64,000 bases of DNA from Williamsia sp. 1138 (GTDB lineage: Bacteria > Actinomycetota > Actinomycetes > Mycobacteriales > Mycobacteriaceae): the NCBI RefSeq assembly GCF_002095435.2, contig NZ_MJEJ02000047.1, forward strand, positions 124,001-188,000, read 5' to 3'. The notes beneath the pieces are model-generated. The model had not been told where the DNA came from and made no database searches. It saw only the letters and a list, made by a program, of their open reading frames with translations. Position numbers and translations under genes: made by a program. Each line of letters starts with the position of its first letter. Within the stretch, counting starts at the first letter, position 1. This document shows, piece by piece, positions 1 to 64,000 of this stretch.

Positions 1-498
1 GGATGACTGCTCGGGGAGCGTTCCGGCAACCGCGCTGCGAACGGCATCCAGCGAAACTCTTACCCCGATGATGGTTTTCGCCGCCGTCGATTCGGAATCG
101 CCGACGAGGCCCAAAGCCAGGTGGCCAGTGGTGATCTCGGCGTGACCGGCCTTGCGTGCTTCCTCCTGTGATGCCACCACGACATTCCGCGCACGTGTGG
201 TGAATCGATTGAAGCCCTGGCTGGGGTCGAGGTCGGGTGTCGATGCGGGCTTGGAAACGAACCGTTTTTGCGCGGCCTGTTTGGTGACGCCCATGCTGGC
301 GCCGATGTCGGTCCAGGAAGCGCCGGATCGTCGCGCTTGATCGACGAAGTGGCCGATCAGGTGGTCCGCGATATCACCGAGGTGATCGGCAGTCAGTACG
401 GCGGTGGACAGTTGCTCCAGGGCGTCGTTGTGCACTGAGGTGATGGCTTCGATCAGATCGTCGAGGCGGACATGTTTGACGGGTGTGGGAGTAGTCAT
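1..498 (-). CDS. Clp N-terminal domain protein with HTH (partial, 3' end off window)
   Basis: Open on the minus strand from an ATG at 498 to the window edge (166 residues, no stop). Residues about 60-80 (SWTDIGASMGVTKQAAQKRF) read as a helix-turn-helix. Residues about 96-166 (FTTRARNVVVASQEEA, then HAEITTGHLALGLV) match the Clp N repeat of ClpA/ClpC, without any AAA module visible. Such small Clp_N proteins are known in actinobacteria; here the HTH suggests a DNA-binding regulator that may sense a Clp substrate or adaptor (inference). The start sits 2 nt from a tandem operator palindrome, which suggests autoregulation and a leaderless transcript. Confidence 0.8.
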   Translation of the reverse strand, partial: MTTPTPVKHVRLDDLIEAITSVHNDALEQLSTAVLTADHLGDIADHLIGHFVDQARRSGASWTDIGASMGVTKQAAQKRFVSKPASTPDLDPSQGFNRFTTRARNVVVASQEEARKAGHAEITTGHLALGLVGDSESTAAKTIIGVRVSLDAVRSAVAGTLPEQSS

Positions 499-500
499 GC

Positions 501-548
501 CGTCAACCCTAGGTTGACGGAGCCCAGTGCGTCAACCGTGGGTTGACG
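501..548 (-). promoter_or_regulatory. Tandem palindromic operators overlapping promoter of the Clp_N/HTH gene
   Basis: Two copies of CGTCAACC-N3-GGTTGACG lie at 501-519 and 530-548 (perfect 8-bp arms, 29 bp apart). Read on the minus strand, the distal site supplies a TTGACG -35 and the proximal site a TAGGGT -10, 18 bp apart, with the ATG about 7 nt further on. A protein bound to both would cover the whole promoter. The binding protein is inferred to be the adjacent HTH protein. Confidence 0.7.
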
Positions 549-557
549 GACGCGGCG

Positions 558-1094
558 TCAGCGCCGCTCGGTGAGACGCGAGACTGCCCACAAAGTAAGA
601 GGAATCGACAGCATCGCGAACTTCGTCAGGGCGGCTTTGCGGGCGCGTGCTGCATGCACCTGCCGGTCGCCGCCCCGCAGGATGCTCAGCAACGCGACGC
701 CCTCGCAGGCGTCAGCGGCGACTGCAGCCGCGCAGAATAGTTGGGCCACCGGGCCGAACCGAATGCCGGACCGCTGCTCGATTCGACGGCCGGCACCTTC
801 CGAGAGCAACGCCGTGAACGTTCCGTAGCTGCACATGTAGGCGAAGTCGAGCTGCAGCGACTTACGGGCAGCTGCAGTCCCTTCCGGGCCCCACCTGTCG
901 AGAATCGCGGTGGCCTGCTGCTCGCTACCCGCCAACTCGAACGCGACGATGCCCGGGCCGCCTGTGGCATGCATAACCCGCTCGAGGCGCAGCATCTGTA
1001 CCGTCGCGGCCAGCCATGCTCCGAACGCCCAGCGGGTCGCCGTGGCCACCTCTGAGTCAGACATCGAACGCATCGACTTTACGACCACTGCCAT
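558..1094 (-). CDS. Conserved hypothetical membrane-associated protein
   Basis: 178 residues, not recognised. It has Ala-rich hydrophobic stretches around residues 24-36, 118-131 and 155-170 with basic residues near the C-terminus (VSRLTERR), so one or more membrane-inserted helices are possible. Internal Met codons at residues 8 and 11 are alternative starts. It is co-directional with the Clp_N gene but separated from it by that gene's operators, so it is probably a separate transcript. Confidence 0.55.
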   Translation of the reverse strand: MAVVVKSMRSMSDSEVATATRWAFGAWLAATVQMLRLERVMHATGGPGIVAFELAGSEQQATAILDRWGPEGTAAARKSLQLDFAYMCSYGTFTALLSEGAGRRIEQRSGIRFGPVAQLFCAAAVAADACEGVALLSILRGGDRQVHAARARKAALTKFAMLSIPLTLWAVSRLTERR

Positions 1095-1395
1095 GGCAAG
1101 ATGCTAGTCCCCGCAATTGCGTATATGTGGCGTGCCGGGAGATTTCGCGACCGAACAGGTCCGACGAAACCCGTCAGCAAACGCTGCATCGTAACGAAAC
1201 CCGCTGATTACGAATGTGATCCGCCACCGCGCCGCTGCCCAGGATCACGCGAGCTTGTCCATCGAACAGATTCTGTCGCGTTAGCTTCAGGTGTGAAACC
1301 ATGCGCGGAGGCAATTTTCGGGTTTCGGGGAGATGCTGTCTCGTCTGGCGATGACAAGTGGACAGCACTGCGGTAGGTGAGGGAGGGGTTGGCAA
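1095..1395. other. Intergenic stretch without recognisable gene
   Basis: About 300 bases between divergent genes. The short ORFs here have poor composition and no ribosome binding site. A GGGAGGGG purine tract at 1381-1388 is the likely Shine-Dalgarno of the gene that follows. Promoters for both neighbours must lie here, but I cannot place them. Confidence 0.5.
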
Positions 1396-1767
1396 GTGCC
1401 GTATTTGGGATTGATTGTGTTGGTGGTGATGGTGGCGGCGTTGATCGACATCATCGGCAGCGAGGTAGGGGTACGGGGGTTGCCGCGGTGGGGGTGGTTG
1501 TTGTTGGTGATCGTGTTGCCGTTGGTGGGTTCAATCGTGTGGTTCGTGGCTGGACGACCCCTCGGCGGTGGTGGCCATGGGCGGCGGGCGGGGTCGGGGC
1601 GTGCGACTGCGTTGGGATTTCCGGAATATGACGAGCCGGGCCGTTTCGAACCGCAGGACCCGGCCGTCGACGCGGAATTCTTGCGGCAGGTCCGCGCGCG
1701 GGCGCAAGAGCAACGCCGCCAAGGGGAACTCGAACGCCGTCGGCAACAAGGCGGCGCCGCCGAGTGA
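1396..1767 (+). CDS. PLDc_N-type small membrane protein
   Basis: 123 residues from a GTG at 1396, with GGGAGGGG 8 nt upstream. Residues 2-19 and 32-52 are transmembrane helices separated by a short loop (SEVGVRGLPRWGW). This is the usual pattern of the phospholipase D-nuclease N-terminal (PLDc_N) domain, a two-helix membrane module with no catalytic residues. The tail is charged and Gln/Arg-rich (about residues 85-120) and probably cytoplasmic. Function unknown. Confidence 0.65.
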   Translation: MPYLGLIVLVVMVAALIDIIGSEVGVRGLPRWGWLLLVIVLPLVGSIVWFVAGRPLGGGGHGRRAGSGRATALGFPEYDEPGRFEPQDPAVDAEFLRQVRARAQEQRRQGELERRRQQGGAAE

Positions 1768-1818
1768 TGGTCTGAACAACGGACCGGGGTTGACTCGGCT
1801 GGTGGCGGCCGCCAGATG

Positions 1819-2508
1819 CTAATGGGGTAGGCCGGGGGTCTGGGTGTTGTTGTAGGTGGCCTGGGGTCGGGGTCTCCAGGCGCCGAGAGGTTTGCTTACA
1901 CCGGCACCGGGCAGCCACCAGCGGGGGGAGAGCTGCTGGTAGCGGCTGCGCAGGTGATGCGCAGGGTGCCAGTAGAACTCGTCGATGGGGTACTGCCGGA
2001 TGGGGATCGCTGGTGCGGCCTCGGGTCTCGCATCGATAGCGGTGGTGAGCGGCTGGTAGTCGATGATGGGGTTCAGCGGAGCCCGTAGGGCCTGCGGACG
2101 GGGTCCAGTACGGGTCGGTTGTTTCCACGTGATGACCACAAACAGCGCAGCAATCTGGGCGTCATCGACGCGACGCGTGACTGTGATGGGTTGGCCGGTG
2201 GCGGTGAGTGTCTGGCCCGGCCATAGGTCAGCCACGATGGTGCCGTCGTACTGCGTCAGAGAACCTTCCAGATCGAACCAAAGGCCGGGTCCCAGTGCGG
2301 TGACAGCGACGGTGATGTCGCGGACCGCCTCAGTTGCTCCTGGCGGGAATATCGGATGCGGGGCAGGGTCGATGATCAGCTCCAGATTGCGACCCGAGCC
2401 CATTGCGTCGTCGATGTCGATCCGTAGCCAGAGCGCGCACACGACGACCGCAAGGACTGCCACCGCTATCGCCATCACGATCAGAAGAATCCACCCCACC
2501 CGTGTCAC
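1819..2508 (-). CDS. Hypothetical membrane-anchored protein
   Basis: 229 residues with an N-terminal transmembrane helix (about residues 5-28) preceded by MTRVG, then a large soluble part with beta-rich composition (about residues 40-130) and a Trp/Pro/Arg-rich C-terminal tail. No family recognised. Probably an anchored extracytoplasmic protein. Convergent with the PLDc_N gene. Confidence 0.6.
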   Translation of the reverse strand: MTRVGWILLIVMAIAVAVLAVVVCALWLRIDIDDAMGSGRNLELIIDPAPHPIFPPGATEAVRDITVAVTALGPGLWFDLEGSLTQYDGTIVADLWPGQTLTATGQPITVTRRVDDAQIAALFVVITWKQPTRTGPRPQALRAPLNPIIDYQPLTTAIDARPEAAPAIPIRQYPIDEFYWHPAHHLRSRYQQLSPRWWLPGAGVSKPLGAWRPRPQATYNNTQTPGLPH

Positions 2509-2702
2509 TATAGAGCGCTGAGATCATTTAACTGCGAACAAAAGGCGACGCGATCTATTGCGGCGGCCGGGTTGAAGTGCCCACAGAACATCCGACCAGC
2601 ACCCTTGAATTACCATTTCGAGTCAGCTGCGGCGGCGTGGCAGATAGTCCTTGCGCCAAGCGCGCGCACCATGTTTCGAACGTTGAGGGCGAGGCTCCGG
2701 TT

Positions 2703-3137
2703 GTGTCGGCTCTGAGAATTGTCTGGTGGGGTTTGGCTGCGGCAGCAGTGGTGTTCACGGTCTGGACTGCGATGTCGCCTGCAGGGGGAGTGTCTCTGTC
2801 GTGTTCGAAGTCGGGCCAGCTGGATCTCGAAGGAAGCCGAGCCGCGCTGCAGTGTGATGATTCGGTTCTGCGCGTGGTGGGCGTATGGCCACTGGTTCAG
2901 CTTGGGCAATTGCTCGCGATCCCGCCTGCCGTCGCGGCCTTGGTCATGAAGCGCTGGGTATCGTGGTTGGTTGTCGTCACCTTCGTTGTGCTGACGTTCA
3001 TCGCAGTAGCGAATTGGTCGTCTTTTTGGGTCTCGTTGGGTTTTGCTGTTCCCATGTTCGCAATCGGATTGCTGGCCGCCTCAGCGCAGCACATCGTTCA
3101 GCCCGCGCGGTCGGAAAGTTATACGCAACGAACCTGA
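2703..3137 (+). CDS. Small membrane protein with a Cys-containing extracytoplasmic loop
   Basis: About 144 residues from a GTG at 2703; an ATG at 2577 in the same frame is possible, but residues 1-42 of that version look non-coding. Hydrophobic helices lie at about residues 6-20, 62-80, 84-103 and 106-122. The loop after the first helix holds two cysteines (LSCSKSGQ and LQCDDS), which could form a disulfide. Family not recognised. Confidence 0.55.
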   Translation: MSALRIVWWGLAAAAVVFTVWTAMSPAGGVSLSCSKSGQLDLEGSRAALQCDDSVLRVVGVWPLVQLGQLLAIPPAVAALVMKRWVSWLVVVTFVVLTFIAVANWSSFWVSLGFAVPMFAIGLLAASAQHIVQPARSESYTQRT

Positions 3138-3386
3138 TCGATCAGTGCGTCAGGCAATTTTCCAGGTATTGGCGTGCTGTCAACCACGGCCGATCCAGTT
3201 CAGTCGAACAACATTGCTTCCTTCCACGTTGGTTAGCCCCGCATCGGAATCAGGGTGGGTCGTCAACGCGGTGATCATTGACCTTTCGCGGCGATCCGGC
3301 ATAGATCCTCCTGCGGCAGTGTGGGCCCTGCGGCGCTAAAGTTTTGGTCTGCAACCTGATTCGGATTGCTAACCCGATGAGGCGTT

Positions 3387-3812
3387 TCAGCTCGAAGACC
3401 CGACGATCGCGGTCACGCGTATTTCCACACGCATGTCGGCGAGACCGAGGACCGTGACCCCGGTTTCGGTCCAGATCGGCGCGCGGCCGTCGAGGCGGCG
3501 GCGAAACTGTTCGGACATCACGCGGTTGTGGTCCTCACCGATGGCGTCATCTCCTGGCGCGACCTTATGGTACGAGTTGACATGGATGACGTCCTTCCAA
3601 GTCGCGCCCACGGTTGCGAGCGTGCGCTCTACGTTGTCGAAGGCCTGAATGATCTCGTCTTCGAGTGAGGAAGGAATGGCGAGGTCATCGTCGACCCCTG
3701 CCTGGCCGGAGATTTCGACGCGGTCGTCGACGCGGACGGCTCCGCTGTAGCCGCGGGCTTCGTGCAGCTTTTCGCCGAGGCCTGGGGTGATGCCGAAGGT
3801 GACGGTGCTCAT
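3387..3812 (-). CDS. RidA/YjgF/YER057c/UK114 family protein
   Basis: 141 residues, the usual RidA length. The family core is visible: SGQAGVDDD, then a long helix with AFDNVERTLATVGATWKDVIHVNSY, and a C-terminal RVEIRVTAIV holding the conserved arginine of the imine-hydrolysis pocket. RidA proteins deaminate reactive enamine/imine intermediates, and some members work on pathway-specific substrates. It is divergent from a MarR regulator with shared operator-like sites between them, so it is probably that regulator's target. AAAGGACA precedes the ATG. Confidence 0.85.
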   Translation of the reverse strand: MSTVTFGITPGLGEKLHEARGYSGAVRVDDRVEISGQAGVDDDLAIPSSLEDEIIQAFDNVERTLATVGATWKDVIHVNSYHKVAPGDDAIGEDHNRVMSEQFRRRLDGRAPIWTETGVTVLGLADMRVEIRVTAIVGSSS

Positions 3813-3851
3813 GGGTGTGTCCTTTGATCAATGTCAGCGCATCTCGGATTG

Positions 3852-3899
3852 AGTTCACGCTTGAAGTCATGCTAGCTCGATTGACTTCACGCGTAAAGT
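3852..3899. promoter_or_regulatory. Two MarR-type operator sites and RidA promoter
   Basis: Two related 16-bp imperfect palindromes, AGTTCACGCTTGAAGT (3852-3867) and ACTTCACGCGTAAAGT (3884-3899), agree at 13 of 16 positions and lie 32 bp (three helical turns) apart. On the minus strand a TTTACG -35 (3892-3897) and TAGCAT -10 (3869-3874), spaced 17 bp, overlap both sites. They lie between divergent RidA and MarR genes, the typical position for autoregulated MarR operators. Confidence 0.65.
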
Positions 3900-3930
3900 A
3901 ACAGCACTGAGTAGGAGGGTTTGAACGATC

Positions 3931-4440
3931 ATGAGCAGCACTGAAGAGGCCGCGAGCGATGATGGGGAACACGAGAGTGGCGCAGACGTGCGCTGGCTCG
4001 ATGACCAGGAAAAAGCCGCCTGGACGGGGTTGATCTCGCTGGTGTTACTGCTACCCGGAAAGCTCGAGCCGCCGCTCCGGAAGGAGCACGGCCTCACTCT
4101 GTTCGAGTACCTCGCGCTCAGTCATCTCTCCGAGGCACCGCAGCGCACGCTGCGGATGGGGGAACTCGCCTTCCTCGCCAGCGGATCGCTGTCACGGCTG
4201 TCGAATGTGATCAAACGCTGTGAGCAACGCGGCTGGGTGGTGCGGGCCCCTGATCCTGTCGACGGCAGATACACCCTCGCCGAGCTCACTGACGACGGTT
4301 TCGAGATCGTGGAGCTGGCAGCGCCGACACATATGCGCGCCGTGCGCGGCATGATTCTCGATCAGCTCGATGCGACGGACCAGAAGGCTCTCGCCCGCAT
4401 CGCGCAGAAACTGCACATCGTCCCCGATGACTTCGCCTGA
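3931..4440 (+). CDS. MarR family transcriptional regulator
   Basis: 169 residues with a MarR winged-helix core: LFEYLALSHLSEAP (helices 1-2), MGELAFLASGSLSRLSNVIK (recognition helix region), and the wing RAPDPVDGRYTLAELTDDG. TAGGAGGG lies upstream of the ATG. MarR dimers bind palindromes and release on ligand binding. It is clearly paralogous to the MarR protein at 18294-18806 (shared LLPGKL, FEY and GSLSRLS motifs). Likely represses itself and the divergent RidA gene. Confidence 0.88.
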   Translation: MSSTEEAASDDGEHESGADVRWLDDQEKAAWTGLISLVLLLPGKLEPPLRKEHGLTLFEYLALSHLSEAPQRTLRMGELAFLASGSLSRLSNVIKRCEQRGWVVRAPDPVDGRYTLAELTDDGFEIVELAAPTHMRAVRGMILDQLDATDQKALARIAQKLHIVPDDFA

Positions 4441-4464
4441 CACCGCTGGAAGGTCGTTGGAGAC

Positions 4465-4872
4465 CTAGGTGGTGGCGCGCGCTTCGTATGGCGCCCAGGG
4501 TGTTTCGCGGAGTGCAGGACAGTGTTCAGGGGTGGGGTGGTGCGCGATGTGGATCATCTGGTCGAGGGCGTCGCGTGCGGCGGCGAGGTCGGCCATCGCG
4601 GTGGTGATCCGGTCGCGTTCGGTCTGCAGTATTTCGAAGGCCTCAGGGGAGGCCTGGCCGGTGTCGACGCAGGGCAGCAGCTGCAGGACGGTCCGGCTCG
4701 ACAGGCCGGCGGTGAAGAACTGCTGGATCAGCTTCACGCGCTCGATGGCTGATTCGGGGTAGGTCCGCTGGCCGCTGAGGGTGCGCTCAGAATGAAGCAG
4801 TCCCTGCTCTTCGTAGTAGCGCAGCGCGCGGGTGCTGACCCCCGCGCGGTGTGCGACGTCGCCTATCCGCAT
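4465..4872 (-). CDS. MerR family transcriptional regulator
   Basis: 135 residues with the N-terminal MerR winged helix: MRIGDVAHRAGVSTRALRYY, followed by EEQGLL and a wing ending GQRTYPESAIERV. A dimerisation helix follows (about residues 80-112) and a tail with HHPTPEHCPALRE. There is a single Cys, so a classical metal site is not evident and an organic or redox ligand is more likely. AGGAGG is placed 8 nt from the ATG. The gene is divergent from an SDR whose promoter region carries a MerR-like dyad. Confidence 0.88.
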   Translation of the reverse strand: MRIGDVAHRAGVSTRALRYYEEQGLLHSERTLSGQRTYPESAIERVKLIQQFFTAGLSSRTVLQLLPCVDTGQASPEAFEILQTERDRITTAMADLAAARDALDQMIHIAHHPTPEHCPALRETPWAPYEARATT

Positions 4873-4910
4873 CCGAGCAACCTCCTGTTACCAGGCAATC
4901 CACGGTTGGA

Positions 4911-4943
4911 CTTGCCCTTGACGTCAACGTGAAGTTCTAGATT
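4911..4943 (+). promoter_or_regulatory. MerR-type dyad in long-spacer promoter of the SDR gene
   Basis: The sequence CTTGCCCTTGACGTCAACGT starts here and continues GAAG (4911-4934). Its core TTGACGTCAA (4918-4927) is a perfect palindrome with partly matching CTTG/GAAG flanks. It lies between a possible -35 TTGCCC (4912-4917) and -10 (CTAGAT at 4937-4942 or TAGATT at 4938-4943), giving a 19-20 bp spacer as in MerR-activated promoters. Assignment to the neighbouring MerR is inference from position. Confidence 0.5.
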
Positions 4944-5006
4944 AGCCGATGTCGGGCCGCATACGGCCGGACATGCACAGGAACTCTCTCAGAAAGCAAG
5001 GTCCCC

Positions 5007-5732
5007 ATGGACATCAACAACCAGATCGCGCTCGTCACCGGAGCCAACCGCGGCATCGGCCGCCAATTCGTCCTCGAGTTGCTCGACCGTGGTGTGAGCA
5101 GGGTGTACGCAACGGCGCGCCGTACGGAGACACTGGACTTCGACGACAACCGGGTGGTGCCGGTGCGGCTCGACCTTCTCGACCACGAGTCCGTCGTCAC
5201 TGCGGCAGCCACCGCATCGGATGTCACCCTGGTCGTCAACAATGCCGGTATCTCAACCGGTGCGTCGCTCATCACCGGTGACCTGACCGAGATCCGTCGC
5301 GAGATGGACACGCACTTCTGGGGCACGTTGGACGTGATCCGCGAGTTCACCCCCACACTGGCCGTGAACGGTGGCGGCGCGATCGTGAACGTACTGTCCG
5401 CCCTGTCGTGGTTCGCAGCGCCGAGTTCGGGTTCGTACTCCGCCGCCAAGGCTGCCGAGTGGAACATGACGAACGGTGTGCGATTGGAACTTTCATCTCA
5501 GGGCACATTCGTGCAGGGTGTACTGCTCGGCGCGGCCGACACCGATATCGCAGCGGGATACGACGGGCCCAAGATCGATCCTCGCGAGGTACCGCGCCGC
5601 TCCCTCGACGGCCTCGTTGACGGGTCGATCGAGGTCATCGTCGATGAGTGGACCGCGATGGTGAAGGCGTCACTTGCCGGAGACCCTGCCGCGTTCTACA
5701 CGCAGATGCGCGAACTCCTCGGCGCCGGCTGA
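5007..5732 (+). CDS. SDR family NAD(P)-dependent oxidoreductase
   Basis: 241 residues, classical short-chain dehydrogenase/reductase. The Rossmann glycine motif TGANRGIG is at residues 11-18, NNAGIS at about 77-82, the catalytic region NVLSALSW near 129, and YSAAK near 144. Its substrate is unknown. It is probably controlled by the divergent MerR regulator through the dyad at 4911-4934. Confidence 0.9.
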   Translation: MDINNQIALVTGANRGIGRQFVLELLDRGVSRVYATARRTETLDFDDNRVVPVRLDLLDHESVVTAAATASDVTLVVNNAGISTGASLITGDLTEIRREMDTHFWGTLDVIREFTPTLAVNGGGAIVNVLSALSWFAAPSSGSYSAAKAAEWNMTNGVRLELSSQGTFVQGVLLGAADTDIAAGYDGPKIDPREVPRRSLDGLVDGSIEVIVDEWTAMVKASLAGDPAAFYTQMRELLGAG

Positions 5733-5798
5733 CCATGCGAACCGGCGCGGTACCCGAGGTCCGGGTGCATCGACTGCGGCTGCCCCTAGGCTGTGGAC

Positions 5799-7067
5799 AT
5801 GGAGCATGTCATCTGGTGGCAGGTGTACCCGCTGGGGTTCGTGGGAGCCGAGGCGACGTCGATCGAAGGAACGGAGCACCGGCTGGACCGGATTGTCGAT
5901 TGGTTCGACTATCTGCTCGAGCTCGGATGCAACGGCCTGTCGCTGGGCCCGGTCTTTGCGTCGTCGACGCACGGCTACGACACGATTGATCACTTCCGAA
6001 TCGATTCTCGGCTGGGCGAAACCGAGGATCTCGAACGCCTGATTGCCGCAGCGCACGACCGCGGCATCAAGGTGATGCTCGACGGGGTCTTCAACCACGT
6101 CGGCCGCGACCACCCGAAGTTCCGCGACGCGCTGCGCGACGGGTCGACTTCGGAAGCAGGACAATGGTTTCGATGGGATGGCGACAAGCCTTTTGCCTTC
6201 GAGGGCCACGATATCCTGGTCACGCTCAACCACGACAACCCGGCGGTGCAGCAGTACATCGGCGACGTGATGACGCATTGGCTCGACCGCGGGATCGACG
6301 CCTGGCGCCTCGACGCCGCCTACGCCATAGACCCGTCGCTATTCCGGACGGTGCTGCCTCCGGTGCGTGAACGGGCGCCGGCGGCCTGGTTCGTCGGGGA
6401 GATGATCCACGGCGACTACGAGGGTTATGTCGCCGCATCGGGTCTCGACTCGGTGACTCAATACGAGCTCTGGAAAGCGATGTGGAGCTCGCTGAACGAC
6501 GAGAACCTCTTCGAACTGGGCCATGCCATCGAGCGCAACAACGGCATGCTGGAGGCCTTCGTCCCGGCGACGTTTGTCGGCAACCATGACGTGACACGCA
6601 TAGCGAGCACACTGTCGGACGAGCGGATGATCCCGATCGCGGTGGCGCTGTTGTTCTTTCTCGCCGGCGTCCCGAGTGTCTACTACGGCGACGAGCAAGG
6701 CTTTCGCGGGGTCAAGGAAGAGCGAGTCGGTGGTGACGACGCCATACGTCCCGTCTTTCCTGCTGGCCCAGATGAACTCGCACCGTACGGACGCGGTCTG
6801 TTTGAGCTACACCAGGCGCTGATCGGCGTGCGGCGCCGTCATTCGTGGCTGCACAGTGCGCGTACAGAGGTGCGCGACCTGAGTAATCGGTCAGCGACTC
6901 TGATCTCCAGGAGTAGCGGCGAGGAACTCATTCTGACGATCGATCTCACGCTGCTGGATTCAGAACCTGCACCCCATGGGTTGGTGGCCGCGAACCGCAA
7001 TGTGGTCGCCAGCGGCCCGGGTTGGTCGATCGCGGAGCCCGCCTCACCAGCGGCGGGAAGTTCATAG
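5799..7067 (+). CDS. Alpha-amylase family (GH13) protein
   Basis: 422 residues from ATG 5799 (a GTG two codons upstream is also possible). GH13 conserved regions are intact: DGVFNH (95-100), AWRLDAAYAI with nucleophile D172, acid/base E201 in FVGEMIH, and GNHD with D264. A (beta/alpha)8 barrel plus a short beta C-terminal domain fit the length. Without a signal peptide it should act in the cytoplasm on a maltodextrin or small alpha-glucoside. Exact specificity (maltogenic, oligo-1,6-glucosidase or trehalose-related) is not readable. Confidence 0.85.
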   Translation: MEHVIWWQVYPLGFVGAEATSIEGTEHRLDRIVDWFDYLLELGCNGLSLGPVFASSTHGYDTIDHFRIDSRLGETEDLERLIAAAHDRGIKVMLDGVFNHVGRDHPKFRDALRDGSTSEAGQWFRWDGDKPFAFEGHDILVTLNHDNPAVQQYIGDVMTHWLDRGIDAWRLDAAYAIDPSLFRTVLPPVRERAPAAWFVGEMIHGDYEGYVAASGLDSVTQYELWKAMWSSLNDENLFELGHAIERNNGMLEAFVPATFVGNHDVTRIASTLSDERMIPIAVALLFFLAGVPSVYYGDEQGFRGVKEERVGGDDAIRPVFPAGPDELAPYGRGLFELHQALIGVRRRHSWLHSARTEVRDLSNRSATLISRSSGEELILTIDLTLLDSEPAPHGLVAANRNVVASGPGWSIAEPASPAAGSS

Positions 7068-7290
7068 TTTCGGCGCTCCGCCGAGACCCTTGTGGACGCG
7101 TCACACCACATTCGTCCCCGAATCGGGGTGCCGAGGGGAATATGCCCTTCGTCGGCCGGTACGGGACCGAATCTGGTGGTCAGCGTAAGTTGTCGTGACG
7201 ATACTTGTAGGCGTGAGGCTCGGCGATTGCCTTGTCGAAGGGGACCGCAGGCAGGTGATTCGACACCAGGACATACAGATTGGACCACTA

Positions 7291-8283
7291 ATGACGATCC
7301 TCCCAGTCGCCGAACTGCACCTCCACCTCGAGGGAACGCTCGAGCCCGAGACGATTTTCAGCCTTGCCGACCGGAACAAGATCGCGCTGCCGTACGCGGA
7401 CGTCGATGAACTGAGGGCACGGTTCGACTTCGCCGACCTGCAGTCGTTTCTCGATCTCTACTACGCCAACATGTCCACGCTGCAGACCGCCGCCGATTTC
7501 GCCGAGATGACCAACGCGTATCTGGCGCGTGCGGCGCGTGCAGGTGTCCGTCATGCCGAGGTCTTCGTCGACCCGCAGGCTCACCTCCTGCGCGGTATCG
7601 CATTGGAAGAGGTGATGGAGGGAATCACCTCATCGCTCGATGCTTCCGTCGCCGTCCATGGTGTCAGCACCGGACTCATCGTCTCGATGTTGCGCGACCA
7701 GAGCGCAGAGTCGGCGATGGAGGTCCTCGATGCCGTGATCGCGCTGGGAACCCCGATCCTCGGAATCGGACTCGATTCGGCTGAAGTCGGGCACCCACCA
7801 TCGAAGTTCGTGGACGTCTACGCGAAGGCTCGCGCAGAGGGTCTACATCTCGTCGCACATGCTGGGGAAGAGGGCCCGCCGGAGTACATCTGGGAGGCGC
7901 TGGACCTGCTCGGTGTCGAAAGGATCGACCACGGGATCAGGTGTCTCGAGGATGAACGGCTCGTCGACCGACTGGTGACCGAGCGAGTCCCTTTGACCGT
8001 ATGTCCTTTGTCCAACGTCAGCCTGAAGGCCGTTGATCACCTGTCGAACCATCCGCTGGCGGCCATGCTCCACAAAGGCCTGAACGTGTCGGTCAACTCC
8101 GATGATCCTTCCTACTTCGGCGGCTATGTCGACGACAACCTCACCGGGGTGCGCGACGCGCTGGATCTCGGTGCCGGCGACCTTGTGGCGTTGGCGCGGA
8201 ACTCTGTCACGGCATCCTTCGCGGAAGATGGCCGAAAAACGGAGATCCTGGCAGAAATCGCGGTGGCGGCGCGGAGTCTGTGA
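7291..8283 (+). CDS. Adenine deaminase (adenosine deaminase fold)
   Basis: 330 residues from ATG 7291; the 32-codon upstream extension looks non-coding. Metal ligands H10 and H12 are in ELHLHLEGTLEPE, followed by VAHAGEEGPPEYIWEALDLL, DHGIRCLEDE, TVCPLSN and NSDDPSYFGGY. From recall, the segments DLQSFLDLYYA, GLDSAEVGHPPSKF and AHAGEEGPPEYIW are characteristic of the bacterial/fungal adenine deaminase branch (Aah1 type) rather than true adenosine deaminases. The reaction would be adenine to hypoxanthine plus ammonia in purine salvage, with Zn2+. Confidence 0.85.
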   Translation: MTILPVAELHLHLEGTLEPETIFSLADRNKIALPYADVDELRARFDFADLQSFLDLYYANMSTLQTAADFAEMTNAYLARAARAGVRHAEVFVDPQAHLLRGIALEEVMEGITSSLDASVAVHGVSTGLIVSMLRDQSAESAMEVLDAVIALGTPILGIGLDSAEVGHPPSKFVDVYAKARAEGLHLVAHAGEEGPPEYIWEALDLLGVERIDHGIRCLEDERLVDRLVTERVPLTVCPLSNVSLKAVDHLSNHPLAAMLHKGLNVSVNSDDPSYFGGYVDDNLTGVRDALDLGAGDLVALARNSVTASFAEDGRKTEILAEIAVAARSL

Positions 8284-8418
8284 GGTCGCAGGCGCGCCTA
8301 CCCCTATCTGTCTGAAACTACTGCACTGCAACATCTCTCGATCGTTCTTGTAGTGAGTGTAGGCTAGTGTTGGTACCCGGGATGGGGCGCCGCGGTGCGT
8401 GAGTGAAGGGGAGAGCCG

Positions 8419-8856
8419 ATGTCCGATGGTCCGGTCGTCCTATACGACGGAGTGTGTGGCTTCTGCAACCATGCGGTGCAATTCCTGCTGCGGATCGACC
8501 GTCGTGGTGAACTGCGCTTCGCTGCACTGCAGAGTGACTTCGCCGGCGGCGTCATTGCTCGGCATCCCGAACTGGCATCCATGGATTCCCTTGTCTATGT
8601 GGGCAATCCCGGGACCGCCGAAGAGTACGTGGCCGTGCGGTCTGACGGTGCGCTACGTGTCCTCGCGCACGCCGGTCGGCCATGGCGGTGGTTGCGGATC
8701 GCCGCGGTCATCCCTCGTCCCGTGCGAGACCGGCTCTACGACGGTTTCGCCGCCATCCGATACCGCGTGTTCGGCAAGCTCGACTCCTGCCCCATTCCGT
8801 CACCGGATGTGCGTGCGCGATTCCTGGATCAGGGCGACCCGGCACAAATTCGGTGA
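8419..8856 (+). CDS. DCC family thiol-disulfide oxidoreductase-like protein (DUF393)
   Basis: 145 residues. The family signature YDGVCGFCN is at residues 9-17 with redox-type cysteines C13 and C16 (CxxC). The rest fits the DUF393/DCC fold, including a C-terminal YRVFGKLDSC. A thioredoxin-like redox role is assumed for the family, but partners are unknown. GGGGAGAG precedes the ATG. Confidence 0.85.
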   Translation: MSDGPVVLYDGVCGFCNHAVQFLLRIDRRGELRFAALQSDFAGGVIARHPELASMDSLVYVGNPGTAEEYVAVRSDGALRVLAHAGRPWRWLRIAAVIPRPVRDRLYDGFAAIRYRVFGKLDSCPIPSPDVRARFLDQGDPAQIR

Positions 8857-8865
8857 ACTGGGCGA

Positions 8866-9126
8866 TCACCCGTCAAGCGCCGATCGTGCTGTTGCCGTGG
8901 ATTCGGTCGGCCCGTGCACGTCATCGGGCTCCCAGCGCAACAAATCGCCTGGCTGACAGTCGAGTACGTCACAGATCGCGGCCAGAGTCGTAAAACGAAC
9001 CGCCTTGGCGCGTCCGTTCTTGAGTACGGCGAGATTGGCCGGGGTGATGCCGATCAGTTCGGCGAGAACGCCGACCGGCATCTTGCGCCGAGCGAGCATG
9101 ACGTCGATGTCGACGATGATCGGCAT
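8866..9126 (-). CDS. XRE/YozG-type helix-turn-helix regulator
   Basis: 86 residues. Small Cro/C1-type HTH of the YozG kind: MLARRKMPVGVLAELIGITP, then LAVLKNGRAKAVRFTTLAAI, ending VLDCQPGDLLRW. It overlaps the stop codon of the upstream DUF2975 gene by 1 nt (TGATG), so the two are translationally coupled. Such pairs (membrane DUF2975 plus YozG regulator) are common in Firmicutes and actinobacteria; the regulator probably binds the inverted repeat upstream of the pair. Confidence 0.85.
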   Translation of the reverse strand: MPIIVDIDVMLARRKMPVGVLAELIGITPANLAVLKNGRAKAVRFTTLAAICDVLDCQPGDLLRWEPDDVHGPTESTATARSALDG

Positions 9127-9632
9127 CAGATGACCTCGTCGAGCTCAGATTGCAGATGCTTGGCTTCTCGGTCGAGAGCGACCGCTTGGGCCAACAGTGT
9201 CCGTAGAACGTAGACCACGAGGGCGACGCCGCCCGCGACGAGAGCCGCGCCGCAGATCAGCCCCACCAGACCCGGAGCCACCTCATCGCCGGGGGAACCG
9301 TGGTTTGCGAACCGTGCCACCACTGCAATCGCGAAGATCAGGATTCCTCCTGCGGCGACCGCGCCGATGACGCCGTCGACATAGCGGAAGGATGCGTGCG
9401 AGAACACGGTTCCACGGCGAATCATGGTCAGCAGTCGCCAAATACAGATCGCGATCACCTGCAGACAAGCAACGCCCGCGACGCCGATGATCGCAAGGGA
9501 CACGCGGATACCTGCGGGGGCGTCGTCCATGTCGAACCACAGCACTGGCGCAATGGCTATCTGCACCACCACAGAACCGGCGAGTGCAATCGCGATGACG
9601 GCACGCAATGCGAGTACAGCCCACTTACCCAT
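9126..9632 (-). CDS. DUF2975 family membrane protein
   Basis: 168 residues from ATG 9632; an in-frame upstream extension to 9866 crosses the operator and looks non-coding. Four hydrophobic helices lie at about residues 4-28, 45-67, 83-107 and 121-145, with a terminal acidic/basic coil (REAKHLQSELDEVI). This matches the four-helix DUF2975 family, membrane proteins of unknown function usually paired with a YozG-like regulator, as here. The hydrophobic protein might sequester or signal to the regulator (inference). Confidence 0.78.
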   Translation of the reverse strand: MGKWAVLALRAVIAIALAGSVVVQIAIAPVLWFDMDDAPAGIRVSLAIIGVAGVACLQVIAICIWRLLTMIRRGTVFSHASFRYVDGVIGAVAAGGILIFAIAVVARFANHGSPGDEVAPGLVGLICGAALVAGGVALVVYVLRTLLAQAVALDREAKHLQSELDEVI

Positions 9633-9682
9633 CCGTAACCCCTCAATCCGGCCTCCACCTGTCTCGGTCGAGGAACAACATA

Positions 9683-9705
9683 AATCTATCGCAAATCGAT
9701 AGATT
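9683..9705 (-). promoter_or_regulatory. Perfect inverted repeat upstream of the DUF2975-XRE pair
   Basis: AATCTATCG-CAAAT-CGATAGATT: 9-bp perfect arms with a 5-nt centre, about 50 bp upstream of the DUF2975 start. It is AT-rich against a GC-rich background. Size and placement suit an operator for the XRE regulator of the same operon. It lies between divergent genes and could also affect the PPOX gene. Confidence 0.6.
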
Positions 9706-9762
9706 CCGCCATCGAGGTCGAGCCTCAGGGCGTCAGTGACGTCATGAACGCATAATCGAGCA

Positions 9763-10212
9763 ATGACTACCGAAGCATTCGATCCGCGAGAACTGCTGGC
9801 GAACAGCACGTTGGGGGTGCTGGCGACAATCAAGTCCGATGGCCGTCCACAGCTGTCTCCCGTCACGCCGTTCTACGACCGGGCGGACGAGGCCATCTAC
9901 ATCTCTGCCACGGAAGGTCGCGCCAAGACCCGAAACCTGCGCCGCGATCCGCGTGGCGTCCTCGAGGTCACCAGTTCCGACGGTCGGTCCTGGGCAACCG
10001 CAGAGGGGAGCGTGACCATCATCGGGCCGGGCACCGATCCTCACGGTCCTGAGGTGGAGGCGCTCGTCGGGTACTACCGCGCCGCGGCAGGCGAGCATCC
10101 TGACTGGGACGAGCATCCTGACTGGGACGAGTATCGGTCGGTGATGGTGGCTGACCGACGGGTTCTGGTGACGATCCACGTCGACCACGTCTACGGAGAG
10201 CGCATCGGCTGA
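9763..10212 (+). CDS. PPOX-class F420-dependent oxidoreductase
   Basis: 149 residues, split beta-barrel flavin/deazaflavin fold. The N-terminal STLGVLATIKSDGRPQLSPV is the typical entry of the F420-binding PPOX family, followed by TRNLRRDPRGVLEV. These enzymes reduce varied substrates with F420H2, and F420 is a hallmark of mycobacteria and relatives. An 18-bp tandem duplication (10093-10128) repeats the residues EHPDWD near position 111. Function beyond the family is unknown. Confidence 0.85.
   Translation: MTTEAFDPRELLANSTLGVLATIKSDGRPQLSPVTPFYDRADEAIYISATEGRAKTRNLRRDPRGVLEVTSSDGRSWATAEGSVTIIGPGTDPHGPEVEALVGYYRAAAGEHPDWDEHPDWDEYRSVMVADRRVLVTIHVDHVYGERIG
10093..10128 (+). repeat. 18-bp exact tandem duplication inside the PPOX gene
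   Basis: GAGCATCCTGACTGGGAC occurs twice head to tail, in frame, doubling the hexapeptide EHPDWD. It lies in a surface-like loop before the last strand, so the protein probably tolerates it. It looks like a recent slippage event. Confidence 0.9.
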
Positions 10213-10218
10213 TCGTCG

Positions 10219-11190
10219 TCAGACATCCCAGCTGTCGGGTTTGGTCCCGTCGACGTCGGTGAAGCCGTATTCACGAGCCAACTCTGCCGAGCTGACGGAC
10301 TTCTGATTCCATCGCGCTCGCTTCGGGTCTGCGGCGATGGCGGCGACCGCGCGACCGACGTAGCGCGGTGATTCGGAGGACGCGAACGCCGGTGGCGCGG
10401 TCGGCAACCCATGACCCCGGTTGTCCTGCAGGGCGTCGCGCCAGGTGGCTTCGGTGACCTGCCAATTGTCGAGCATCATCTCCGAGCGCAACCAGCCGGG
10501 AGTGATTGCCACGGCGGTGGCGCCACGCTCGGCCAATTCGTGGCCTTGCGAGTAGGCGAGCCGGTTGACCGCCACCTTTGCCAAGTCGTAGAACACCGAT
10601 ATCCGGTAGCGGTCGGCGTTGTATTCAGCTGTGCCATCAGTGATTTCCACCAGCAGGCCGCCGGGCTCTTCGACAAGTAGGGGTAGCAGGTGATGCGAGG
10701 TGATCAGATGGGTATCGATGCCGAGCCGCAGAATGCGGAGACCACGGTCCAGGTTGTGCTCCCAGATCGGGGTATTCCACTCCGGCGGAGCTCCTTTCAG
10801 TATCTCCGCGCCCCAGATGTCGTTGACGAGGACATCGATACGACCGTAGTCGCGTCGCAGCTTCTCAGCGAGCTTGTGCACTTGCGGCGGATCAAGATGG
10901 TCGACCTGCACCGCTACCCCCGTACCGCCGAGTTGGCTGACCAGTTCCGCGGTCTCTTCGATGGTCTCGGGACGGTCGTAGTCAGAGTCGATTCCCCCGC
11001 TGCGGCTGCTGCGACCGGTGCAGATGACAGTCGCGCCGGCTTCCCCGAGACCGGCCGCAATACCGCGCCCGGCGCCTCGGGTGGCGCCGGCCACGACGGC
11101 AACCTTGCCGCATAGCGCCTCGGCAGGAACTGTTCGGCCCATGCGTCCGAGACTGTCAACAGAACCGACGCGAGTCAATGCTCCGGCCAT
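10219..11190 (-). CDS. SDR family oxidoreductase (extended C-terminal region)
   Basis: About 323 residues from ATG 11190; an ATG at 11142 is an alternative start. Glycine motif AGATRGAGRGIA, then VNDIWGAEILKG in place of the usual NNAG, and a catalytic region LVEITDGTAEYN with FYDLAKVAV (YxxxK retained as Y-D-L-A-K). The C-terminal segment to DGTKPDSWDV is longer than in ordinary SDRs. This pattern fits a distinct actinobacterial SDR subfamily of unknown substrate. Divergent from a VOC protein. Confidence 0.82.
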   Translation of the reverse strand: MAGALTRVGSVDSLGRMGRTVPAEALCGKVAVVAGATRGAGRGIAAGLGEAGATVICTGRSSRSGGIDSDYDRPETIEETAELVSQLGGTGVAVQVDHLDPPQVHKLAEKLRRDYGRIDVLVNDIWGAEILKGAPPEWNTPIWEHNLDRGLRILRLGIDTHLITSHHLLPLLVEEPGGLLVEITDGTAEYNADRYRISVFYDLAKVAVNRLAYSQGHELAERGATAVAITPGWLRSEMMLDNWQVTEATWRDALQDNRGHGLPTAPPAFASSESPRYVGRAVAAIAADPKRARWNQKSVSSAELAREYGFTDVDGTKPDSWDV

Positions 11191-11320
11191 GGCGGACTCC
11201 AGCCAGCGCAGGTGGGGGGCGCATGGGCTCACTTGCCACAACGACGGGTCCCCGGACTCCGATGACTTCGCGCCGCCGCCCGAGTCAGCATTGGTGTTCG
11301 CATTCGATGAAGGAGGAATC

Positions 11321-11674
11321 ATGCAGATCACGCACACGCTGTCGGTCATGAAGGTTCGCGACCACGATGCGGCGGTTGCTTGGTACACGGCCCTTTTCGG
11401 GCGGGCGCCGGATCGACGCCCGATGCCGCCGTCGGCAGAGTGGGACCTCGGCTCCGGTCGCGGCGTACAGGTGTACCTCGATCCTGATCACGCCGGGGAC
11501 CACGACATGATCATCGGTGTCGCCGATCTCGACGAAGCGCTCGCCGAATTGAGTTCACGCGGGATCGACGGAGAGGCCTTCACTGTGCCGTCCGGGCAGT
11601 TTCGGCTCGCCATGCTGCCTGATCCGTCCGGAAACTCGATCGTGCTAGCTCACGAAGAAGGTCCGGCGCAATGA
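11321..11674 (+). CDS. VOC (glyoxalase/bleomycin-resistance fold) family protein
   Basis: 117 residues from ATG 11321, preceded by AAGGAGG. A single glyoxalase-type module: MQITHTLSVMKVRDHDAAVA, WYTALFGRAPDRRP, and LPDPSGNSIVLAHE with a C-terminal Glu-like metal position. Candidate for small-molecule binding or isomerase activity; no specific substrate can be assigned. Confidence 0.82.
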   Translation: MQITHTLSVMKVRDHDAAVAWYTALFGRAPDRRPMPPSAEWDLGSGRGVQVYLDPDHAGDHDMIIGVADLDEALAELSSRGIDGEAFTVPSGQFRLAMLPDPSGNSIVLAHEEGPAQ

Positions 11675-11745
11675 TGTCCCACGGCGGGCGGAATGGGGCC
11701 TCGAACAACGTCTTCGAGTAGGCAGCTACATACTTGCGGCGACGT

Positions 11746-11940
11746 TCAAATTTTGGTGTTGATGACTATATTCGCGGCGTCGACCAAATCGAATTGGCCC
11801 GACTCGGCGAGGTCGAGCAGCAGGTGGATGGCCTCGCTGTGCGGGATCTGCTCGCGTTCCATGAGCATGCCCACGGCCATCGCGATGATGTGCTGCTCAT
11901 CGTGCTCGACGTCGATGTCGCGTTCTTGCGGAAAACCCAC
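11746..11940 (-). CDS. Stand-alone ANTAR domain protein
   Basis: 64 residues consisting essentially of an ANTAR helix bundle: IIAMAVGMLMEREQIPHSEA, then IHLLLDLAESGQFDLVDAANIV. ANTAR domains bind paired RNA hairpins and cause transcription antitermination. There is no sensor domain, so regulation may come by dimerisation with the adjacent GAF-ANTAR proteins (inference). It is divergent from them. Confidence 0.7.
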   Translation of the reverse strand: MGFPQERDIDVEHDEQHIIAMAVGMLMEREQIPHSEAIHLLLDLAESGQFDLVDAANIVINTKI

Positions 11941-12049
11941 GAGTTCTTCTTTGCTGTTCAGCGAAGAAGGTGTTCCCCGGAGAATCCCAGCCTACGCGTT
12001 CTCCGTCCCCTCAACGGGTGCGCGGTAACCTTGACAGCATGGAGCCGAG

Positions 12050-12829
12050 GTGACGGGGGACATGGGGGACGAACCCGCGCGGCATGAGGCAGGCGTCAGT
12101 GGTCCCCGGGGCCGCGCGGTGTTCACGGGGGTCGGAGCGTTGTGCGAGACGGCCGTGCGCATGACCGGGGTCGACGGTGCCGCAGCTGCGTTGCTGACTC
12201 CTCGGTCCAAACTTCGTGACCTGGTGTATGCCACGGATCCCTTGGCCCAGCGCATCGACGAGTTGCAGTTCACCCTCGGTGAGGGCCCCTGTCTGGACGC
12301 CTACGTGCAGGACCGAGTGCAGCTCGTGGATGATCTTCGGCAGCCGGAGCCGTCCGAGCGGTGGCCGGGGTTCGTCGAGGCGGCCAGAGGAGTGGGGGTG
12401 GAAGCCGTGTTCGCTCTGCCGATCGTCGACGCGGGACATCCCCTCGGTGTGCTGGAACTGTACCGGGCGACGGCGGGCCCTCTATCCGAAATCGAACTCG
12501 ACGCCGGACTCGCGTGCGCGGCGCGGGCAGGGGAGACAGTCGCAGCCAGTTGGGCGGAGTATGTTGCCCGTTCGACCAGTCCAACTGTGGCGGCCGATGC
12601 GCTGGCGCTCGATCTCACCGATCCTGACACCGAGACGGGCTTCTCGCGAACGCATGTGTTCACGGCCTCGGGGATGCTGGCCGTGCAGATGGGAGTCTCG
12701 CCCGAAGATGCCCTCGACCGTCTGCGCGCGTGCGCCTTTCGAACCGGCCGGTCTATCGGTGACGTGGCGTTCGACGTCATCGGACGGCGGTTGACACACC
12801 ACGACCTCGATGATGGGAGGCAGCAGTGA
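12050..12829 (+). CDS. GAF and ANTAR domain-containing regulator
   Basis: 259 residues from GTG 12050 (ATG 12062 also possible). The GAF domain covers about residues 25-165, including LGEGPCLDAYVQDRVQLVDD typical of actinobacterial GAF-ANTAR sensors. The ANTAR domain covers about residues 195-250 (ASGMLAVQMGVSPEDALDRL). It senses an unknown ligand and acts as an RNA-binding antiterminator. Its end overlaps the next gene by 4 nt (ATGA). Confidence 0.85.
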   Translation: MTGDMGDEPARHEAGVSGPRGRAVFTGVGALCETAVRMTGVDGAAAALLTPRSKLRDLVYATDPLAQRIDELQFTLGEGPCLDAYVQDRVQLVDDLRQPEPSERWPGFVEAARGVGVEAVFALPIVDAGHPLGVLELYRATAGPLSEIELDAGLACAARAGETVAASWAEYVARSTSPTVAADALALDLTDPDTETGFSRTHVFTASGMLAVQMGVSPEDALDRLRACAFRTGRSIGDVAFDVIGRRLTHHDLDDGRQQ

Positions 12830-13638
12830 GCGAACAGAGCCGGGATACGGGAGCGGCGACTGATCCCGAGCAGGTGAGCACCGCGATAGCTGCCGTGACG
12901 AGGAGCATGGTGCGTGAGTTCGATCTACCGACGGTCTTGCAGTCCGTGGCCGATCACGCATGTAGTTGCTTCGGTGCCTACTCGGCGGTGGTCGTGCTGC
13001 TCGACCCACGGCAGGTCGCCGGCAGCGCGGCGCTGCACATCGTGGCCGAGTCGTCCCGGCACACTCTCGATCCGAGCCCCTTGATCAATACTGTCGGGCC
13101 TGCCCTCGACAGTGCGCGCACGGGCGCGGTGGCATTGGTCGCCGACTTGATGTCGGACGACGACATTCGTTGGCCGTTGTATCGTCGACGGGCGCTCGAC
13201 GCCGGATTACGGGGTGTGCGAGCGTTCCCGGTTTTCGGGGTATCGGCCGGGATCGGTTCGATCGTGATCCACACAGAGCAGCCGTGGAACTCTGACCACC
13301 CCAGTCAGGCCGGGCAGGTGTTCGCGGACCTGACCGCGCTGGCACTGTCGGCGGGATCCGGCACCGACCGAGTTGCCGCGCTGGACGAAACCATCGACTC
13401 GGTGCTCGAGGGCACCACGATCATCGCGACCGCGGTCGGGATGCTGGCCGAAGCTCGCGGGCTCGACCTCGAGGAGGCGCGTCTGACCTTGACCAGGCTG
13501 GCCCGAGCGCACGGTGTCACGGCCACGGGCCACGCGAAAGCGATCCTGGCGGCGCAGCGACGATATCCGAGCGATCCGGGCAAAGCCGGGGTTTTCGACC
13601 CACCTGACCTACCCAACCCGCCGCACATCCCTCACTGA
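12826..13638 (+). CDS. GAF and ANTAR domain-containing regulator
   Basis: 270 residues, translationally coupled to the preceding GAF-ANTAR gene. GAF region about 28-180 (DHACSCFGAYSAVVVLL, then GVRAFPVFGVSAGIGSI), ANTAR about 200-250 (IATAVGMLAEARGLDLEEAR, then LTLTRLARAHGVT). The tail is proline-rich (DPPDLPNPPHIPH). The two coupled sensors may form heterodimers (inference). Confidence 0.85.
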   Translation: MSEQSRDTGAATDPEQVSTAIAAVTRSMVREFDLPTVLQSVADHACSCFGAYSAVVVLLDPRQVAGSAALHIVAESSRHTLDPSPLINTVGPALDSARTGAVALVADLMSDDDIRWPLYRRRALDAGLRGVRAFPVFGVSAGIGSIVIHTEQPWNSDHPSQAGQVFADLTALALSAGSGTDRVAALDETIDSVLEGTTIIATAVGMLAEARGLDLEEARLTLTRLARAHGVTATGHAKAILAAQRRYPSDPGKAGVFDPPDLPNPPHIPH

Positions 13639-13676
13639 TCGAGGCCGAAGACTCCCGGCCGCACATCAGCGGCCGA

Positions 13677-14386
13677 TCACTCGGTCTCGGGCTTACTCCC
13701 GGCGAGTTGTCGGGAGATCTCGGCAACGGTCACATTGGAGTCCTGAGACAGCTTCGTCAGTAGCTCGAATGCCGCGTCGGCGCCGATGTGAAACGCTCCA
13801 TGAGCATGCCCTTGGCCTGGCCGATGATGTCGCGGGAGGCCAGCGCGCTCTGGAACTGGTCGTACTTACGAGCCGCATCGAACACCAGGGCGGCGTGCGC
13901 GGCCAGCGCGTAACCCTTCTCCACCTCGCTGTCGGTGATCGCGTGCGCCTTTGTGGCGTACACATTCAGCGCGCCCATACCTTCGGTGTGGGTGAACAGT
14001 TCGTAAGACACCGACGCACGGATCGGAGACCTGTCGCGAATCTCGGCAGCGAGAGCCGGCCAGCGGCCATCGTTGAGCAGGTTGGGGACCCGAACCGTGC
14101 GATGCTGCCACGCAGCATCCAGGCATGGGCCCTGCCCGGCTTGTTGTTGGATCAGGTCGAACTCGCGGGCGTCGTCGTCGGTGGGAGCCAGGGTGTCGAC
14201 CACCTTGCGCTTCTTGGTGACGGTGATCCCTGCCGATACCGCGCCGTCGATCAACTGGACAGCTGACGCGGTGATCTCCGCCAACACTGCGTCCGAACCG
14301 AGTCGGGTCTTGGCGTGCATGCTGCGTGCGTGGTCGGCCAGCACCTTGAAAACGTGAGTGTCACCTTGCTCGGACATCCGAATCAC
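13677..14386 (-). pseudogene. GAF-ANTAR regulator with frameshifted ANTAR domain
   Basis: The 209-residue reading (start 14386 or, better, ATG 14377) has a GAF domain with QAGQGPCLDAAWQHRTVRVP and the beginning of ANTAR (DIIGQAKGMLMERF), then goes out of frame and stops at 13757. Restoring one missing base near 13793-13800 gives a normal ANTAR end: IGADAAFELLTKLSQDSNVT, then VAEISRQLAGSKPETE and a stop at 13677. A 1-nt deletion therefore removes most of the RNA-binding domain. Either a recent mutation or a sequence error; a functional GAF-only product cannot be excluded. Confidence 0.8.
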
Positions 14387-14581
14387 CGTCTCTCTGCTCG
14401 CCTGAGCCGGTCAGCGACCGGCCACAAAGTGAGGTCGCCACCTTGGTGCGGGCGTGCACGGTGTGACAAAGGCCTTCCGCGGCGTCCTCTGAACGGGCGG
14501 CCCCACCGAAAGGATCAGGTCTTCGGCCGGGATCATTCCAGCCTCATAACCCTACCGCCATGGAGGGCGACGATGTGGGAG

Positions 14582-14782
14582 TCAGGTACCGGTCTCGAGG
14601 TGTGGATCGGCCACCGGCTTGGATTCTGCTGACGACCGCTGCCGGAAGAACACCGAGATTCCGACGATCGCCGCGACCGCGATGAACTCGCTCTGCCGTT
14701 GTTGTTCGTCGCTGTATTCTCGTGCCCCAGCCATAGACCGCGCGGCCGAACGGACTCACTGCGACACAACGAGATCCGGCAT
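14582..14782 (-). other. Small membrane-protein ORF split by an in-frame TGA
   Basis: A strong AAGGAGG site precedes an ATG at 14782 encoding MPDLVVSQ, then TGA at 14756-14758. The same frame continues seven codons later at ATG 14734 as a 50-residue protein with a hydrophobic segment FIAVAAIVGISVFF and ends at 14582. Read through, it would be a normal-looking 66-residue single-helix protein with the ribosome site in the right place. It may be a nonsense-mutated small gene, or an 8-residue leader ORF plus a reinitiated 50-residue protein. Confidence 0.5.
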
Positions 14783-15097
14783 CGAAACAACCTCCTTCAA
14801 GATGGCGGCGTTGCTCACGGGTTGATGGGTCTCGAATGACGTGATCGTCCCTGGTTGACGCCGATCTTTATCTAATCGGTCGTCAAACGTTCATGGGGCT
14901 TCAGTTTTCGTCGTCAAGTAATGGATGGTCGATTTGTCGAGATCTTTGCGACCGCATGGTTTTGGTTGCAAATGGGTTGCACGCCATGTGGCCAGATGGC
15001 AATATCAGTGGCAGGTTGAACACAAGCCACGCCCACGCGCTGGTGGTGTTTTTTCGCATCGACCAGCGTCCCCGCAATAAGTTTGAGGGGTTGTTTC
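14783..15097. other. Regulatory stretch upstream of the STAS operon
   Basis: About 315 bases with no plausible gene. It contains the long imperfect inverted repeat at 14855-14886. GAGGGG near 15086 serves the STAS start. I see no clear sigma-70 promoter. Confidence 0.5.
14855..14886. promoter_or_regulatory. Imperfect inverted repeat
   Basis: TTGACGCCGAT and ATCGGTCGTCAA are reverse complements apart from one inserted T, separated by the 9-nt CTTTATCTA. The arms are 11-12 nt. Position between the small split ORF and the STAS operon suggests an operator for one or both; the binding protein is unknown. Confidence 0.45.
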
Positions 15098-15547
15098 ATG
15101 CCTGAATTATCTCCGTCTACATTGAGTCGGCAGGTGCCACCGTTCGTCGTTTCGACGATGTTGTGTGGTGAATCCGGCGTCGTGACCGTATCCGGCGATC
15201 TGGATGACCTGGCGGTCAATGACCTCGAGCAGGCCACCGCTTTGGTTCTCTTCGACAGGATCGAAGTTCTGCTGATCGACCTCACCGCCACCACGTTTCT
15301 CAGTACATCCGGAATGTCGGCGTTGATTGCCGCGCACGAGTCCTTGCAGGCGATGGGCGGAAAGATGATCGTGGTCGCCAGTGGATCGGCCACTGCCAGG
15401 CAACTCCGACTGGCGGGTGTCACCGACACACTCGAGGTCGTCGAGACTGTCGACACCGCGATCGGGCACGGCGCCGAGCGGCTGTTCAGCGCGGCATGGC
15501 AGAGCCCGCCCGAGAAGGAGCCGCAGAGGGCGGGAGCGCGTCCATGA
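15098..15547 (+). CDS. STAS domain protein (anti-sigma factor antagonist)
   Basis: 149 residues from ATG 15098. The STAS core includes VVTVSGDLDDLAVNDLEQAT, then LLIDLTATTFLSTSGMSALI: the S-S/T-G position is where SpoIIAA/RsbV-type antagonists are phosphorylated. Such proteins release alternative sigma factors from anti-sigma kinases. No anti-sigma or sigma gene is in the window, so the partner is elsewhere. It opens a three-gene operon with ATGA coupling to the next gene. Confidence 0.85.
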   Translation: MPELSPSTLSRQVPPFVVSTMLCGESGVVTVSGDLDDLAVNDLEQATALVLFDRIEVLLIDLTATTFLSTSGMSALIAAHESLQAMGGKMIVVASGSATARQLRLAGVTDTLEVVETVDTAIGHGAERLFSAAWQSPPEKEPQRAGARP

Positions 15548-15735
15548 CGTCCGTCCAGAAGGCGCCGCAGCGTCCCGAAAACGGACGAAGACCCGATCCG
15601 TTTGTGCCACAGGAGCACTCGGCCCGCGTACGCCCAGACGTGGAGTGGCCCGATCCCAGCCCGCTCGACCTGTGGTGGAAGAAGGTGATGACGCATGACC
15701 ATCGAGACGCCTCACCGCCTGCAAACGGGGCATGA
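15544..15735 (+). CDS. Small hypothetical protein in the STAS operon
   Basis: 63 residues, hydrophilic and basic, starting in an ATGA overlap with the STAS gene. The central part HSARVRPDVEWPDPSPLDLW is Trp/Pro-rich. Its last 41 nt overlap the next gene in another frame. No family recognised; coding status rests on the coupling and composition. Confidence 0.5.
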   Translation: MTSVQKAPQRPENGRRPDPFVPQEHSARVRPDVEWPDPSPLDLWWKKVMTHDHRDASPPANGA

Positions 15736-15982
15736 CCAGATTTCGTCGTCCCAGACCGCGTCGGTGGCATCCCACCAGGACTTGATCGCGTACGCGTTGC
15801 GTTGGATCGACCACGGAGGGGGTCCGGCCGCGGAGATCTACACGCGATTCTCGATGACTGCGCAGGAGTATTTCACCGCACTGGCGACTCATTTGGAGTC
15901 TGATCCGCCGTCGCATGTGCATCCGTCTGTCGTCGACAGGATGAAAGGTGTTGCGCGTAAGCGCCTGTGGCTCGTGAGTTGA
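15695..15982 (+). CDS. DUF3263-like small protein
   Basis: 95 residues. The region LIAYALRWIDHGGGPAAEIY, then TRFSMTAQEYFTALATHLE, resembles the HTH-like DUF3263 family found in mycolic-acid actinobacteria (helical, aromatic spacing of the RFGMS.xYF kind). It ends with basic residues (RMKGVARKRLWLVS). Possible DNA-binding partner of the STAS protein's pathway (inference). Confidence 0.6.
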   Translation: MTIETPHRLQTGHDQISSSQTASVASHQDLIAYALRWIDHGGGPAAEIYTRFSMTAQEYFTALATHLESDPPSHVHPSVVDRMKGVARKRLWLVS

Positions 15983-16112
15983 GCAGATAGCCGAAACCCT
16001 TGCCAGGGCGATCGTGCATTGGCGAATGCTGGTAGCGGTTAATTTTGCATAATTCGGGTTTCGAGGCGTTCGACGCGAGATAGCCTGGGCCGCACCTACC
16101 CAGGGAGTGCAG

Positions 16113-17912
16113 ATGGCCGCTGATTTTTCTGATCGCACCGATTTCGACAATGCGCAGCGCGGCCTGATCGCCGTATTGGAGCCTGCTCAGATCAAAGCCG
16201 GGGACGGCCGGATGGTGTACGACGCCGAGGCGTTCTCGGCGGCTACCACCGGCGAATGCCCGGACACCGTGAACCCGAGTCTGTGGCGTCAGGCGCAGCT
16301 CACCGGAATCCACGGTCTTTTCGAGGTGACGGCCGGTATCTACCAGATCCGGGGCTACGACCTGTCGAACATGACGCTGGTCGAGGGCGAGACCGGTGTC
16401 GTGGTCATCGACCCGTTGGTGTCCGAGGAATGTGCGGCGGCGGGGCTTGCCCTCTACCGCGAGAACCGTGGCGACCGCCCGGTTGTCGCCGTCATCTACA
16501 CGCACTCGCACATCGACCATTTCGGCGGCGTACTGGGTGTTGTCGATGCGGACACCACGGTGCCGATCGTCGCGCCGGAGCACTTCCTCGAGCACGCGGT
16601 GTCCGAGAACGTCTATGCCGGTGGAGCGATGCTGCGACGCGGGATGTACCACACAGGGATGGTGCTCGAGGTCAGCGCGACGGGCACTCTCGGCGCCGGC
16701 CTCGGGCCGAGTACGTCGAAAGGCACCGTCGGACTCATCGCTCCCACTCTGGACATCACCCACACCGGGCAGGAAGAGACGTTCGACGGTGTGCGAATGA
16801 TCTTTCAGGTCACACCGGGCACTGAAGCGCCGTCTGAGATGAACTTCTACTTCCCCGATCATCGGGCACTGTGCCTGGCGGAGAACGCAACTCACAACCT
16901 GCACAATCTGCTCACGCTCCGTGGGGCGGAAGTGCGGGACGCCCGCAACTGGTCGCGGTACCTCGCGGAGGCGATCGAGATGTTCGCTTACGACTCCGAC
17001 GTCGCGTTCGCCTCGCATCACTGGCCCACCTGGGGTACCGACGAATTGATCGAGTACCTCACCCAGCAGCGCGACCTCTATGCGTTTCTGCATGATCAGA
17101 CCTTGCGACGGCTCAACAAGGGGTACGTCGGCACGGAGATCGCCGAGGACTTCGTGATGCCACCTGCCCTGGATGCGGCGTGGCATACGCACGGCTACTA
17201 CGGCTCGGTCAGCCACAACGTCAAGGCGATCTATCAGCGCTATCTCGGCTGGTATGACGGCAATCCGGCGCACCTGTGGCAGCACCCGCCCGAGGCCAAC
17301 GGTGCTCGGTACGTGCGCGCCATCGGCGGCATCGATGCGGCCGTTGCGAAGGCGAAAGAGTTTGCGGACGAGGGTGATCTCCGCTTCGCCGCGGAACTCG
17401 CGAGCCATGCCGTATTCGCCGAACCGGATCACGCCGGCGCGAAGGAAGTGTTGACCGATGCTCTGACCCGGCTGGGCTACGGGTCCGAGTGCGCGACCTG
17501 GCGGAACAACTATCTCGTCGGCGCGAACGAGGTGAACGGCCCCACGAATCCTGCCGAGGTCAGTGCCGCCGGCATGGCAGCCGCGCTGACGATCACGCAG
17601 GTCTTCGACAGCATCGCCATCCGAATCGACGGGCCACGGGCCTGGGACACCTCCGCCTCCATCCGTTGGCATTTCACAGATCTCGACGAGACCTATCGGA
17701 TGGAGCTGTCGAACGGGGTCCTGATCCACTATCCGACCCAGCGGACCGATCCGGCCGACCTGGTGGTCACCCTGACCAAGTCTCAGTTGCTCGGTCTGCT
17801 GGCCGGTGCCGGAGCAGCCGACCTCGATCTGAGCGGTGACCCCTCGGTCATCGGGACCATCGTGGGATTGACCGATGAGGCCGACCCGGGGTTCCGGATC
17901 GTGACCCCGTGA
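16113..17912 (+). CDS. Alkyl/aryl-sulfatase, metallo-beta-lactamase fold (SdsA/BDS1 type)
   Basis: 599 residues from ATG 16113, with GGGAG 7 nt upstream (a GTG at 16107 is in frame). The zinc motif THSHIDHFGG is at residues 130-139, followed by the family's FHxxP-like and AENATHNLHNL segments. The middle holds the helical dimerisation domain, and the C-terminal ~120 residues an SCP2-like domain. Type III sulfatases hydrolyse primary or secondary alkyl sulfates to alcohol and sulfate. No signal peptide, so probably cytoplasmic here. Confidence 0.9.
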   Translation: MAADFSDRTDFDNAQRGLIAVLEPAQIKAGDGRMVYDAEAFSAATTGECPDTVNPSLWRQAQLTGIHGLFEVTAGIYQIRGYDLSNMTLVEGETGVVVIDPLVSEECAAAGLALYRENRGDRPVVAVIYTHSHIDHFGGVLGVVDADTTVPIVAPEHFLEHAVSENVYAGGAMLRRGMYHTGMVLEVSATGTLGAGLGPSTSKGTVGLIAPTLDITHTGQEETFDGVRMIFQVTPGTEAPSEMNFYFPDHRALCLAENATHNLHNLLTLRGAEVRDARNWSRYLAEAIEMFAYDSDVAFASHHWPTWGTDELIEYLTQQRDLYAFLHDQTLRRLNKGYVGTEIAEDFVMPPALDAAWHTHGYYGSVSHNVKAIYQRYLGWYDGNPAHLWQHPPEANGARYVRAIGGIDAAVAKAKEFADEGDLRFAAELASHAVFAEPDHAGAKEVLTDALTRLGYGSECATWRNNYLVGANEVNGPTNPAEVSAAGMAAALTITQVFDSIAIRIDGPRAWDTSASIRWHFTDLDETYRMELSNGVLIHYPTQRTDPADLVVTLTKSQLLGLLAGAGAADLDLSGDPSVIGTIVGLTDEADPGFRIVTP

Positions 17913-17990
17913 CATCGCAAACCTGCCGGGCGGCCCCGCACGCACCCTGGATCTGCTGCTAGTTTTCGCGCGCGCGGCTACGATCCCGCC

Positions 17991-18284
17991 ATGAACAAAG
18001 AGGTGGCTGGGCGTCTGGCGCAAGGCCGACTCGAGGAGTGGGCTCGAGCAGTGAGCTATGACGAGCTCGTCTGGGCCGACAACAACGAATCGACCACCAG
18101 GCGGCAGGTGTCGGAAGATGGTGTCGACTACACCATCGAGTCGACGGTGTACCGCGAGCAGGGGGCGAACGTCTACACGATGGCGGTGCGCGTCAGCGAG
18201 GTCGAGAAGCGTTCGTTCTTCCGTAAATCAGTCTCCCGATACGGTCAGATGTTCCCCGACGGGCGGTTCGTCGAAGGCGCGTGA
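17991..18284 (+). CDS. Conserved hypothetical protein
   Basis: 97 residues, soluble, with many charged residues. The pattern DYTIESTVYREQGANVYTMA, then VRVSEVEKRSFFRKSVSRYG, suggests a small beta-rich fold. No family recognised. Monocistronic between the sulfatase and a convergent MarR gene. Confidence 0.6.
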   Translation: MNKEVAGRLAQGRLEEWARAVSYDELVWADNNESTTRRQVSEDGVDYTIESTVYREQGANVYTMAVRVSEVEKRSFFRKSVSRYGQMFPDGRFVEGA

Positions 18285-18293
18285 GGCCTCGCT

Positions 18294-18806
18294 TCACCCC
18301 GCCGGTCGGTGATCGATGGCGGAGGCGAGGGTCTCGGCCAGTGCCGGGTCTGCGGCGGTGACGATGAGGCGAGCGGCCGAACCGAGGTGTTCGAGTTGAT
18401 CTGCCCCCATGGCATCGACGACGAGTCGCCGGACCTCACGGACGTGTGAGGGCGCAATACGTTGTAGCTCTTGCCATCCCGTTTCTGTCAGAATCGCCTC
18501 GGTGCGCCGACCGGCGCCACCGCAGGAGCGCCGCTCGACCCACCCCACACTCTCCAGTCGTGACACCGCGTGCGACAGCCGGGACAGCGATCCTCGCGCC
18601 AGCCCGGCGAGGTCGCTCATCACCCGCACATGGTCGGGGGCGTCAGACAGCGACACCAGGATGTTGTATTCGAAGAAATTGATCCCTGCCTCGTGCTTGA
18701 GCTGTGCGTCGAGCTTGCCGGGCAAGGTCATGATCAGCGCGACCAGTGACGCCCAATCGCGCTGCTGAGCGTGGCTGAGCCATACCTCGTCGTGGTCGTC
18801 GGTCAC
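18294..18806 (-). CDS. MarR family transcriptional regulator
   Basis: About 170 residues from GTG 18806. The longer frame to 18875 overlaps the operator sites, so the GTG is preferred. The MarR core is INFFEYNILVSLSDAPDHVR, then LAGLARGSLSRLSHAVSRLE with a wing containing GGAGRRTEAILTETG. It is paralogous to the MarR protein at 3931-4440. Divergent from a flavodoxin-fold reductase, which is its likely target. Confidence 0.87.
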   Translation of the reverse strand: MTDDHDEVWLSHAQQRDWASLVALIMTLPGKLDAQLKHEAGINFFEYNILVSLSDAPDHVRVMSDLAGLARGSLSRLSHAVSRLESVGWVERRSCGGAGRRTEAILTETGWQELQRIAPSHVREVRRLVVDAMGADQLEHLGSAARLIVTAADPALAETLASAIDHRPAG

Positions 18807-18820
18807 GGTCCCATCGTAGC

Positions 18821-18872
18821 GAACTTGAACATTCAACAATTGTCGGTATGGTTCAACTTGCGCGTTCAAGTT
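18821..18872. promoter_or_regulatory. Two MarR-type palindromes between MarR and reductase genes
   Basis: Two dyads: TTGAA-CA-TTCAA (18825-18836) and AACTTG-CGCGTT-CAAGTT (18855-18872). They contain the ACTTG/TTCAA half-sites seen in relaxed form at the first MarR locus (3852-3899), consistent with related DNA-recognition helices. They lie between the divergent starts at 18806 and 18919. Confidence 0.6.
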
Positions 18873-18918
18873 CACGGATCGTCGTCCATCGCTGATCCGG
18901 ATTCACTGAGGAGAGCTC

Positions 18919-19566
18919 ATGACCCTGTTTCGTCTCGACGCCAGCATCCGTATCGAGGGTTCACATAGTCGCGCGATTGCCGACATCGTCGAACAGGAGT
19001 GGCGGGTCGGCCATCCGGGCGACGCCATCGTCCGACGCCACGTCGGAACCGAACCCATCGCCGCCACGACCTGGGGGACCGCTGCCTTCGCCGGCTACAC
19101 GCCAGAAGATCAGCGCACGAATGAGCAGCGCGAAGCGCTGAGGCTGGCCGCGACCCTCGCCGACGAGTTGATCGCGGCCGACGCTTATCTGTTTGCGGTG
19201 CCGCTGTACAACTTCGGGGTCTCGCAGCACTTCAAGACCTGGGTCGATACGGTCCTCACCGATCCGCGGTTCGGGCCCACCGGCCCGTCGCCGATCGCCG
19301 GTCGACCCGCCGTGCTGGTGACCGTTCAGGGTGGTAACTACTCGGCGGGCACGCCGCGTGAGGGCTGGGACCACGCAACAGGATGGATGCAGCGCATTCT
19401 CGCCGACGTGTGGAACTTGGACCTCGACGTCGTCGAAGCCCCGTTCACCCTGGTCGGTGTGAACCCTGCGCTCGACGAGTTCAAGGATGTCGCAGCCGGT
19501 CTGCGAGCCGATGCCGATGCGCTCGCCACGAAGCACGGCCAGGCGCTTGCCGCTCCCCGCAGCTGA
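18919..19566 (+). CDS. FMN-dependent NAD(P)H oxidoreductase, flavodoxin-like (azoreductase type)
   Basis: 215 residues. N-terminal DASIRIEGSHSRAIADIV is the phosphate-binding loop of AzoR-type flavoproteins, followed by ADAYLFAVPLYNFGVSQHFK, then TVQGGNYSAGTPREGWDH. AzoR-type enzymes reduce quinones and azo compounds with NAD(P)H. The divergent MarR suggests induction by an electrophile or quinone. Confidence 0.87.
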   Translation: MTLFRLDASIRIEGSHSRAIADIVEQEWRVGHPGDAIVRRHVGTEPIAATTWGTAAFAGYTPEDQRTNEQREALRLAATLADELIAADAYLFAVPLYNFGVSQHFKTWVDTVLTDPRFGPTGPSPIAGRPAVLVTVQGGNYSAGTPREGWDHATGWMQRILADVWNLDLDVVEAPFTLVGVNPALDEFKDVAAGLRADADALATKHGQALAAPRS

Positions 19567-19572
19567 CGACCG

Positions 19573-20022
19573 TTACTCGGCCAGCGCAGCCAGCCTTTCG
19601 AGCGACGCGCGCAGGTTGTCGGCTGTCGTCGCGCGAGCCCGCCCCAGGCGTTTCTCCTCGCTGAGATCCGACCAGTCGTAGGTGTGGGTCACGCGCGTAC
19701 GGCTGTCGTCGAGCGGTTCGAGCTCCCAGCGCCAGAGGTGACCCGGCGGCTCGTGACCCGCTTCTGAGGGGAGCCACGCGATGAGGCGTCCTTCATCGAA
19801 CTCCACAATGTGGTTCTCTCGCTCGGCGCCCGTGGTGAGAGTCATCGTGAACACATCACCCACCGCGCGGACACGTTGATCAGCCGACGCCGACGTCAGG
19901 TTGTCATTGCCGTCCCAGCTCGGCTGCCGTGACGGGTCAGCTATCAGTTCGAAGATCTGCTCGGCGCCGGCGGCGATGTCGCGGGACGCGCTCACCACCC
20001 GCATTTCTGTGTTCTCGGCCAT
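19573..20022 (-). CDS. SRPBCC (START/Bet v1-like) family protein
   Basis: 149 residues from ATG 20022. It opens with the typical RDIAAGAEQIFELIADPSRQ and WDGND, and ends with RVTHTYDWSDLSE and a C-terminal helix. It is a helix-grip ligand-binding fold, often called polyketide cyclase/dehydrase-like. Ligand unknown. Lies 30 nt downstream of SelO in the same direction. Confidence 0.83.
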   Translation of the reverse strand: MAENTEMRVVSASRDIAAGAEQIFELIADPSRQPSWDGNDNLTSASADQRVRAVGDVFTMTLTTGAERENHIVEFDEGRLIAWLPSEAGHEPPGHLWRWELEPLDDSRTRVTHTYDWSDLSEEKRLGRARATTADNLRASLERLAALAE

Positions 20023-20052
20023 CTTCAGATCCAAGCACAGATCTCGAACAGG

Positions 20053-21543
20053 TCAGGTGCCGCAGAAGGTTTGGAACGATTCGCTGAACACCGGGGGAGC
20101 GGGTGCCGCGTAATCGGCCCAGTCGTCACGGCGATCGAACGGATGGGTGACGATCTCGAGCAACTTCTCGAACGGAGCGAGATCGCCGTCGGTGGCAGCT
20201 TTCAGCGCGGCATCAAGCTGATGGTTGCGCGGGATGTACAGCGGGTTGACCGCGTCCATCGCATCCGCGGCGTCGTCGCGGTCGTACCTGGCCAGTTCGG
20301 AACGCCAACTGGTGAGCCAGGAACCGATCTGTTCGCGCGGGATGAGGGCATCCAGAGCGGTTGTTTCCCCACGGAGCTCGCTCGCAAGAGCTCGGAACGT
20401 ACCGGTCCAGTCGGCACCGTGAGTTTTCATCAATGCCAGCAGGTCGTCGATCAACGCCGGGTCGATGGTTTCACCGGCCACGCCGAGCTTTGCCGACATG
20501 CCGGCCGAATAGTGGCTCTGGAATCGCGCGTCGAAGGAGTCGAGCACCGCCGAGACCGCGGAGATCGCGTCGTCGGGCGTCGAATCGATCAGTGTCAGAA
20601 GCGTTTCTGCCAGGCGCGCCAGGTTCCACTTCAGGACGGCGGGCTGATTGCCGAACGCGTAACGGGCACCCTGGTCGATGGAACTGAACACCGCGGCCGG
20701 GTCGAAGGCGTCGATGAACGCGCACGGTCCGTAGTCGATGGTCTGCCCGGAGATGGTGGTGTTGTCGGTGTTCATGACGCCGTGCACAAATCCGGCGAGC
20801 ATCCACTGCGCCACCAGAGCGGCCTGCGCCTCGACCACGGCTTCGAAGAACGCCAGGTACCGCTGATCGGTCGGCAGTTCGGTCAACGCCGGGTAGTGGC
20901 GCGCGATCGCGTAGTCGGCCAGAGGTTGCAGGACCTCGCCCTGCCGGACCGCGAACTCGAACGTGCCCACCCGCAGGTGGCTGGCTGCGACCCTGGCGAG
21001 CACCGCCCCGGGCTCCGCGCCGGTTCGACGTATGTCCCGGCCCGTCGCGACCACCGACAGTGACCGTGTGGTCGGGATGCCGAGGGCGTGCATGGCCTCG
21101 CTGACCAGGTACTCACGCAGCATCGGGCCGACAGCGGCGAACCCGTCGCCGCCCCGAGAGAAGGGCGTCGGCCCCGAACCCTTGAGGTGTAGATCAAGCC
21201 GACGGTTGTCACTGACGATCTCGCCCAGCAGCAACGCTCGCCCGTCTCCGAGTAACGGTGTATACCCGCCGAATTGGTGGCCGGCGTAGGCCATTGCGAC
21301 GGGTGTTGACCCGACGGGCGCCGACGCACCCGACAACACACGGACGCCGTCGTCGCTCCGCAGGGCCTTCACATCCAGTCCCAGCGACTCCGCCAACTCC
21401 TCATTGAGGATCAGCAACCTCGGGTTCGGCGCGTCGGCACCCTGCCACGGCACGGCAAGTGCACTGAGCGTGTCCGCGTAGGTACTTTCGAGGCCGACGA
21501 TCGCCGGAGTCGTCGATGCAGCGGAGTCGTGAGTTGTTGCCAT
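20053..21543 (-). CDS. selO: Protein adenylyltransferase SelO
   Basis: 496 residues, the normal SelO (YdiU/UPF0061) length. Recognisable family segments are VAMAYAGHQFGGYTPLLGDG, LHLKGSGPTPFSRGGDG, VLARVAASHLRVGTFEF, GVMNTDNTTISGQTIDYGPC and AFIDAFDP. SelO is a pseudokinase-fold enzyme that transfers AMP to Ser/Thr/Tyr of target proteins and takes part in redox stress responses in other organisms. It lacks the C-terminal selenocysteine of eukaryotic forms, though it ends in FCGT with a cysteine three residues from the end. Confidence 0.92.
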   Translation of the reverse strand: MATTHDSAASTTPAIVGLESTYADTLSALAVPWQGADAPNPRLLILNEELAESLGLDVKALRSDDGVRVLSGASAPVGSTPVAMAYAGHQFGGYTPLLGDGRALLLGEIVSDNRRLDLHLKGSGPTPFSRGGDGFAAVGPMLREYLVSEAMHALGIPTTRSLSVVATGRDIRRTGAEPGAVLARVAASHLRVGTFEFAVRQGEVLQPLADYAIARHYPALTELPTDQRYLAFFEAVVEAQAALVAQWMLAGFVHGVMNTDNTTISGQTIDYGPCAFIDAFDPAAVFSSIDQGARYAFGNQPAVLKWNLARLAETLLTLIDSTPDDAISAVSAVLDSFDARFQSHYSAGMSAKLGVAGETIDPALIDDLLALMKTHGADWTGTFRALASELRGETTALDALIPREQIGSWLTSWRSELARYDRDDAADAMDAVNPLYIPRNHQLDAALKAATDGDLAPFEKLLEIVTHPFDRRDDWADYAAPAPPVFSESFQTFCGT

Positions 21544-21590
21544 GATTCGAGGTTAACCACCATCGCGTTCGGTACGGGCGGGTCGATCGG

Positions 21591-21842
21591 TCACATGAAG
21601 CCGAAGATGCGGCTGAACAGCCCGATGGCAATGATGAGGACCAGCAGCACGGCGAGGCTGATGATGACGATCGGCACGGTCTTGCCACGTTGTGGCGGCT
21701 CATGGTTCGGGCCGCCGACGCCGGTCTCTGCCGGAGGAGTGTCACCTGGTGTCACGCCGCCACCGTCTTCCAGCCCCGCAGTGTCGCCGGGTGGGGGGTT
21801 CTGCGGTTCGTACGCGAAGTCTTCAGAGTCTCGGTTGGGCAT
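21591..21842 (-). CDS. DUF6480-like small membrane protein
   Basis: 83 residues: a Pro/Gly-rich acidic N-terminus (NPPPGDTAGLEDGGGVTPGD), the segment PPAETGVGGPNHEP, and a C-terminal helix VPIVIISLAVLLVLIIAIGL. The pattern PPGDTAGLEDGGGVxPGD...P is characteristic of the actinobacterial DUF6480 family, of unknown function. Confidence 0.75.
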   Translation of the reverse strand: MPNRDSEDFAYEPQNPPPGDTAGLEDGGGVTPGDTPPAETGVGGPNHEPPQRGKTVPIVIISLAVLLVLIIAIGLFSRIFGFM

Positions 21843-21895
21843 GCAGGATGAGTACCCGATCCCGCGGATGCCAACCAGTGGCGGCAGTTGCCGGG

Positions 21896-23182
21896 TCAGG
21901 GGATGGGGGTCGGTGCCAGGCTGTTACCGGGAGGGATGGTCGCGCAGTTGCTACGGGTCGGCAGCCCGGCGAATCGCTCGGTCAGGAACTGCAGCCCCTG
22001 AGCTTCGAACGGAGCGAAGGCTTCGGCGTGGGTGAGTCCGTTGAACTGGGAGTAGGTCACGTCGACGCCACGACCGCAGTACTCGTGCGCCAGGCCGACG
22101 ACATCGTCGGTGATCATGATGGTGTCGCCGAGCGCGTTCGCCTTGCCGACTCCCAGCAGCAGCGGAGTGCGCGGGGTGCCCTGGCTACCCATGATGTTGT
22201 CGTCGATTGCCGCGACGACCTCGGGGACGTCGAGCAGTGAGGTGTACGGCGCCTTGACCATCGACGCGTCGGTCAGGGTCGGGTACTTCGAGGCGAAGTT
22301 GACGATGCATTCGGAGCTGACCTGCTGGGTCACCTGCTGGCCGTATGGGGAGAGGAACGTGCTCGTATCGAGGTCGTACGTCCGCTGGTAGGCGACGACA
22401 AGTGCGGGGATGACGCCTGCCCATTGCTTGCTGCCACTGACGTAGGGCAGGTTGTGCGCCAGGTCGACCGGCAGGCCGCCCGCAGCGGCACCGACGATGT
22501 TCAGTTCAGGGGAGTACTGCGGTGCCACCTCTGCACCCCACTGAGTCGGAACCGAGCCGCCGGAGTAGCCCACGAGGCCGACCGGTGTGGAGGACGGGGC
22601 GTCGAGAAATGCCTCGGTCGCGCGGATCCCGTCGAGCATCGCGTAACCCGACTGCCGCCCGATGGTCCATTCGAGCTCTTCGCCCTCGTAGTCGGGCGCA
22701 ACGACGGTGTACCCGGCGGCGAGGTATCCGGCGATCAGATTCTGCTCGCCGAAGGCGATGAGGTTCGTCGACCCGCCACTCAGGGTGTACGAGGGGTCGC
22801 ACTGCGAACCGAGTGCGTCGTAAGCCATCTGGTACGAGACGATCTTGGTCGGGCCGGGTACCAGCGGCCGCAGGACCGTCGCGACCGTGACGGCGCCGCG
22901 GCCTTGCTGATCGGTCGTCCGGTACAGCACCTGGTTGCCGGTGATGGGGGTGTTCACGTCCGGCGTCCGGAAGTTCATCGGCCGCGAGCGCAGCACCGTC
23001 CCGGGCGCGATCCCGTCCAGTGGTCCGTCGTAGCTGTAGAAGGGATCTGCCGAGGGCAACGGCGAACCCGGGCCGGGATCGGCCTGCGCTGGAGCGGCCA
23101 CGAACGCCAGCGACCCGGTGACGATGGCGGCAACGGCCAAGAGGCGCAGGGCGAAGGCGCGAACATTGGGCATGGCGTTCAT
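21896..23182 (-). CDS. Secreted lipase family protein (LIP, alpha/beta hydrolase)
   Basis: 428 residues with a Sec signal peptide (about 1-34, cleavage after APAQA). The nucleophile elbow GYSGG places S207. Family segments are VVAPDYEGEELEWTIGRQSG, MLDGIRA and AGGLPVDL. Secretory lipases of this type are common in mycolic-acid actinobacteria and hydrolyse triacylglycerols or other esters outside the cell. Likely monocistronic. Confidence 0.88.
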   Translation of the reverse strand: MNAMPNVRAFALRLLAVAAIVTGSLAFVAAPAQADPGPGSPLPSADPFYSYDGPLDGIAPGTVLRSRPMNFRTPDVNTPITGNQVLYRTTDQQGRGAVTVATVLRPLVPGPTKIVSYQMAYDALGSQCDPSYTLSGGSTNLIAFGEQNLIAGYLAAGYTVVAPDYEGEELEWTIGRQSGYAMLDGIRATEAFLDAPSSTPVGLVGYSGGSVPTQWGAEVAPQYSPELNIVGAAAGGLPVDLAHNLPYVSGSKQWAGVIPALVVAYQRTYDLDTSTFLSPYGQQVTQQVSSECIVNFASKYPTLTDASMVKAPYTSLLDVPEVVAAIDDNIMGSQGTPRTPLLLGVGKANALGDTIMITDDVVGLAHEYCGRGVDVTYSQFNGLTHAEAFAPFEAQGLQFLTERFAGLPTRSNCATIPPGNSLAPTPIP

Positions 23183-23260
23183 TTAAACACCGACACGGCG
23201 AACCGGAACCGAATCGAGACAATCGAGGGCGGTGACATCGGGCGGTAACGGATTGTCGAT

Positions 23261-23272
23261 ATGTCGCGACAT
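23261..23272. promoter_or_regulatory. 12-bp perfect palindrome upstream of the mycolyltransferase
   Basis: ATGTCGCGACAT, perfectly self-complementary, about 50 bp before the mycolyltransferase start and inside the intergenic region shared with the divergent lipase. Possible operator; it is short enough that chance cannot be excluded. Confidence 0.3.
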
Positions 23273-23322
23273 TTCTTGCAGCACTTGTTTCGGTCGGGGA
23301 CCGACAGCAGGAGTTCCACCGC

Positions 23323-24756
23323 ATGCCCAGTTCGTTCAACCAGTTCGATCACTCCGTCCCCGCATGGAAAGTCGTCGGCGAGGCCCGGCATGCGCAGCCC
23401 GAGGCGCCCAAGCGTCGCCGAGGACCTCGTGTCCTTGTGCTCGGCGCGATGGTGGCCGTGCTGAGCATCGCACTGACCGCCCTCAGTTCACTGCTGTTCT
23501 CTTTCGGAACCGCAGGTGCAGTTGCCGGTCAGCCGGACAAACTCCGGCCCGGGTGCACCTGGGATTCCTCGGCCTACTTCGTGCAGAACTGCCAGGTCTG
23601 GTCGAAGTCCCAGAACAAGAACGTCATGGTGCAGATCCGCGCATCGGAGGGCAGCAATCAGGGTGTGTACCTGCTCGACGGGATGCGGGCTCGCGAAGAC
23701 CGCTCTGCCTGGACGACAGACGTCAAGGCCGCCCAGGTCTATGACCGCAGCACCGACACCACACTCGTCATGCCGGTCGGCGGGGCATCGTCGTTCTACA
23801 CGGACTGGGACGCCGGCGCCGGTGACAAGAACGCCACCATCAAGCAGGAAACGTTCCTGACCGACGAACTGCCTGCCTACCTCGCCGAGAACTTCGGCGT
23901 CAGCCCGTCCAACAACGCGATCATCGGTCTGTCGATGTCGGCGGGGCCGGCCGTCACCCTGGCTGAACGCCACCCCGAGCAGTTCAAGGTGGTGCAGGCG
24001 ATGTCGGGCTACTACCAAACAGACAATCCCGTTGGTGCGCTTGGTGTTTTCGCGTCCCAGACGCTCGTATCGAACTACACGAACGGCATCCTCAACATGT
24101 GGGGTGCCCCGGGGAGCAACCGGTGGACCGAGAACGATCCGTCGAAGAACGTCAGCAAGCTCAAAGACAACGGCCAGGTGCTCATCATCTCGTCCGGCAA
24201 CGGTTTCCTGACTCCGGGCGAGCTGGCACAGCTGGCGCCCCAGGACCAGATCAGCGCGATCGCCCTCGAGATGCTGTCGGCCGTGTCGACCATCCTGATG
24301 CAGATCCAGGCCGCGCAAAGCGGGGCGAACGTCGTCGTGTTGCCGAATTATGGCGGACACACGTGGGAGAACTGGGGCCGCGCCCTGCGCGACGGGCGTG
24401 ACGAGGTGACCGAGACGCTGCGCAACACCCCGCCCGTCACCGCGAAGACCCAGGTCGTCAACGCCACCGGCGCCGAGGTCGACGGCGGCACAGCCAAGGC
24501 CACCAAGGCTGCACTTCTCGTTGCAGACGAGCCTTCGGTGCTCCCGGCCGACGTACCTGCGTCGACCGATCCGTCCAGCTCTGTACCGTCGACCACCAAA
24601 TCCTCGTCGACTTCGGAATCGCCAGTGTCGGCCTCGTCGACTCCCGCCGAAGCCCCTGCGGCGGATGCGGTTTCGACCGAACCCGCCCTGACGTCCACCG
24701 ATACCTCGGCAACGAGCACCACGACGTCGACGACCACCACCGCGCCGGCACGCTGA
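23323..24756 (+). CDS. Secreted mycolyltransferase (antigen 85/Cmt family) with Ser/Thr-rich tail
   Basis: 477 residues. Cytoplasmic basic leader, a hydrophobic segment (about 37-62) as signal or anchor, then an antigen 85-like esterase domain: GVYLLDGMRAREDRSAW, LVMPVGGASSFYTDW, nucleophile S204 in IIGLSMSAGPA, and the His region YGGHTWENWG. C78 and C90 could form a disulfide. Residues about 395-477 are a low-complexity Ser/Thr/Pro/Ala tail, perhaps O-glycosylated or wall-spanning. It transfers mycolic acids from trehalose monomycolate to arabinogalactan or trehalose, so the host makes mycolates. Confidence 0.9.
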   Translation: MPSSFNQFDHSVPAWKVVGEARHAQPEAPKRRRGPRVLVLGAMVAVLSIALTALSSLLFSFGTAGAVAGQPDKLRPGCTWDSSAYFVQNCQVWSKSQNKNVMVQIRASEGSNQGVYLLDGMRAREDRSAWTTDVKAAQVYDRSTDTTLVMPVGGASSFYTDWDAGAGDKNATIKQETFLTDELPAYLAENFGVSPSNNAIIGLSMSAGPAVTLAERHPEQFKVVQAMSGYYQTDNPVGALGVFASQTLVSNYTNGILNMWGAPGSNRWTENDPSKNVSKLKDNGQVLIISSGNGFLTPGELAQLAPQDQISAIALEMLSAVSTILMQIQAAQSGANVVVLPNYGGHTWENWGRALRDGRDEVTETLRNTPPVTAKTQVVNATGAEVDGGTAKATKAALLVADEPSVLPADVPASTDPSSSVPSTTKSSSTSESPVSASSTPAEAPAADAVSTEPALTSTDTSATSTTTSTTTTAPAR

Positions 24757-24769
24757 ATCGACCGGTTTC

Positions 24770-24827
24770 GCTCACAAAACTTCGTCCCGCTCGCGTTCTT
24801 TCACGAGCGGGACGAAGTTCTGTGAGC
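24770..24827 (+). terminator. Long hairpin after the mycolyltransferase gene
   Basis: Arms 24770-24793 and 24804-24827 (24 nt each) pair with a single non-Watson-Crick position around a 10-nt loop. No T tract follows, as is common for actinobacterial terminators. It starts 14 nt after the stop codon and ends before the GtrA start at 24873, so it probably separates the two transcripts. Confidence 0.75.
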
Positions 24828-24872
24828 GGACGTTGTCTCGCGCCCGGAGGCGAGGATGGCATCATCGAAGAA

Positions 24873-25313
24873 GTGTCCGGCAAGTGGTACCGCAGTGTGC
24901 TGTTCCGTTTCTACCTCGTAGGCGGTGCCAGCGCGTTCGCATATGTGGCGTTGTTCGTCCTACTGCGATTCGTCATGCCGTCACAGGTCGCGAATGTGTT
25001 GGCGCTCCTGATCTCTGCGATCGCGAACACCGCGGTCAATCGACGATTCACTTTCGGGATTCGCGGCACCGACGAGATCATGCGGCACTACCTGCAGGGC
25101 CTTGCTGTCTTCGCCCTGGGGCTCGCGCTGACGGGCGGGGCGTTGTGGCTGCTGCACATCTGGACAGCCGATCCGTCGCGAGTGCAGGAGGTCGCTGTGC
25201 TGGTGGCGGCGAATCTCGTGGCCACAGTGGTGCGCTTCTTGGGCCTTCGACGAGTGTTCGCACCTAAGGCGTCCGATGAACCGCGGCCGGGCCACGTCGT
25301 CGGACCAGGATGA
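24873..25313 (+). CDS. GtrA family membrane protein
   Basis: About 146 residues from GTG 24873. The frame opens at 24822 inside the hairpin, so the later start is preferred. Four transmembrane helices and the family features FYLVGGASAFAYVALFVLL and NTAVNRRFTFG. GtrA proteins are thought to flip polyprenyl-linked sugars for cell-surface glycosylation. The last 50 nt overlap the convergent gene 25264-25698. Confidence 0.85.
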   Translation: MSGKWYRSVLFRFYLVGGASAFAYVALFVLLRFVMPSQVANVLALLISAIANTAVNRRFTFGIRGTDEIMRHYLQGLAVFALGLALTGGALWLLHIWTADPSRVQEVAVLVAANLVATVVRFLGLRRVFAPKASDEPRPGHVVGPG

Positions 25314-25698
25314 CAGCGATCGCCAGCAGCCAGATGACGGCGAGGGCGATGACAACACTGACGCCGTAGGGACGGTCGAGGATGGTGGCATTGTCAGGTG
25401 TCTTTCCCGGAGAACGTGGGAGCAGTACGGGCAGAGAGAGGACGAGCACGACCAGGCTCGCGGAGACGGCGAGCAGTGCGGGTGCCCACCACTGTTGCGG
25501 TAGCAGTCTTTTCGCGCCGTAGCCGAGAGCGATGCACGCCGGTGCGAACAGTGCGTCGTGGACGATGAGTCCACCAGCGAGCCAGAAGACAATGGAGAGT
25601 TGATCTGCACGCGGCATGGTCCAGAGCTGGGAGAGTCCGTACCAGCCCAGCGCCAGCGCGGCGAGGATCAGGAGTGCCCGAATGATGCGCAATTTCAC
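25264..25698 (-). CDS. Hypothetical four-helix membrane protein
   Basis: About 144 residues from GTG 25698, overlapping the stop of the molybdopterin oxidoreductase (GTGA), so part of its operon. Helices lie at about 5-22, 33-56, 69-87 and 113-133, with a basic C-terminus (VRRRGPAAVHRTP). No family recognised; perhaps an accessory of the upstream cytochrome/Mo protein. Confidence 0.6.
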   Translation of the reverse strand: MKLRIIRALLILAALALGWYGLSQLWTMPRADQLSIVFWLAGGLIVHDALFAPACIALGYGAKRLLPQQWWAPALLAVSASLVVLVLSLPVLLPRSPGKTPDNATILDRPYGVSVVIALAVIWLLAIAVILVRRRGPAAVHRTP

Positions 25699-26879
25699 AG
25701 GATCTCGATTCGGGTCAGCCACTTCGTCTGCAGTACGCCGGGCCGGTTCGGTGCAATCAGCCGGCACGGGTAGCCGTGGTCGACGATCAGCTGCTCCCCG
25801 TGCAACTTGAGGGCGACGAGCGAGAGCGGGTCGTCGGCGATGTTCGCGGGCAGTGTACTCACCCCGTAGAGGCCTGCTTCGAGCGAGATGAACCGGACAT
25901 CATGCTCACGGTCGCCGTCGACAAGTGCCACGAGGTCGCGTACCTGAACTCCACTCCACGTACCGGTCGCGCTCCACCCTTCCACGCACGCGATCGGAAG
26001 GGCGCTGTCGTGTTGCGGCATGGCCCGTAGCTGTTCGAGGGTCAGTTCTCTCGTAAAGTTTCCGTTGCTGATGGTCAGCCGGTAGTCCGGATTGCGGGCC
26101 GACTCTTGTACTCCCGCCGCCAATGCCGTTCGGTTGATCGGTATGCCTTGTGGTCCTTCGCCTGAACGCGGCGCGAGAAACGCGAACCAGCGCAGGAAAG
26201 GAACTGTTTGACCGGCAAACGCCAGCGCAGCGAGGGATCCGACTGCGACGGTGCCGCGAAGAACCGTGCGCCGTGACACCACCCCGGGCCCCGGTGCCGA
26301 TTCGCTCGCGGTCCTTTGCGTGTCGGCCGTCGAGTCAATCGTGCCGATCGGGGCGGTCGACTCGACTGGACTGCCCAGAGCGCGCTGGATGATCGGCAGT
26401 TTGACCGCTATATGCACCAAGATCGACGCCACCACCACGAACGACATGGCGTAGTGGGTGGTGGTGAAAAAGAACTTCCATGGATACCACTGGGCGGTGT
26501 TGAGCAATCCGGTCAGGAGTTGGAAGATCGTGGAGCTCACCAGGACTGCAATCGAGGCGCGCTCCACAGCTCGTGCGGGTGTCCCGATCACGGGTCTGGC
26601 GAAGAGCTTCGGGTAGACGAGTTGAAGTTTGATCAGCAGCAGCGGGATGGCCACGACGCCGGTGATCACATGCAGTCCCTGCGTGGTCTGGTAGAGCCAC
26701 ACCGGTCGCGACGGCCAGTAGAACCACGCGGGAGGGTGCTGTATCCAGTGGCTGAGTAGCCCGGTCACGAAACATACGGTGATACAGATCCCGAGCAGCA
26801 TCCCGACCCGCGCAACCAGCCGCGGACTACGCAGTCCGGTATCGCGATCTGCGGCTGGGTCTGCGTCGAGGGGGCTCAT
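25695..26879 (-). CDS. Molybdopterin-dependent oxidoreductase fused to a b-type cytochrome
   Basis: 394 residues in two parts. Residues about 22-165 form four helices with candidate haem histidines (H44, H70, H142, H156), like a cytochrome b561/DUF4405 membrane domain. A twin-arginine-like SRRTVLRG (202-209) precedes another hydrophobic helix. Residues about 240-394 resemble the Mo domain of sulfite-oxidase family enzymes, with C298 in LPIACVEGWSATGTW as probable Mo ligand and DHGYPCRLIAPNRPG near the end. It probably moves electrons between the quinone pool and an exported reductase/oxidase site. Substrate unknown. Confidence 0.83.
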   Translation of the reverse strand: MSPLDADPAADRDTGLRSPRLVARVGMLLGICITVCFVTGLLSHWIQHPPAWFYWPSRPVWLYQTTQGLHVITGVVAIPLLLIKLQLVYPKLFARPVIGTPARAVERASIAVLVSSTIFQLLTGLLNTAQWYPWKFFFTTTHYAMSFVVVASILVHIAVKLPIIQRALGSPVESTAPIGTIDSTADTQRTASESAPGPGVVSRRTVLRGTVAVGSLAALAFAGQTVPFLRWFAFLAPRSGEGPQGIPINRTALAAGVQESARNPDYRLTISNGNFTRELTLEQLRAMPQHDSALPIACVEGWSATGTWSGVQVRDLVALVDGDREHDVRFISLEAGLYGVSTLPANIADDPLSLVALKLHGEQLIVDHGYPCRLIAPNRPGVLQTKWLTRIEIL

Positions 26880-27072
26880 CGGCTCATCGACCTCGGGCGA
26901 TGGGTTCGAGATCCCATCCGGACGGGAGCGGGCCGCGAATACCCGGTACTCGACAGATACATGACAACTGGTCCCTTGCTCCGGAGGGCTCGACGTGGAA
27001 AGTGGTGGATCTCAAGAAGTGGAAGAACGCACCGTCGCCGCTGTCAGGTCCCCTGCTCGACATCGGTGACCA

Positions 27073-27735
27073 CTACCCGGTGAGTTCCATCAGGCCGCGA
27101 CCACCGATGGTTTCACAGCGGTACCGCAACCCGACCGTCTCGGCGAGTTCGCGGGCGTAGTCGATGCCAACCCGCGCCCAGGGAAACCATTCTCCACATG
27201 AGCTCTCGGTCTCGACGCGAGCGGCGCCCCGCCAAAGTCCCGCCAGGCCGGAGTCGAGTTCGATGATGATCGACCCGCCCGCCGCGACGAGTTCGGACGA
27301 TCGTCTCGCCACCCGGTCGGGATCCCCGCCGATGCCGATGTTTCCGTCCAGCAACAGGACGTGCCGCCAACGGCCTTCGCCGGGAAGTCGGTCGAACAGG
27401 CTGCGCCGGATGGCAACTCCGCCCTGCGCGCGAGTCATGCTCACTGCCTGATCGCTGTGGTCAACACCCAGTGCCGCGATTCCCCTGTCGCTCAACCGAT
27501 GCACGAGCCGACCCGGCCCGCATCCGAGATCGACCGTGGGTCCGGAGCATTTGTCGGCAACGAGGCGATCGAAGTCCGAGTCCGAACCGACCTGGCTCGT
27601 GCCGAGCCACCGATCGACCGGCAACAGATCGCGTGTGCCGTCGGCTTGCCGCAACCAGGTGCGTTCACCGGCAAGGCCTTGCGAGAGCGCGCTGTCGAAA
27701 TATTGCGTATCCGCGGATTCGTCTGCGAGGGTCAC
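27073..27735 (-). CDS. Class I SAM-dependent methyltransferase
   Basis: About 220 residues from GTG 27735 (GTGA overlap with the upstream gene). SAM motif I is TVDLGCGPGRLVHRL, followed by GVDHSDQAVSMTR and VLLLDGNIGIGGD. The substrate may be a lipid or a sugar intermediate, given the two upstream transferases in the same operon. Confidence 0.83.
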   Translation of the reverse strand: MTLADESADTQYFDSALSQGLAGERTWLRQADGTRDLLPVDRWLGTSQVGSDSDFDRLVADKCSGPTVDLGCGPGRLVHRLSDRGIAALGVDHSDQAVSMTRAQGGVAIRRSLFDRLPGEGRWRHVLLLDGNIGIGGDPDRVARRSSELVAAGGSIIIELDSGLAGLWRGAARVETESSCGEWFPWARVGIDYARELAETVGLRYRCETIGGRGLMELTG

Positions 27736-28412
27736 GATGATCGCTCCATCAGAGTCGCTGCGGTGGATGCGAACCTGCTGCCTGGCGCACACCTACGCGC
27801 GACGCCGTCGATGTCCTCGGGGTGGTCGACATCGCACAGTTCGGGAAGCTCGGTCACCCGGAGCCCGTCTGTCTCGAGTGCCGATCGCGTCGCAGCGCCC
27901 GTTTCCGCCGATGACATCGGTACGCCGGTGAGGGTGTGCGCGCCCCGGGCGTCGTGGAGTCCCAGCCCCCACCAGCCCCCATCGGTGGCGGGGCCGAGGA
28001 CACAGTCCGTCTCGTCCAACGCTGCCAATGCCGCCCGGAACTGGCCGGCTGTGATCTGGGGTGTATCCATCCCGACCTGGAAGACCGCACCATGGACCAC
28101 ATCGTCGGTGTCTCGGTGGGCGTTCTGAAGCCGTTCACCAAAGGTGTTGCCGTGCTGGGCGATCACCGTGGTGTGCCGAAGTCGCCAGCCGATCTCCTCA
28201 ACCGCGACGGCATCACTGAGAGCGCCCGTCATCGCGACGACGACCGGTGCAGTTCCCACCGACAACGCGGTGTCGAGAGTGTCGAGAAGTGCAGCAGCGG
28301 CGAGCTCGGCCGCTTCGACCTCCGAGTACTTCTCGGTGAGTCGGGTTTTGACCTGTCCTGGTACCGGCGCCTTGGCGACGATCAGGATTCCACAGGGCGT
28401 GTCAGTGAACAA
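27732..28412 (-). CDS. DUF2064 / TIGR04282 family glycosyltransferase-like protein
   Basis: 226 residues. Characteristic segments: LIVAKAPVPGQVKTRLT (nucleotide-binding entry as in CofC/MobA folds), QVGMDTPQITAGQF and GPATDGGWWGLGL. The family is nucleotidyl/glycosyltransferase-like with uncertain activity. It overlaps the preceding GT2 gene by 11 nt. M. tuberculosis Rv0540 is, from recall, the equivalent. Confidence 0.85.
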   Translation of the reverse strand: MFTDTPCGILIVAKAPVPGQVKTRLTEKYSEVEAAELAAAALLDTLDTALSVGTAPVVVAMTGALSDAVAVEEIGWRLRHTTVIAQHGNTFGERLQNAHRDTDDVVHGAVFQVGMDTPQITAGQFRAALAALDETDCVLGPATDGGWWGLGLHDARGAHTLTGVPMSSAETGAATRSALETDGLRVTELPELCDVDHPEDIDGVARRCAPGSRFASTAATLMERSS

Positions 28413-29097
28413 CTCTCTCCTCCATCTGATGAAGAACGGTCAGGAAGTCGCGGGTGGCCCGCAACGTTCCCTTCAGTGATCCCGACACTTTCGATCTGCC
28501 GCCCGACCGCGACCGATAGGTGATGTCCAATTCTGCTATCTGCCAACGTGCGGCACCTGCTCGCGCAAGGAGTTCGACCGGGTACCCGAAACGGCGGTCG
28601 GTGATTCCCAGCGCCAGGAGATCGTCGCGCCGAACCGCCCGCATCGGCCCGATGTCGTGAATCGGTATGCGGTAGCGGTTTCGGAGGCGGCGAGCTATCC
28701 ATTTGGTCCCGATTCGTGAATGCAGCGGCCACGTACGGCGGTCGACGGGCCGACGTCGCCCGACGGCGAGATCGGCGCCGGCCGCCACGGCGCAAACCAG
28801 TTGGCTGAGGTCGGCGGGATCCATCGAACCGTCACCGTCGATGGTGCAGACGATCTCCGTGGTGCAGGCTTCGACACCGGCGTGCACAGCCGATCCGTAT
28901 CCGGGAAGCGGTTGGTGGACAACGGTGCAGCCCAGCGCAGCAGCGACATCGGCGGTGCCGTCGACACTGCCGTTGTCCACGACGAGTGCATCGATGTGGG
29001 CCGGGAGGGCGCGAATGATCGCAGGCAGAGATTCGGCTTCGTCGCGGCAGGGGATCACGACTGTGGCACTGATCCGTGGCGTGCTCTGGTGTCCCAT
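28402..29097 (-). CDS. Family 2 glycosyltransferase (polyprenyl-phosphate sugar synthase type)
   Basis: 231 residues. GT-A motifs: VVIPCRDEAESLPAIIRALP, VDNGSVDGTADVA and the metal-binding TIDGDGSMDP. Compact, without membrane helices, like polyprenyl-phosphate mannose/glucose synthases. Comparable in place to Rv0539. It heads the operon with the DUF2064 protein and the methyltransferase, and probably supplies a lipid-linked sugar for envelope glycan. Confidence 0.87.
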   Translation of the reverse strand: MGHQSTPRISATVVIPCRDEAESLPAIIRALPAHIDALVVDNGSVDGTADVAAALGCTVVHQPLPGYGSAVHAGVEACTTEIVCTIDGDGSMDPADLSQLVCAVAAGADLAVGRRRPVDRRTWPLHSRIGTKWIARRLRNRYRIPIHDIGPMRAVRRDDLLALGITDRRFGYPVELLARAGAARWQIAELDITYRSRSGGRSKVSGSLKGTLRATRDFLTVLHQMEERVVH

Positions 29098-29209
29098 GTC
29101 TTCGACGCTAGGGGCGGCTGGTGCACATAGCCAGCAGAATTCGGTGACGGAAAAGTGACGTCTGTGCCGAAGGCTCAGGCGATTCGGAAACGAAGCCTAG
29201 GTTGTAAGG

Positions 29210-30577
29210 GTGACCGGAACCTTGAACACCCTCACGGATTCAGACACGTCAGGACGCGAGCGCTGGATCAGCCGAGGAGATCTGTTATCCCTCCTGGTCG
29301 CAACAGCTTTGCTGACCACCGCGATCGTCGCACCCATCGTCGGCGACACCGAGTGGCGCATCAACATCTTTGCGCTCGCACCACCGCTGTTCGGTGAATA
29401 CGGACCGCATTTCGGGTACGGCACGGTGGCAGCGGTTCTCGTTGCGATTGCCGTCATCGCGTACGGGCCGACGCTCGCGACTCGATTGTCGTGGAGATCG
29501 GTCGTCCTCGCCGCAATGGCGACGTGCCTGGCGTGGACCTTCTCGTTGGCGATGATCGACGGCTGGGACCGCGGGTTCGCCGGCCGGTTGATCAGGCCGG
29601 ACGAGTACCTCGCCGAAGTGCCCGGTGTCTCGAGTGTCACTGGCATGCTCGACGAATTCTCCGGCAGGATCCTGGACTTCCAGCCGGACTCGTGGACCAC
29701 CCATGTGTCCGGTCATCCTCCCGGATCCCTGCTGACTTTCGTCCTGCTCGACCGGATCGGTCTCGGCGGCGGCGCCTGGGCCGCGATCTGGGTCGTGCTC
29801 GTCGGGTGCAGTGCGGCCGGTGCACTGCTGATCACGACCGCGCGCTTGAGCGACGAGGCGACGGCGCGGCGGATCGCACCCTTCGTCGCGCTGACCCCCG
29901 GCGCGGTCTGGATGGGTGTGTCAGCTGATGGCTACTACATGGGAGTGGCAGCCTGGGGAATCGCGCTGCTTGCCATCGCCGCGACCACGTCCGGCACACG
30001 CGCGGTGTCCGCAGCCGTCGGGAGTGGATTGGTCCTGGGGTTCGCGATCTTCCTGAATTACGGGCTCGTGCTGATGGGTCTTGTCGCCATCGCGGTTCTC
30101 GTCATCGCCCGGGAGTGGCGACCGATTGTGTACGCCGTACCGGCCGCGCTGGCTGTCGTAGGAATTTTCGCCGCATTCGGTTTCTGGTGGCTGGACGGCT
30201 ACCACCTGGTGGTCGAGCGTTATTACCAAGGTGTCGCGACCCAGCGGCCGTTCTCGTACTGGGGCTGGGCGAACTTCGCCTCGGCACTGTGCGCGGTCGG
30301 TCCGGCCGCCGCGGTCGGTGTCGGCCGCGCCCTGCGACCGGGACTGATCCGCCGTCGAGAAGCCGTGGTGCTGTTGGCGCTGGCCGGTCTGCTGGCGATG
30401 ATCGTCGCCGACGTCAGCGCGCTCAGCAAGGCCGAGGTCGAGCGGATCTGGCTGCCGTTCAGCGTGTGGCTACTCGTCGCGACGGCTCTGTTGCCCCGAC
30501 CATCCCACCGGTTCTGGCTGGCGGGTCAGGCGCTCGCGGCCCTGCTGATCAACCACCTCGTGTGGACCTATTGGTAG
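29210..30577 (+). CDS. Polytopic membrane protein, GT-C-like
   Basis: 455 residues with about 10-12 transmembrane helices. Motifs SGHPPGSLLTFVLL and VSALSKAEVERIWLPF (a conserved acidic/basic turn) match a family of actinobacterial membrane proteins comparable to Rv0541c, probably GT-C glycosyltransferases using polyprenyl sugars. It is divergent from the GT2 operon that might make its donor. Confidence 0.75.
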   Translation: MTGTLNTLTDSDTSGRERWISRGDLLSLLVATALLTTAIVAPIVGDTEWRINIFALAPPLFGEYGPHFGYGTVAAVLVAIAVIAYGPTLATRLSWRSVVLAAMATCLAWTFSLAMIDGWDRGFAGRLIRPDEYLAEVPGVSSVTGMLDEFSGRILDFQPDSWTTHVSGHPPGSLLTFVLLDRIGLGGGAWAAIWVVLVGCSAAGALLITTARLSDEATARRIAPFVALTPGAVWMGVSADGYYMGVAAWGIALLAIAATTSGTRAVSAAVGSGLVLGFAIFLNYGLVLMGLVAIAVLVIAREWRPIVYAVPAALAVVGIFAAFGFWWLDGYHLVVERYYQGVATQRPFSYWGWANFASALCAVGPAAAVGVGRALRPGLIRRREAVVLLALAGLLAMIVADVSALSKAEVERIWLPFSVWLLVATALLPRPSHRFWLAGQALAALLINHLVWTYW

Positions 30578-30582
30578 AAGAC

Positions 30583-31290
30583 ATGTTTGCTGGTGTGGTG
30601 CGAGTTCTGATGGCCGACGACGATCCGATCGTCAGCGATGTGGTGCGTCGATATCTCGAGCGCGATGGACTGCAGGTGGCGCTGGTCGACGCCGGGGACG
30701 CCGCGCTCGAACATCTGCAGAACCATCAGGTCGACCTCGTGATTCTCGACGTGATGATGCCCGGTCGTACCGGCATCGAGGTGCTGACCGAGATCAGGAG
30801 CGGACCTCGTGCCGCCATGCCCGTCATTCTGCTGACCGCGTCCGGTCAAGAAGAAGACCGCCTGATCGGATTGACAGCGGGTGCCGATGACTACGTCATC
30901 AAGCCGTTCAGCCCGCGCGAGCTGGCGCTGCGGGTGCAATCGGTGTTGCGGCGCAGCGTCGCGAACTGGTCGGGTACCGCTGCGGCCGACAGCCTGACCG
31001 ACGGCGAGGTCGTGATGGATGCCGAAGCACGCAGCGTCACCGTGGCCGGCAGACCCGTGAGCACGACCAAGCGCGAGTTCGATCTGCTGCGTTTCTTCCT
31101 GTCTCATCGAGATGCGGTGTTCAGCCGAGAGCAACTGCTCGCGCAGGTCTGGGGCTGGTCGTTCGGTGACCTGTCGACCGTGACCGTGCACGTCAAGCGG
31201 TTACGTGCCAAGCTCGGCGACTGCGATTCTTTGGAGACAGTGTGGGGCCAGGGCTATCGGTGGGTTTCCGCACCGGCCGGCGAGCGGTGA
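30583..31290 (+). CDS. OmpR/PhoB family response regulator
   Basis: 235 residues from ATG 30583 (GTG codons at 30598 and 30601 are possible). The receiver domain has D56 in [11 protein letters not shown] in LLTAS and K in [10 protein letters not shown]. The C-terminal winged helix contains [20 protein letters not shown], then [11 protein letters not shown]. Five nt after the membrane GT gene and four before the kinase, so one transcript. Confidence 0.9.
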
Positions 31291-31294
31291 TCTG

Positions 31295-32392
31295 ATGCCC
31301 ACGAACATTCCGCAGATCGTCGGACTGTCGCTCCTGTGGTCCGCGCCGGTGGTGCTGGTCGGCACATGCTTGCTACTGGGACTGCGTCGGTTGTCGTTGG
31401 TGTCGAGCACGGTGGTTCTGGTCCTGATCCCACCGGTCGCGATCCTGATGGGCGTGATCGGCGTCAGTGGGTTCATGTTCACCGACGACCTCAAGCGCAC
31501 CGCGACCGTTCTCGCGTCGGTGGCGATCATCGTCATCCCGGCAGCAGTTCTGTTGGCCCGGTTCCAGGCGCGCCGAACAGTCTGGGAACGGCATGCCAGA
31601 GAGCAGGAGCGGGCGGCCGAGCAATCTCGCCGCGAGCTGATCGCCTGGGTGAGCCACGACCTGCGCACCCCACTCGCCGACATCAGGGCCATGGCCGAGG
31701 CGCTGGCCGACGGCGTCGTCTCCGATACAGAGGAGGTATCGACCTTCGCACGTCAGATCGATCGAGACGCCGTGCGGCTGTCGGGGATGGTCGACGACCT
31801 GTTCGAGATGTCCAAGATCAACGCAGGCGCTCTCCGGCTCGAGCGCGAAAACCTCGATCTTCGTGAAGTGGTCGACGAGGTCGTCGCGGGGTGCGCTGCC
31901 GCTGCCGACCGTGCCGATATCGAACTGCGGCCTGTCATGCCGGACGCCGCGGTCATGGTCGACGCCGACGGTCGAGCAGTGTCCCGGGTGCTCACCAACC
32001 TCGTCATCAACGCCATCGCACACACCCCGAACGGTTGTCCGGTGGAGATCGAGGTGGGGCTCCGGGATTCGCATGCCTTCCTCCGCGTCGACGACGCGGG
32101 TCCGGGGATCGCCGAGCACGAGATGGCCCGGATATTCGAGATCGCCTATCGCGGTACGTCGGCGCGGACGCCCACAGACGACAAGGGGTTACCGGTCGGC
32201 TCCGGAATGGGACTGGCGATCGCGGAGGGTCTGGTCTCCGCCCACGGCGGCAGGATCTCGGTATCGAATCGGGACCCGGGCAGCCGGTTCGAGGTGCGAC
32301 TGCCCGTGCCCGGCGGCCCTCCGGTTCCGAAGGGTTCCGAGGTCAGCGCAGAGGCGCCGTCGCGAACTCGCGGAGGCCGCGCTCCGGCATGA
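31295..32392 (+). CDS. Sensor histidine kinase
   Basis: 365 residues from ATG 31295. Three N-terminal membrane helices (about 8-30, 36-60, 70-90), then HisKA with phospho-acceptor H121 in [14 protein letters not shown], and a HATPase domain with [25 protein letters not shown] and [13 protein letters not shown]. No large extracytoplasmic sensor is seen. Its last 50 nt overlap the convergent epimerase gene. Confidence 0.9.
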
Positions 32393-33383
32393 TCGAGGCG
32401 CGGAAGCCGAGCTCGGCGGCAGCCAGGGCAGGGTCGGCGACGATGTGGCGGACGTCCCCCGGTCGATAACGCCCAGTGGTCACGGGAGCGGGCCCGCTGA
32501 TGCCGGTGGTGAGCGATTCGGCCACCTGTTTGATCGATATCGGTTGTCCAGAGCACACGTTGAACGCCTCGAACCGGCCGCTGCCTGTTTCGGAAGCGAG
32601 CCTCTCTATTGCCGCGACGTTGGCGGCGGCGATGTCGCTGACATGGACGAAATCTCGCATCTGTCCGCCGTCCTCGAACACCGTCGGCGCCTGACGGGCC
32701 TCGAGCTGTGACCGGAAGATGGCCGCCACGCCGGCATATGGGGTGTCCCGGGGCATGTGCGGGCCGTACACATTGTGGTAGCGCAATGCTGTCACCGCCC
32801 CTCTGGTCTCCAACGACCAAGCGCGGCAATACGATTCCTGCGCCGCCTTGCTCGCCGCGTAGTAGCTGCGCGGTGCCAGGGGGGCATCCTCGGGTGTCAG
32901 GGCCCAGACTGCGGGCTCGCCGCTGGGCAGGTACCTCTCGAATCTGCCGGCTTCGAGATCGGCAGTGCTGCGCGCAGGCGGGTCCACGATCGTCCCGAAG
33001 CCATCGCGATAGGTGCCGTCGCCGTAGACGACCATCGATGATGCGAGCACCATTCGTTGGCACCGTGTTTCGAACATGGCCGCCAGCAATCGTGCGGTGA
33101 CGAGGTCATTGTCAGCTGCGTAGTCAGGGGCATCACGGGCATCGACACCGGCACCTACCCGAGCCGCCTGGTGGCAGACGACGTCCACGCCATCGAGCAG
33201 TTCGACCAGTGACGCCTGCCGGAGATCGGTGACCAGTACCCCGTCGGGTGCGATGGCGTCCGATCCGTGTGCGGCGGGGATCATGCCGTCCACCGCGACG
33301 ACGTCGTGGCCCCGTTCCGTCAACGCCGATCTGAGGTGGGATCCGATGAATCCGGCGGCGCCGGTCAGCAGCACCCGAGTCAC
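32343..33383 (-). CDS. NAD-dependent epimerase/dehydratase (extended SDR)
   Basis: 346 residues from GTG 33383 (GTGA overlap with MTA phosphorylase). N-terminal [14 protein letters not shown], catalytic SSMVVYG and [11 protein letters not shown] (YxxxK), and [20 protein letters not shown]. It acts on an NDP-sugar. From recall it corresponds in place to Rv0536 (galE3) next to the MTA phosphorylase gene in M. tuberculosis. It may supply a sugar nucleotide to the neighbouring glycosyltransferases. Confidence 0.88.
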
Positions 33384-34183
33384 AGCTCTGCTTCCATGAC
33401 GGTAGTGATGTCGTGTTCGCCGCGCGCGCAAAGGCATTCGGGTTCCTTCGCAGCCACCCCGATTGCTCTGATGAGCACCTCGCGAACATGTTGGAGCCCG
33501 CGCTCGAAGACCGCGAACACCTCCGATGCGGTGACCCCCTCACCGGCCACCAGGCCCGCGTCGGTGTCAGTGACCAAAGCGATGGCCGCGTAGCACATCT
33601 CGAGTTCGCGAGCCAGGACTGCTTCGGGGTGCCCGGTCATGTTCACCAAGGTCCACCCTTGCCGGGCGTACCACTGGCTTTCGGCCCTCGTCGAGAAGCG
33701 TGGACCTTCGACGACCACCATCGTCCCGTCGTGGACGGCGTCCGGGGCGGCTGTGGCAGCTGCGCGACGTAGCGTCGGGCAATAGGGATCGGCGAATCCG
33801 ACGTGAACGGCGGGGCCGTCGAAGAAGGTCTGCGCGCGACTCGTCGTCCGGTCGACGAGCTGATCGGGAATGACCATCGTCCCTGGCGGCAGGTCGGTAC
33901 TGAGTCCTCCCACGGCGCAGGGCGCGAACACCTGCCGAACACCCACCGACCGCAACGCCCATGCGTTGGCCCGATACGGAACGGTGTGCGGTGCGTACTC
34001 ATGCGAGAGGCCATGGCGGGGCAGGAACGCGACCGGTACCCCGCCGACATCGCCGATGGTGACAGCGGCACTGGGGTCGCCGTAAGGAGTTCTGACCTCG
34101 ATCTGCTCGGCACCTGGATCGAAGAACGAGTAGAAGCCGGATCCGCCGATGATTCCGATGCGAGGTTGTGTGGCAGCGCTCAT
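33380..34183 (-). CDS. mtnP: S-methyl-5'-thioadenosine phosphorylase
   Basis: 267 residues. Family segments: IGIIGGSGFYSF, AFLPRHGLSHEYAPHTVPYR, ANAWAL, VVVEGPRFSTRAES and NMTGHPEAVLARELEMCYA. It cleaves methylthioadenosine with phosphate to adenine and methylthioribose-1-phosphate, in polyamine/methionine salvage. The adenine produced could feed the adenine deaminase at 7291. Equivalent of Rv0535 from recall. Confidence 0.9.
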   Translation of the reverse strand: MSAATQPRIGIIGGSGFYSFFDPGAEQIEVRTPYGDPSAAVTIGDVGGVPVAFLPRHGLSHEYAPHTVPYRANAWALRSVGVRQVFAPCAVGGLSTDLPPGTMVIPDQLVDRTTSRAQTFFDGPAVHVGFADPYCPTLRRAAATAAPDAVHDGTMVVVEGPRFSTRAESQWYARQGWTLVNMTGHPEAVLARELEMCYAAIALVTDTDAGLVAGEGVTASEVFAVFERGLQHVREVLIRAIGVAAKEPECLCARGEHDITTVMEAEL

Positions 34184-34350
34184 GATTTCAGCCTGCCTTA
34201 CTGAACCACCGCACCGATGAGTCGCAGCGATGACGTCATAGATTCGTAATACCGCCCGGCGGTAGACCGGTAGACGTCCTGATCCCTACCAGCGGTGTTC
34301 GGCCTCGCTCGAGCACCATCGTGGGCGCGCCGCATCGATAGGATGGGGAG

Positions 34351-35115
34351 ATGCCTCATCTCCGGATCAACGGCACGGACCTGTACTCGGAAGTCGACGG
34401 CACCGGCCCTCCCGTTCTCCTGCTCCACGGTGGTTACTGCTCGCTCGAATCCCTGCGCGTGTTGTCCGATGCCCTGGTGCCCCACCATCAGGTGTTCGCG
34501 TATGAGCGCCCCGGCCATGGACGTTCGGCGGACATCGACGACGACTACGATTACGCACGCGGGGTGGCCGACACCCTGGCGTACCTGGATGCACAGGAAC
34601 TGACGACGGTGGATGTGATCGGCTACAGCGACGGCGCGATCATCGGATTGCAGTTGGCGATGAGCCATCCCGATCGGATCCGTTCGCTGGTGGCGATCAG
34701 CGCCAACCTCGACCCGTCGGCGTTCACGCACTCGGACGGAGGTGCCGGCGCGCTCGTCCTGGATACGCCGGTTGCGGCAGAGGGCGCGGCCGAACCGGAT
34801 GTCGAACGGATGCACTACGAACGACTCTCCCCGGATGGACCGGGTCATGCAGATGTGGTGCTGGAGAAGTTGTTTCGTCTTTGGACCACCGAGCCGCGAA
34901 TCGCAGCCGCGGACCTGGGCGCGATCACCGCGCCCACCCTCGTGATGTCCGGGGATCGGGACACCATCCGGCCTGATCACAGTCTGCTGATCGCTTCGTC
35001 GATCCCGGGCGCCCAGCTGGCGATCGTGCCGGGTACGACGCACAACCTCATCGCCGAACGACCCGCCCTCATCAGGGTGCTGATCAAAGAGTTTCTGCAG
35101 CAGTGGGATCGGTGA
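34351..35115 (+). CDS. Alpha/beta fold hydrolase
   Basis: 254 residues. Oxyanion region LLHGGYCS, nucleophile elbow GYSDGA with S93, acidic GDRDTI and catalytic His in PGTTHNLIAERP. Resembles proline iminopeptidase/epoxide hydrolase-like esterases; no specific substrate. Monocistronic. Confidence 0.85.
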   Translation: MPHLRINGTDLYSEVDGTGPPVLLLHGGYCSLESLRVLSDALVPHHQVFAYERPGHGRSADIDDDYDYARGVADTLAYLDAQELTTVDVIGYSDGAIIGLQLAMSHPDRIRSLVAISANLDPSAFTHSDGGAGALVLDTPVAAEGAAEPDVERMHYERLSPDGPGHADVVLEKLFRLWTTEPRIAAADLGAITAPTLVMSGDRDTIRPDHSLLIASSIPGAQLAIVPGTTHNLIAERPALIRVLIKEFLQQWDR

Positions 35116-35145
35116 GAGCGGTGGGATCGTTGAGGCGTTGGTCAG

Positions 35146-37251
35146 CTACCTGTTCGACCGGCTGAGCAGCCACACGAAATAGGGCGCGCCGACGAGCGCG
35201 ATCATCAGTCCCGCGGGAAGCTGAGCGGGCGCGATAAGGATCCTGCCCAGAGTATCGGCGATACAGACCAGCAAACCACCGAGCACCATCGACACCGGGA
35301 TCACGCGTCCGTGGCGGGCGCCGACCAGCCCGCGGGCCAGATGTGGGGCAACCAGTCCGACGAATCCGACTACGCCGACCGCGATTACGCTCACGGCGGC
35401 CAGGATCGCGGCGATCGTCAACAGGATGAGCCGGGTGCGCTCGAGCCGGATTCCCAAGACCCGCGGGGTGTCCTCGTCGACAGCAATGATGTCGAGGCGG
35501 TGCCGCATGCCGATGAGCACGGGTACCGCAAGCACCAGCGCGACGGCGACCGGCGCCACGTCCGGGAGAGTACGCCCGTACGTGGTACCCGAGAGCCACG
35601 TGAAGATGCGCGGAGTGTCATAGGGATTGGCCCGCAGCAGCAGGAAGGTGGTCACTGCGCTCAAGCCGTAACCGCAGCCGATTCCGATCAACACGAATCG
35701 GTCGGGCAGTAGCCCGCCGCGCCAGGCGAGCAATGCGATCAGCGCAAAGGTGGCAAGCCCCAGGACAACTGCCATCAGAATGATCAACCCACGCCCGCCG
35801 CCGGAGGTGGACGTCACGACGATCACCGCGCCGAGTCCCGCGCCTGCCGAGATGCCGAGGATGCCGGGCTCGGCCAATGGGTTACGAACCGTGCCCTGCA
35901 CGACGCACCCGGCGAGAGCGAGCGCCGCACCCGCGAGGACGGCGGCGGCCACCCGTGGGAGGCGTTCGTCGAGTGCGCGTCCGACGAGGTCCGGAGCGGT
36001 GCCCTGCAGCCAGAGTGCGATGTCGCCGGTCCGTAGCCACAGGGTCCCGGCGAGTAGATCGACGATGATCGATGCGACCAGCAACACGGTTGCGATCACC
36101 AGGGTCGTGAGGAAGGTGCGCCGCGATCGAATGCGGATGCGCTGCGACGGTGGCTGTCGGGTGGACCCTGAATCACGAAGCCGCATGGCGAGAGCCACGA
36201 TGACCACCGCACCCAGCAGAGCGGTGGGCACACCGGTCGGGATCGACGCGGCGCCCTGCGCGCCGAGGATCGCGCGGAGCGCAACGTCTGCGAGGAGGAT
36301 CAGTAGCGCCCCGATCAGGCCTGAGACGGGGATCAGGAAGACATGCCGGTTCAGGGTGTGGATGCGTCCGGCGAGTAAACGGGCGAGTACGGGTGCCGCG
36401 AGCCCGAGGAAGGCAATAGGCCCGGCCAAGGTGACCGAGATGGCGGTCAGCAGTACGGCACAGAGCACCGAGAAGATCCGGGTGGACTGAATCGGCACAC
36501 CGACCGCGGCCGCGGCGTCGTCGCCCAGACCGAGCACGTCGAGCCGTCGGGAGAGCAGCAGGGCCACGCACACCATCACGATGATGACCGGGGCCGCGCG
36601 TACGAACGCGTCGATGTTCAGCTGCGCGAGAGAACCGTTGCCCCAGGCGAACAGGCCGGTGGTGTTCTCCTTGAAGACGATGAGGAGCATTGCCGTCGCC
36701 GCGTCGAGAGCCATTGCGATGGCGGCACCGGCGAGGATGAGCCGGGTGGTTGCGGTGCCGGCCGCGCGGCCGGACAACCCCAGCACGATGGCCGCGGCAA
36801 CCAGGCCTCCGAGAAACGCGACGCCGCCCGACGCCCACAGCGGCACAGCCAGTCCGAACGCGGCCGCCAGGGTGAGCGCGAAGTACGAACCGGCGGTGAC
36901 GGCCAGGGTGTCGGGAGAGGCGAGGATGTTCCGGGTGATCGACTGCAGCAGTATTCCGGCGACGCCGAGCGCGAAACCCACTGCTACACCGGCCAACAGG
37001 CGCGGCAGACGGGATCCGGTCAGTATCTCACCGACCGGGACCCCGCCGACGGTCTCGTCCGCGCCGCCGAGCATGCGCAGCAGGTCCCACATCCCGACCC
37101 CCGAGGTGCCCTGGGTGAGGTGCCACATCCCGATCAGGACAACGCCGATGAGCAGCGTGACCAACACGGTCGCGCCGCCGACACCGCCCCGAACGCCGAT
37201 GTCGGGCAGCGACTGACGCTGCTCGACGTCGGCGGAACGCGTCGCGGTCAA
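35146..37251 (-). CDS. Fused iron-siderophore ABC permease (two FecCD domains)
   Basis: 701 residues containing two tandem FecCD permease modules (about 20-350 and 380-700), the FhuB arrangement. Each half has the family pattern (SRLPRLLAGVAVGFALGVAG in the first, DERLPRVAAAVLAGAALALA in the second) and roughly ten helices. The two halves form the full transmembrane channel with the ATPase encoded downstream of the same promoter. 4-nt overlap with the binding-protein gene. Confidence 0.9.
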   Translation of the reverse strand: MTATRSADVEQRQSLPDIGVRGGVGGATVLVTLLIGVVLIGMWHLTQGTSGVGMWDLLRMLGGADETVGGVPVGEILTGSRLPRLLAGVAVGFALGVAGILLQSITRNILASPDTLAVTAGSYFALTLAAAFGLAVPLWASGGVAFLGGLVAAAIVLGLSGRAAGTATTRLILAGAAIAMALDAATAMLLIVFKENTTGLFAWGNGSLAQLNIDAFVRAAPVIIVMVCVALLLSRRLDVLGLGDDAAAAVGVPIQSTRIFSVLCAVLLTAISVTLAGPIAFLGLAAPVLARLLAGRIHTLNRHVFLIPVSGLIGALLILLADVALRAILGAQGAASIPTGVPTALLGAVVIVALAMRLRDSGSTRQPPSQRIRIRSRRTFLTTLVIATVLLVASIIVDLLAGTLWLRTGDIALWLQGTAPDLVGRALDERLPRVAAAVLAGAALALAGCVVQGTVRNPLAEPGILGISAGAGLGAVIVVTSTSGGGRGLIILMAVVLGLATFALIALLAWRGGLLPDRFVLIGIGCGYGLSAVTTFLLLRANPYDTPRIFTWLSGTTYGRTLPDVAPVAVALVLAVPVLIGMRHRLDIIAVDEDTPRVLGIRLERTRLILLTIAAILAAVSVIAVGVVGFVGLVAPHLARGLVGARHGRVIPVSMVLGGLLVCIADTLGRILIAPAQLPAGLMIALVGAPYFVWLLSRSNR

Positions 37252-38309
37252 GCGGTGGTGAGGACGTCGACGTAGGCGTCGACAGCCTGCTGGCAGGAGA
37301 GCGGACCGCCGGCACCCCAGACGCCCGGAGGGAACGCGTGCGCGCGGCCCTGTTGCACTGCTGGCAACGACGTCCAGATCGGGTTCTTTTCCATCTCGGT
37401 GACGTAGCTCTCGGCCTCGTCGTCGGTCGAGTAGAAGAGGTTGGCGTTTCCGACGGCGGTGAGACCCTCGATGTCGGTCTGAGCCAGTCCGTAGGCGGGA
37501 TCGACTCCGCCGCTGCCGTATTGCTCGTTGATCTCGTTCGTCCAGGCCGACGTCATACCGAGCTGCTCGCCCAGCGCGGTGAACAGGGCGCCCTGACCGT
37601 AGGGGCGGATGATGACGTTGCCACCTTCGATCCAGCCGTCGAAGAACAGGAAATCCCGGTTGGGGAGCTCGACGGTCGCGACTTTCTCTTTCGCCTGGGC
37701 GAGGTGCTCGTCGAACTCTTGGAGTACCTGGTCTGCACGTTCGGTGCGACCGGTGGCCTCACCTATCTGCGAGAAGACGTTCTTCATGTTGCCGATGGGG
37801 TCGGCGCCGTCGGCCCCTAGTGTGGCGAGCACGGGGACCCCACGGGCTTCGAGCTGACCGATGATCTCGTCGTCGGCGCTGAATGCCTCGACGATGATGA
37901 GATCTGGGTTTGCGGCGTAGAGGGTGTCGAGATCGGGTTCACCTCGGGTGCCGACGTCTGCGACGCCCTCGGGGAGCTTCTCGGCGCTGACATACGTGGA
38001 ATAGCCCTCTGCGTCGGACACCGCCACCGGCGAGACGCACAAGGTGAGTGCGTCCTCGATCTGCTGCCACTCCAGCACCGCAACGCGCTTGGCGGGTTGG
38101 TCGAGTTCAACGTTGCGGCCGACGCCGTCGGTCAACGAGACCGGGCCTGTTGATGTTTCGGTCGTGTCATCGGTGCAGGCCTGCGAGGTCGGCGGTGCGA
38201 CGCTGCTGCTGTCGGCCTCGTCGACGCTGGTGGAACCACAGCCGGCCACGGCCAGGGCCAGCGCGGCGACGGCCGCCGAGGCCGTCACGAAACTCTTGGT
38301 GCGGGTCAC
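37248..38309 (-). CDS. Iron-siderophore ABC transporter substrate-binding lipoprotein
   Basis: 353 residues. Lipoprotein signal ending AVAGCGS with lipidated C24. The mature part has the periplasmic-binding type III fold: RVAVLEWQQIEDALTLCVSP, LDTLYAANPDLIIVEAF and WTSLPAVQQGRAHAF. It captures a ferri-siderophore. Operon with the ATPase and permease, overlapping both by 4 nt. Confidence 0.9.
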   Translation of the reverse strand: MTRTKSFVTASAAVAALALAVAGCGSTSVDEADSSSVAPPTSQACTDDTTETSTGPVSLTDGVGRNVELDQPAKRVAVLEWQQIEDALTLCVSPVAVSDAEGYSTYVSAEKLPEGVADVGTRGEPDLDTLYAANPDLIIVEAFSADDEIIGQLEARGVPVLATLGADGADPIGNMKNVFSQIGEATGRTERADQVLQEFDEHLAQAKEKVATVELPNRDFLFFDGWIEGGNVIIRPYGQGALFTALGEQLGMTSAWTNEINEQYGSGGVDPAYGLAQTDIEGLTAVGNANLFYSTDDEAESYVTEMEKNPIWTSLPAVQQGRAHAFPPGVWGAGGPLSCQQAVDAYVDVLTTA

Positions 38310-39199
38310 GAAAAATCCTCTCGAGTGGGGTTGGTGGAGTTGTTCGGGGCATCGACCGAAGCGCCGGCGTAGTGCCGCCCGATGGGGTCGATGCGCAGGC
38401 GGTTCGTGCGATGGTCGAGGTGGACTTCGACGCCGATGTCGTAGACGGTCTCGATGTTCTCGGCGGTGAGGACATCGAGCGGCGCACCGGCGGCGTGAAT
38501 TGTGCCCGCGGACATGAGGATCAGGGTGTCGGCGACCTGCGCGGCGTGATGGAGATCGTGCAGGACGATGCCGACTGCCGCGCCGTGGTCGTCAGCGAGG
38601 TCCCTGACGAGATCGAGGGTTTCGATCTGATAGCGCAGGTCGAGGTGGTTCGTCGGCTCATCCAGCAGGATCACCCCGGTGTCCTGGGCGACGCACGCGG
38701 CAAGCCAGACCCGCTGCACCTCGCCGCCGGACAATTCGCCGACAGACCGCTCGGAGAACCCGTGCACTCCGGTGGCGGTCATCGCGCTGTCGATGGCTTG
38801 CCGATCGTCATCGGACAGACCCGCAAAGCCGCGCCGGTAGGGGTGGCGCCCGAACGCGACCACTTCGCGCACCGAAAGTCCCTGTGGCGCTGAGCGGGAC
38901 TGCGTGAACAAGGTGACTTCGCGTGCGAACTCGCGCGAACTCAGCAGTGAGGCCGCACGCTCGCGCCCGCCGAGAAGTAGCTCGCCGGCGTCGATCTTGT
39001 GCAGGCGGGCCAGTGATCTGAGCAGTGTCGACTTCCCGCTGCCGTTCGGTCCCACCAGCGCCGTGACGTGGCCGGGCCGGAGCTCCACCGATACACCATG
39101 AACCACTGCGTGCCTGCCGTATCGCAGGGTCAGGTTCGCACCCACCAATGCCGGTGGGTGGGCCCGCGCGTCAGGGCGCGGAGCGGGCGAGGAGGTCAT
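38306..39199 (-). CDS. Iron-siderophore ABC transporter ATP-binding protein
   Basis: 297 residues. Walker A GPNGSGKST (50-58), signature ELSGGEVQRVWLAA, Walker B VILLDEPTNHLD and H-loop LHDLHHA. FecE/FhuC type. First gene of the three-gene importer operon, about 90 nt downstream of an iron-box-like site. Confidence 0.92.
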   Translation of the reverse strand: MTSSPAPRPDARAHPPALVGANLTLRYGRHAVVHGVSVELRPGHVTALVGPNGSGKSTLLRSLARLHKIDAGELLLGGRERAASLLSSREFAREVTLFTQSRSAPQGLSVREVVAFGRHPYRRGFAGLSDDDRQAIDSAMTATGVHGFSERSVGELSGGEVQRVWLAACVAQDTGVILLDEPTNHLDLRYQIETLDLVRDLADDHGAAVGIVLHDLHHAAQVADTLILMSAGTIHAAGAPLDVLTAENIETVYDIGVEVHLDHRTNRLRIDPIGRHYAGASVDAPNNSTNPTREDFS

Positions 39200-39284
39200 G
39201 GGATCAGCTCTGAGTCGACGTGGTCACCCGGCACCGTCGACCGCGGGTGTGAACCACCCCCGGCGTCACCGCACGAGTTCAGCA

Positions 39285-39303
39285 GAAGGTTAGGCAACCC
39301 TTG
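39285..39303 (-). promoter_or_regulatory. IdeR/DtxR-type iron box
   Basis: GAAGGTTAGGCAACCCTTG agrees at 13 of 19 positions with the IdeR consensus TTAGGTTAGGCTAACCTAA, including the central AGGTTAGGC. It is placed upstream of the siderophore importer and downstream (antisense) of the AraC gene. Predicted to repress the importer when Fe(II) is plentiful. Confidence 0.65.
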
Positions 39304-39369
39304 CAACTGGACTATAAGGCTATGACCCTTATGTCTGCAATCCGTACATCGGGACCGCCGATACGGGAT

Positions 39370-40215
39370 TCAGGACAGCGACCGAGTGGTGTGAGGTGCT
39401 GCGCAGAAAGCTCCCGGCGTGGTTCCCATGACCCGTCGGAAGGCTTCGATGAAGGTGCTGGGCTGCGCATATCCCAGTTGCTCGGAGATCGTCTGCACCT
39501 CGTATCCCTCGGACAACAGGGTCAGTGCCTGGTGGACGCGCAGCACCTGCCGCCACTGCGCGAACGACAGTCCGGTGGTGCGGCGGAACAGGCGGGTGAT
39601 CGTGCGTTCGCTGATCCCCAGGGTCCTCGCCCAATCGTCGAGCGCACGATTGTCGGCCGGGTCGGCGAGCAGTGCCGTGGCGATTGCGTCGATCCGTGGA
39701 TCGCCGGGGAGGTGCAGGGTCAGTTGCCGCTCGGTCGGCTCGAGCACGTCGAAGACGACGAGTTCCGCTCGCGCCCTGGCATCGTCGTCGAGATCGGTGC
39801 GCGCGAGGTGGGTCAGCAACGACCCCAGAACGGGCGTCATCGAGATCGTCGTGGGACCGTCGAAGGCATCGAGGGTGTGGTGAGGTGCGAAGTACGCGCC
39901 GTGGAACTGCGCGTTCGCCGTCAGCCGGCCGGCGTGCACCGTTCCCGCGGGCAGCCAGAGCGCGCTGCCGGCCGACACGGTGAACACCCGCTTGTCGATC
40001 AGCGCCGTCAGTGTTCCATCGCGAACCCACACCAATTCGTGAGTCGGATGCGCGTGCGGCTCGTACTCCAGGGGAACCTCGGCGGTCTCCGACTCGGCGA
40101 GGATGACGAAGGACAGCGGAGTGCTGTCGGTGACCGTGCTGGCCCGGCGAACCACGGTGCCCCGCTCACGTGGCCATGATCCGACACCCGTCGGTTCACG
40201 AGGCGGCGATGGCAT
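39370..40215 (-). CDS. AraC family transcriptional regulator
   Basis: 281 residues (start uncertain within the first ~25). N-terminal cupin-like ligand domain: YEPHAHPTHELVWVRDGTL and WLPAGTVHAG. C-terminal tandem HTH: DWARTLGISERTITRLFRRT, then ISEQLGYAQPSTFIEAFRRV. Upstream of, and in the same direction as, the siderophore importer, with the iron box between; it may activate the importer with a siderophore ligand (inference). Confidence 0.85.
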   Translation of the reverse strand: MPSPPREPTGVGSWPRERGTVVRRASTVTDSTPLSFVILAESETAEVPLEYEPHAHPTHELVWVRDGTLTALIDKRVFTVSAGSALWLPAGTVHAGRLTANAQFHGAYFAPHHTLDAFDGPTTISMTPVLGSLLTHLARTDLDDDARARAELVVFDVLEPTERQLTLHLPGDPRIDAIATALLADPADNRALDDWARTLGISERTITRLFRRTTGLSFAQWRQVLRVHQALTLLSEGYEVQTISEQLGYAQPSTFIEAFRRVMGTTPGAFCAAPHTTRSLS

Positions 40216-40282
40216 GCGATGAGAGTACGACAGCGCCGCGGGCTGTCGGCGGTCGATCGCGTGCTGCCGGACGTCGGAACGG

Positions 40283-41467
40283 CTACGTCGGTACGCGCAG
40301 TATCAGTGCCGATCCCTGCCCGCCACCGCCGCACAGGGCCGCGGCCCCGACACCACCGCCGCGACGCCCCAGCTCCAGGGCCAGGTGCAAAGCGATTCTG
40401 GCACCGGACATCCCGAGGGGGTGGCCGATGGCAATGGCACCACCGTTGACGTTGACCCGCGCGGGGTCGAGTGCGAGCTCACGCGTCGACGCGATGCCGA
40501 CAGCCGCGAAGGCCTCGTTGATCTCGATGAGATCGAGCGCGGTGGGGTCGATGCCCTCGGTGGCACAGGCGGCGGCGATGGCGCGCGCGGGTTGCAGTTG
40601 GAGCGTCGAATCGGGGCCCGCGACCATCCCGTGGGCTCCGATCTCGGCGAGCGGGGTGAGGCCGAGTTCGTGCGCCTTGGCCTTGCTCATCACGACGACC
40701 GCGGCGGCACCGTCGTTGATGGTGGATGCGTTGCCTGCGGTGATGGTGCCCTCCGGGGAGAAGGCGGGCCGCAGGCGCGCGAGGGTGGCCGGTGTCGTGT
40801 CGGCGCGAATGCCCTCATCGTGAGCGAAGATGACCGGCTCACCTTTGCGCTGCGGAATGGGCACGGGCACAACCTCGTCCGCGAACAGTCCGTTCTTCCA
40901 GGCGGTGGCCGCGCGCTGGTGCGACGCGGCGGCGAACTCATCCTGGTCTGCGCGGGCCAGCGGGTTGACGCTGTCGGTGAGTGCGCCCATGGCCTGATCG
41001 GTGAAAATGTCGTGGAGCCCGTCGTAGGCGAGGTGGTCACGCATCGTGACGTCGCCGTATTTGAAACCCGCACGAGACTTCTCGAGCATGTGCGGGGCCC
41101 GGGTCATGGATTCTTGCCCACCGGCGACCACGACGTCGACGGCACCTGCCCGGATGATCTGATCGGCGAGCGCGATCGCATCGACCCCGGACAGACACAC
41201 CTTGTTGATGGTCAAGGCGGGCACCGACATCGGGATGCCTCCGGCCACCGCGGCTTGCCGGGCGGGGATCTGCCCTGCCCCTGCGGTGAGTACCTGGCCC
41301 ATGATCACGTACTGCACCTGATCGCCCGTGATCCCCGCTTTGTCGAGCGCCGCCTTGATCGCGATACCGCCGAGGTCGGAACCGGAGAACTCTGACAAAG
41401 AACCCATGAGTCGTCCGACGGGTGTTCGTGCTCCGGCGACGATGACCGAAGTTGTGCGCTCGCTCAT
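40283..41467 (-). CDS. Acetyl-CoA C-acyltransferase (thiolase)
   Basis: 394 residues from ATG 41467. Active-site C91 in [16 protein letters not shown]-terminal [14 protein letters not shown] and [12 protein letters not shown]. It catalyses reversible Claisen/thiolytic cleavage of acyl-CoA. Third gene of an operon with CoA-transferase subunits (ATGA overlap), so it probably cleaves a beta-ketoacyl-CoA such as acetoacetyl-CoA or 3-oxoadipyl-CoA. Confidence 0.92.
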
Positions 41468-42126
41468 GGGATCTCGACCTCGAGGGTGGCCCCGGTGGCG
41501 GCGATGACGTCGTCGGCGCTGACGCCGGGTGCAAGCTCCCGCAGGACCAGGGTGCCATCGCCGACGACGTCGATGACCGCGAGATTGGTGATGATCCGGT
41601 CGACCACACGCTCGCCGGTCAGCGGCAGAGTGCAATCGGTGAGGATCTTCGGGCTGCCGCTTCGGTCGGTGTGCTCCATGAGGACGATGACCCGGGCCGC
41701 GCCATGGACGAGATCCATCGCCCCGCCCATACCTTTGACCATCTTGCCGGGGACCATCCAGTTGGCGAGGTCACCGTGGCGGGAGACCTGCATGCCCCCG
41801 AGGACCGCGGTGTCGATGTGCCCGCCGCGAATCATGCCGAAGGACAACGATGAATCGAAGAATGCCGCACCCGGATTGACGGTGACGGTTTCTTTGCCCG
41901 CGTTGATCAGATCAGCGTCGACCGCATCGTCGGCCGGATACGGGCCGGTGCCGAGGATGCCGTTCTCCGAGTGCAGGGTGACCTGGACGTCGGAGGTCAG
42001 AAAGCCCGGAATCAGTGTGGGCAGGCCGATTCCGAGGTTGACGTATTCGCCGTCGATCATGTCGGCGGCGGCGCGTGCGGCCATCTGGTCCCGTGTCCAG
42101 CCTGTCGCTGTGGTGGGTGCGCTCAT
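41464..42126 (-). CDS. 3-oxoacid CoA-transferase subunit B
   Basis: 220 residues. Family I CoA-transferase beta subunit with catalytic E54 in [12 protein letters not shown] and [13 protein letters not shown]. Pairs with subunit A immediately upstream (4-nt overlap). Moves CoA from succinyl-CoA to a 3-oxoacid; acetoacetate versus 3-oxoadipate cannot be separated by eye. Confidence 0.9.
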
Positions 42127-42890
42127 CGGGTTGCTCCTGCGGTCGCTGTGACTGTGCGTTTTTCGATGCGCTTGTCCTGAGGTCCGGTGTGCACGATCCG
42201 CTGGACGAAGACGCCGGGTAGATGCACCGCTGCGGGGTCGATTTCGCCTGGTTGCACCAGCTTCTCGACCTGCGCGATGGTGATGCGGCCCGCCATGGCC
42301 GCCAGGGGATTGAAGTTCATCGCCGTCTTCTCGAAGACGAGGTTGCCCTCGGTGTCCCCGACTGCGGCATGAACCAGCGCGAAGTCGGCGTTGATCGACT
42401 CCTCCAGGACATAGCGCTTCTCGCCGAACGTCCGGGTCTCTTTGGGCGGCGAGGCGATGGCGATCGAGCCGTCGGCGGCGTAGCGCCAGGGCATCCCGCC
42501 TTCGGAGATCGGGCTGCCGACACCGGCTGGGGTGAAGAACGCAGGTATCCCGGTGCCACCGGCACGTAGGCGCTCGGCGAGGGTGCCCTGCGGGGTGAGT
42601 TCGACCTCGAGTTCACCGGCGAGGTACTGCCGCGCGAACTCCTTGTTCTCTCCGACATACGACGCCGTGACGCGTCGGATGCGGCCCAGCGAGAGCAGGA
42701 TGCCGAGACCGTGGTCGTCGACGCCGCAATTGTTGGAGTACACCTCGAGGTCGCCTGCTCCGGCATCGGCGATGGCGCCGATCAGAGCATCGGGAATGCC
42801 GCACAATCCGAATCCCCCGACCGCCAAGGTCGCGGCGTCTCGGATGTCCGCAACCGCCTCGGCGGCGGAATCCACTACTTTCGATGCCAT
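42123..42890 (-). CDS. 3-oxoacid CoA-transferase subunit A
   Basis: 255 residues. [19 protein letters not shown] is the glycine-rich entry of the alpha subunit, followed by [15 protein letters not shown] and [14 protein letters not shown]. First gene of the operon, divergent from an IclR regulator with a perfect palindrome between them. Confidence 0.9.
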
Positions 42891-43022
42891 CTTTGCTCCT
42901 GCTTGTTCACTGGTCAGACGATCTGCTCGCGGCCCTCAGTCAACCGTTTACCCAGTTCGAAGGTCAACGGCTCGGGTGGTGATTGATCCCGATTGATCGG
43001 GGTATGGACACTCGAAATCATT

Positions 43023-43041
43023 GCGTTCACTGAGTGAACGC
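43023..43041. promoter_or_regulatory. Perfect palindrome between CoA-transferase operon and IclR gene
   Basis: GCGTTCACT-G-AGTGAACGC, 9-bp perfect arms around one base, 14 nt before the IclR start and about 130 nt before the CoA-transferase start. IclR proteins typically bind such sites in divergent promoters of aromatic-catabolism genes. Probable operator for autoregulation and control of the operon. Confidence 0.7.
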
Positions 43042-43055
43042 GTAAGACTGGGCGC

Positions 43056-43820
43056 ATGACTGATGTGGACAACCCGAGTGTGGTGGCCCGTGTCGGTTCG
43101 CTGTTGCGAGCCGTCGGTGCTGCGGAGCCCGCCGGGGCATCGACCACTGACGTGGCGAAGGCCGCCCGGATCGCCCGACCGACCGCCCATCGGTTGCTGT
43201 CATCGATGTCGGATGAAGGCCTGATCGATCGGGACACGAAGACCGGACGCTGGGCGCTCGGACCGGAGTTGTACCTACTCGGTGCGAGCGCCGCGAATCG
43301 CTACGACATCACCGGCCAGGCCCGCGACATCCTCGATCGCCTCGCCCGTGACACCGGGGAAAGCGCGTTTCTCTCCGCGCGCCGTGGCGACGAGACCGTG
43401 TGCGTGCTCAGTCAGGAGGGCAGTTTTCCGCTGCGTTCGCACGTCCTGCACGAGGGCATCCGCTTCCCGCTGGGGGTCGCTTCGGCGGGATTGGTGATCC
43501 TCGCCCATCTGCCCGGGCGGGACGTCGACGAGTTCTTCTCGCGCACCGACCTCGACAGCAGCTGGGGTGAGGCGCATTCGGAGGCAGCGGTCCGGCGGCG
43601 GATCGCAGCGACGCTGCAGAGCGGTTACGCCATCAACCCTGGACTGCTCGTCGAAGGGAGTTTCGGTATCGGCGCGGCAGTGTTCGATCGATCGGGCCGT
43701 CCGGCCTGGGCGCTGAGCCTGACCGGGGTGCAGACGCGGTTCGGGCCCGAAAGGCTGCCGACCTTGGGGACAACGCTGTTGGATGCGGCTCACCTGCTGT
43801 CGACGCGGCTGCGGCTCTAG
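43056..43820 (+). CDS. IclR family transcriptional regulator
   Basis: 254 residues. N-terminal winged helix: ASTTDVAKAARIARPTAHRL, then LSSMSDEGLIDRD. C-terminal IclR effector domain: GESAFLSARRGDETVCVL and INPGLLVEGSFGIGAAVFD. Likely controls the divergent CoA-transferase/thiolase operon in response to an aromatic or ketoacid intermediate. Confidence 0.9.
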   Translation: MTDVDNPSVVARVGSLLRAVGAAEPAGASTTDVAKAARIARPTAHRLLSSMSDEGLIDRDTKTGRWALGPELYLLGASAANRYDITGQARDILDRLARDTGESAFLSARRGDETVCVLSQEGSFPLRSHVLHEGIRFPLGVASAGLVILAHLPGRDVDEFFSRTDLDSSWGEAHSEAAVRRRIAATLQSGYAINPGLLVEGSFGIGAAVFDRSGRPAWALSLTGVQTRFGPERLPTLGTTLLDAAHLLSTRLRL

Positions 43821-43992
43821 GAGTCTCTTGCAGGGCTGGCGAACCTGTTCAATTCAGGAATGATTTCCCGTACAGTTGTCAAGTAAGTCGATACGGTTGC
43901 CGCGGCGATGGTTTTGGCCAGGTATTCGGGTTCAGCCCCAACAGGTCGGATGCTACTCATAATTGGCCCGCGACAACGGATTCGGAATGGTG

Positions 43993-44631
43993 TCAACGAG
44001 GGGCGAGCAGCGCTGCGCCCGGCCCGGTCAACGCATCTTCAGTCACCGCCCGGCCCGACACCACGAGCAGCAGATCGATGGCCCGGCCGTACACAGCTTC
44101 ACCCTTCTCGGGCCCGGTAGCCAGATCGGCGTCGGTGGCGATCAGCCGTAAACCCTCGATGCGCTCGCGACCGCCGCCGAAGCTAACCGTGGTTCTGCAC
44201 TGGTAATCCAGCGCTGTCACGACGGACGCCGTGGGATAACTCGCGTTGATCTGCAACGGCCGACGGATGTCTTCTCCATGGACGAACGCCTCCACCAATC
44301 GCGTTGCCGGGTTGGCGGGCGGCGTACGCGTCGAGGAGACGACCGCGCGCATCGCTTCCAGGGTGTCGCGGGGGTTGTCGCATTTCGCCCGGGCGATCCC
44401 GGAGTCGTTGTCGCGGTCGAAATCGAAACGCGCCACGACCATCCGCCGAAGGAAGCCGAGTCTGGTGGTCCTCGCGGAGTCGACCAGGTGTGCCAGGACG
44501 TCATGGACCGTCCATCCAGGGCAGAGTGAGGGCGTGGTCCACGCGTCGTCCGATATTCGACCGAGATCTTCTACCAGCGTGGCTCGCTCTGCGTGAACGA
44601 CCGGCCATACCTCGGACAATGTGGCTCCCAT
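43993..44631 (-). CDS. Maleylpyruvate isomerase family mycothiol-dependent enzyme
   Basis: 212 residues, DinB-like four-helix fold. CPGWTVHDVLAHLVDSART and AFVHGEDIRRPLQI carry the metal-site residues of the mycothiol-dependent family. Such enzymes use mycothiol for isomerisation or detoxification. Specific activity unknown. Confidence 0.85.
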   Translation of the reverse strand: MGATLSEVWPVVHAERATLVEDLGRISDDAWTTPSLCPGWTVHDVLAHLVDSARTTRLGFLRRMVVARFDFDRDNDSGIARAKCDNPRDTLEAMRAVVSSTRTPPANPATRLVEAFVHGEDIRRPLQINASYPTASVVTALDYQCRTTVSFGGGRERIEGLRLIATDADLATGPEKGEAVYGRAIDLLLVVSGRAVTEDALTGPGAALLAPR

Positions 44632-44689
44632 ACTCCGTTAGACCGGTACCGGACGGAGAACTCATCGCGTCCCGTGTCCTGTGGCCCGT

Positions 44690-45226
44690 TCAATTCTTTT
44701 CGAAGCGTTCCCCGGTCACGTCGTAGAGATGGTGAACGGGGTCGTGGATGAAGTAGAGCGCCAGAGTTTCGACGGTGAACTCGCTGCCGTCGCTCCGCAG
44801 GCCACGCCGACCGAGTGCGTCGTCCGGAACCTCGGCGAACGCGTCGGCGACTCGGGTGGCGGCAGCCGTCAGTTCTGTCGCCACGTCACCGGGATCCTGA
44901 TCTAAATAGCGCTCGGCGATCGCGGTGGCGTCCTGATCCCAATTGTCGAACTCGGGGACATCCTGGGACAGCATCTGCTCGACGCGTTCGGTGAACTTGG
45001 TGAACACGTCGCGAACGTGGGCCGCGTACTCCAGCGGTGACCAGGTGTCATCGTCGGGCCGCAGGCGAGCATCACCGCCCGCGAGCGCAGTCGGCCATGC
45101 CGATGCGTTCTCCATGACCAGCCGGGGTATGTCCCGGTAGTCGACGATCGCGGGATCGAATCCGCAGTCCGGGCACGGTCGGTCGAGGACCCATGTCCAG
45201 TTCTTGGTGTCCGGTGTGATCGCCAT
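44690..45226 (-). CDS. DinB family protein
   Basis: 178 residues from ATG 45226 with GGGAG upstream; the frame extends to 45400 but that part is non-coding in character. It starts NWTWVLDRPCPDCGFDPAIV with a CxxC pair, followed by WSPLEYAAHVRDVF and ends FIHDPVHHLYDVTGE, giving three histidine positions for a DinB metal site. Function unknown; probably thiol-dependent transferase-like. Confidence 0.82.
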   Translation of the reverse strand: MAITPDTKNWTWVLDRPCPDCGFDPAIVDYRDIPRLVMENASAWPTALAGGDARLRPDDDTWSPLEYAAHVRDVFTKFTERVEQMLSQDVPEFDNWDQDATAIAERYLDQDPGDVATELTAAATRVADAFAEVPDDALGRRGLRSDGSEFTVETLALYFIHDPVHHLYDVTGERFEKN

Positions 45227-45312
45227 CGGGTCTCCCTTCATCAGGTGCGAGGCAAGATTACCGCTCCGGCGCGAGGGAGTGGGCAATTCGCGCGCGGCGC
45301 CCGTTACCGTTC

Positions 45313-45339
45313 CGTGACTTTTCGTGACCTTTTCGTGAT
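45313..45339 (+). promoter_or_regulatory. Three phased direct repeats upstream of the mys cluster
   Basis: CGTGAC at 45313-45318, CGTGAC at 45323-45328 and CGTGAT at 45334-45339, spaced 10 and 11 bp, embedded in T-rich spacers. One-turn phasing on one DNA face is typical of OmpR/PhoB-family or SARP-type regulators. It lies about 90 bp before the first gene of the cluster. No -10/-35 pair could be fixed. Confidence 0.5.
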
Positions 45340-45431
45340 ATTTGGTGCGACCTCGCCGACACCTGGTCTGTTCACACTCGAAGGGGTCGAGCAATGGCAT
45401 TGAACATCAACGGATTCCAGGAAGGAACATG

Positions 45432-46100
45432 ATGGCTGCCATCTTGTTTGGATCAATCAGTACCCTCGCAGACACCTCCGAGATTCAGCGTCGTGCGTTC
45501 AACGAAGCGTTCGAAGCCCACGGATTGGACTGGAAGTGGGGTCGCGACGACTACATTGCCATGTTGACGAGTAACGGTGGCGCGCAACGTATTGCTGACT
45601 ACGCCGAGTCTCGTGGCGAGACCGTCGATGCCGCTGCGATACACGCGACCAAATCGTCGATCTTTCAGGAATTGGTGGCGATGCTGGGTATCGAGCCCCG
45701 CGCAGGCGTCCTGGACGCGGTGGCGGCAGCGAAGACCCACAACGTCAAACTCGGACTGGTCACGACCACATCACCCGAGAACGTCACCGCGCTGCTCGCC
45801 GGACTTCCGGACGTGTCGCGCGAAACATTTGACGTGGTGGTCGATTCGGCCGCTGTCGAAACGGGAAAGCCGGACCCGGCGTCCTACAAGTACGCGTTGG
45901 ATCAGCTAGGGGAAGACGCCGCCTCGTGCGTTGCGATCGAGGACAACGTCGGCGGGGTGCACGCGGCCACCGCCGCCTCGGTGATCTGCGTTGCGTTCCC
46001 CAATCAGAACACCGTGAGCGGCGACTTCTCTGAAGCCGTCGAGGTCGTCGGGCAGCTCGATGCCGATCGTCTGCGCGCCTTGGCCGAACACGATCACTAG
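45432..46100 (+). CDS. HAD-fold protein lacking the catalytic motif I aspartates
   Basis: 222 residues from ATG 45432 (ATG 45429 is one codon earlier; AGGAAGG spacing favours 45432). Strong CbbY-type [23 protein letters not shown], motif II T in [10 protein letters not shown], motif III K in ETGKPDP and motif IV ED in [12 protein letters not shown]. But motif I, normally DxDGT, reads FGSISTL: G7 replaces the nucleophile and I9 the acid/base. It should not work as a phosphatase or mutase by the standard mechanism. It sits 28 nt before the cyclase gene, so it is probably part of the mys transcript, perhaps as a sugar-phosphate-binding or partner protein (inference). Confidence 0.85.
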
Positions 46101-46128
46101 CGCTCACCAGCAGTCAGAGAGGATTCAG

Positions 46129-47355
46129 ATGAGCGACATCCAAGCCCGCGTCACCGCCACCGAACGCGCTTTTCACGTCGAAGGCTACGAGAAGATCGAG
46201 TACGACCTGCTGTACGTCGACGGTGTCTTCTCCATCGACCAGCCACAATTGGCCGATACCTATCGCGGCTACGGCCGGTGCCTGATGGTGATCGACGAAA
46301 GTGTGTACGCGCTCTACGGTACGCAGATCCATCGGTACTTCGATCACCACGACCTGCAGCTCACGGTTGTCCCCGTCGGGATTGCCGAAACCGCTAAATC
46401 GCTCCGCACCTACGAGGACATAGTCGGCGAGTTCGACAAGTTCGGTCTCGTCCGGACCGAACCCGTCCTGGTGGTCGGCGGAGGGCTCACAACAGATGTG
46501 GCCGGTTTCGCGTGTGCCAGCTATCGACGAAATACGCCGTACATTCGGATTCCGACCACCCTGATCGGGCTGATCGATGCCAGTGTGTCGATCAAGGTGG
46601 CGGTCAATCACGGCAAGCACAAGAACCGGCTGGGGGCATATCACGCCTCCGAGAAAGTGTTGCTGGACTTTGCGTTCCTCCGAACCCTGCCTGCTGACCA
46701 GGTGCGTAACGGAATGGCCGAACTCATCAAGATCGCGACAGTCGGCAACGCGGCAATCTTCGACATGCTCGACGAGTACGGCCCTGAGTTGCTGCGCACC
46801 CGATTCGGGCACCTGGACGGGACCACCGAACTACGCGCGGTGGCGGACAAGCTGACCTATCAGGCCATCGAGACCATGCTCGAACTGGAGGCGCCGAATC
46901 TTCATGAGCTCATGCTCGACCGAGTCATCGCATTCGGGCACACCTGGAGTCCCACACTCGAACTCTCACCGCCGGAACCGTTCTTCCACGGTCATGCGAT
47001 CAACATCGACATGGCACTGTCGACGACGCTGGCCGAAAAGCGCGGGTTGATCTCCGTCGATGACCGCGACCGGATCCTGGGGGTGATGAACCGCCTGGGC
47101 CTCGCCCTCGACAGCGACCATCTCACGCCCGAGCTGCTCGCCGAGGCGACGCAGTCCATCCTCAGGACGCGAGATGGACTGCTGCGGGCCGCGGTACCCA
47201 ATCCGATCGGGCAGTGTCAGTTCCTCAATGACATCACCGTCGACGAACTCGCCGACACGCTCACCGTGCACAAGAAGATCTGTCTCGACTTCGAGCGCGA
47301 GGGTGCAGGGATCGACATGTTCACATCTGCGTCCTTGGCCTCCGTCGATGGCTGA
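46129..47355 (+). CDS. mysA: Sedoheptulose 7-phosphate cyclase, MysA type (desmethyl-4-deoxygadusol synthase)
   Basis: 408 residues from ATG 46129. 3-dehydroquinate synthase superfamily: NAD-binding [20 protein letters not shown], then [20 protein letters not shown] and [14 protein letters not shown], metal-site regions [19 protein letters not shown] and [13 protein letters not shown]. From recall, the [19 protein letters not shown] and LGAYHAS pattern is that of MysA rather than EEVS or true DHQ synthases. It turns sedoheptulose 7-phosphate into desmethyl-4-deoxygadusol, the first committed step to mycosporines. 8-nt overlap with the O-methyltransferase gene. Confidence 0.88.
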
Positions 47356-48181
47356 CACGGTGTCGATCCCGTCGCATCCGGTCACGCCTTCGACAATCCT
47401 TGCGGTGGAGTTGGCCGAACTCGTGGCGTTGGTGGACGCCGCGCCCGAGCTCGACCCGGGGCTCAAGGAGCGATTGCGCCGAGCGCGCGACCTGGCGCGC
47501 GGTCTCGATCCGTACCTGGAGGAGTGCTCGACGCCGGAGTCTCCGGCACTCGCCGCCCTGGCAGCGCGTACCCGGGCGGAGCGGTGGTCAGAGCGGTCGC
47601 TCGTCGCCGGATCGGGTCCGTTGGAACAGGAGATGCTGTCGGGCCATGTGGAAGGGCAGACGCTGAAGTTCCTGGTGCACATGACCCGTGCTCGTCGGGT
47701 CCTCGACATCGGGATGTTCACCGGGTACTCGGCGCTCGCGATGGCCGAGGCGCTCCCGGACGATGGGGAGGTGGTGGCCTGTGAGGTCGATCCGTACGTC
47801 GCCGACCTCGCCCGTCAGTGTTTTGCCGAATCACCCGCCGGCAAAAGGATTCGAGTGGAAGTCGGTCCAGCCCTGAACACGGTCCTCCGGCTCGACGGTC
47901 CGTTCGACGTGGTGTTCATCGACGCCGACAAAACCGGGTACCTCGACTACTTCCACTACCTCATCGGCAGTGACCTGCTCGCACCGCATGGCGTGATCGT
48001 CGTCGACAACACGCTCCTGCAGGGGGAGCCGTACGCGAACAACGGTGCCCGTTCCACCAACGGGCAAGCGATCGCCGACTTCAACCGGGTCGTCGCCGCG
48101 GACGCCAGGGTGGAGCAGGTGCTGCTGCCGTTGCGGGACGGGGTGACCCTCATCCGGCGAACGAGCACGGACGCGTCATGA
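47348..48181 (+). CDS. mysB: O-methyltransferase, MysB type
   Basis: 277 residues from ATG 47348. Class I SAM O-methyltransferase of the caffeoyl-CoA OMT kind: [53 protein letters not shown] and [13 protein letters not shown]. In mys clusters it methylates desmethyl-4-deoxygadusol to 4-deoxygadusol. Coupled to neighbours by overlaps of 8 and 4 nt. Confidence 0.9.
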
Positions 48182-49479
48182 CCGCAGCGTCGTCTGGCAA
48201 GACCATCGGTGCGCTGGTGGGACTTCTCGCCACATTGCCGGTCGATCTCGCGGTTACCGCGATCGCCGCGGTCCGTCGCGTGCCGAAGCCGGAGGTGGAC
48301 CAAACGAGCAGGCGCCGGACGGTTCTCATCACGGGCGGCAAGATGACCAAAGCGTTGTCGCTCGCCCGCGCGTTCCATCTGGCCGGCCACCGGGTGATCC
48401 TGGCAGAATCCACGAAGTATCGGCTCACCGGCCATCGTTTCTCCAACGCCGTCGACAGGTTTGTCTGCCTCCCGGAACCGACGTCACCGCACTATGCCGA
48501 CGCACTGCTCGACGTCGTCAAGCGCGAAGAAGTCGATGTCTTCGTGCCGGTCTCGAGTCCCGCGTCCAGCGTCTACGAGGCGGATGCGGGCGAAATCCTC
48601 GGAGACTTCTGTAACGTCGTCCACGGAAATCTGCGCACGGTGCGCATGGTCGATGACAAGGATCAATTCTCGGAGTTCGCGCGGTCGGTCGGTGTCCGGG
48701 TTCCTGATTCGCGGCGCATCACCGATCCGGTCCAGATCTCGGAGTTCGATTTCCCTCCCGGTCGCGAGTACATCCTGAAGCGAATTTCGTACAACCCCGT
48801 CGGTCGCATGGACCTCACGAAGCTCTCACGCGCGACGCCCGAGCGTAATCTGCAGTTCGCAGCGACCCTGCCGATCTCTGAAGAGGATCCGTGGATCTTG
48901 CAGGAATACGTTGCAGGCCAGGAGTATTGCACGCACGGTACCGCGCGTGCAGGGGATCTGCAGGTGTACGCGTGCTGTGAGTCGTCGGCCTTCCAGGTCA
49001 ACTACGAGATGGTGGACAAGCCGGAAATCCTCTCGTGGGTGCAGACATTCGTGGGTCGGCTCGGCGTCAGCGGCCAGTACTCGTTCGATTTCATCGAGGG
49101 TGCAGACGGACATGCCTACGCAATCGAGTGCAATCCGCGGACGCACTCGGCCATCACGATGTTCGAGGGCCATCCCCACCTGGCTTCTGCTTATCTCGAG
49201 GACCGGCACCCGATGATCGTCCCGGAAGCGGATTCCCTGCCGACGTACTGGATTTACCACGAGCTGTGGCGGTTGCTGACTGAACCGGGTCGCCGCGATC
49301 GCATGCGGGTCATCCGACGAGGACGCGACGCCATCTTCGCAGCATGGGATCCGCTCCCATACCTCCTCGTTCATCACCTGCAGATCCCGTCGTTGCTTGT
49401 GAGGAGCTTGATCGCCGGAAAAACGTGGACGCGTATCGATTTCAACATCGGCAAGCTCGTCGAGTCGGGAGGCGACTGA
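48178..49479 (+). CDS. mysC: ATP-grasp ligase, MysC type
   Basis: 433 residues. After a hydrophobic N-terminal segment (about 10-30), TVLITGGKMTKALSLARAFH opens the ATP-grasp enzyme, with HRVILAESTKYRLTGHRFSN, EYILKRISYNPVGRMDL, WILQEYVAGQEYCTHGTARA and FDFIEGADGHAYAIECNPR. MysC joins glycine to 4-deoxygadusol to give mycosporine-glycine. The N-terminal hydrophobic stretch fits cyanobacterial homologues. Confidence 0.9.
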   Translation: MTAASSGKTIGALVGLLATLPVDLAVTAIAAVRRVPKPEVDQTSRRRTVLITGGKMTKALSLARAFHLAGHRVILAESTKYRLTGHRFSNAVDRFVCLPEPTSPHYADALLDVVKREEVDVFVPVSSPASSVYEADAGEILGDFCNVVHGNLRTVRMVDDKDQFSEFARSVGVRVPDSRRITDPVQISEFDFPPGREYILKRISYNPVGRMDLTKLSRATPERNLQFAATLPISEEDPWILQEYVAGQEYCTHGTARAGDLQVYACCESSAFQVNYEMVDKPEILSWVQTFVGRLGVSGQYSFDFIEGADGHAYAIECNPRTHSAITMFEGHPHLASAYLEDRHPMIVPEADSLPTYWIYHELWRLLTEPGRRDRMRVIRRGRDAIFAAWDPLPYLLVHHLQIPSLLVRSLIAGKTWTRIDFNIGKLVESGGD

Positions 49480-50513
49480 TGCAAAACCTCAAGGTTCTGG
49501 CCTTGGCAGGCTCGCCCGTCGACCACTTCGGCGCCGACCTGTCCCGGGTGTACGCAACGGGTTTCGTGGATGCCTTCAGGGGTCTGACCGGTTACCAGGT
49601 CGAGGTGGCCTACGTATCGCCTGATGGCAGTTGGCGGTTTCTGAGTGGGCTGCACGAGGACGAGATCGCTGCAGCGCAGGAGGTGTCCCTTTCGGATGCC
49701 GTCGGCTACATCCAGGCGCGACGCTATGACGTGATCGTTCCCGAGATGTTCTGTCTCCCGGGTATGACGGCGTACCGGTCGCTGTTCGACGTGATCGGTG
49801 TCCCGTACCTGGGTAACCGTGCCGATGTCATGGCGCTGACGGCCGACAAGCACTTGACCCGCCTTGTTGCCGCCGCGGCGGGGGTCGCGGTTCCCGCCGG
49901 CGAGGTGCTCCGGGCTGGTGAGAAGTACACCGGGGAATTGCCTGTGGTCGTCAAACCCGCGGACTCCGACAACTCCATGGGCGTGGCATTGGTGCGAGAA
50001 GACTCGGACATGGACCTCGCGATCGCCGACGCGCTGCTGTACTCGGATTCGGCACTGGTCGAGACCTACGTGCCACTGGGCCGAGAGGTGCGGTGCGGCA
50101 TCATCGTTCGCGATGGAGAGTTGGTGTGCCTGCCACTCGAGGAGTACGCAGTCGACGAACAGACCCACCCCATCCGTGCTCGCGCCGACAAGCTGGACCG
50201 GACCTCCGAGGGTCAGCTGTACCTGGTGGCGAAAGAGTCCACCAAGGCGTGGATCGTCGACGTGGACGACCCGGTGACCGAGGCGGTATGGGCCGCCGCC
50301 CGACGCGCTCACATCGCTCTCGGTTGCCGGCACTACAGTCTGTTCGACTTCCGGGTCGATCCGGGCGGCGTGCCCTGGTTTCTCGAGGCCGGACTGTACT
50401 GCTCGTACTCACCGAGCAGCGTGATCGCGGTGATGGCCGCCGCCGCCGGTATCACCGTCGATGAGTTGTTCGCCATCGGCGTGCGGGAGATCGCCCACGA
50501 GAAGGCTCGCTGA
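49479..50513 (+). CDS. mysD: D-Ala-D-Ala ligase homologue, MysD type
   Basis: 344 residues from ATG 49479 (1-nt overlap with mysC). ATP-grasp core: YLGNRADVMALTADKHLTRL, PVVVKPADSDNSMGVALV, VETYVPLGREVRCGIIVRDG, FDFRVDPGGVPWFLEAGL and CSYSPSSVIAVMA. In MAA pathways MysD attaches a second amino acid (Ser, Thr, Ala and others) to mycosporine-glycine through an imine. Cell-wall D-Ala ligase is unlikely, given the operon and divergent C-terminus. Confidence 0.87.
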   Translation: MQNLKVLALAGSPVDHFGADLSRVYATGFVDAFRGLTGYQVEVAYVSPDGSWRFLSGLHEDEIAAAQEVSLSDAVGYIQARRYDVIVPEMFCLPGMTAYRSLFDVIGVPYLGNRADVMALTADKHLTRLVAAAAGVAVPAGEVLRAGEKYTGELPVVVKPADSDNSMGVALVREDSDMDLAIADALLYSDSALVETYVPLGREVRCGIIVRDGELVCLPLEEYAVDEQTHPIRARADKLDRTSEGQLYLVAKESTKAWIVDVDDPVTEAVWAAARRAHIALGCRHYSLFDFRVDPGGVPWFLEAGLYCSYSPSSVIAVMAAAAGITVDELFAIGVREIAHEKAR

Positions 50514-51274
50514 TGCAGTGTCAGGTCTTCGATCCGATCGGTGCCCGCGTCGCCGAACTGTCATTGGACGAGGTGGACGCCGGTGACGTGGCCCGGCTCG
50601 AGAAGCTGCTGGCCGAGTCCGGTGTCGTGGTCATTCCAGACCAGAACATCGACGACAGGGCGTTTCTCGCGTTCCTGAAGCGGTTCGGTGAGCTGATGTT
50701 CACCACGGGCGAGATGCCGCTCGCGGGCTACCCTGACCTCAACGTCATCAGCAATGTCGGCCGGACGACACCGCCGAAGTCCACCTTTCACGTCGACACG
50801 ACGTATGTGTCGCAGCCGCCACGGTACACAGCATTACGTGCGGTGCACGTGCCCCACGAGGGTGGTCACACCCAGTTCAGCAATCAGTACGCGGCATACG
50901 ACACGCTCCCCGATGAGATTCGGGACGACCTGGCCGGCCGCCTCGTGACCCATGTGGTCACCGGGGTGGATCCGGGCGATGAGCAGGAAACCTCTGCTGC
51001 CCATCCGATCTTTCTGACCCACCCGTTGACCGGGAAGACCGCGCTCTATCTTTCGGCAGCGGCGAGGTGTTCGGCGATCAGCGGCAAGACGTCGCAAGAG
51101 ACAGAGGAGATCGTCGCCTATCTGATCGGCCACTCGACGCGAGAGGACAACGTCTTTCGGCACGCCTGGTCCGCCGGTGATGTCGTGATGTGGGACAACC
51201 GGGTTGTCATGCACCGCGCCGACCACAGCGGTGTGATCGGCGACCGCGTGATGCATCGGGGAATGGTTCGTTGA
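50513..51274 (+). CDS. mysH: Fe(II)/2-oxoglutarate dioxygenase, MysH type
   Basis: 253 residues, TauD/TfdA family. Metal triad H93-x-D95 in KSTFHVDTTYV and H234 in DNRVVMHRADH; 2-oxoglutarate arginine probably R249 in RVMHRGMVR. In cyanobacteria MysH-type enzymes convert disubstituted MAAs to palythines by trimming the glycine substituent. TGATG overlap with mysD makes it the last gene of the operon. Assignment as MysH rests on the context plus the fold. Confidence 0.82.
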   Translation: MQCQVFDPIGARVAELSLDEVDAGDVARLEKLLAESGVVVIPDQNIDDRAFLAFLKRFGELMFTTGEMPLAGYPDLNVISNVGRTTPPKSTFHVDTTYVSQPPRYTALRAVHVPHEGGHTQFSNQYAAYDTLPDEIRDDLAGRLVTHVVTGVDPGDEQETSAAHPIFLTHPLTGKTALYLSAAARCSAISGKTSQETEEIVAYLIGHSTREDNVFRHAWSAGDVVMWDNRVVMHRADHSGVIGDRVMHRGMVR

Positions 51275-51485
51275 CGTTCTCCCATACACCGACCGTGCCG
51301 AAACTCGCGCCGACCGTGCCCTTGCGGTCGTCGAGCGTGCGCTTGTTGCTCGAATCCGACGATGTCAGACCCCTTTGATATCCTAGTTGCGGCCGGCGTC
51401 CGATATGTCGAAAGGCGTTGCAGCACAGACGGAAAAGTCTTATCGAACACTTGTGCTAACCCGAAATCCGCGGTACCTTCATTTC

Positions 51486-51923
51486 ATGAACTTCGGGGGA
51501 TTGTTCGAACACCTATCAATGATGGCGGCAGATACACTTCTGCTCGCACCGCTCGACGACGTAGCGTTGTCAGAGGAAACGGTTCACGCACTGCGGGCGC
51601 CTGATCCGCGCAGCACACCGCAACGTCTGTCCGAAGGTGGGGTGAAACCGCGGGTGACGATGACCGTCTCCGCCGAGCACCTCCTGGCCTTACAGATGAA
51701 CGGCATCCCCGGCGCGAAAGTACCCACCGCGGCCGCGACGTTCGAGTGGACCGGACCGGTGTCGTTGCCCACCGCGCAGATGACGGTGTGCGATTCGGTG
51801 ATCACCAAGATCCTGCTCGACAACAACGCCGTACCACTCGAGGTGGGACGCGAGTTCCGCACGGTCACACCCGCCATCCGCAAAGCACTGATCGCGCGGG
51901 GCAACGAACCACTCGCCGCCTGA
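51486..51923 (+). pseudogene. DUF222/HNH endonuclease remnant
   Basis: A fragment (about 146 codons from ATG 51486) with EHLSMMAADTLLLAPL and VTMTVSAEHLLALQMNGIPG, then ITKILLDNNAVPLEVGREFR and TPAIRKALIARGNE. This is the middle of the DUF222 family that usually continues into a C-terminal HNH nuclease (CxxPGCxxP...H). Here it stops at 51923, without the HNH part, and lacks a clear N-terminus, so it is a decayed copy. DUF222-HNH genes are numerous and mobile in Gordonia and mycobacteria. Confidence 0.7.
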
Positions 51924-52084
51924 ACCCAACTGCCTCAACCCAGACGGCCACCGAGGCCGCCACAGACTTCCGAGAAACTACACACGACGACGCAGTCCCA
52001 AGTTACTACCGCAGCACCGGATGACTCCGGTGCGGCTGGAACATTGACAACTTCACAGTGTGAGCACGTCTCGGGGCAGCAGTG

Positions 52085-52220
52085 TCAGCCCTGTGTAGCA
52101 GCAACGTAGTTCTTCACGATCACCGGCTCGTCGCCCTTCGGTGCGACCCGACTGACGATCTGACCGATGTCGGCGTTGACGTCGTACGGGTTTCCAGCTC
52201 CGGCGTCGACCGGCCATCGA
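52085..52220 (-). pseudogene. 3' fragment of an unidentified gene
   Basis: On the minus strand the frame ending at the stop 52085-52087 has strong actinobacterial codon use and natural composition: NPYDVNADIGQIVSRVAPKG, then DEPVIVKNYVAATQG. It has no start or upstream continuation; before it lies the MFS terminator. I read it as the tail of a deleted gene; the family is not recognised. Confidence 0.4.
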
Positions 52221-52266
52221 AAAGAAGACGGCCGAGCAGCAACGCTCCAACCGGCCAACCTCAAGA

Positions 52267-52317
52267 CAGCAGCCCGAGAACAAACGGCCCGGATGGGCGC
52301 TCGGTCTCGGGCTGCTG
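52267..52317 (-). terminator. Hairpin terminator of the catabolic operon
   Basis: CAGCAGCCCGAGA (52267-52279) and TCTCGGGCTGCTG (52305-52317): 13-bp perfect arms around a 25-nt loop, 10 nt downstream of the MFS stop at 52327. No T tract. Marks the 3' end of the long operon. Confidence 0.75.
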
Positions 52318-52326
52318 TGGTGAACC

Positions 52327-53583
52327 TCAGTTGACCGCGGAGCCCTCGACATCGCCGGATTTCAGCTGCCCCAGAACAAGAATGAGGATCAGGGCCACGG
52401 CTACCGGGATACAGGCGAGCAGAACAATCGTGCTGGTGGCGACCCCGAGCCCGATGAGGGCACCGCCGACGATCGGTCCGACCACCGATCCGAGACGGCC
52501 CATCGACGAGGTCCAGCCGACCCCCGTTGCCGCGGTGGCCTGCGGATACAGGGACACCGAGACGGCAGCCTGCCCGATCATCCCGGCCTGAAGACCCAGG
52601 CCCACTCCGGCGAACACCACCAGCAGCAGGGCTTTGTCGGCGCCGAGGAAGGCCGACAGTACGAGGAAGACGATCGCCACCGCAGTGGTGCCTGCCAGCA
52701 CCGAGGTCATTCGAAACCGCAACGCTCCCACCATCAGCACGCCGGCGCCGATGATGCTGCCGATCCCGAGAGCTGCCGAACCGAGTGGCGCCAGCCCCGT
52801 GGTGAATCCGTAGCTCGTCAGCAGGGTCGGAAGCCAGGACGAGAAGATGTAGAAGACCGAGAACACCAGAAAGGCAAAGGCCCACAGCAGGATCGTGCGG
52901 GACCGCACCTGTGGTTCGAACAGCCGGGCCACCGATGCGTCGTGCTTGGCCCTGGGCGACGAGGCGACCACACCGGTGATCGTGCGCTCGTCGGGAAGCC
53001 ACCGCCACAGGAAGGGAAGGAGCACCGCGGAGGCCATCGCGCCGAGGATGAACACCCACTCCCATCCGAATGCCGAGACGATCTGCGATCCGGCGAGGCC
53101 GGCGATGAGCGCACCGAGGGAGATGCCCATGGTCACGAACACTGCTATCGATTGGCGGTAACGAGTCGGGTTGAGTGCGGTGGCCTGTGCCACGGCCGCG
53201 GGCATCACGGCACCGAGCCCGAAACCGGTGATGAAGCGGAGTGCGCTGAGTTCGATGATGGAACCGGCCCACGCCGTGAGCAGTGATCCGATGGTGAAGG
53301 CGACCACGGCGGCGAGGATGACGTGGCGGCACCCGAAACGGGCCGTCAGGCGTCCCACCGCGATATAGCCGAGTGCGACGCCGAGGCTGGTCAGAGAGAG
53401 CGCCGGGGTGAAGTGGGAAGCCGACACGTCCCAGTCCTTGGACAAAGCCGGCACGGACAGACCGAGGGCGATGGTGTCGTAACCGTCGAGCACAACGGCG
53501 ATGAAGGCGAGGGCGAGCACGGGCCAGTTCGGCCGGGTGATCTCGCCGGTACTGGTCTGCTGGGTCATGGTCGGTCCGCTCAT
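52327..53583 (-). CDS. MFS transporter, aromatic acid:H+ symporter type (AAHS)
   Basis: 418 residues, 12 helices. The loop motif VLDGYDTIALGLSVPAL (DGxD) in helix 1 is typical of benzoate/4-hydroxybenzoate transporters, with GRLTARFGCRHVI in the loop 2-3. Last gene of the catabolic operon; probably imports the aromatic acid degraded by it. Confidence 0.87.
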   Translation of the reverse strand: MSGPTMTQQTSTGEITRPNWPVLALAFIAVVLDGYDTIALGLSVPALSKDWDVSASHFTPALSLTSLGVALGYIAVGRLTARFGCRHVILAAVVAFTIGSLLTAWAGSIIELSALRFITGFGLGAVMPAAVAQATALNPTRYRQSIAVFVTMGISLGALIAGLAGSQIVSAFGWEWVFILGAMASAVLLPFLWRWLPDERTITGVVASSPRAKHDASVARLFEPQVRSRTILLWAFAFLVFSVFYIFSSWLPTLLTSYGFTTGLAPLGSAALGIGSIIGAGVLMVGALRFRMTSVLAGTTAVAIVFLVLSAFLGADKALLLVVFAGVGLGLQAGMIGQAAVSVSLYPQATAATGVGWTSSMGRLGSVVGPIVGGALIGLGVATSTIVLLACIPVAVALILILVLGQLKSGDVEGSAVN

Positions 53584-53631
53584 GATGGCGTCCTTGTGGT
53601 TGTCGATGCGTGAGCACCGGTTGGGTTGATT

Positions 53632-54036
53632 TTAGTCGCCCGCGGAACGGACTTTCGGTAGGAATCCCTGAGCTTCGACCTCGACGGTGAGGCCTGGGTT
53701 GACCAGGGCAGACACCTCGACGAGGGTCGAGCACGGAAATGGTTCGGTGAAGACGGCGCTGCGAGCCCGGGAGACTGCTTGCTTGTCGGCGATGTCGGTG
53801 AGGTAGATACGCAGAACGACGATGTCGTCGACGTGTGCCCCGCAGGCCTGGGCGAGCGCCTGCGTCCGGCGGAAGGCTTCGACGGCCTGCGCATAGGTGC
53901 TGCTGCCGCCGATCGGGCCAGAAGGTGAACCCGCGTGCATTCCTGAGAGGAAGAACTGGTCGCCGACGACCCGGGCGTTGCTGAACATGTCCGGTCGCGG
54001 GGGTGCCGGGACGGACGGGTCATCGACCCCGGTCAT
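53632..54036 (-). CDS. RidA family protein (second of the operon)
   Basis: 134 residues. DMFSNARVVGDQFFLSGMHA, RTQALAQACGAHVDDIVVLR and VEVSALVNPGLTVEVEAQGF. Overlaps the upstream gene by 4 nt. RidA homologues in meta-cleavage pathways for aminophenols act as 2-aminomuconate deaminases; that is one option here. Confidence 0.85.
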   Translation of the reverse strand: MTGVDDPSVPAPPRPDMFSNARVVGDQFFLSGMHAGSPSGPIGGSSTYAQAVEAFRRTQALAQACGAHVDDIVVLRIYLTDIADKQAVSRARSAVFTEPFPCSTLVEVSALVNPGLTVEVEAQGFLPKVRSAGD

Positions 54037-54368
54037 CGGGTGCCCGCTGCTCTGCGGGCATCGGACTCACGGGTGAGGCGTTCGTGCACGTCCGAGAAGT
54101 CATACGTGGGGTAGAACTCCGTTTGGAATGTGCCCCACGCTCGTCGCTCGAGCTCGACATTCACCGCCGCCAGCCGATCGGCGGGCAGGCGCAGCGTGAC
54201 GATCTGACCGATGCCCATCGCGACCACCCAGGAGACGACCTCGCAACCCTCGGGTGGGAAGCCGTGCCACCAGTCGCTGTCGTCGAGCCGGCCCTGCAGC
54301 TGCTCCAGGTTCTGGCTCTGGTCATGCCGCAGGAAGATGGTCAGCATCATGGTGTCGGCGGCGGTCAT
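54033..54368 (-). CDS. Conserved 111-residue protein of aromatic clusters
   Basis: 111 residues, not a named family to my knowledge. LTIFLRHDQSQNLEQLQGRL, WWHGFPPEGCEVVSWVVAMG and IGQIVTLRLPADRLAAVNVE followed by FYPTYDF: an alpha/beta ferredoxin-like (dimeric barrel) fold is plausible. Overlaps both neighbours by 4 nt. Confidence 0.65.
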   Translation of the reverse strand: MTAADTMMLTIFLRHDQSQNLEQLQGRLDDSDWWHGFPPEGCEVVSWVVAMGIGQIVTLRLPADRLAAVNVELERRAWGTFQTEFYPTYDFSDVHERLTRESDARRAAGTR

Positions 54369-55456
54369 GTGTTCGCGGCCGCGAGGATGTTCGCCTGCGC
54401 GGTGGCGTCGGCACGGTACAGCCGCCGGATCCGCGAGACGCCCAGGTCGTGCTGGTAGAGGTGCTCCTCCCGGTCGGCGTCGCCGGCCAGCACCTCGAGG
54501 ACCGCACGGTCCTGTTCGAGGACCTCCCAGTGCTTTGCCTCCAGCTGGGTCCGGTACAGGAATCGCCAGGTTTCGCGTTCCCAGCCGCTGACCCTGCGCG
54601 TGCGCCAGTGGAAGATCGCCGACGTGTCCCGGTCGATCGGTGTACTCATGCCGACGATGCCGAACACGCCGCCGGGGCCGGCGGCGGGGCCATACGGGAT
54701 CTCCAGATCGACGAAGTCCATCGATCCGCGGACGAACTCGACCCAGTCGAAGTTCACGCCACGCTGGTCGGTCTTCTCGAAAAAGAACCCCCGGTCGGTT
54801 TCCCGGATACGGAACCGGGCGGAGACGTCGCCGCCGAACATCGAATGCGAATTGCGGTGCAGGAACGCGCCATGCATGGGATCGAGGACGTTATCCATGT
54901 AGAACCGCCAGGGCCCGGCCCACTCCGCATAGTTCGGGAACCACGACACCTCGGGGTCGGCGAGCCGGTCCGGGAGCTCGAACGGCTTCGTCACCGAGTC
55001 CGCTGTCAAGGGGATGAACGCGAAGATCGTGTCGGCGGCCTCGACGACGTCCAGCGACACGGTCGCGCGGCGGCCCTCGAGAGCGCAACCCGGCATGCCG
55101 GGAACGGAGACGACCGTGCCGCCGCCGTCGACCTGAACCCCGTGGTAGAGGCAGGCGATCCTGTCGCCGAGATGCTGTCCGACCGACAGCGGTGCGCTGC
55201 GATGGGGACAACGATCTTCGAGCATGCGAATGGTGCCTTCCGCGTCACGGAACAGCACCCAGTCCACCTCGAGCCGGCGGACCGGAACCATCGCACCGGG
55301 CTCGACCATGTGGGACGGGAGAATCGGATACCACCGATCACGGAGGCCGGTGGCGGCGATCTCCTCCGCATCGAGGTGCCGACGGGTGCCGACGGCGAAC
55401 TGGGGTCCGCGCGGGCGGGTGGCCGGCTTTGCGTTGGTAGTGGTTTCGGTGGTCAT
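54365..55456 (-). CDS. Rieske non-haem iron oxygenase, alpha subunit
   Basis: 363 residues from ATG 55456. Rieske cluster: C83-x-H85 (DRCPHRSAPL) and C102-x-x-H105 (ACLYHGVQV). Mononuclear iron site: N189, D192, H195 and H200 in DNVLDPMHGAFLH. One-component (phthalate/vanillate demethylase-like) class without a beta subunit. The reductase is encoded upstream in the same operon (61229-62182). It hydroxylates or O-/N-demethylates the aromatic substrate. Confidence 0.9.
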   Translation of the reverse strand: MTTETTTNAKPATRPRGPQFAVGTRRHLDAEEIAATGLRDRWYPILPSHMVEPGAMVPVRRLEVDWVLFRDAEGTIRMLEDRCPHRSAPLSVGQHLGDRIACLYHGVQVDGGGTVVSVPGMPGCALEGRRATVSLDVVEAADTIFAFIPLTADSVTKPFELPDRLADPEVSWFPNYAEWAGPWRFYMDNVLDPMHGAFLHRNSHSMFGGDVSARFRIRETDRGFFFEKTDQRGVNFDWVEFVRGSMDFVDLEIPYGPAAGPGGVFGIVGMSTPIDRDTSAIFHWRTRRVSGWERETWRFLYRTQLEAKHWEVLEQDRAVLEVLAGDADREEHLYQHDLGVSRIRRLYRADATAQANILAAANT

Positions 55457-55457
55457 G

Positions 55458-55691
55458 TCACTTCCCCAATCTGCGCATCTCGGCGCGGAAGGTGTCGCCG
55501 GACCACGACTTGCCGTCGGGTCCGTGTAATCCCAGAGCATTGAGTCCCGAGACGACTTCGTCGAGAGACGTTGCCCCGCTGCTGAACACCTCGCTGAGCG
55601 AGCCGGCGAGCTTTTTCTCATACGGCGTGATCGGTTCGGGGTGGGTCTGGTGTGCTTCGAGATATGGCTCGCGGGCTGTGCGAGTTGTCAT
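55458..55691 (-). CDS. Small helical protein upstream of the Rieske oxygenase
   Basis: 77 residues. TPYEKKLAGSLSEVFSSGAT, LDEVVSGLNALGLHGPDG and KSWSGDTFRAEMRRLGK. It resembles the recombinase-like helix domain proteins commonly placed next to Rieske oxygenases; I do not know a function. It overlaps the hydrolase gene by 4 nt and is 1 nt from the Rieske gene. Confidence 0.6.
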   Translation of the reverse strand: MTTRTAREPYLEAHQTHPEPITPYEKKLAGSLSEVFSSGATSLDEVVSGLNALGLHGPDGKSWSGDTFRAEMRRLGK

Positions 55692-56143
55692 CGGAGGGCT
55701 CCTTCGACAAGTGGGGTGGGTGGGGTGAGGTATCTGCCGTCACGCGCCGCGAGTCCTTCGGCGATGGCGACAAACGATGAGCTCCACTCCGTGAATGAGG
55801 CTCGGCTCTGGGTGTGGACCGGGCGCGCGGACCCGTCCACGACGACGAAGACCGCGTTGTCGATCTCGCCGGCGAACTGTTGGGCGACAGTCAGATCGGA
55901 CTCGATGTCCTTCGCAGACGCGACGACGAGCGTCGGAACCGTGACCGAAGGGAGGGAGGCGCTCACATCCGCCGGCGGGGCCGCCGGATCAGCCAGTACG
56001 AGACTGAGCACGGTGTCAGGATGCACGACGGCGAGCCGCACGGCGTGCGCCGCATCGTCGCCCGCGGCGAAGACATGCGTGGGTTCGCCCGCTTCGACCG
56101 CAGCCTGCGCGCCGTCGTCCCACCACAGGGTCGTGGCGATCAT
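55688..56143 (-). CDS. Small alpha/beta hydrolase-like protein
   Basis: 151 residues, about half the size of a full alpha/beta hydrolase. Recognisable: THVFAAGDDAAHAVRLAVVH (nucleophile elbow degenerate, GDDAA instead of GxSxG), VPTLVVASAKDIESD, and DGSARPVHTQ. The usual Ser is replaced by Asp, so classical esterase activity is doubtful. Confidence 0.6.
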   Translation of the reverse strand: MIATTLWWDDGAQAAVEAGEPTHVFAAGDDAAHAVRLAVVHPDTVLSLVLADPAAPPADVSASLPSVTVPTLVVASAKDIESDLTVAQQFAGEIDNAVFVVVDGSARPVHTQSRASFTEWSSSFVAIAEGLAARDGRYLTPPTPLVEGALR

Positions 56144-57819
56144 GATCGTGCCTCGGATGGGACGTGTACGGGAGGGACGAAAGCGCCGGGTACCGGATCG
56201 AGCGCGGCGACGTCCACTTCGATCATCGTCGGACCGGTGCGGTCGACTGCCGAGGCCAGGGCGCCGGCAATACTCCCTGCACCCTGCACGAGGTGGTAGG
56301 GGATGTCCATCGAGGCCGCGAGGAGGTCGAAGCGGGGCGTGTGCAGGTCGACTCCGGACCGGCGGAACCCGTTCTTCTCCTGCATGTTCCGCAGGACCCC
56401 GTATCCGCCGTCGTTGAAGACGAGCACGATGACGTGGGCACCGGATCCGGCTAGTGACGCCAGCTCACCGAGATGGACCGCGAGGCCGCCATCTCCGACC
56501 ATGACCAGCGTCGGCACATCGGGGCGCGCGTGTGCGGCGCCGATACCCATGGCGAGGCCCTGGCCGATGCCTCCGCCGAGGGGGAAGACGTTGGTGGCTC
56601 GGTCGAAGATGGGCAGCAACCGGTTGCCCCACTGGCTCGACGGGATGGTGACGTCGCGAGCGATGACGGACCGTCGGGGAAGTACTGTCCGGACCGCATC
56701 ACAGATCTCGGCGTACCCGCCGATGTATTCGGTCAGGTCGCGGCGGACGCGGTCGCGGACCTCGGTGATCCGCGCCGGCCAGGCGTCGGATCTGGTCGGC
56801 TCGCCGAGTGCAGCGGTGATCGCGGCGAGGGTCGCCCGGGCGTCCCCGACGAGTGCGACCTCGGCCGGATACACCCGTCCGACGGTGCTCGGTTCGACAT
56901 CGATCTGGATCAGTGTCGACGGCAGGGAGAGTGAATAGGTGGCAGTCTCGTTGGAGCGGAAGTGCGTTCCGACGGCGAGGACGAGATCGGCGTCTGCGAT
57001 GAGATCCCGGGCCGCCGGCGTGGTTGCGAAGTTGCCGATGACCAGCGGATCGTCCTCGGGAACGATCCCTCGGCCCGAGTTGCTGGTGAGAATGCCTGCA
57101 CCCAGGCGGTGGGCCAGCCGCGACAAGATCTCTCCCGCGCCGGCGGCACCGCCACCGAGCCAGATGAGGGGGGCCTCGGCGCCCGCCAGCAGTTCGGCTG
57201 CTCGGGCCACGGACTCCGGGTCGGCGGGTGATAGCGCGCGCGGTATCGATTCGGTGGGACGCTGGTGTGTGGGCGATGCGAGATACTGCAAATCGGTCGG
57301 CCACTCGACGCTTGCGGGTCCCGACGGCGCGGACTGAATGCGGGCGATCGCCGACTCAAGTTCTGCTGCAGCCTCTTTGGCGTCGGTGATGGTGGCCGAA
57401 TGTGCCGAGATCGCTTCGAGCAACTGGGGCTGGGCTGGGAACTCGTGGATCACTCCGCGGCTCGATGCCGGACGTCCGGGGCCAAGGTATTCGCTTTCGA
57501 TCTGCCCGGTGATGTGCAGGACCCGGCTGCCGGCGGTGAGTGCTTCCACCATCGATCCGGCCGCGTTGCCTGCTCCGGTTCCGGTGCTGGTCAACGCAAC
57601 TCCGATTCCGCCGGAGGCACGTGCGAAGGCGTCAGCCGCGTTGACGGCCGCGGCTTCGTGGCGCATCTCCACGAACTGGAGGTCGCGATCAACAGCCTCG
57701 ACGAGCGGCAGGTTGTGGATGCTGATCACACCGAAGGCGGTGGTGATGCCGTGTTTACGCATCACGTCGACCAGCACGTCGCCGCCGGTTCGGCGACGGG
57801 TCTCGGGTTCTGGGTTCAT
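56140..57819 (-). CDS. Thiamine diphosphate-dependent enzyme (acetolactate synthase-like)
   Basis: 559 residues from ATG 57819 (ATG 57843 is in frame; GGAG favours the former). Catalytic E55 in EMRHEAAAVNAADAFARASG, NDGGYGVLRN and ThDP motif MVGDGGLAVHLGELASLAGS. Resembles the decarboxylase/carboligase superfamily (benzoylformate decarboxylase and acetolactate synthase relatives); could decarboxylate a 2-oxoacid made by ring cleavage. Confidence 0.85.
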   Translation of the reverse strand: MNPEPETRRRTGGDVLVDVMRKHGITTAFGVISIHNLPLVEAVDRDLQFVEMRHEAAAVNAADAFARASGGIGVALTSTGTGAGNAAGSMVEALTAGSRVLHITGQIESEYLGPGRPASSRGVIHEFPAQPQLLEAISAHSATITDAKEAAAELESAIARIQSAPSGPASVEWPTDLQYLASPTHQRPTESIPRALSPADPESVARAAELLAGAEAPLIWLGGGAAGAGEILSRLAHRLGAGILTSNSGRGIVPEDDPLVIGNFATTPAARDLIADADLVLAVGTHFRSNETATYSLSLPSTLIQIDVEPSTVGRVYPAEVALVGDARATLAAITAALGEPTRSDAWPARITEVRDRVRRDLTEYIGGYAEICDAVRTVLPRRSVIARDVTIPSSQWGNRLLPIFDRATNVFPLGGGIGQGLAMGIGAAHARPDVPTLVMVGDGGLAVHLGELASLAGSGAHVIVLVFNDGGYGVLRNMQEKNGFRRSGVDLHTPRFDLLAASMDIPYHLVQGAGSIAGALASAVDRTGPTMIEVDVAALDPVPGAFVPPVHVPSEARS

Positions 57820-57849
57820 GGTGTTCTCCTGGTCGAAGGTCATCGGGCG

Positions 57850-58632
57850 TCAGACGTAGCGGTGGACTCCGCCACCGACGTCGAGGGCTGCGCCCGTCAT
57901 GTAGCTGTTCCTGGGTGAGAGCAACGTCGTGATCGGAAACGCCAGCTCGTCAGCGGTTCCGAAGCGGCCCAGTGCGATTCCGCGGTCGCGGGCGATCTCT
58001 GCGCTCCACGTCTGGAAATCGGCGTCCGAACCGCTGTCTTCGAAGCGGCGCTGCCACTGCCCGGTGTCGACGAGGCCGAGGAGCACCGAGTTGACCCTGA
58101 TCCCATCGGCCGCGAGGTCGCCCGCCAGTGAACGGGACAGGTTCAGCAGTCCGGCACGCGCTGCTGCGGTGATCGCGAGTTGCAGCTCCGGCTGCCGGGA
58201 CAGGATGGCGTTGACCACCACTACCGAGCCCGCGTCAGACGCTGCCAGCGCCTTCCGTGCTGCCCGGACCACATTGAGGGCCCCGAAGATCTTGAGGTCG
58301 AACTCGTCTCGGACCTCGGAGTCCGTGGTCTGGTCGAGAGTTCGCATCAGAGACCGCCCGGCATTGCAGACGGCGCCATCGAGACCACCCAGTTCGTCCA
58401 CGGCCCGGCCGACGAACTCCTCGACCGACGCCCTCTCGGTGACGTCGCAGGAGGCGGTGACGACGTCGGTCATCGCGGCGAGATCGGCTGTGGCCTCGCG
58501 CAATCGCGACTCATCTCGAGCGCACAATGCGAGGTGTGCGCCCTCCTCGGCGAGCAGTCGCGCCGTCGCGAGTCCGATCCCGGAACTGGCTCCGGTGATC
58601 AGGATTCGTCGACCTTTCAACTGCAGGTCCAT
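57850..58632 (-). CDS. SDR family oxidoreductase with non-classical active site
   Basis: 260 residues from ATG 58632. Glycine motif ITGASSGIG and CNAG are normal, but the YxxxK motif reads TAAAR: T155 replaces Tyr and R159 replaces Lys (AITAAARAGLLNL). A subfamily of SDRs with this replacement is known from recall (BKR_like). It may use another base or have lost oxidoreductase activity. Confidence 0.8.
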   Translation of the reverse strand: MDLQLKGRRILITGASSGIGLATARLLAEEGAHLALCARDESRLREATADLAAMTDVVTASCDVTERASVEEFVGRAVDELGGLDGAVCNAGRSLMRTLDQTTDSEVRDEFDLKIFGALNVVRAARKALAASDAGSVVVVNAILSRQPELQLAITAAARAGLLNLSRSLAGDLAADGIRVNSVLLGLVDTGQWQRRFEDSGSDADFQTWSAEIARDRGIALGRFGTADELAFPITTLLSPRNSYMTGAALDVGGGVHRYV

Positions 58633-58678
58633 CGGTTCTCCTCGTGAGTGGGTGGGGCGGGTTGCGGGTTGTGGGTGC

Positions 58679-59425
58679 TCAGCGGAAGATGAATCCGCCG
58701 TCGACGACGATGGTCTGGCCGGTGACGAACGCGGCATCGCCGGACAGCAGGAACTTCACGACACCGGCGACGTCTTCGGGTGTCTGCTCGCGCGTGAGTG
58801 CACGGCCCTCGGCGTATGTTCGATAGCGCTCATCGGGCACACCCTCGGTTGCCTCGACCCGGGTCAGACCCGGGGCCACCGCGTTCACGCGGACCCCGAA
58901 GGTTCCGGCATCGCGGGCCATCGACCTCGTCATCCCGACGACCGCGGCCTTGGAGGAGACGTAGTGCACGAGCCGCGGAGAGCCGTACATCGCCACGTCA
59001 GAGGCGATGTTCACGATCGCGCCCCCCGACGCCGACAGATGTGGCCACAGGTACTTGGTCACCGACCAGGTGCCGCGGATGTTGACGTCGGTGATTCGTC
59101 CGAACTCGTCGTCGGCGAGCTCGAAGAACGTTGCGCCTCCGACGCCGTCGGCGATGGCGGCATTGTTCACCAGGCCGGTCAGTCGGACCCCGTTGCCGGT
59201 CAGGTGGTCTGCCAGCGCACGTACCGAGTCGACGTCGGCGATGTCGGTGACGATCGCGGTGGCGTCGTGACCCGCGGCGGCGAGGTCCTCGGCCGCAGAA
59301 TGCGCCGTGTCCGGGTCGCGCTCTGCGATGACGACGGCATGGCCCTCACGGCAGAGCCGTTCGGCGATGGCACGACCGAGTCCTCGTCCGCCTCCGGTGA
59401 CGACGACGGTACCTGCGGCGCTCAC
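58679..59425 (-). CDS. SDR family NAD(P)-dependent oxidoreductase
   Basis: 248 residues, classical: VVTGGGRGLGRAIAERLCRE, VNNAAI (glycine replaced in NNAG), NIASDVAMYG and YVSSKAAVVGM (YxxxK intact). Possibly a dihydrodiol dehydrogenase acting after the Rieske oxygenase, or another alcohol oxidation in the pathway. Confidence 0.87.
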   Translation of the reverse strand: MSAAGTVVVTGGGRGLGRAIAERLCREGHAVVIAERDPDTAHSAAEDLAAAGHDATAIVTDIADVDSVRALADHLTGNGVRLTGLVNNAAIADGVGGATFFELADDEFGRITDVNIRGTWSVTKYLWPHLSASGGAIVNIASDVAMYGSPRLVHYVSSKAAVVGMTRSMARDAGTFGVRVNAVAPGLTRVEATEGVPDERYRTYAEGRALTREQTPEDVAGVVKFLLSGDAAFVTGQTIVVDGGFIFR

Positions 59426-60222
59426 GTCAGCTCCCGGACGAAGTCGGCGACGAGATCGGCGGCGGCATCGGGTTGTTCCTGAACGGCCACGTGCCCGGCG
59501 TCGGCGATGACGTGCAGACGCGCCCCTCTGATCGCGTCGGCCAGCAACTGCGACTCCTCCACTCCGGTGACGACATCGTGCTCACCGACGAGCACAGCGG
59601 TGGGACAACCGATTCGGGACAGTTCTGGCCCGTGATCGGTGTCCGCCATGAACGCGGCGGCCGCCCGGAATCCGGCAGGACGCACATCCGCCATCGAACG
59701 TCGCACCGCGTCGACGACCGCAGGGTCTGCGGCGGGCGCAGTCAATCGGGGTGCTCGCTGCGCAGCGACAGCCGGTGCCCCCAGGGTGTTCAGTTCGTCG
59801 ATCCGCGAGAGCATCGCATCGGATTTTGCACTCGTCGTGCCCGATCCGCGGGTGCTGTCGGCGAGGATCAGACCCGCGATGATTTCCGGGCGTCGGAGGG
59901 CGACCGCGGTCGCGACCACTCCGCCCCACGAGGTTCCCAGGAGTACGACGGGACGGTCCGGCGACAAGGCGCCGATCAGCTCGTTCACATCGGCGACGAT
60001 GTCGTCGCCCGGCCGTGGATCGGCGGATTCGCCGTAGCCGGGTGCATCCAGGCACCACGAGGAGATCCCTCGGGCGGCGAGCCGGTTGGCGACGGGACCA
60101 CACGAGCGGGCAGACCCGCCGATACCGTGCAGGAGAAGGACCCGTGGGTACTTCATCGTTTCGTCGCGCGCCACTCGTTCGACCCAGTGCAAGCGGTCCA
60201 GAACCGTCGAGGCCATGGTCAT
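59422..60222 (-). CDS. Alpha/beta fold hydrolase (candidate ring-cleavage product hydrolase)
   Basis: 266 residues from ATG 60222 (ATG 60216 also possible). LLLHGIGGSARSCGPVANRL, CLDAPGYGESADP, nucleophile elbow GTSWGG, GEHDVV and DAGHVAVQEQP. Size and position next to the extradiol dioxygenase suit a C-C hydrolase or a lactonase. Confidence 0.85.
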   Translation of the reverse strand: MTMASTVLDRLHWVERVARDETMKYPRVLLLHGIGGSARSCGPVANRLAARGISSWCLDAPGYGESADPRPGDDIVADVNELIGALSPDRPVVLLGTSWGGVVATAVALRRPEIIAGLILADSTRGSGTTSAKSDAMLSRIDELNTLGAPAVAAQRAPRLTAPAADPAVVDAVRRSMADVRPAGFRAAAAFMADTDHGPELSRIGCPTAVLVGEHDVVTGVEESQLLADAIRGARLHVIADAGHVAVQEQPDAAADLVADFVRELT

Positions 60223-61217
60223 GACACACCCACGGTGTCGGGTGCGCCGTAGAAGTAGCCGGCGTCGCGGGGAACCACCAGTTCGCGGGCCCCCTGGTCC
60301 GGAATTCCTGCCATCGCGGAGCGGACGGCAGTGGTGGGCGGACCTGCGGTTCCCCACTGGTCGGACAGTTCGGGGGTACGGCGCCACGTCCGGCACAGCC
60401 ACGCGTCCTCGTCGACTTGGGCAACCTCGGACGTGTACTCACACACGAGCCCGGCGGGATCGGTGAAGTACGAGAAGGTGTTGTCGCCCGGCCCATGCCG
60501 ACCCGGACCCCACTGCGGTGAGATGCCATGAGAGCGCAGGCTTCCGATGCCGCGCATGAAGTGATCGATGGTCGGCATCTCGTATGCGATGTGATTGAGC
60601 GACGGCCAGGGAGCCTGGTTCAGGGCGATGACGTGGTGATCGGTGTTGCACCGCAGGAACGTCATCTGGCGTTCGGACCAGTCGGAGATCCGCATGCCGA
60701 GCACCTGCGTGTAGAAGGCCGCGGTGCGTTCGATGTCGGTGGTGTTGAGGACGACATGGGCGATCTTGCGGGGGATTGCCCGGCGCCCTGCCGGTTCCTG
60801 CGTCGAGACCGCGAAGGTGTCTGCGGACAGTTCGACGATGCGGCCTTCGGGGTCGACCAGCTGGAGTCCGTACCCGCCTCCGGCGTCGTCGAGCGGCCCC
60901 GGGGAGCGCAGCAGTGGCACGCCGATGCGGTCGAGAGCTCGTGCGGCGTCGTCGACCTCGCGCGGTGTGCCCAGCGCAAAGCTGATGCAGCCCAGTGCGT
61001 TCACGTCACCGCGGCGGAGATCGAGGACATGGTGATCGGTGCCTGTGGCGCGCAGCCAGAATCGGTCACCGTCCTCGTCGACGGTCGTCAGGCCCCAGAC
61101 CTCGTGATAGAAGTCGCGGGAAGCGGCGGGGTCCGGAACGCTGAGCGCGACAGATCGCAGACTGCGCAGGGCACACACCGGCTGATCGGTGAGTGTCGGG
61201 AACTGGGAGTAGAGCAC
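60219..61217 (-). CDS. Two-domain extradiol-type dioxygenase (VOC fold)
   Basis: 332 residues from GTG 61217 with GAAGGA upstream. Two VOC modules (about 20-135 and 150-265). The C-terminal one carries the metal triad H154 (AHVVLNTTDIERTAAFY), H209 (SLNHIAYEM) and E260 (VCEYTSE), with Y250, as in type I catechol extradiol dioxygenases. It should cleave a catecholic or aminophenolic ring adjacent to the hydroxyl. Confidence 0.87.
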   Translation of the reverse strand: MLYSQFPTLTDQPVCALRSLRSVALSVPDPAASRDFYHEVWGLTTVDEDGDRFWLRATGTDHHVLDLRRGDVNALGCISFALGTPREVDDAARALDRIGVPLLRSPGPLDDAGGGYGLQLVDPEGRIVELSADTFAVSTQEPAGRRAIPRKIAHVVLNTTDIERTAAFYTQVLGMRISDWSERQMTFLRCNTDHHVIALNQAPWPSLNHIAYEMPTIDHFMRGIGSLRSHGISPQWGPGRHGPGDNTFSYFTDPAGLVCEYTSEVAQVDEDAWLCRTWRRTPELSDQWGTAGPPTTAVRSAMAGIPDQGARELVVPRDAGYFYGAPDTVGVS

Positions 61218-61228
61218 GATGATTCCTT

Positions 61229-62182
61229 CTACAGATCGAGGACGAGTTCGGATGAGCGGCACCGGGATACGCAGGGGAACATGGTCGTGTTCGCGGCGTG
61301 CTCGGTGTCGCTGAGCAAGAAGTCGCGGTGGTCGACGTCGCCTTTGACGACACCGACTTCGCAGGTGCCGCAAATGCCTTCGGTGCATGAGCTGGGGACA
61401 TCGACACCCGCGCCGATCAGGGCGTCGAGCACGGAGATGTCCGGGCCGACGGCAACCCGGGTGCCGCTGCGTTCGAGGACCACGTCGAAGGCCGATTCGT
61501 CACCGTCCGGAACTGCTGCCGGCGGGGCCGCGAACCGCTCGGTCCGCAGCACGACGCCGTTGGGAACCACCGCGGCGACGGCGTCGAGAAGTGGTGCGGG
61601 ACCACAGCAGTAGACCACTGCACCGGGCGTCGCGGAACCGACCACCGCGGCCAGATCCGGTAGCCCGCCTGATTCGTCGTCTGCGTGCACAATCGACCGG
61701 CCGCTGTGTGCGGCGACCTCGTCGGCGAACGCCATCGATGTCCTGGACCGGCCGGCATAGAGCATCCGCCATGCCTGACCGTCGGCGTGAAGACGCCGCA
61801 TCATCGCGATGATCGGGGTGATACCGACACCGCCCGCCACCAGGATGTGCTCGGTGGCATCGGGGTCGAGTGCGAACGCGATACGGGGCCCGTCCACCTC
61901 GATCTCTGCGCCGACCGAGAGCTTGTCGTGGACGTGTGTACTACCGCCCCTTGACTGTTCGGCGCGCAAGACCGCCACGGTCCACTGGGTGGTGTCAGCG
62001 GGGTCCGAGCACAGCGAGTACTCGCGGATGAGGCCGCCGGGGAGGTGCAGGGCGACGTGGGCCCCTGGTTCCCAGGAGGGCAGCGATGCACCCGTCGGGT
62101 CGACGAAGGTGATGCTGGTGACGCCGTCCGCTTCCCAGGTTTTCTGGTGGACGCGGAGAACTCTCGACGTGGTCGCGTGCAT
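61229..62182 (-). CDS. PDR/VanB family oxidoreductase (FMN and [2Fe-2S] reductase)
   Basis: 317 residues from ATG 62182. FMN/FAD-binding REYSLCSDP (53-61), NAD-binding VAGGVGITPIIAMMRRL and YCCGPAPLLDAV, C-terminal plant-type ferredoxin with C266, C271, C274 (SSCTEGICGTC) and C304. Class IA-like electron donor for the one-component Rieske oxygenase. Confidence 0.9.
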   Translation of the reverse strand: MHATTSRVLRVHQKTWEADGVTSITFVDPTGASLPSWEPGAHVALHLPGGLIREYSLCSDPADTTQWTVAVLRAEQSRGGSTHVHDKLSVGAEIEVDGPRIAFALDPDATEHILVAGGVGITPIIAMMRRLHADGQAWRMLYAGRSRTSMAFADEVAAHSGRSIVHADDESGGLPDLAAVVGSATPGAVVYCCGPAPLLDAVAAVVPNGVVLRTERFAAPPAAVPDGDESAFDVVLERSGTRVAVGPDISVLDALIGAGVDVPSSCTEGICGTCEVGVVKGDVDHRDFLLSDTEHAANTTMFPCVSRCRSSELVLDL

Positions 62183-62219
62183 CGCTGTTCCTCTCGGTGT
62201 CGTTGTCTGAGCGGATGGT

Positions 62220-62753
62220 TCAGCGGGTGACGCCGAACATCTCCGAGCTCGGGGGATAGGTGGGCAGCTGCGGCTTCGGGGCTCCGATGATGACGCAGAA
62301 CAGGGCATCGACCTCGCCGACGTTGGCGAGGCTGCGGGGCACACCCGCGGGGACGCGGATCAGGTCGCGGTATCCGAGGCGGCGGACGGCCTTCTTGGTG
62401 CCGTCCTCGACGTCGTGCACCGCCACCTCCAGTTCACCCTCGAGGACGAAGAAGACCTCTTCGACGTCGTGGTGGGTGTGCTCCGGACCGACGGCTCCTG
62501 CCGGCAGCCTCATGTTGGAGAACGTGAAGTGCTCGGAGGGCAGGGTGCGGTTGTCGCCGTCGTGGTTGCCGGTGGCGCCCGAGCCGATGTAGCGGATCTG
62601 CGCTCGCTTGAAGCGATCTCCGCCCTTGGCTGCCTGGAAACCGAGGGTGTCCCAGTCCTCGTAACGGGTGTCGCGGCTCGCGATGCAGGCGTCGATCTGC
62701 TGCTCGAGGTCGGTGGTGGACTCGGTGGGGGTGGTCTTCTCAGAGGTGGTCAT
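62220..62753 (-). CDS. Cupin domain protein
   Basis: 177 residues from ATG 62753. Cupin motif 1 GPEHTHHDVEEVFFVLEGEL (HH...E) and motif 2 YRDLIRVPAGVPRSLANV (the second His is missing). Metal binding is likely. It may be a dioxygenase, isomerase or regulator-like; it does not look like 3-hydroxyanthranilate dioxygenase. Confidence 0.83.
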   Translation of the reverse strand: MTTSEKTTPTESTTDLEQQIDACIASRDTRYEDWDTLGFQAAKGGDRFKRAQIRYIGSGATGNHDGDNRTLPSEHFTFSNMRLPAGAVGPEHTHHDVEEVFFVLEGELEVAVHDVEDGTKKAVRRLGYRDLIRVPAGVPRSLANVGEVDALFCVIIGAPKPQLPTYPPSSEMFGVTR

Positions 62754-62803
62754 TGCGGATGTCCCTTCGTTCGGTGAGTGGGGTGTTCGTGACGTGAGGA
62801 GTG

Positions 62804-63172
62804 TCATGCCCGGTGGGCGATGGCTTCGATCTCGACGGTGGCGCCGTAGGGGAGCGCGGCGACCTCGACGAAGGACCGAGCCGGGCGCGGCGCGGCAAAG
62901 ATGCTCTCGTAGTGGCGGTTTGCGGCGTCGCGCAGGGTTACGTCGGTGACGAAGTATGTGGTCTTGACGACGTCGGCGAGCTTCATGTCGATTGTCCCCA
63001 GCCGCTCGGTGAGGCGTGCGACGGCGGCGTCGAGGGCGGGTTCGACCCCTGCGACCGCCTGGCCGTTCTCGTCGACGGACAGTGCGCCGGAGACGAAGCC
63101 GAAGCCTGCGACGGCGTACGCCGGGCTGTAAGGATGCGCGGAGCCGGTGGCTGCAGGCGTGGAGGTGGTCAT
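62804..63172 (-). CDS. RidA family protein (first of the operon)
   Basis: 122 residues. YAVAGFGFVSGALSVDENGQ, LGTIDMKLADVVKTTYFVTD, and VEVAALPYGATVEIEAIAHR. It is joined to the aldehyde dehydrogenase by an ATGA overlap, the order seen for semialdehyde dehydrogenase/2-aminomuconate deaminase pairs in aminophenol catabolism. Confidence 0.87.
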   Translation of the reverse strand: MTTSTPAATGSAHPYSPAYAVAGFGFVSGALSVDENGQAVAGVEPALDAAVARLTERLGTIDMKLADVVKTTYFVTDVTLRDAANRHYESIFAAPRPARSFVEVAALPYGATVEIEAIAHRA

Positions 63173-64000
63173 GGACGGGTCCTTTCGGTGGGTGCGCCCC
63201 AGGTCAGGGGCGCTTCGGTCAGGTCGAGGTAGATGCTCTTCTGGTCGGAGTACTGGCGGACTGCATCGCGACCCTTTTCGGTGCCGAGCCCGCTGTCCCG
63301 CAGACCGGTGAACGGGGTCGAGATCGAGAACTGCTTGTAGGTGTTGACCCAGACCGTGCCCGCGTCGATCGCGTCGCCGACGCGGAGTGCGCGCCGGTAG
63401 TCCTCGGTCCAGATCCCGCAGGCGAGGCCGAAATCGTTGTCGTTGGACTGGTCGATGACGTCTGCCTCGTCGTCGAACGGGAGCACGACGGCGACCGGGC
63501 CGAAAATCTCCCGCCGGCAGATCTCGTCGGTGTTGGTGACGCCGGTGAGGATGGTGGGCGGGTAGTAACTGCCGTCCGCGAGCCGTGGATCGTCGGGAAT
63601 GGCGCCTCCGAGCCGCACCCGCGCACCGGCAGCCACTGCTGCCTCGACCATCGCTGCGACCGAGTCACGCTGCTGCAGTGAGATCATCGGTGCGACCGCG
63701 GTCTGCGGATCGGTACCAGGGCCCAGGCGTAGCCGACCGGCCCGCCTGATCAGCTCATCGGTGAAGGATTCGAAGATGCTGCGATGGACGAATACTCGTG
63801 ATCCGGCGATGCAGCTCTGGCCGCTCGAGGAAAAGATGCCGAACAGGACGCCCTGCAGGGCCCGCTCGACGTCGGCGTCCTCGAAGACGATGGTCGGCGA
63901 CTTGCCGCCGAGTTCCAGGGTGATCGGCATGAGTTTGTCCGCGGCCACGTGCGCCAGGTGTCTGCCGGTGGAGGTGCCTCCGGTGAAGCTCACCTTGGCC
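63169..64000 (-). CDS. Aldehyde dehydrogenase (partial, N-terminus off window)
   Basis: About 277 C-terminal residues, open to the window edge. KVSFTGGTSTGRHL (NAD-binding), catalytic Glu in LELGGKSPTIV, catalytic Cys in FSSSGQSCIAGSRVFVH and EIFGPVAVVLPF. Betaine/semialdehyde dehydrogenase type. Probably oxidises the semialdehyde released by ring cleavage. Confidence 0.92.
   Translation of the reverse strand, partial: AKVSFTGGTSTGRHLAHVAADKLMPITLELGGKSPTIVFEDADVERALQGVLFGIFSSSGQSCIAGSRVFVHRSIFESFTDELIRRAGRLRLGPGTDPQTAVAPMISLQQRDSVAAMVEAAVAAGARVRLGGAIPDDPRLADGSYYPPTILTGVTNTDEICRREIFGPVAVVLPFDDEADVIDQSNDNDFGLACGIWTEDYRRALRVGDAIDAGTVWVNTYKQFSISTPFTGLRDSGLGTEKGRDAVRQYSDQKSIYLDLTEAPLTWGAPTERTRP

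Follow-up and report, generated by a model that had tools for sequence, protein, structure and literature searches.

A probable mycosporine-like amino acid operon of Williamsia opened by a CbbY-like HAD protein with invariantly replaced motif I aspartates

The Williamsia operon and its cyclase

The 64,000-nt stretch of Williamsia sp. 1138 DNA analysed here (the window) carries six genes on the + strand at positions 45429–51274, encoding a HAD-like protein, a cyclase, an O-methyltransferase, MysC, MysD and a 2-oxoglutarate oxygenase:

45429–46100, + strand: HAD-like gene (P0001, 223 aa; PF00702, E 9.8e-20), putative CbbY-fold pseudo-phosphatase with G8-S9-I10 at motif I
46129–47355, + strand: MysA/desmethyl-4-deoxygadusol synthase (DDGS) (P0002, 408 aa; PF01761, E 5.5e-30)
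47348–48181, + strand: MysB-type O-methyltransferase (P0003, 277 aa; Methyltransf_3, PF01596, E 5.6e-46)
48178–49479, + strand: MysC, ATP-grasp type ligase (P0004, 433 aa; NF005315)
49479–50513, + strand: MysD, D-Ala-D-Ala ligase-like amino-acid ligase (P0005, 344 aa; PF07478, E 1.4e-16)
50513–51274, + strand: TauD/TfdA-family Fe(II)/2OG oxygenase (P0006, 253 aa; PF02668, E 3.5e-52)

Gene calls and Pfam confirmed the operon of the initial annotation, with six genes in one direction opened by the HAD-like gene. The end given for it (51274) was exact, but the start (45313) precedes the first start codon by 116 bp; likewise, the gene ends overlap as described from the cyclase through to the oxygenase (by 8, 4, 1 and 1 bp, in order), but the HAD and cyclase genes are 28 bp apart. 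The sequence GGAAGGA stands just upstream of the HAD start codon. The promoter scan returned no sigma-70 match, and five terminator-like sites were found against a shuffle mean of 4.0. Pfam and NCBIfam scans detected no NRPS among the six genes. The Pfam match of MysC was weak (PylC-like_N, below the cut-off), while its score against the NCBIfam model NF005315 (‘hypothetical protein’) was 407.7 bits, with a cut-off of 406; its substrate step would be the attachment of glycine to 4-deoxygadusol.

Among PDB entries, the cyclase scored 557 bits with 5tpr, which we take to be the Anabaena DDGS, 269 bits with 4p53, presumably the EEVS ValA, and 118 bits with the best DHQ synthase (DHQS). In the cyclase tree, the window sequence and 5tpr fell into a starred clade of 46 rows (SH-aLRT 97, by a quick method), apart from the ValA, EEVS-like and DHQS rows. 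Residue H287 was replaced by L in one of the 69 rows of the DDGS alignment. The comparison with DDGS, EEVS and DHQ synthases that had been proposed as a check gave no grouping with the latter two, and the assignment to the MysA type held. Because the cyclase belongs with DDGS, there is good support for a pathway to a mycosporine-like amino acid (MAA), a natural UV sunscreen. The O-methyltransferase, the ATP-grasp MysC and MysD adjoin it in the same direction, as an MAA cluster (mysABCD) requires, and protein families and cyclase placement together bear out an MAA cluster comprising DDGS, O-methyltransferase, MysC, MysD and a 2OG oxygenase. The Williamsia operon is thus very probably an actinobacterial MAA operon. 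An EEVS or DHQ synthase identity for the cyclase, with aminocyclitol synthesis or primary metabolism as the function of the operon, is extremely improbable and was rejected: Pfam and NCBIfam label the protein merely as DHQ-synthase-like, but the PDB scores and the tree place it with DDGS, MysC and MysD come after it, and a further cyclase match in the same genome, weaker than 1e-60, is presumably its DHQ synthase.

The oxygenase and the expected product

The oxygenase had been called MysH-type, and this did not stand. It matched the TauD family (PF02668, 178 bits) and contains H93-x-D95...H234 and R249, whereas no Pfam match to PhyH appeared even at E ≤ 10, and BLASTP against a PhyH-family protein of Nostoc sp. 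HK-01 gave nothing meaningful (E 20), the latter being a protein annotated as hypothetical and chosen by its position between MysC- and MysD-like genes of a plasmid MAA cluster, not a characterised MysH. MysH is described as a member of the phytanoyl-CoA dioxygenase (PhyH) family (PMC10510106, PMC11378024); it shares with the Williamsia enzyme the cofactor class and the expected outcome, palythines, but not the protein family. The name MysI has been given to the TauD/TfdA dioxygenase of MAA clusters, with a proposed hydroxylation of glycine that leaves an amine (PMC10510106). By its description there, MysI of Nostoc sp. UHCC 0926 resembles P0006 as a TauD/TfdA dioxygenase in an MAA cluster but, unlike it, lies on a plasmid together with MysF and MysE. 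No MysI sequence emerged from a search for TauD in cyanobacteria, which matched 21 of 349 genomes (E ≤ 1e-15), the best being Drouetiella (259.5 bits) and the next 99.1 bits; no mys genes were recognised by eye within 1.5 kb of the next nine loci (L139–L147).

The gene set itself is already described in relatives. A 2025 preprint counts HAD and TauD among the well-conserved genes of MAA clusters (>60%) and proposes that TauD has a part in palythine formation; it also cites unpublished expression of the Rhodococcus fascians D188 operon yielding shinorine, palythine and palythine-serine (PMC11888242). As described there, the clusters (those of Pseudonocardia alni and R. fascians D188) have the same gene content as the Williamsia operon, in which HAD and TauD likewise accompany DHQS-like, O-methyltransferase and ATP-grasp genes. 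With the present operon, this newly reported cluster type gains a Williamsia member that is also a source of sunscreen enzymes. In a review table, amir_4259–4256 of A. mirum are linked to shinorine in yeast (PMC10384724); the table row is silent on which A. mirum genes were expressed, and on whether the HAD gene was included.

Judging from family membership, DDGS would convert sedoheptulose 7-phosphate into desmethyl-4-deoxygadusol and the methyltransferase would turn this into 4-deoxygadusol, to which MysC would attach glycine and MysD a second amino acid, giving a shinorine-type compound. The TauD oxygenase may then hydroxylate an amino-acid substituent, which would be lost to leave a ring amine. 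A palythine-type product is plausible.

The HAD-like protein and its distribution

The best PDB match of the HAD-like protein by sequence is CbbY, and a structural model (pLDDT 93.9) recovered the CbbY entries 4uau (E 9.3e-20) and 4uar (Z 29.9, rmsd 2.1 over 221 residues) in a fold search. In CbbY phosphatase, the D-x-D of motif I supplies the nucleophile and the general acid. All 62 MAA-linked HADs have G8-S9-I10 instead, while T112, K147, E171 and D172 (T of motif II, K of III and E-D of IV) are kept in all 62; that is, the fold and motifs II–IV of a CbbY phosphatase are present and motif I is not. Compared with the xylulose-1,5-bisphosphate phosphatase CbbY (4uar/4uau), the protein thus differs in having G and I in place of D8 and D10 and in being encoded in an MAA operon. 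Of the 41 invariant positions, 25 equal RsCbbY, against 80 of all 203 aligned positions, although such a figure alone is no proof of a kept ligand pocket, since in any family shared residues are expected to concentrate at invariant positions. The family alignments were built from trimmed open frames, and the HAD tree had long outgroup branches and poor resolution, 10 of its 38 inner branches being starred.

Between the window and three close Williamsia, dN/dS was 0.056, 0.053 and 0.047 for HAD and 0.040, 0.043 and 0.068 for DDGS in the same pairs; against the more distant G131 of the same genus, HAD gave 0.174, the highest value of the six genes. On conservation and dN/dS, a chance or decaying gene was rejected. 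The protein would appear to be a CbbY-fold pseudo-phosphatase that is catalytically dead, and phosphatase action is not to be expected of it. We found no published mention of a pseudo-phosphatase nature of the MAA-cluster HAD, and the excerpts of PMC11888242 make no mention of missing catalytic residues, which we found to be replaced.

As the initial annotation had proposed, we searched relatives for the same gene order. Of 60 actinobacterial loci compared, 44 showed the order HAD-mysABCD-oxygenase; the 60 exclude the window and six duplicate copies from genomes already represented, and include 19 loci retrieved by means of HAD and two contig ends that belong to a single genome. HAD immediately precedes DDGS in 58 of the 60, the exceptions being L054 (no DDGS) and L079 (contig end), and MysC and MysD occur with HAD in every locus uncut by a contig end. 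The HAD search gave 22 loci. L057 was set aside (27% over 85 residues), and the remaining 21 (L036–L056), having been fetched with HAD, are no evidence of its presence. When only genomes found by the cyclase are counted, HAD stands 5′ of DDGS in 50 of 50 actinobacterial genomes, window included. The gene had been called an unusual leading gene; it is standard in the sampled actinobacterial MAA clusters and was reported earlier (PMC11888242). The replacement of its catalytic aspartates had gone unremarked in the initial annotation.

In cyanobacteria, HAD was absent at all nine DDGS loci from eight sampled genomes other than Drouetiella, none of which has a HAD homologue above 100 bits. As cyanobacterial clusters mostly lack HAD, the core chemistry there is independent of it. 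Whereas the excerpts of PMC11888242 place HAD and TauD outside Cyanobacteriota, we found HAD in two cyanobacterial MAGs (Drouetiella and Chamaesiphon, the contig of the latter ending just after HAD) and TauD in one.

Possible roles of the HAD-like protein

We tentatively consider the HAD-like protein to be a non-hydrolysing binding partner of the MAA pathway that supports or regulates flux. It might hold a phosphorylated ligand, either a sugar phosphate or a phospho-activated intermediate of the MysC/MysD ligases, or it might dock on MysC/MysD. Because the catalytic residues are invariantly replaced, a binding or regulatory role is directly testable; such a role may explain why HAD occurs in every actinobacterial MAA cluster sampled by cyclase.

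Two narrower readings tie the protein to a single neighbour. It could be a partner of the TauD oxygenase in palythine formation, perhaps a subunit that stabilises or delivers, and the pair would move as a module. In Drouetiella (L052), HAD and TauD adjoin and are divergent from mysABCD, and genome G733, one DDGS of which is 91% identical to that of Drouetiella, matches neither TauD (E ≤ 1e-10) nor HAD (E ≤ 1e-5); in Microlunatus flavus (L054), both stand beside MysC and MysD in a genome with no DDGS-grade match (best cyclase match 97.8 bits, 29% identity). However, HAD remains intact where there is no close TauD (L047, L051 and L081) or an interrupted one (L039, L089 and L116, frames that may be assembly errors), and the position of TauD varies between loci while HAD stays 5′ of DDGS, so that this partnership seems unlikely.

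Service to the cyclase, by binding sedoheptulose 7-phosphate or a bisphosphate and so channelling, buffering or sensing the DDGS substrate, is rather doubtful too. It would fit the near-constant place of HAD before DDGS and the closest relative, CbbY, which binds a ketose bisphosphate (the PDB holds a D10N mutant with bound xylulose-1,5-bisphosphate), but M. flavus keeps HAD with no better cyclase match than that given above, and the nine cyanobacterial DDGS loci outside Drouetiella and Chamaesiphon do without it. As sole explanations, both are weakened by loci without the other gene.

A still less probable reading is that the protein is catalytically active in some other chemistry, through conserved residues other than the motif I aspartates. 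The G-S-I is invariant without drift, and at 16 of the invariant positions the residue is not that of RsCbbY, as would fit selection for a new function; yet the protein has lost both of the aspartates by which HAD phosphate chemistry is defined and, to our knowledge, every step of the known MAA pathway already has its enzyme.

Returning to the non-hydrolysing binding partner, it is possible, and we put it forward with some reserve, that actinobacteria and a few acquiring cyanobacteria have a dedicated CbbY-derived G-S-I pseudo-phosphatase, which would bind a phospho-ligand with MysC/MysD and would belong to a wider ‘FGSI’ HAD family reaching beyond MAA clusters. Of five HAD homologues translated from outside MAA clusters, four could be read. 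The HAD-IA protein of Roseobacter litoralis plasmid pROLI81 (L058), which has no annotated MAA gene in the 10 kb flanking it on each side, shares the FGSI motif and 42% identity with the Williamsia protein, and the other three (L059, L063 and L064) carry D-x-D.

The operon and its cyclase

Six co-directional genes occupy positions 45429-51274 of the window, which lies in a genome of 6.08 Mb. The nearest named relatives at the locus are Williamsia soli, Williamsia sp. 1135 and W. limnetica, whose HAD proteins are 93-95% identical.

Features of the operon and its flanks (operon genes by Pfam/NCBIfam)
44690-45400, minus strand: DinB_2-family gene, divergent from the operon; its listed ORF start lies within the operon's 5' region
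45429-51274, co-directional:
gene 1, P0001: HAD hydrolase
gene 2, P0002: DHQ-synthase-like cyclase
gene 3, P0003: Methyltransf_3
gene 4, P0004: NF005315-type protein (407.7 bits, cut-off 406)
gene 5, P0005: Dala_Dala_lig_C
gene 6, P0006: TauD
51387-51923, plus strand: orphan ORF of 178 aa, 3' of the operon

The orphan ORF, with no Pfam match of its own, looks like a remnant, because it resembles a W. limnetica frame (L038:15063-16343; phmmer, 214 bits) comprising DUF222 and HNH in Pfam.

The MysA-type cyclase proposed in the initial annotation was borne out. In PDB searches, P0002 reached 557 bits against 5tpr and 269 against 4p53, while no DHQ synthase (DHQS) exceeded 118. The first two entries, titled '3-dehydroquinate synthase' and 'Cyclase', we take to be Anabaena desmethyl-4-deoxygadusol synthase (DDGS) and the EEVS ValA, respectively. 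When cyclases of the DDGS, EEVS and DHQS types were compared, as had been proposed, in a quick-method tree of 62 rows, the window, 5tpr and other mycosporine-like amino acid (MAA) cyclases formed one starred group (SH-aLRT 97), with ValA, EEVS-like proteins and DHQS outside it. The DDGS residues E198, E254 and H271 were invariant in 69/69 sequences and H287 was present in 68/69. These comparisons indicate that P0002 is a DDGS.

A TauD-family oxygenase

P0006 matches PF02668 (TauD) with 178 bits and does not match the PhyH profile even at E<=10. In an alignment of 58 rows (the unrelated L047 match excluded), the TauD residues H93, D95, H234 and R249 are present in 56, 56, 57 and 57 rows, and are kept wherever the row is ungapped. 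PMC10510106 describes MysH as a phytanoyl-CoA dioxygenase and gives the name MysI to a TauD/TfdA dioxygenase of cyanobacterial MAA clusters, proposed to hydroxylate glycine, leaving the amine behind; P0006 is of the same protein family as MysI. A PhyH-family gene (115 bits; annotated hypothetical), by sequence a candidate MysH, sits between MysC- and MysD-like genes in a plasmid MAA cluster of Nostoc sp. HK-01 (L137:12634-13437); its product has no similarity to P0006 (BLASTP E 20). On these results the MysH identity given initially was rejected. A palythine-type product is still reasonable, via an oxygenase family distinct from MysH.

Prevalence and gene order

The cyclase query found DDGS of at least 61% identity in 45 of 301 host-family genomes, the window's own counted (5/9 same-genus genomes among those listed), and in 5 more from wider samplings of the phylum (396) and the class (394). 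Each of these 50 genomes carries the HAD gene 5' of its cyclase; in G262, whose cyclase is divided across the ends of two contigs, it lies ahead of the first part. TauD is intact in 46/50 and interrupted in G116, G298 and G1327, while none was detected around the G509 cluster. A search for the same order in related genomes, suggested at the outset, recovered it in 44 of 60 actinobacterial loci, among them L039 and L089 with interrupted TauD; TauD is 3' of the methyltransferase in seven (one, L116, interrupted), and a TauD match is 5' of the HAD in three, that of L047 being weak (68 bits) and unrelated-looking.

A 2025 preprint (PMC11888242) describes HAD and TauD/TfdA as well conserved in MAA clusters of Actinomycetota, Pseudomonadota and Bacillota and absent from Cyanobacteriota, and cites unpublished work in which S. 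coelicolor expressing an operon from Rhodococcus fascians made shinorine, palythine and palythine-serine. The window operon, with the same HAD and TauD content, thus belongs to a kind already described, and its leading gene, initially called unusual, is standard among the actinobacterial clusters sampled.

Two host-family members differ in other ways. One has an in-frame TGA within the DDGS frame (G078:C38:229924-231126). In G266, DDGS and MysC matches are only about 90 bp apart (L066:9625-9718), with no methyltransferase match across the 19.9 kb locus; this genome may make an unmethylated product or use a different methyltransferase.

The HAD protein

The closest solved relative of P0001 (confident model, pLDDT 93.9), by both sequence and fold, is the phosphatase CbbY. 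The fold is common to both, but motif I reads F-D-V-D-G-T in CbbY and F-G-S-I-S-T in P0001. Loss of both motif I aspartates is expected to abolish HAD phosphoryl transfer, and P0001, judged from its sequence, would have lost this activity. G8, S9 and I10 are invariant across 62 MAA-linked HADs (the window and 61 loci), as are T112, K147, E171 and D172. The residue of the CbbY reference, RsCbbY, is found at 25/41 invariant positions versus 80/203 of all aligned positions, although the invariant sites of any family would show part of this surplus. dN/dS values for HAD, DDGS and TauD were 0.056, 0.040 and 0.222; 0.053, 0.043 and 0.352; and 0.047, 0.068 and 0.173 against three close Williamsia, and 0.174, 0.084 and 0.150 against the more distant G131, where the HAD value was the highest among the six operon genes. 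No report of a pseudo-phosphatase nature for the MAA-cluster HAD was found among titles and abstract openings of the open-licence PMC literature, or in the parts of PMC11888242 consulted.

Among 386 cyanobacterial genomes, a sample centred on Drouetiella, Drouetiella alone carries a close HAD, at 243.7 bits against 105.9 for the next best; it adjoins TauD and is divergent from mysABCD; two lower-scoring HADs, when translated, both have D-x-D. Chamaesiphon (L049) is a second cyanobacterial case of HAD. A Roseobacter litoralis plasmid HAD (L058:9989-10660; 42% identical) has FGSI and lies beside TrkA/TrkH and L,D-transpeptidase genes; its surroundings hold no annotated MAA gene, so FGSI also occurs outside MAA clusters.

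Six loci that lack an intact TauD close by (L039, L047, L051, L081, L089 and L116) still keep the HAD. So does Microlunatus flavus, whose genome yields no match of DDGS grade: HAD, TauD, MysC and MysD lie side by side there (L054:9001-12898), and neither a cyclase nor a methyltransferase is matched within the locus. This cluster may be degraded or supplied with an outside precursor. Every HAD locus that is not cut by a contig end also has MysC and MysD. The pattern points to, rather than proves, a role in which it would act with these ligases or their phospho-activated intermediates, or in general binding or regulation. The link is one-way, since nine cyanobacterial loci without HAD still have MysC (9/9) and MysD (5/9), which suggests that the MAA core chemistry can run without it.
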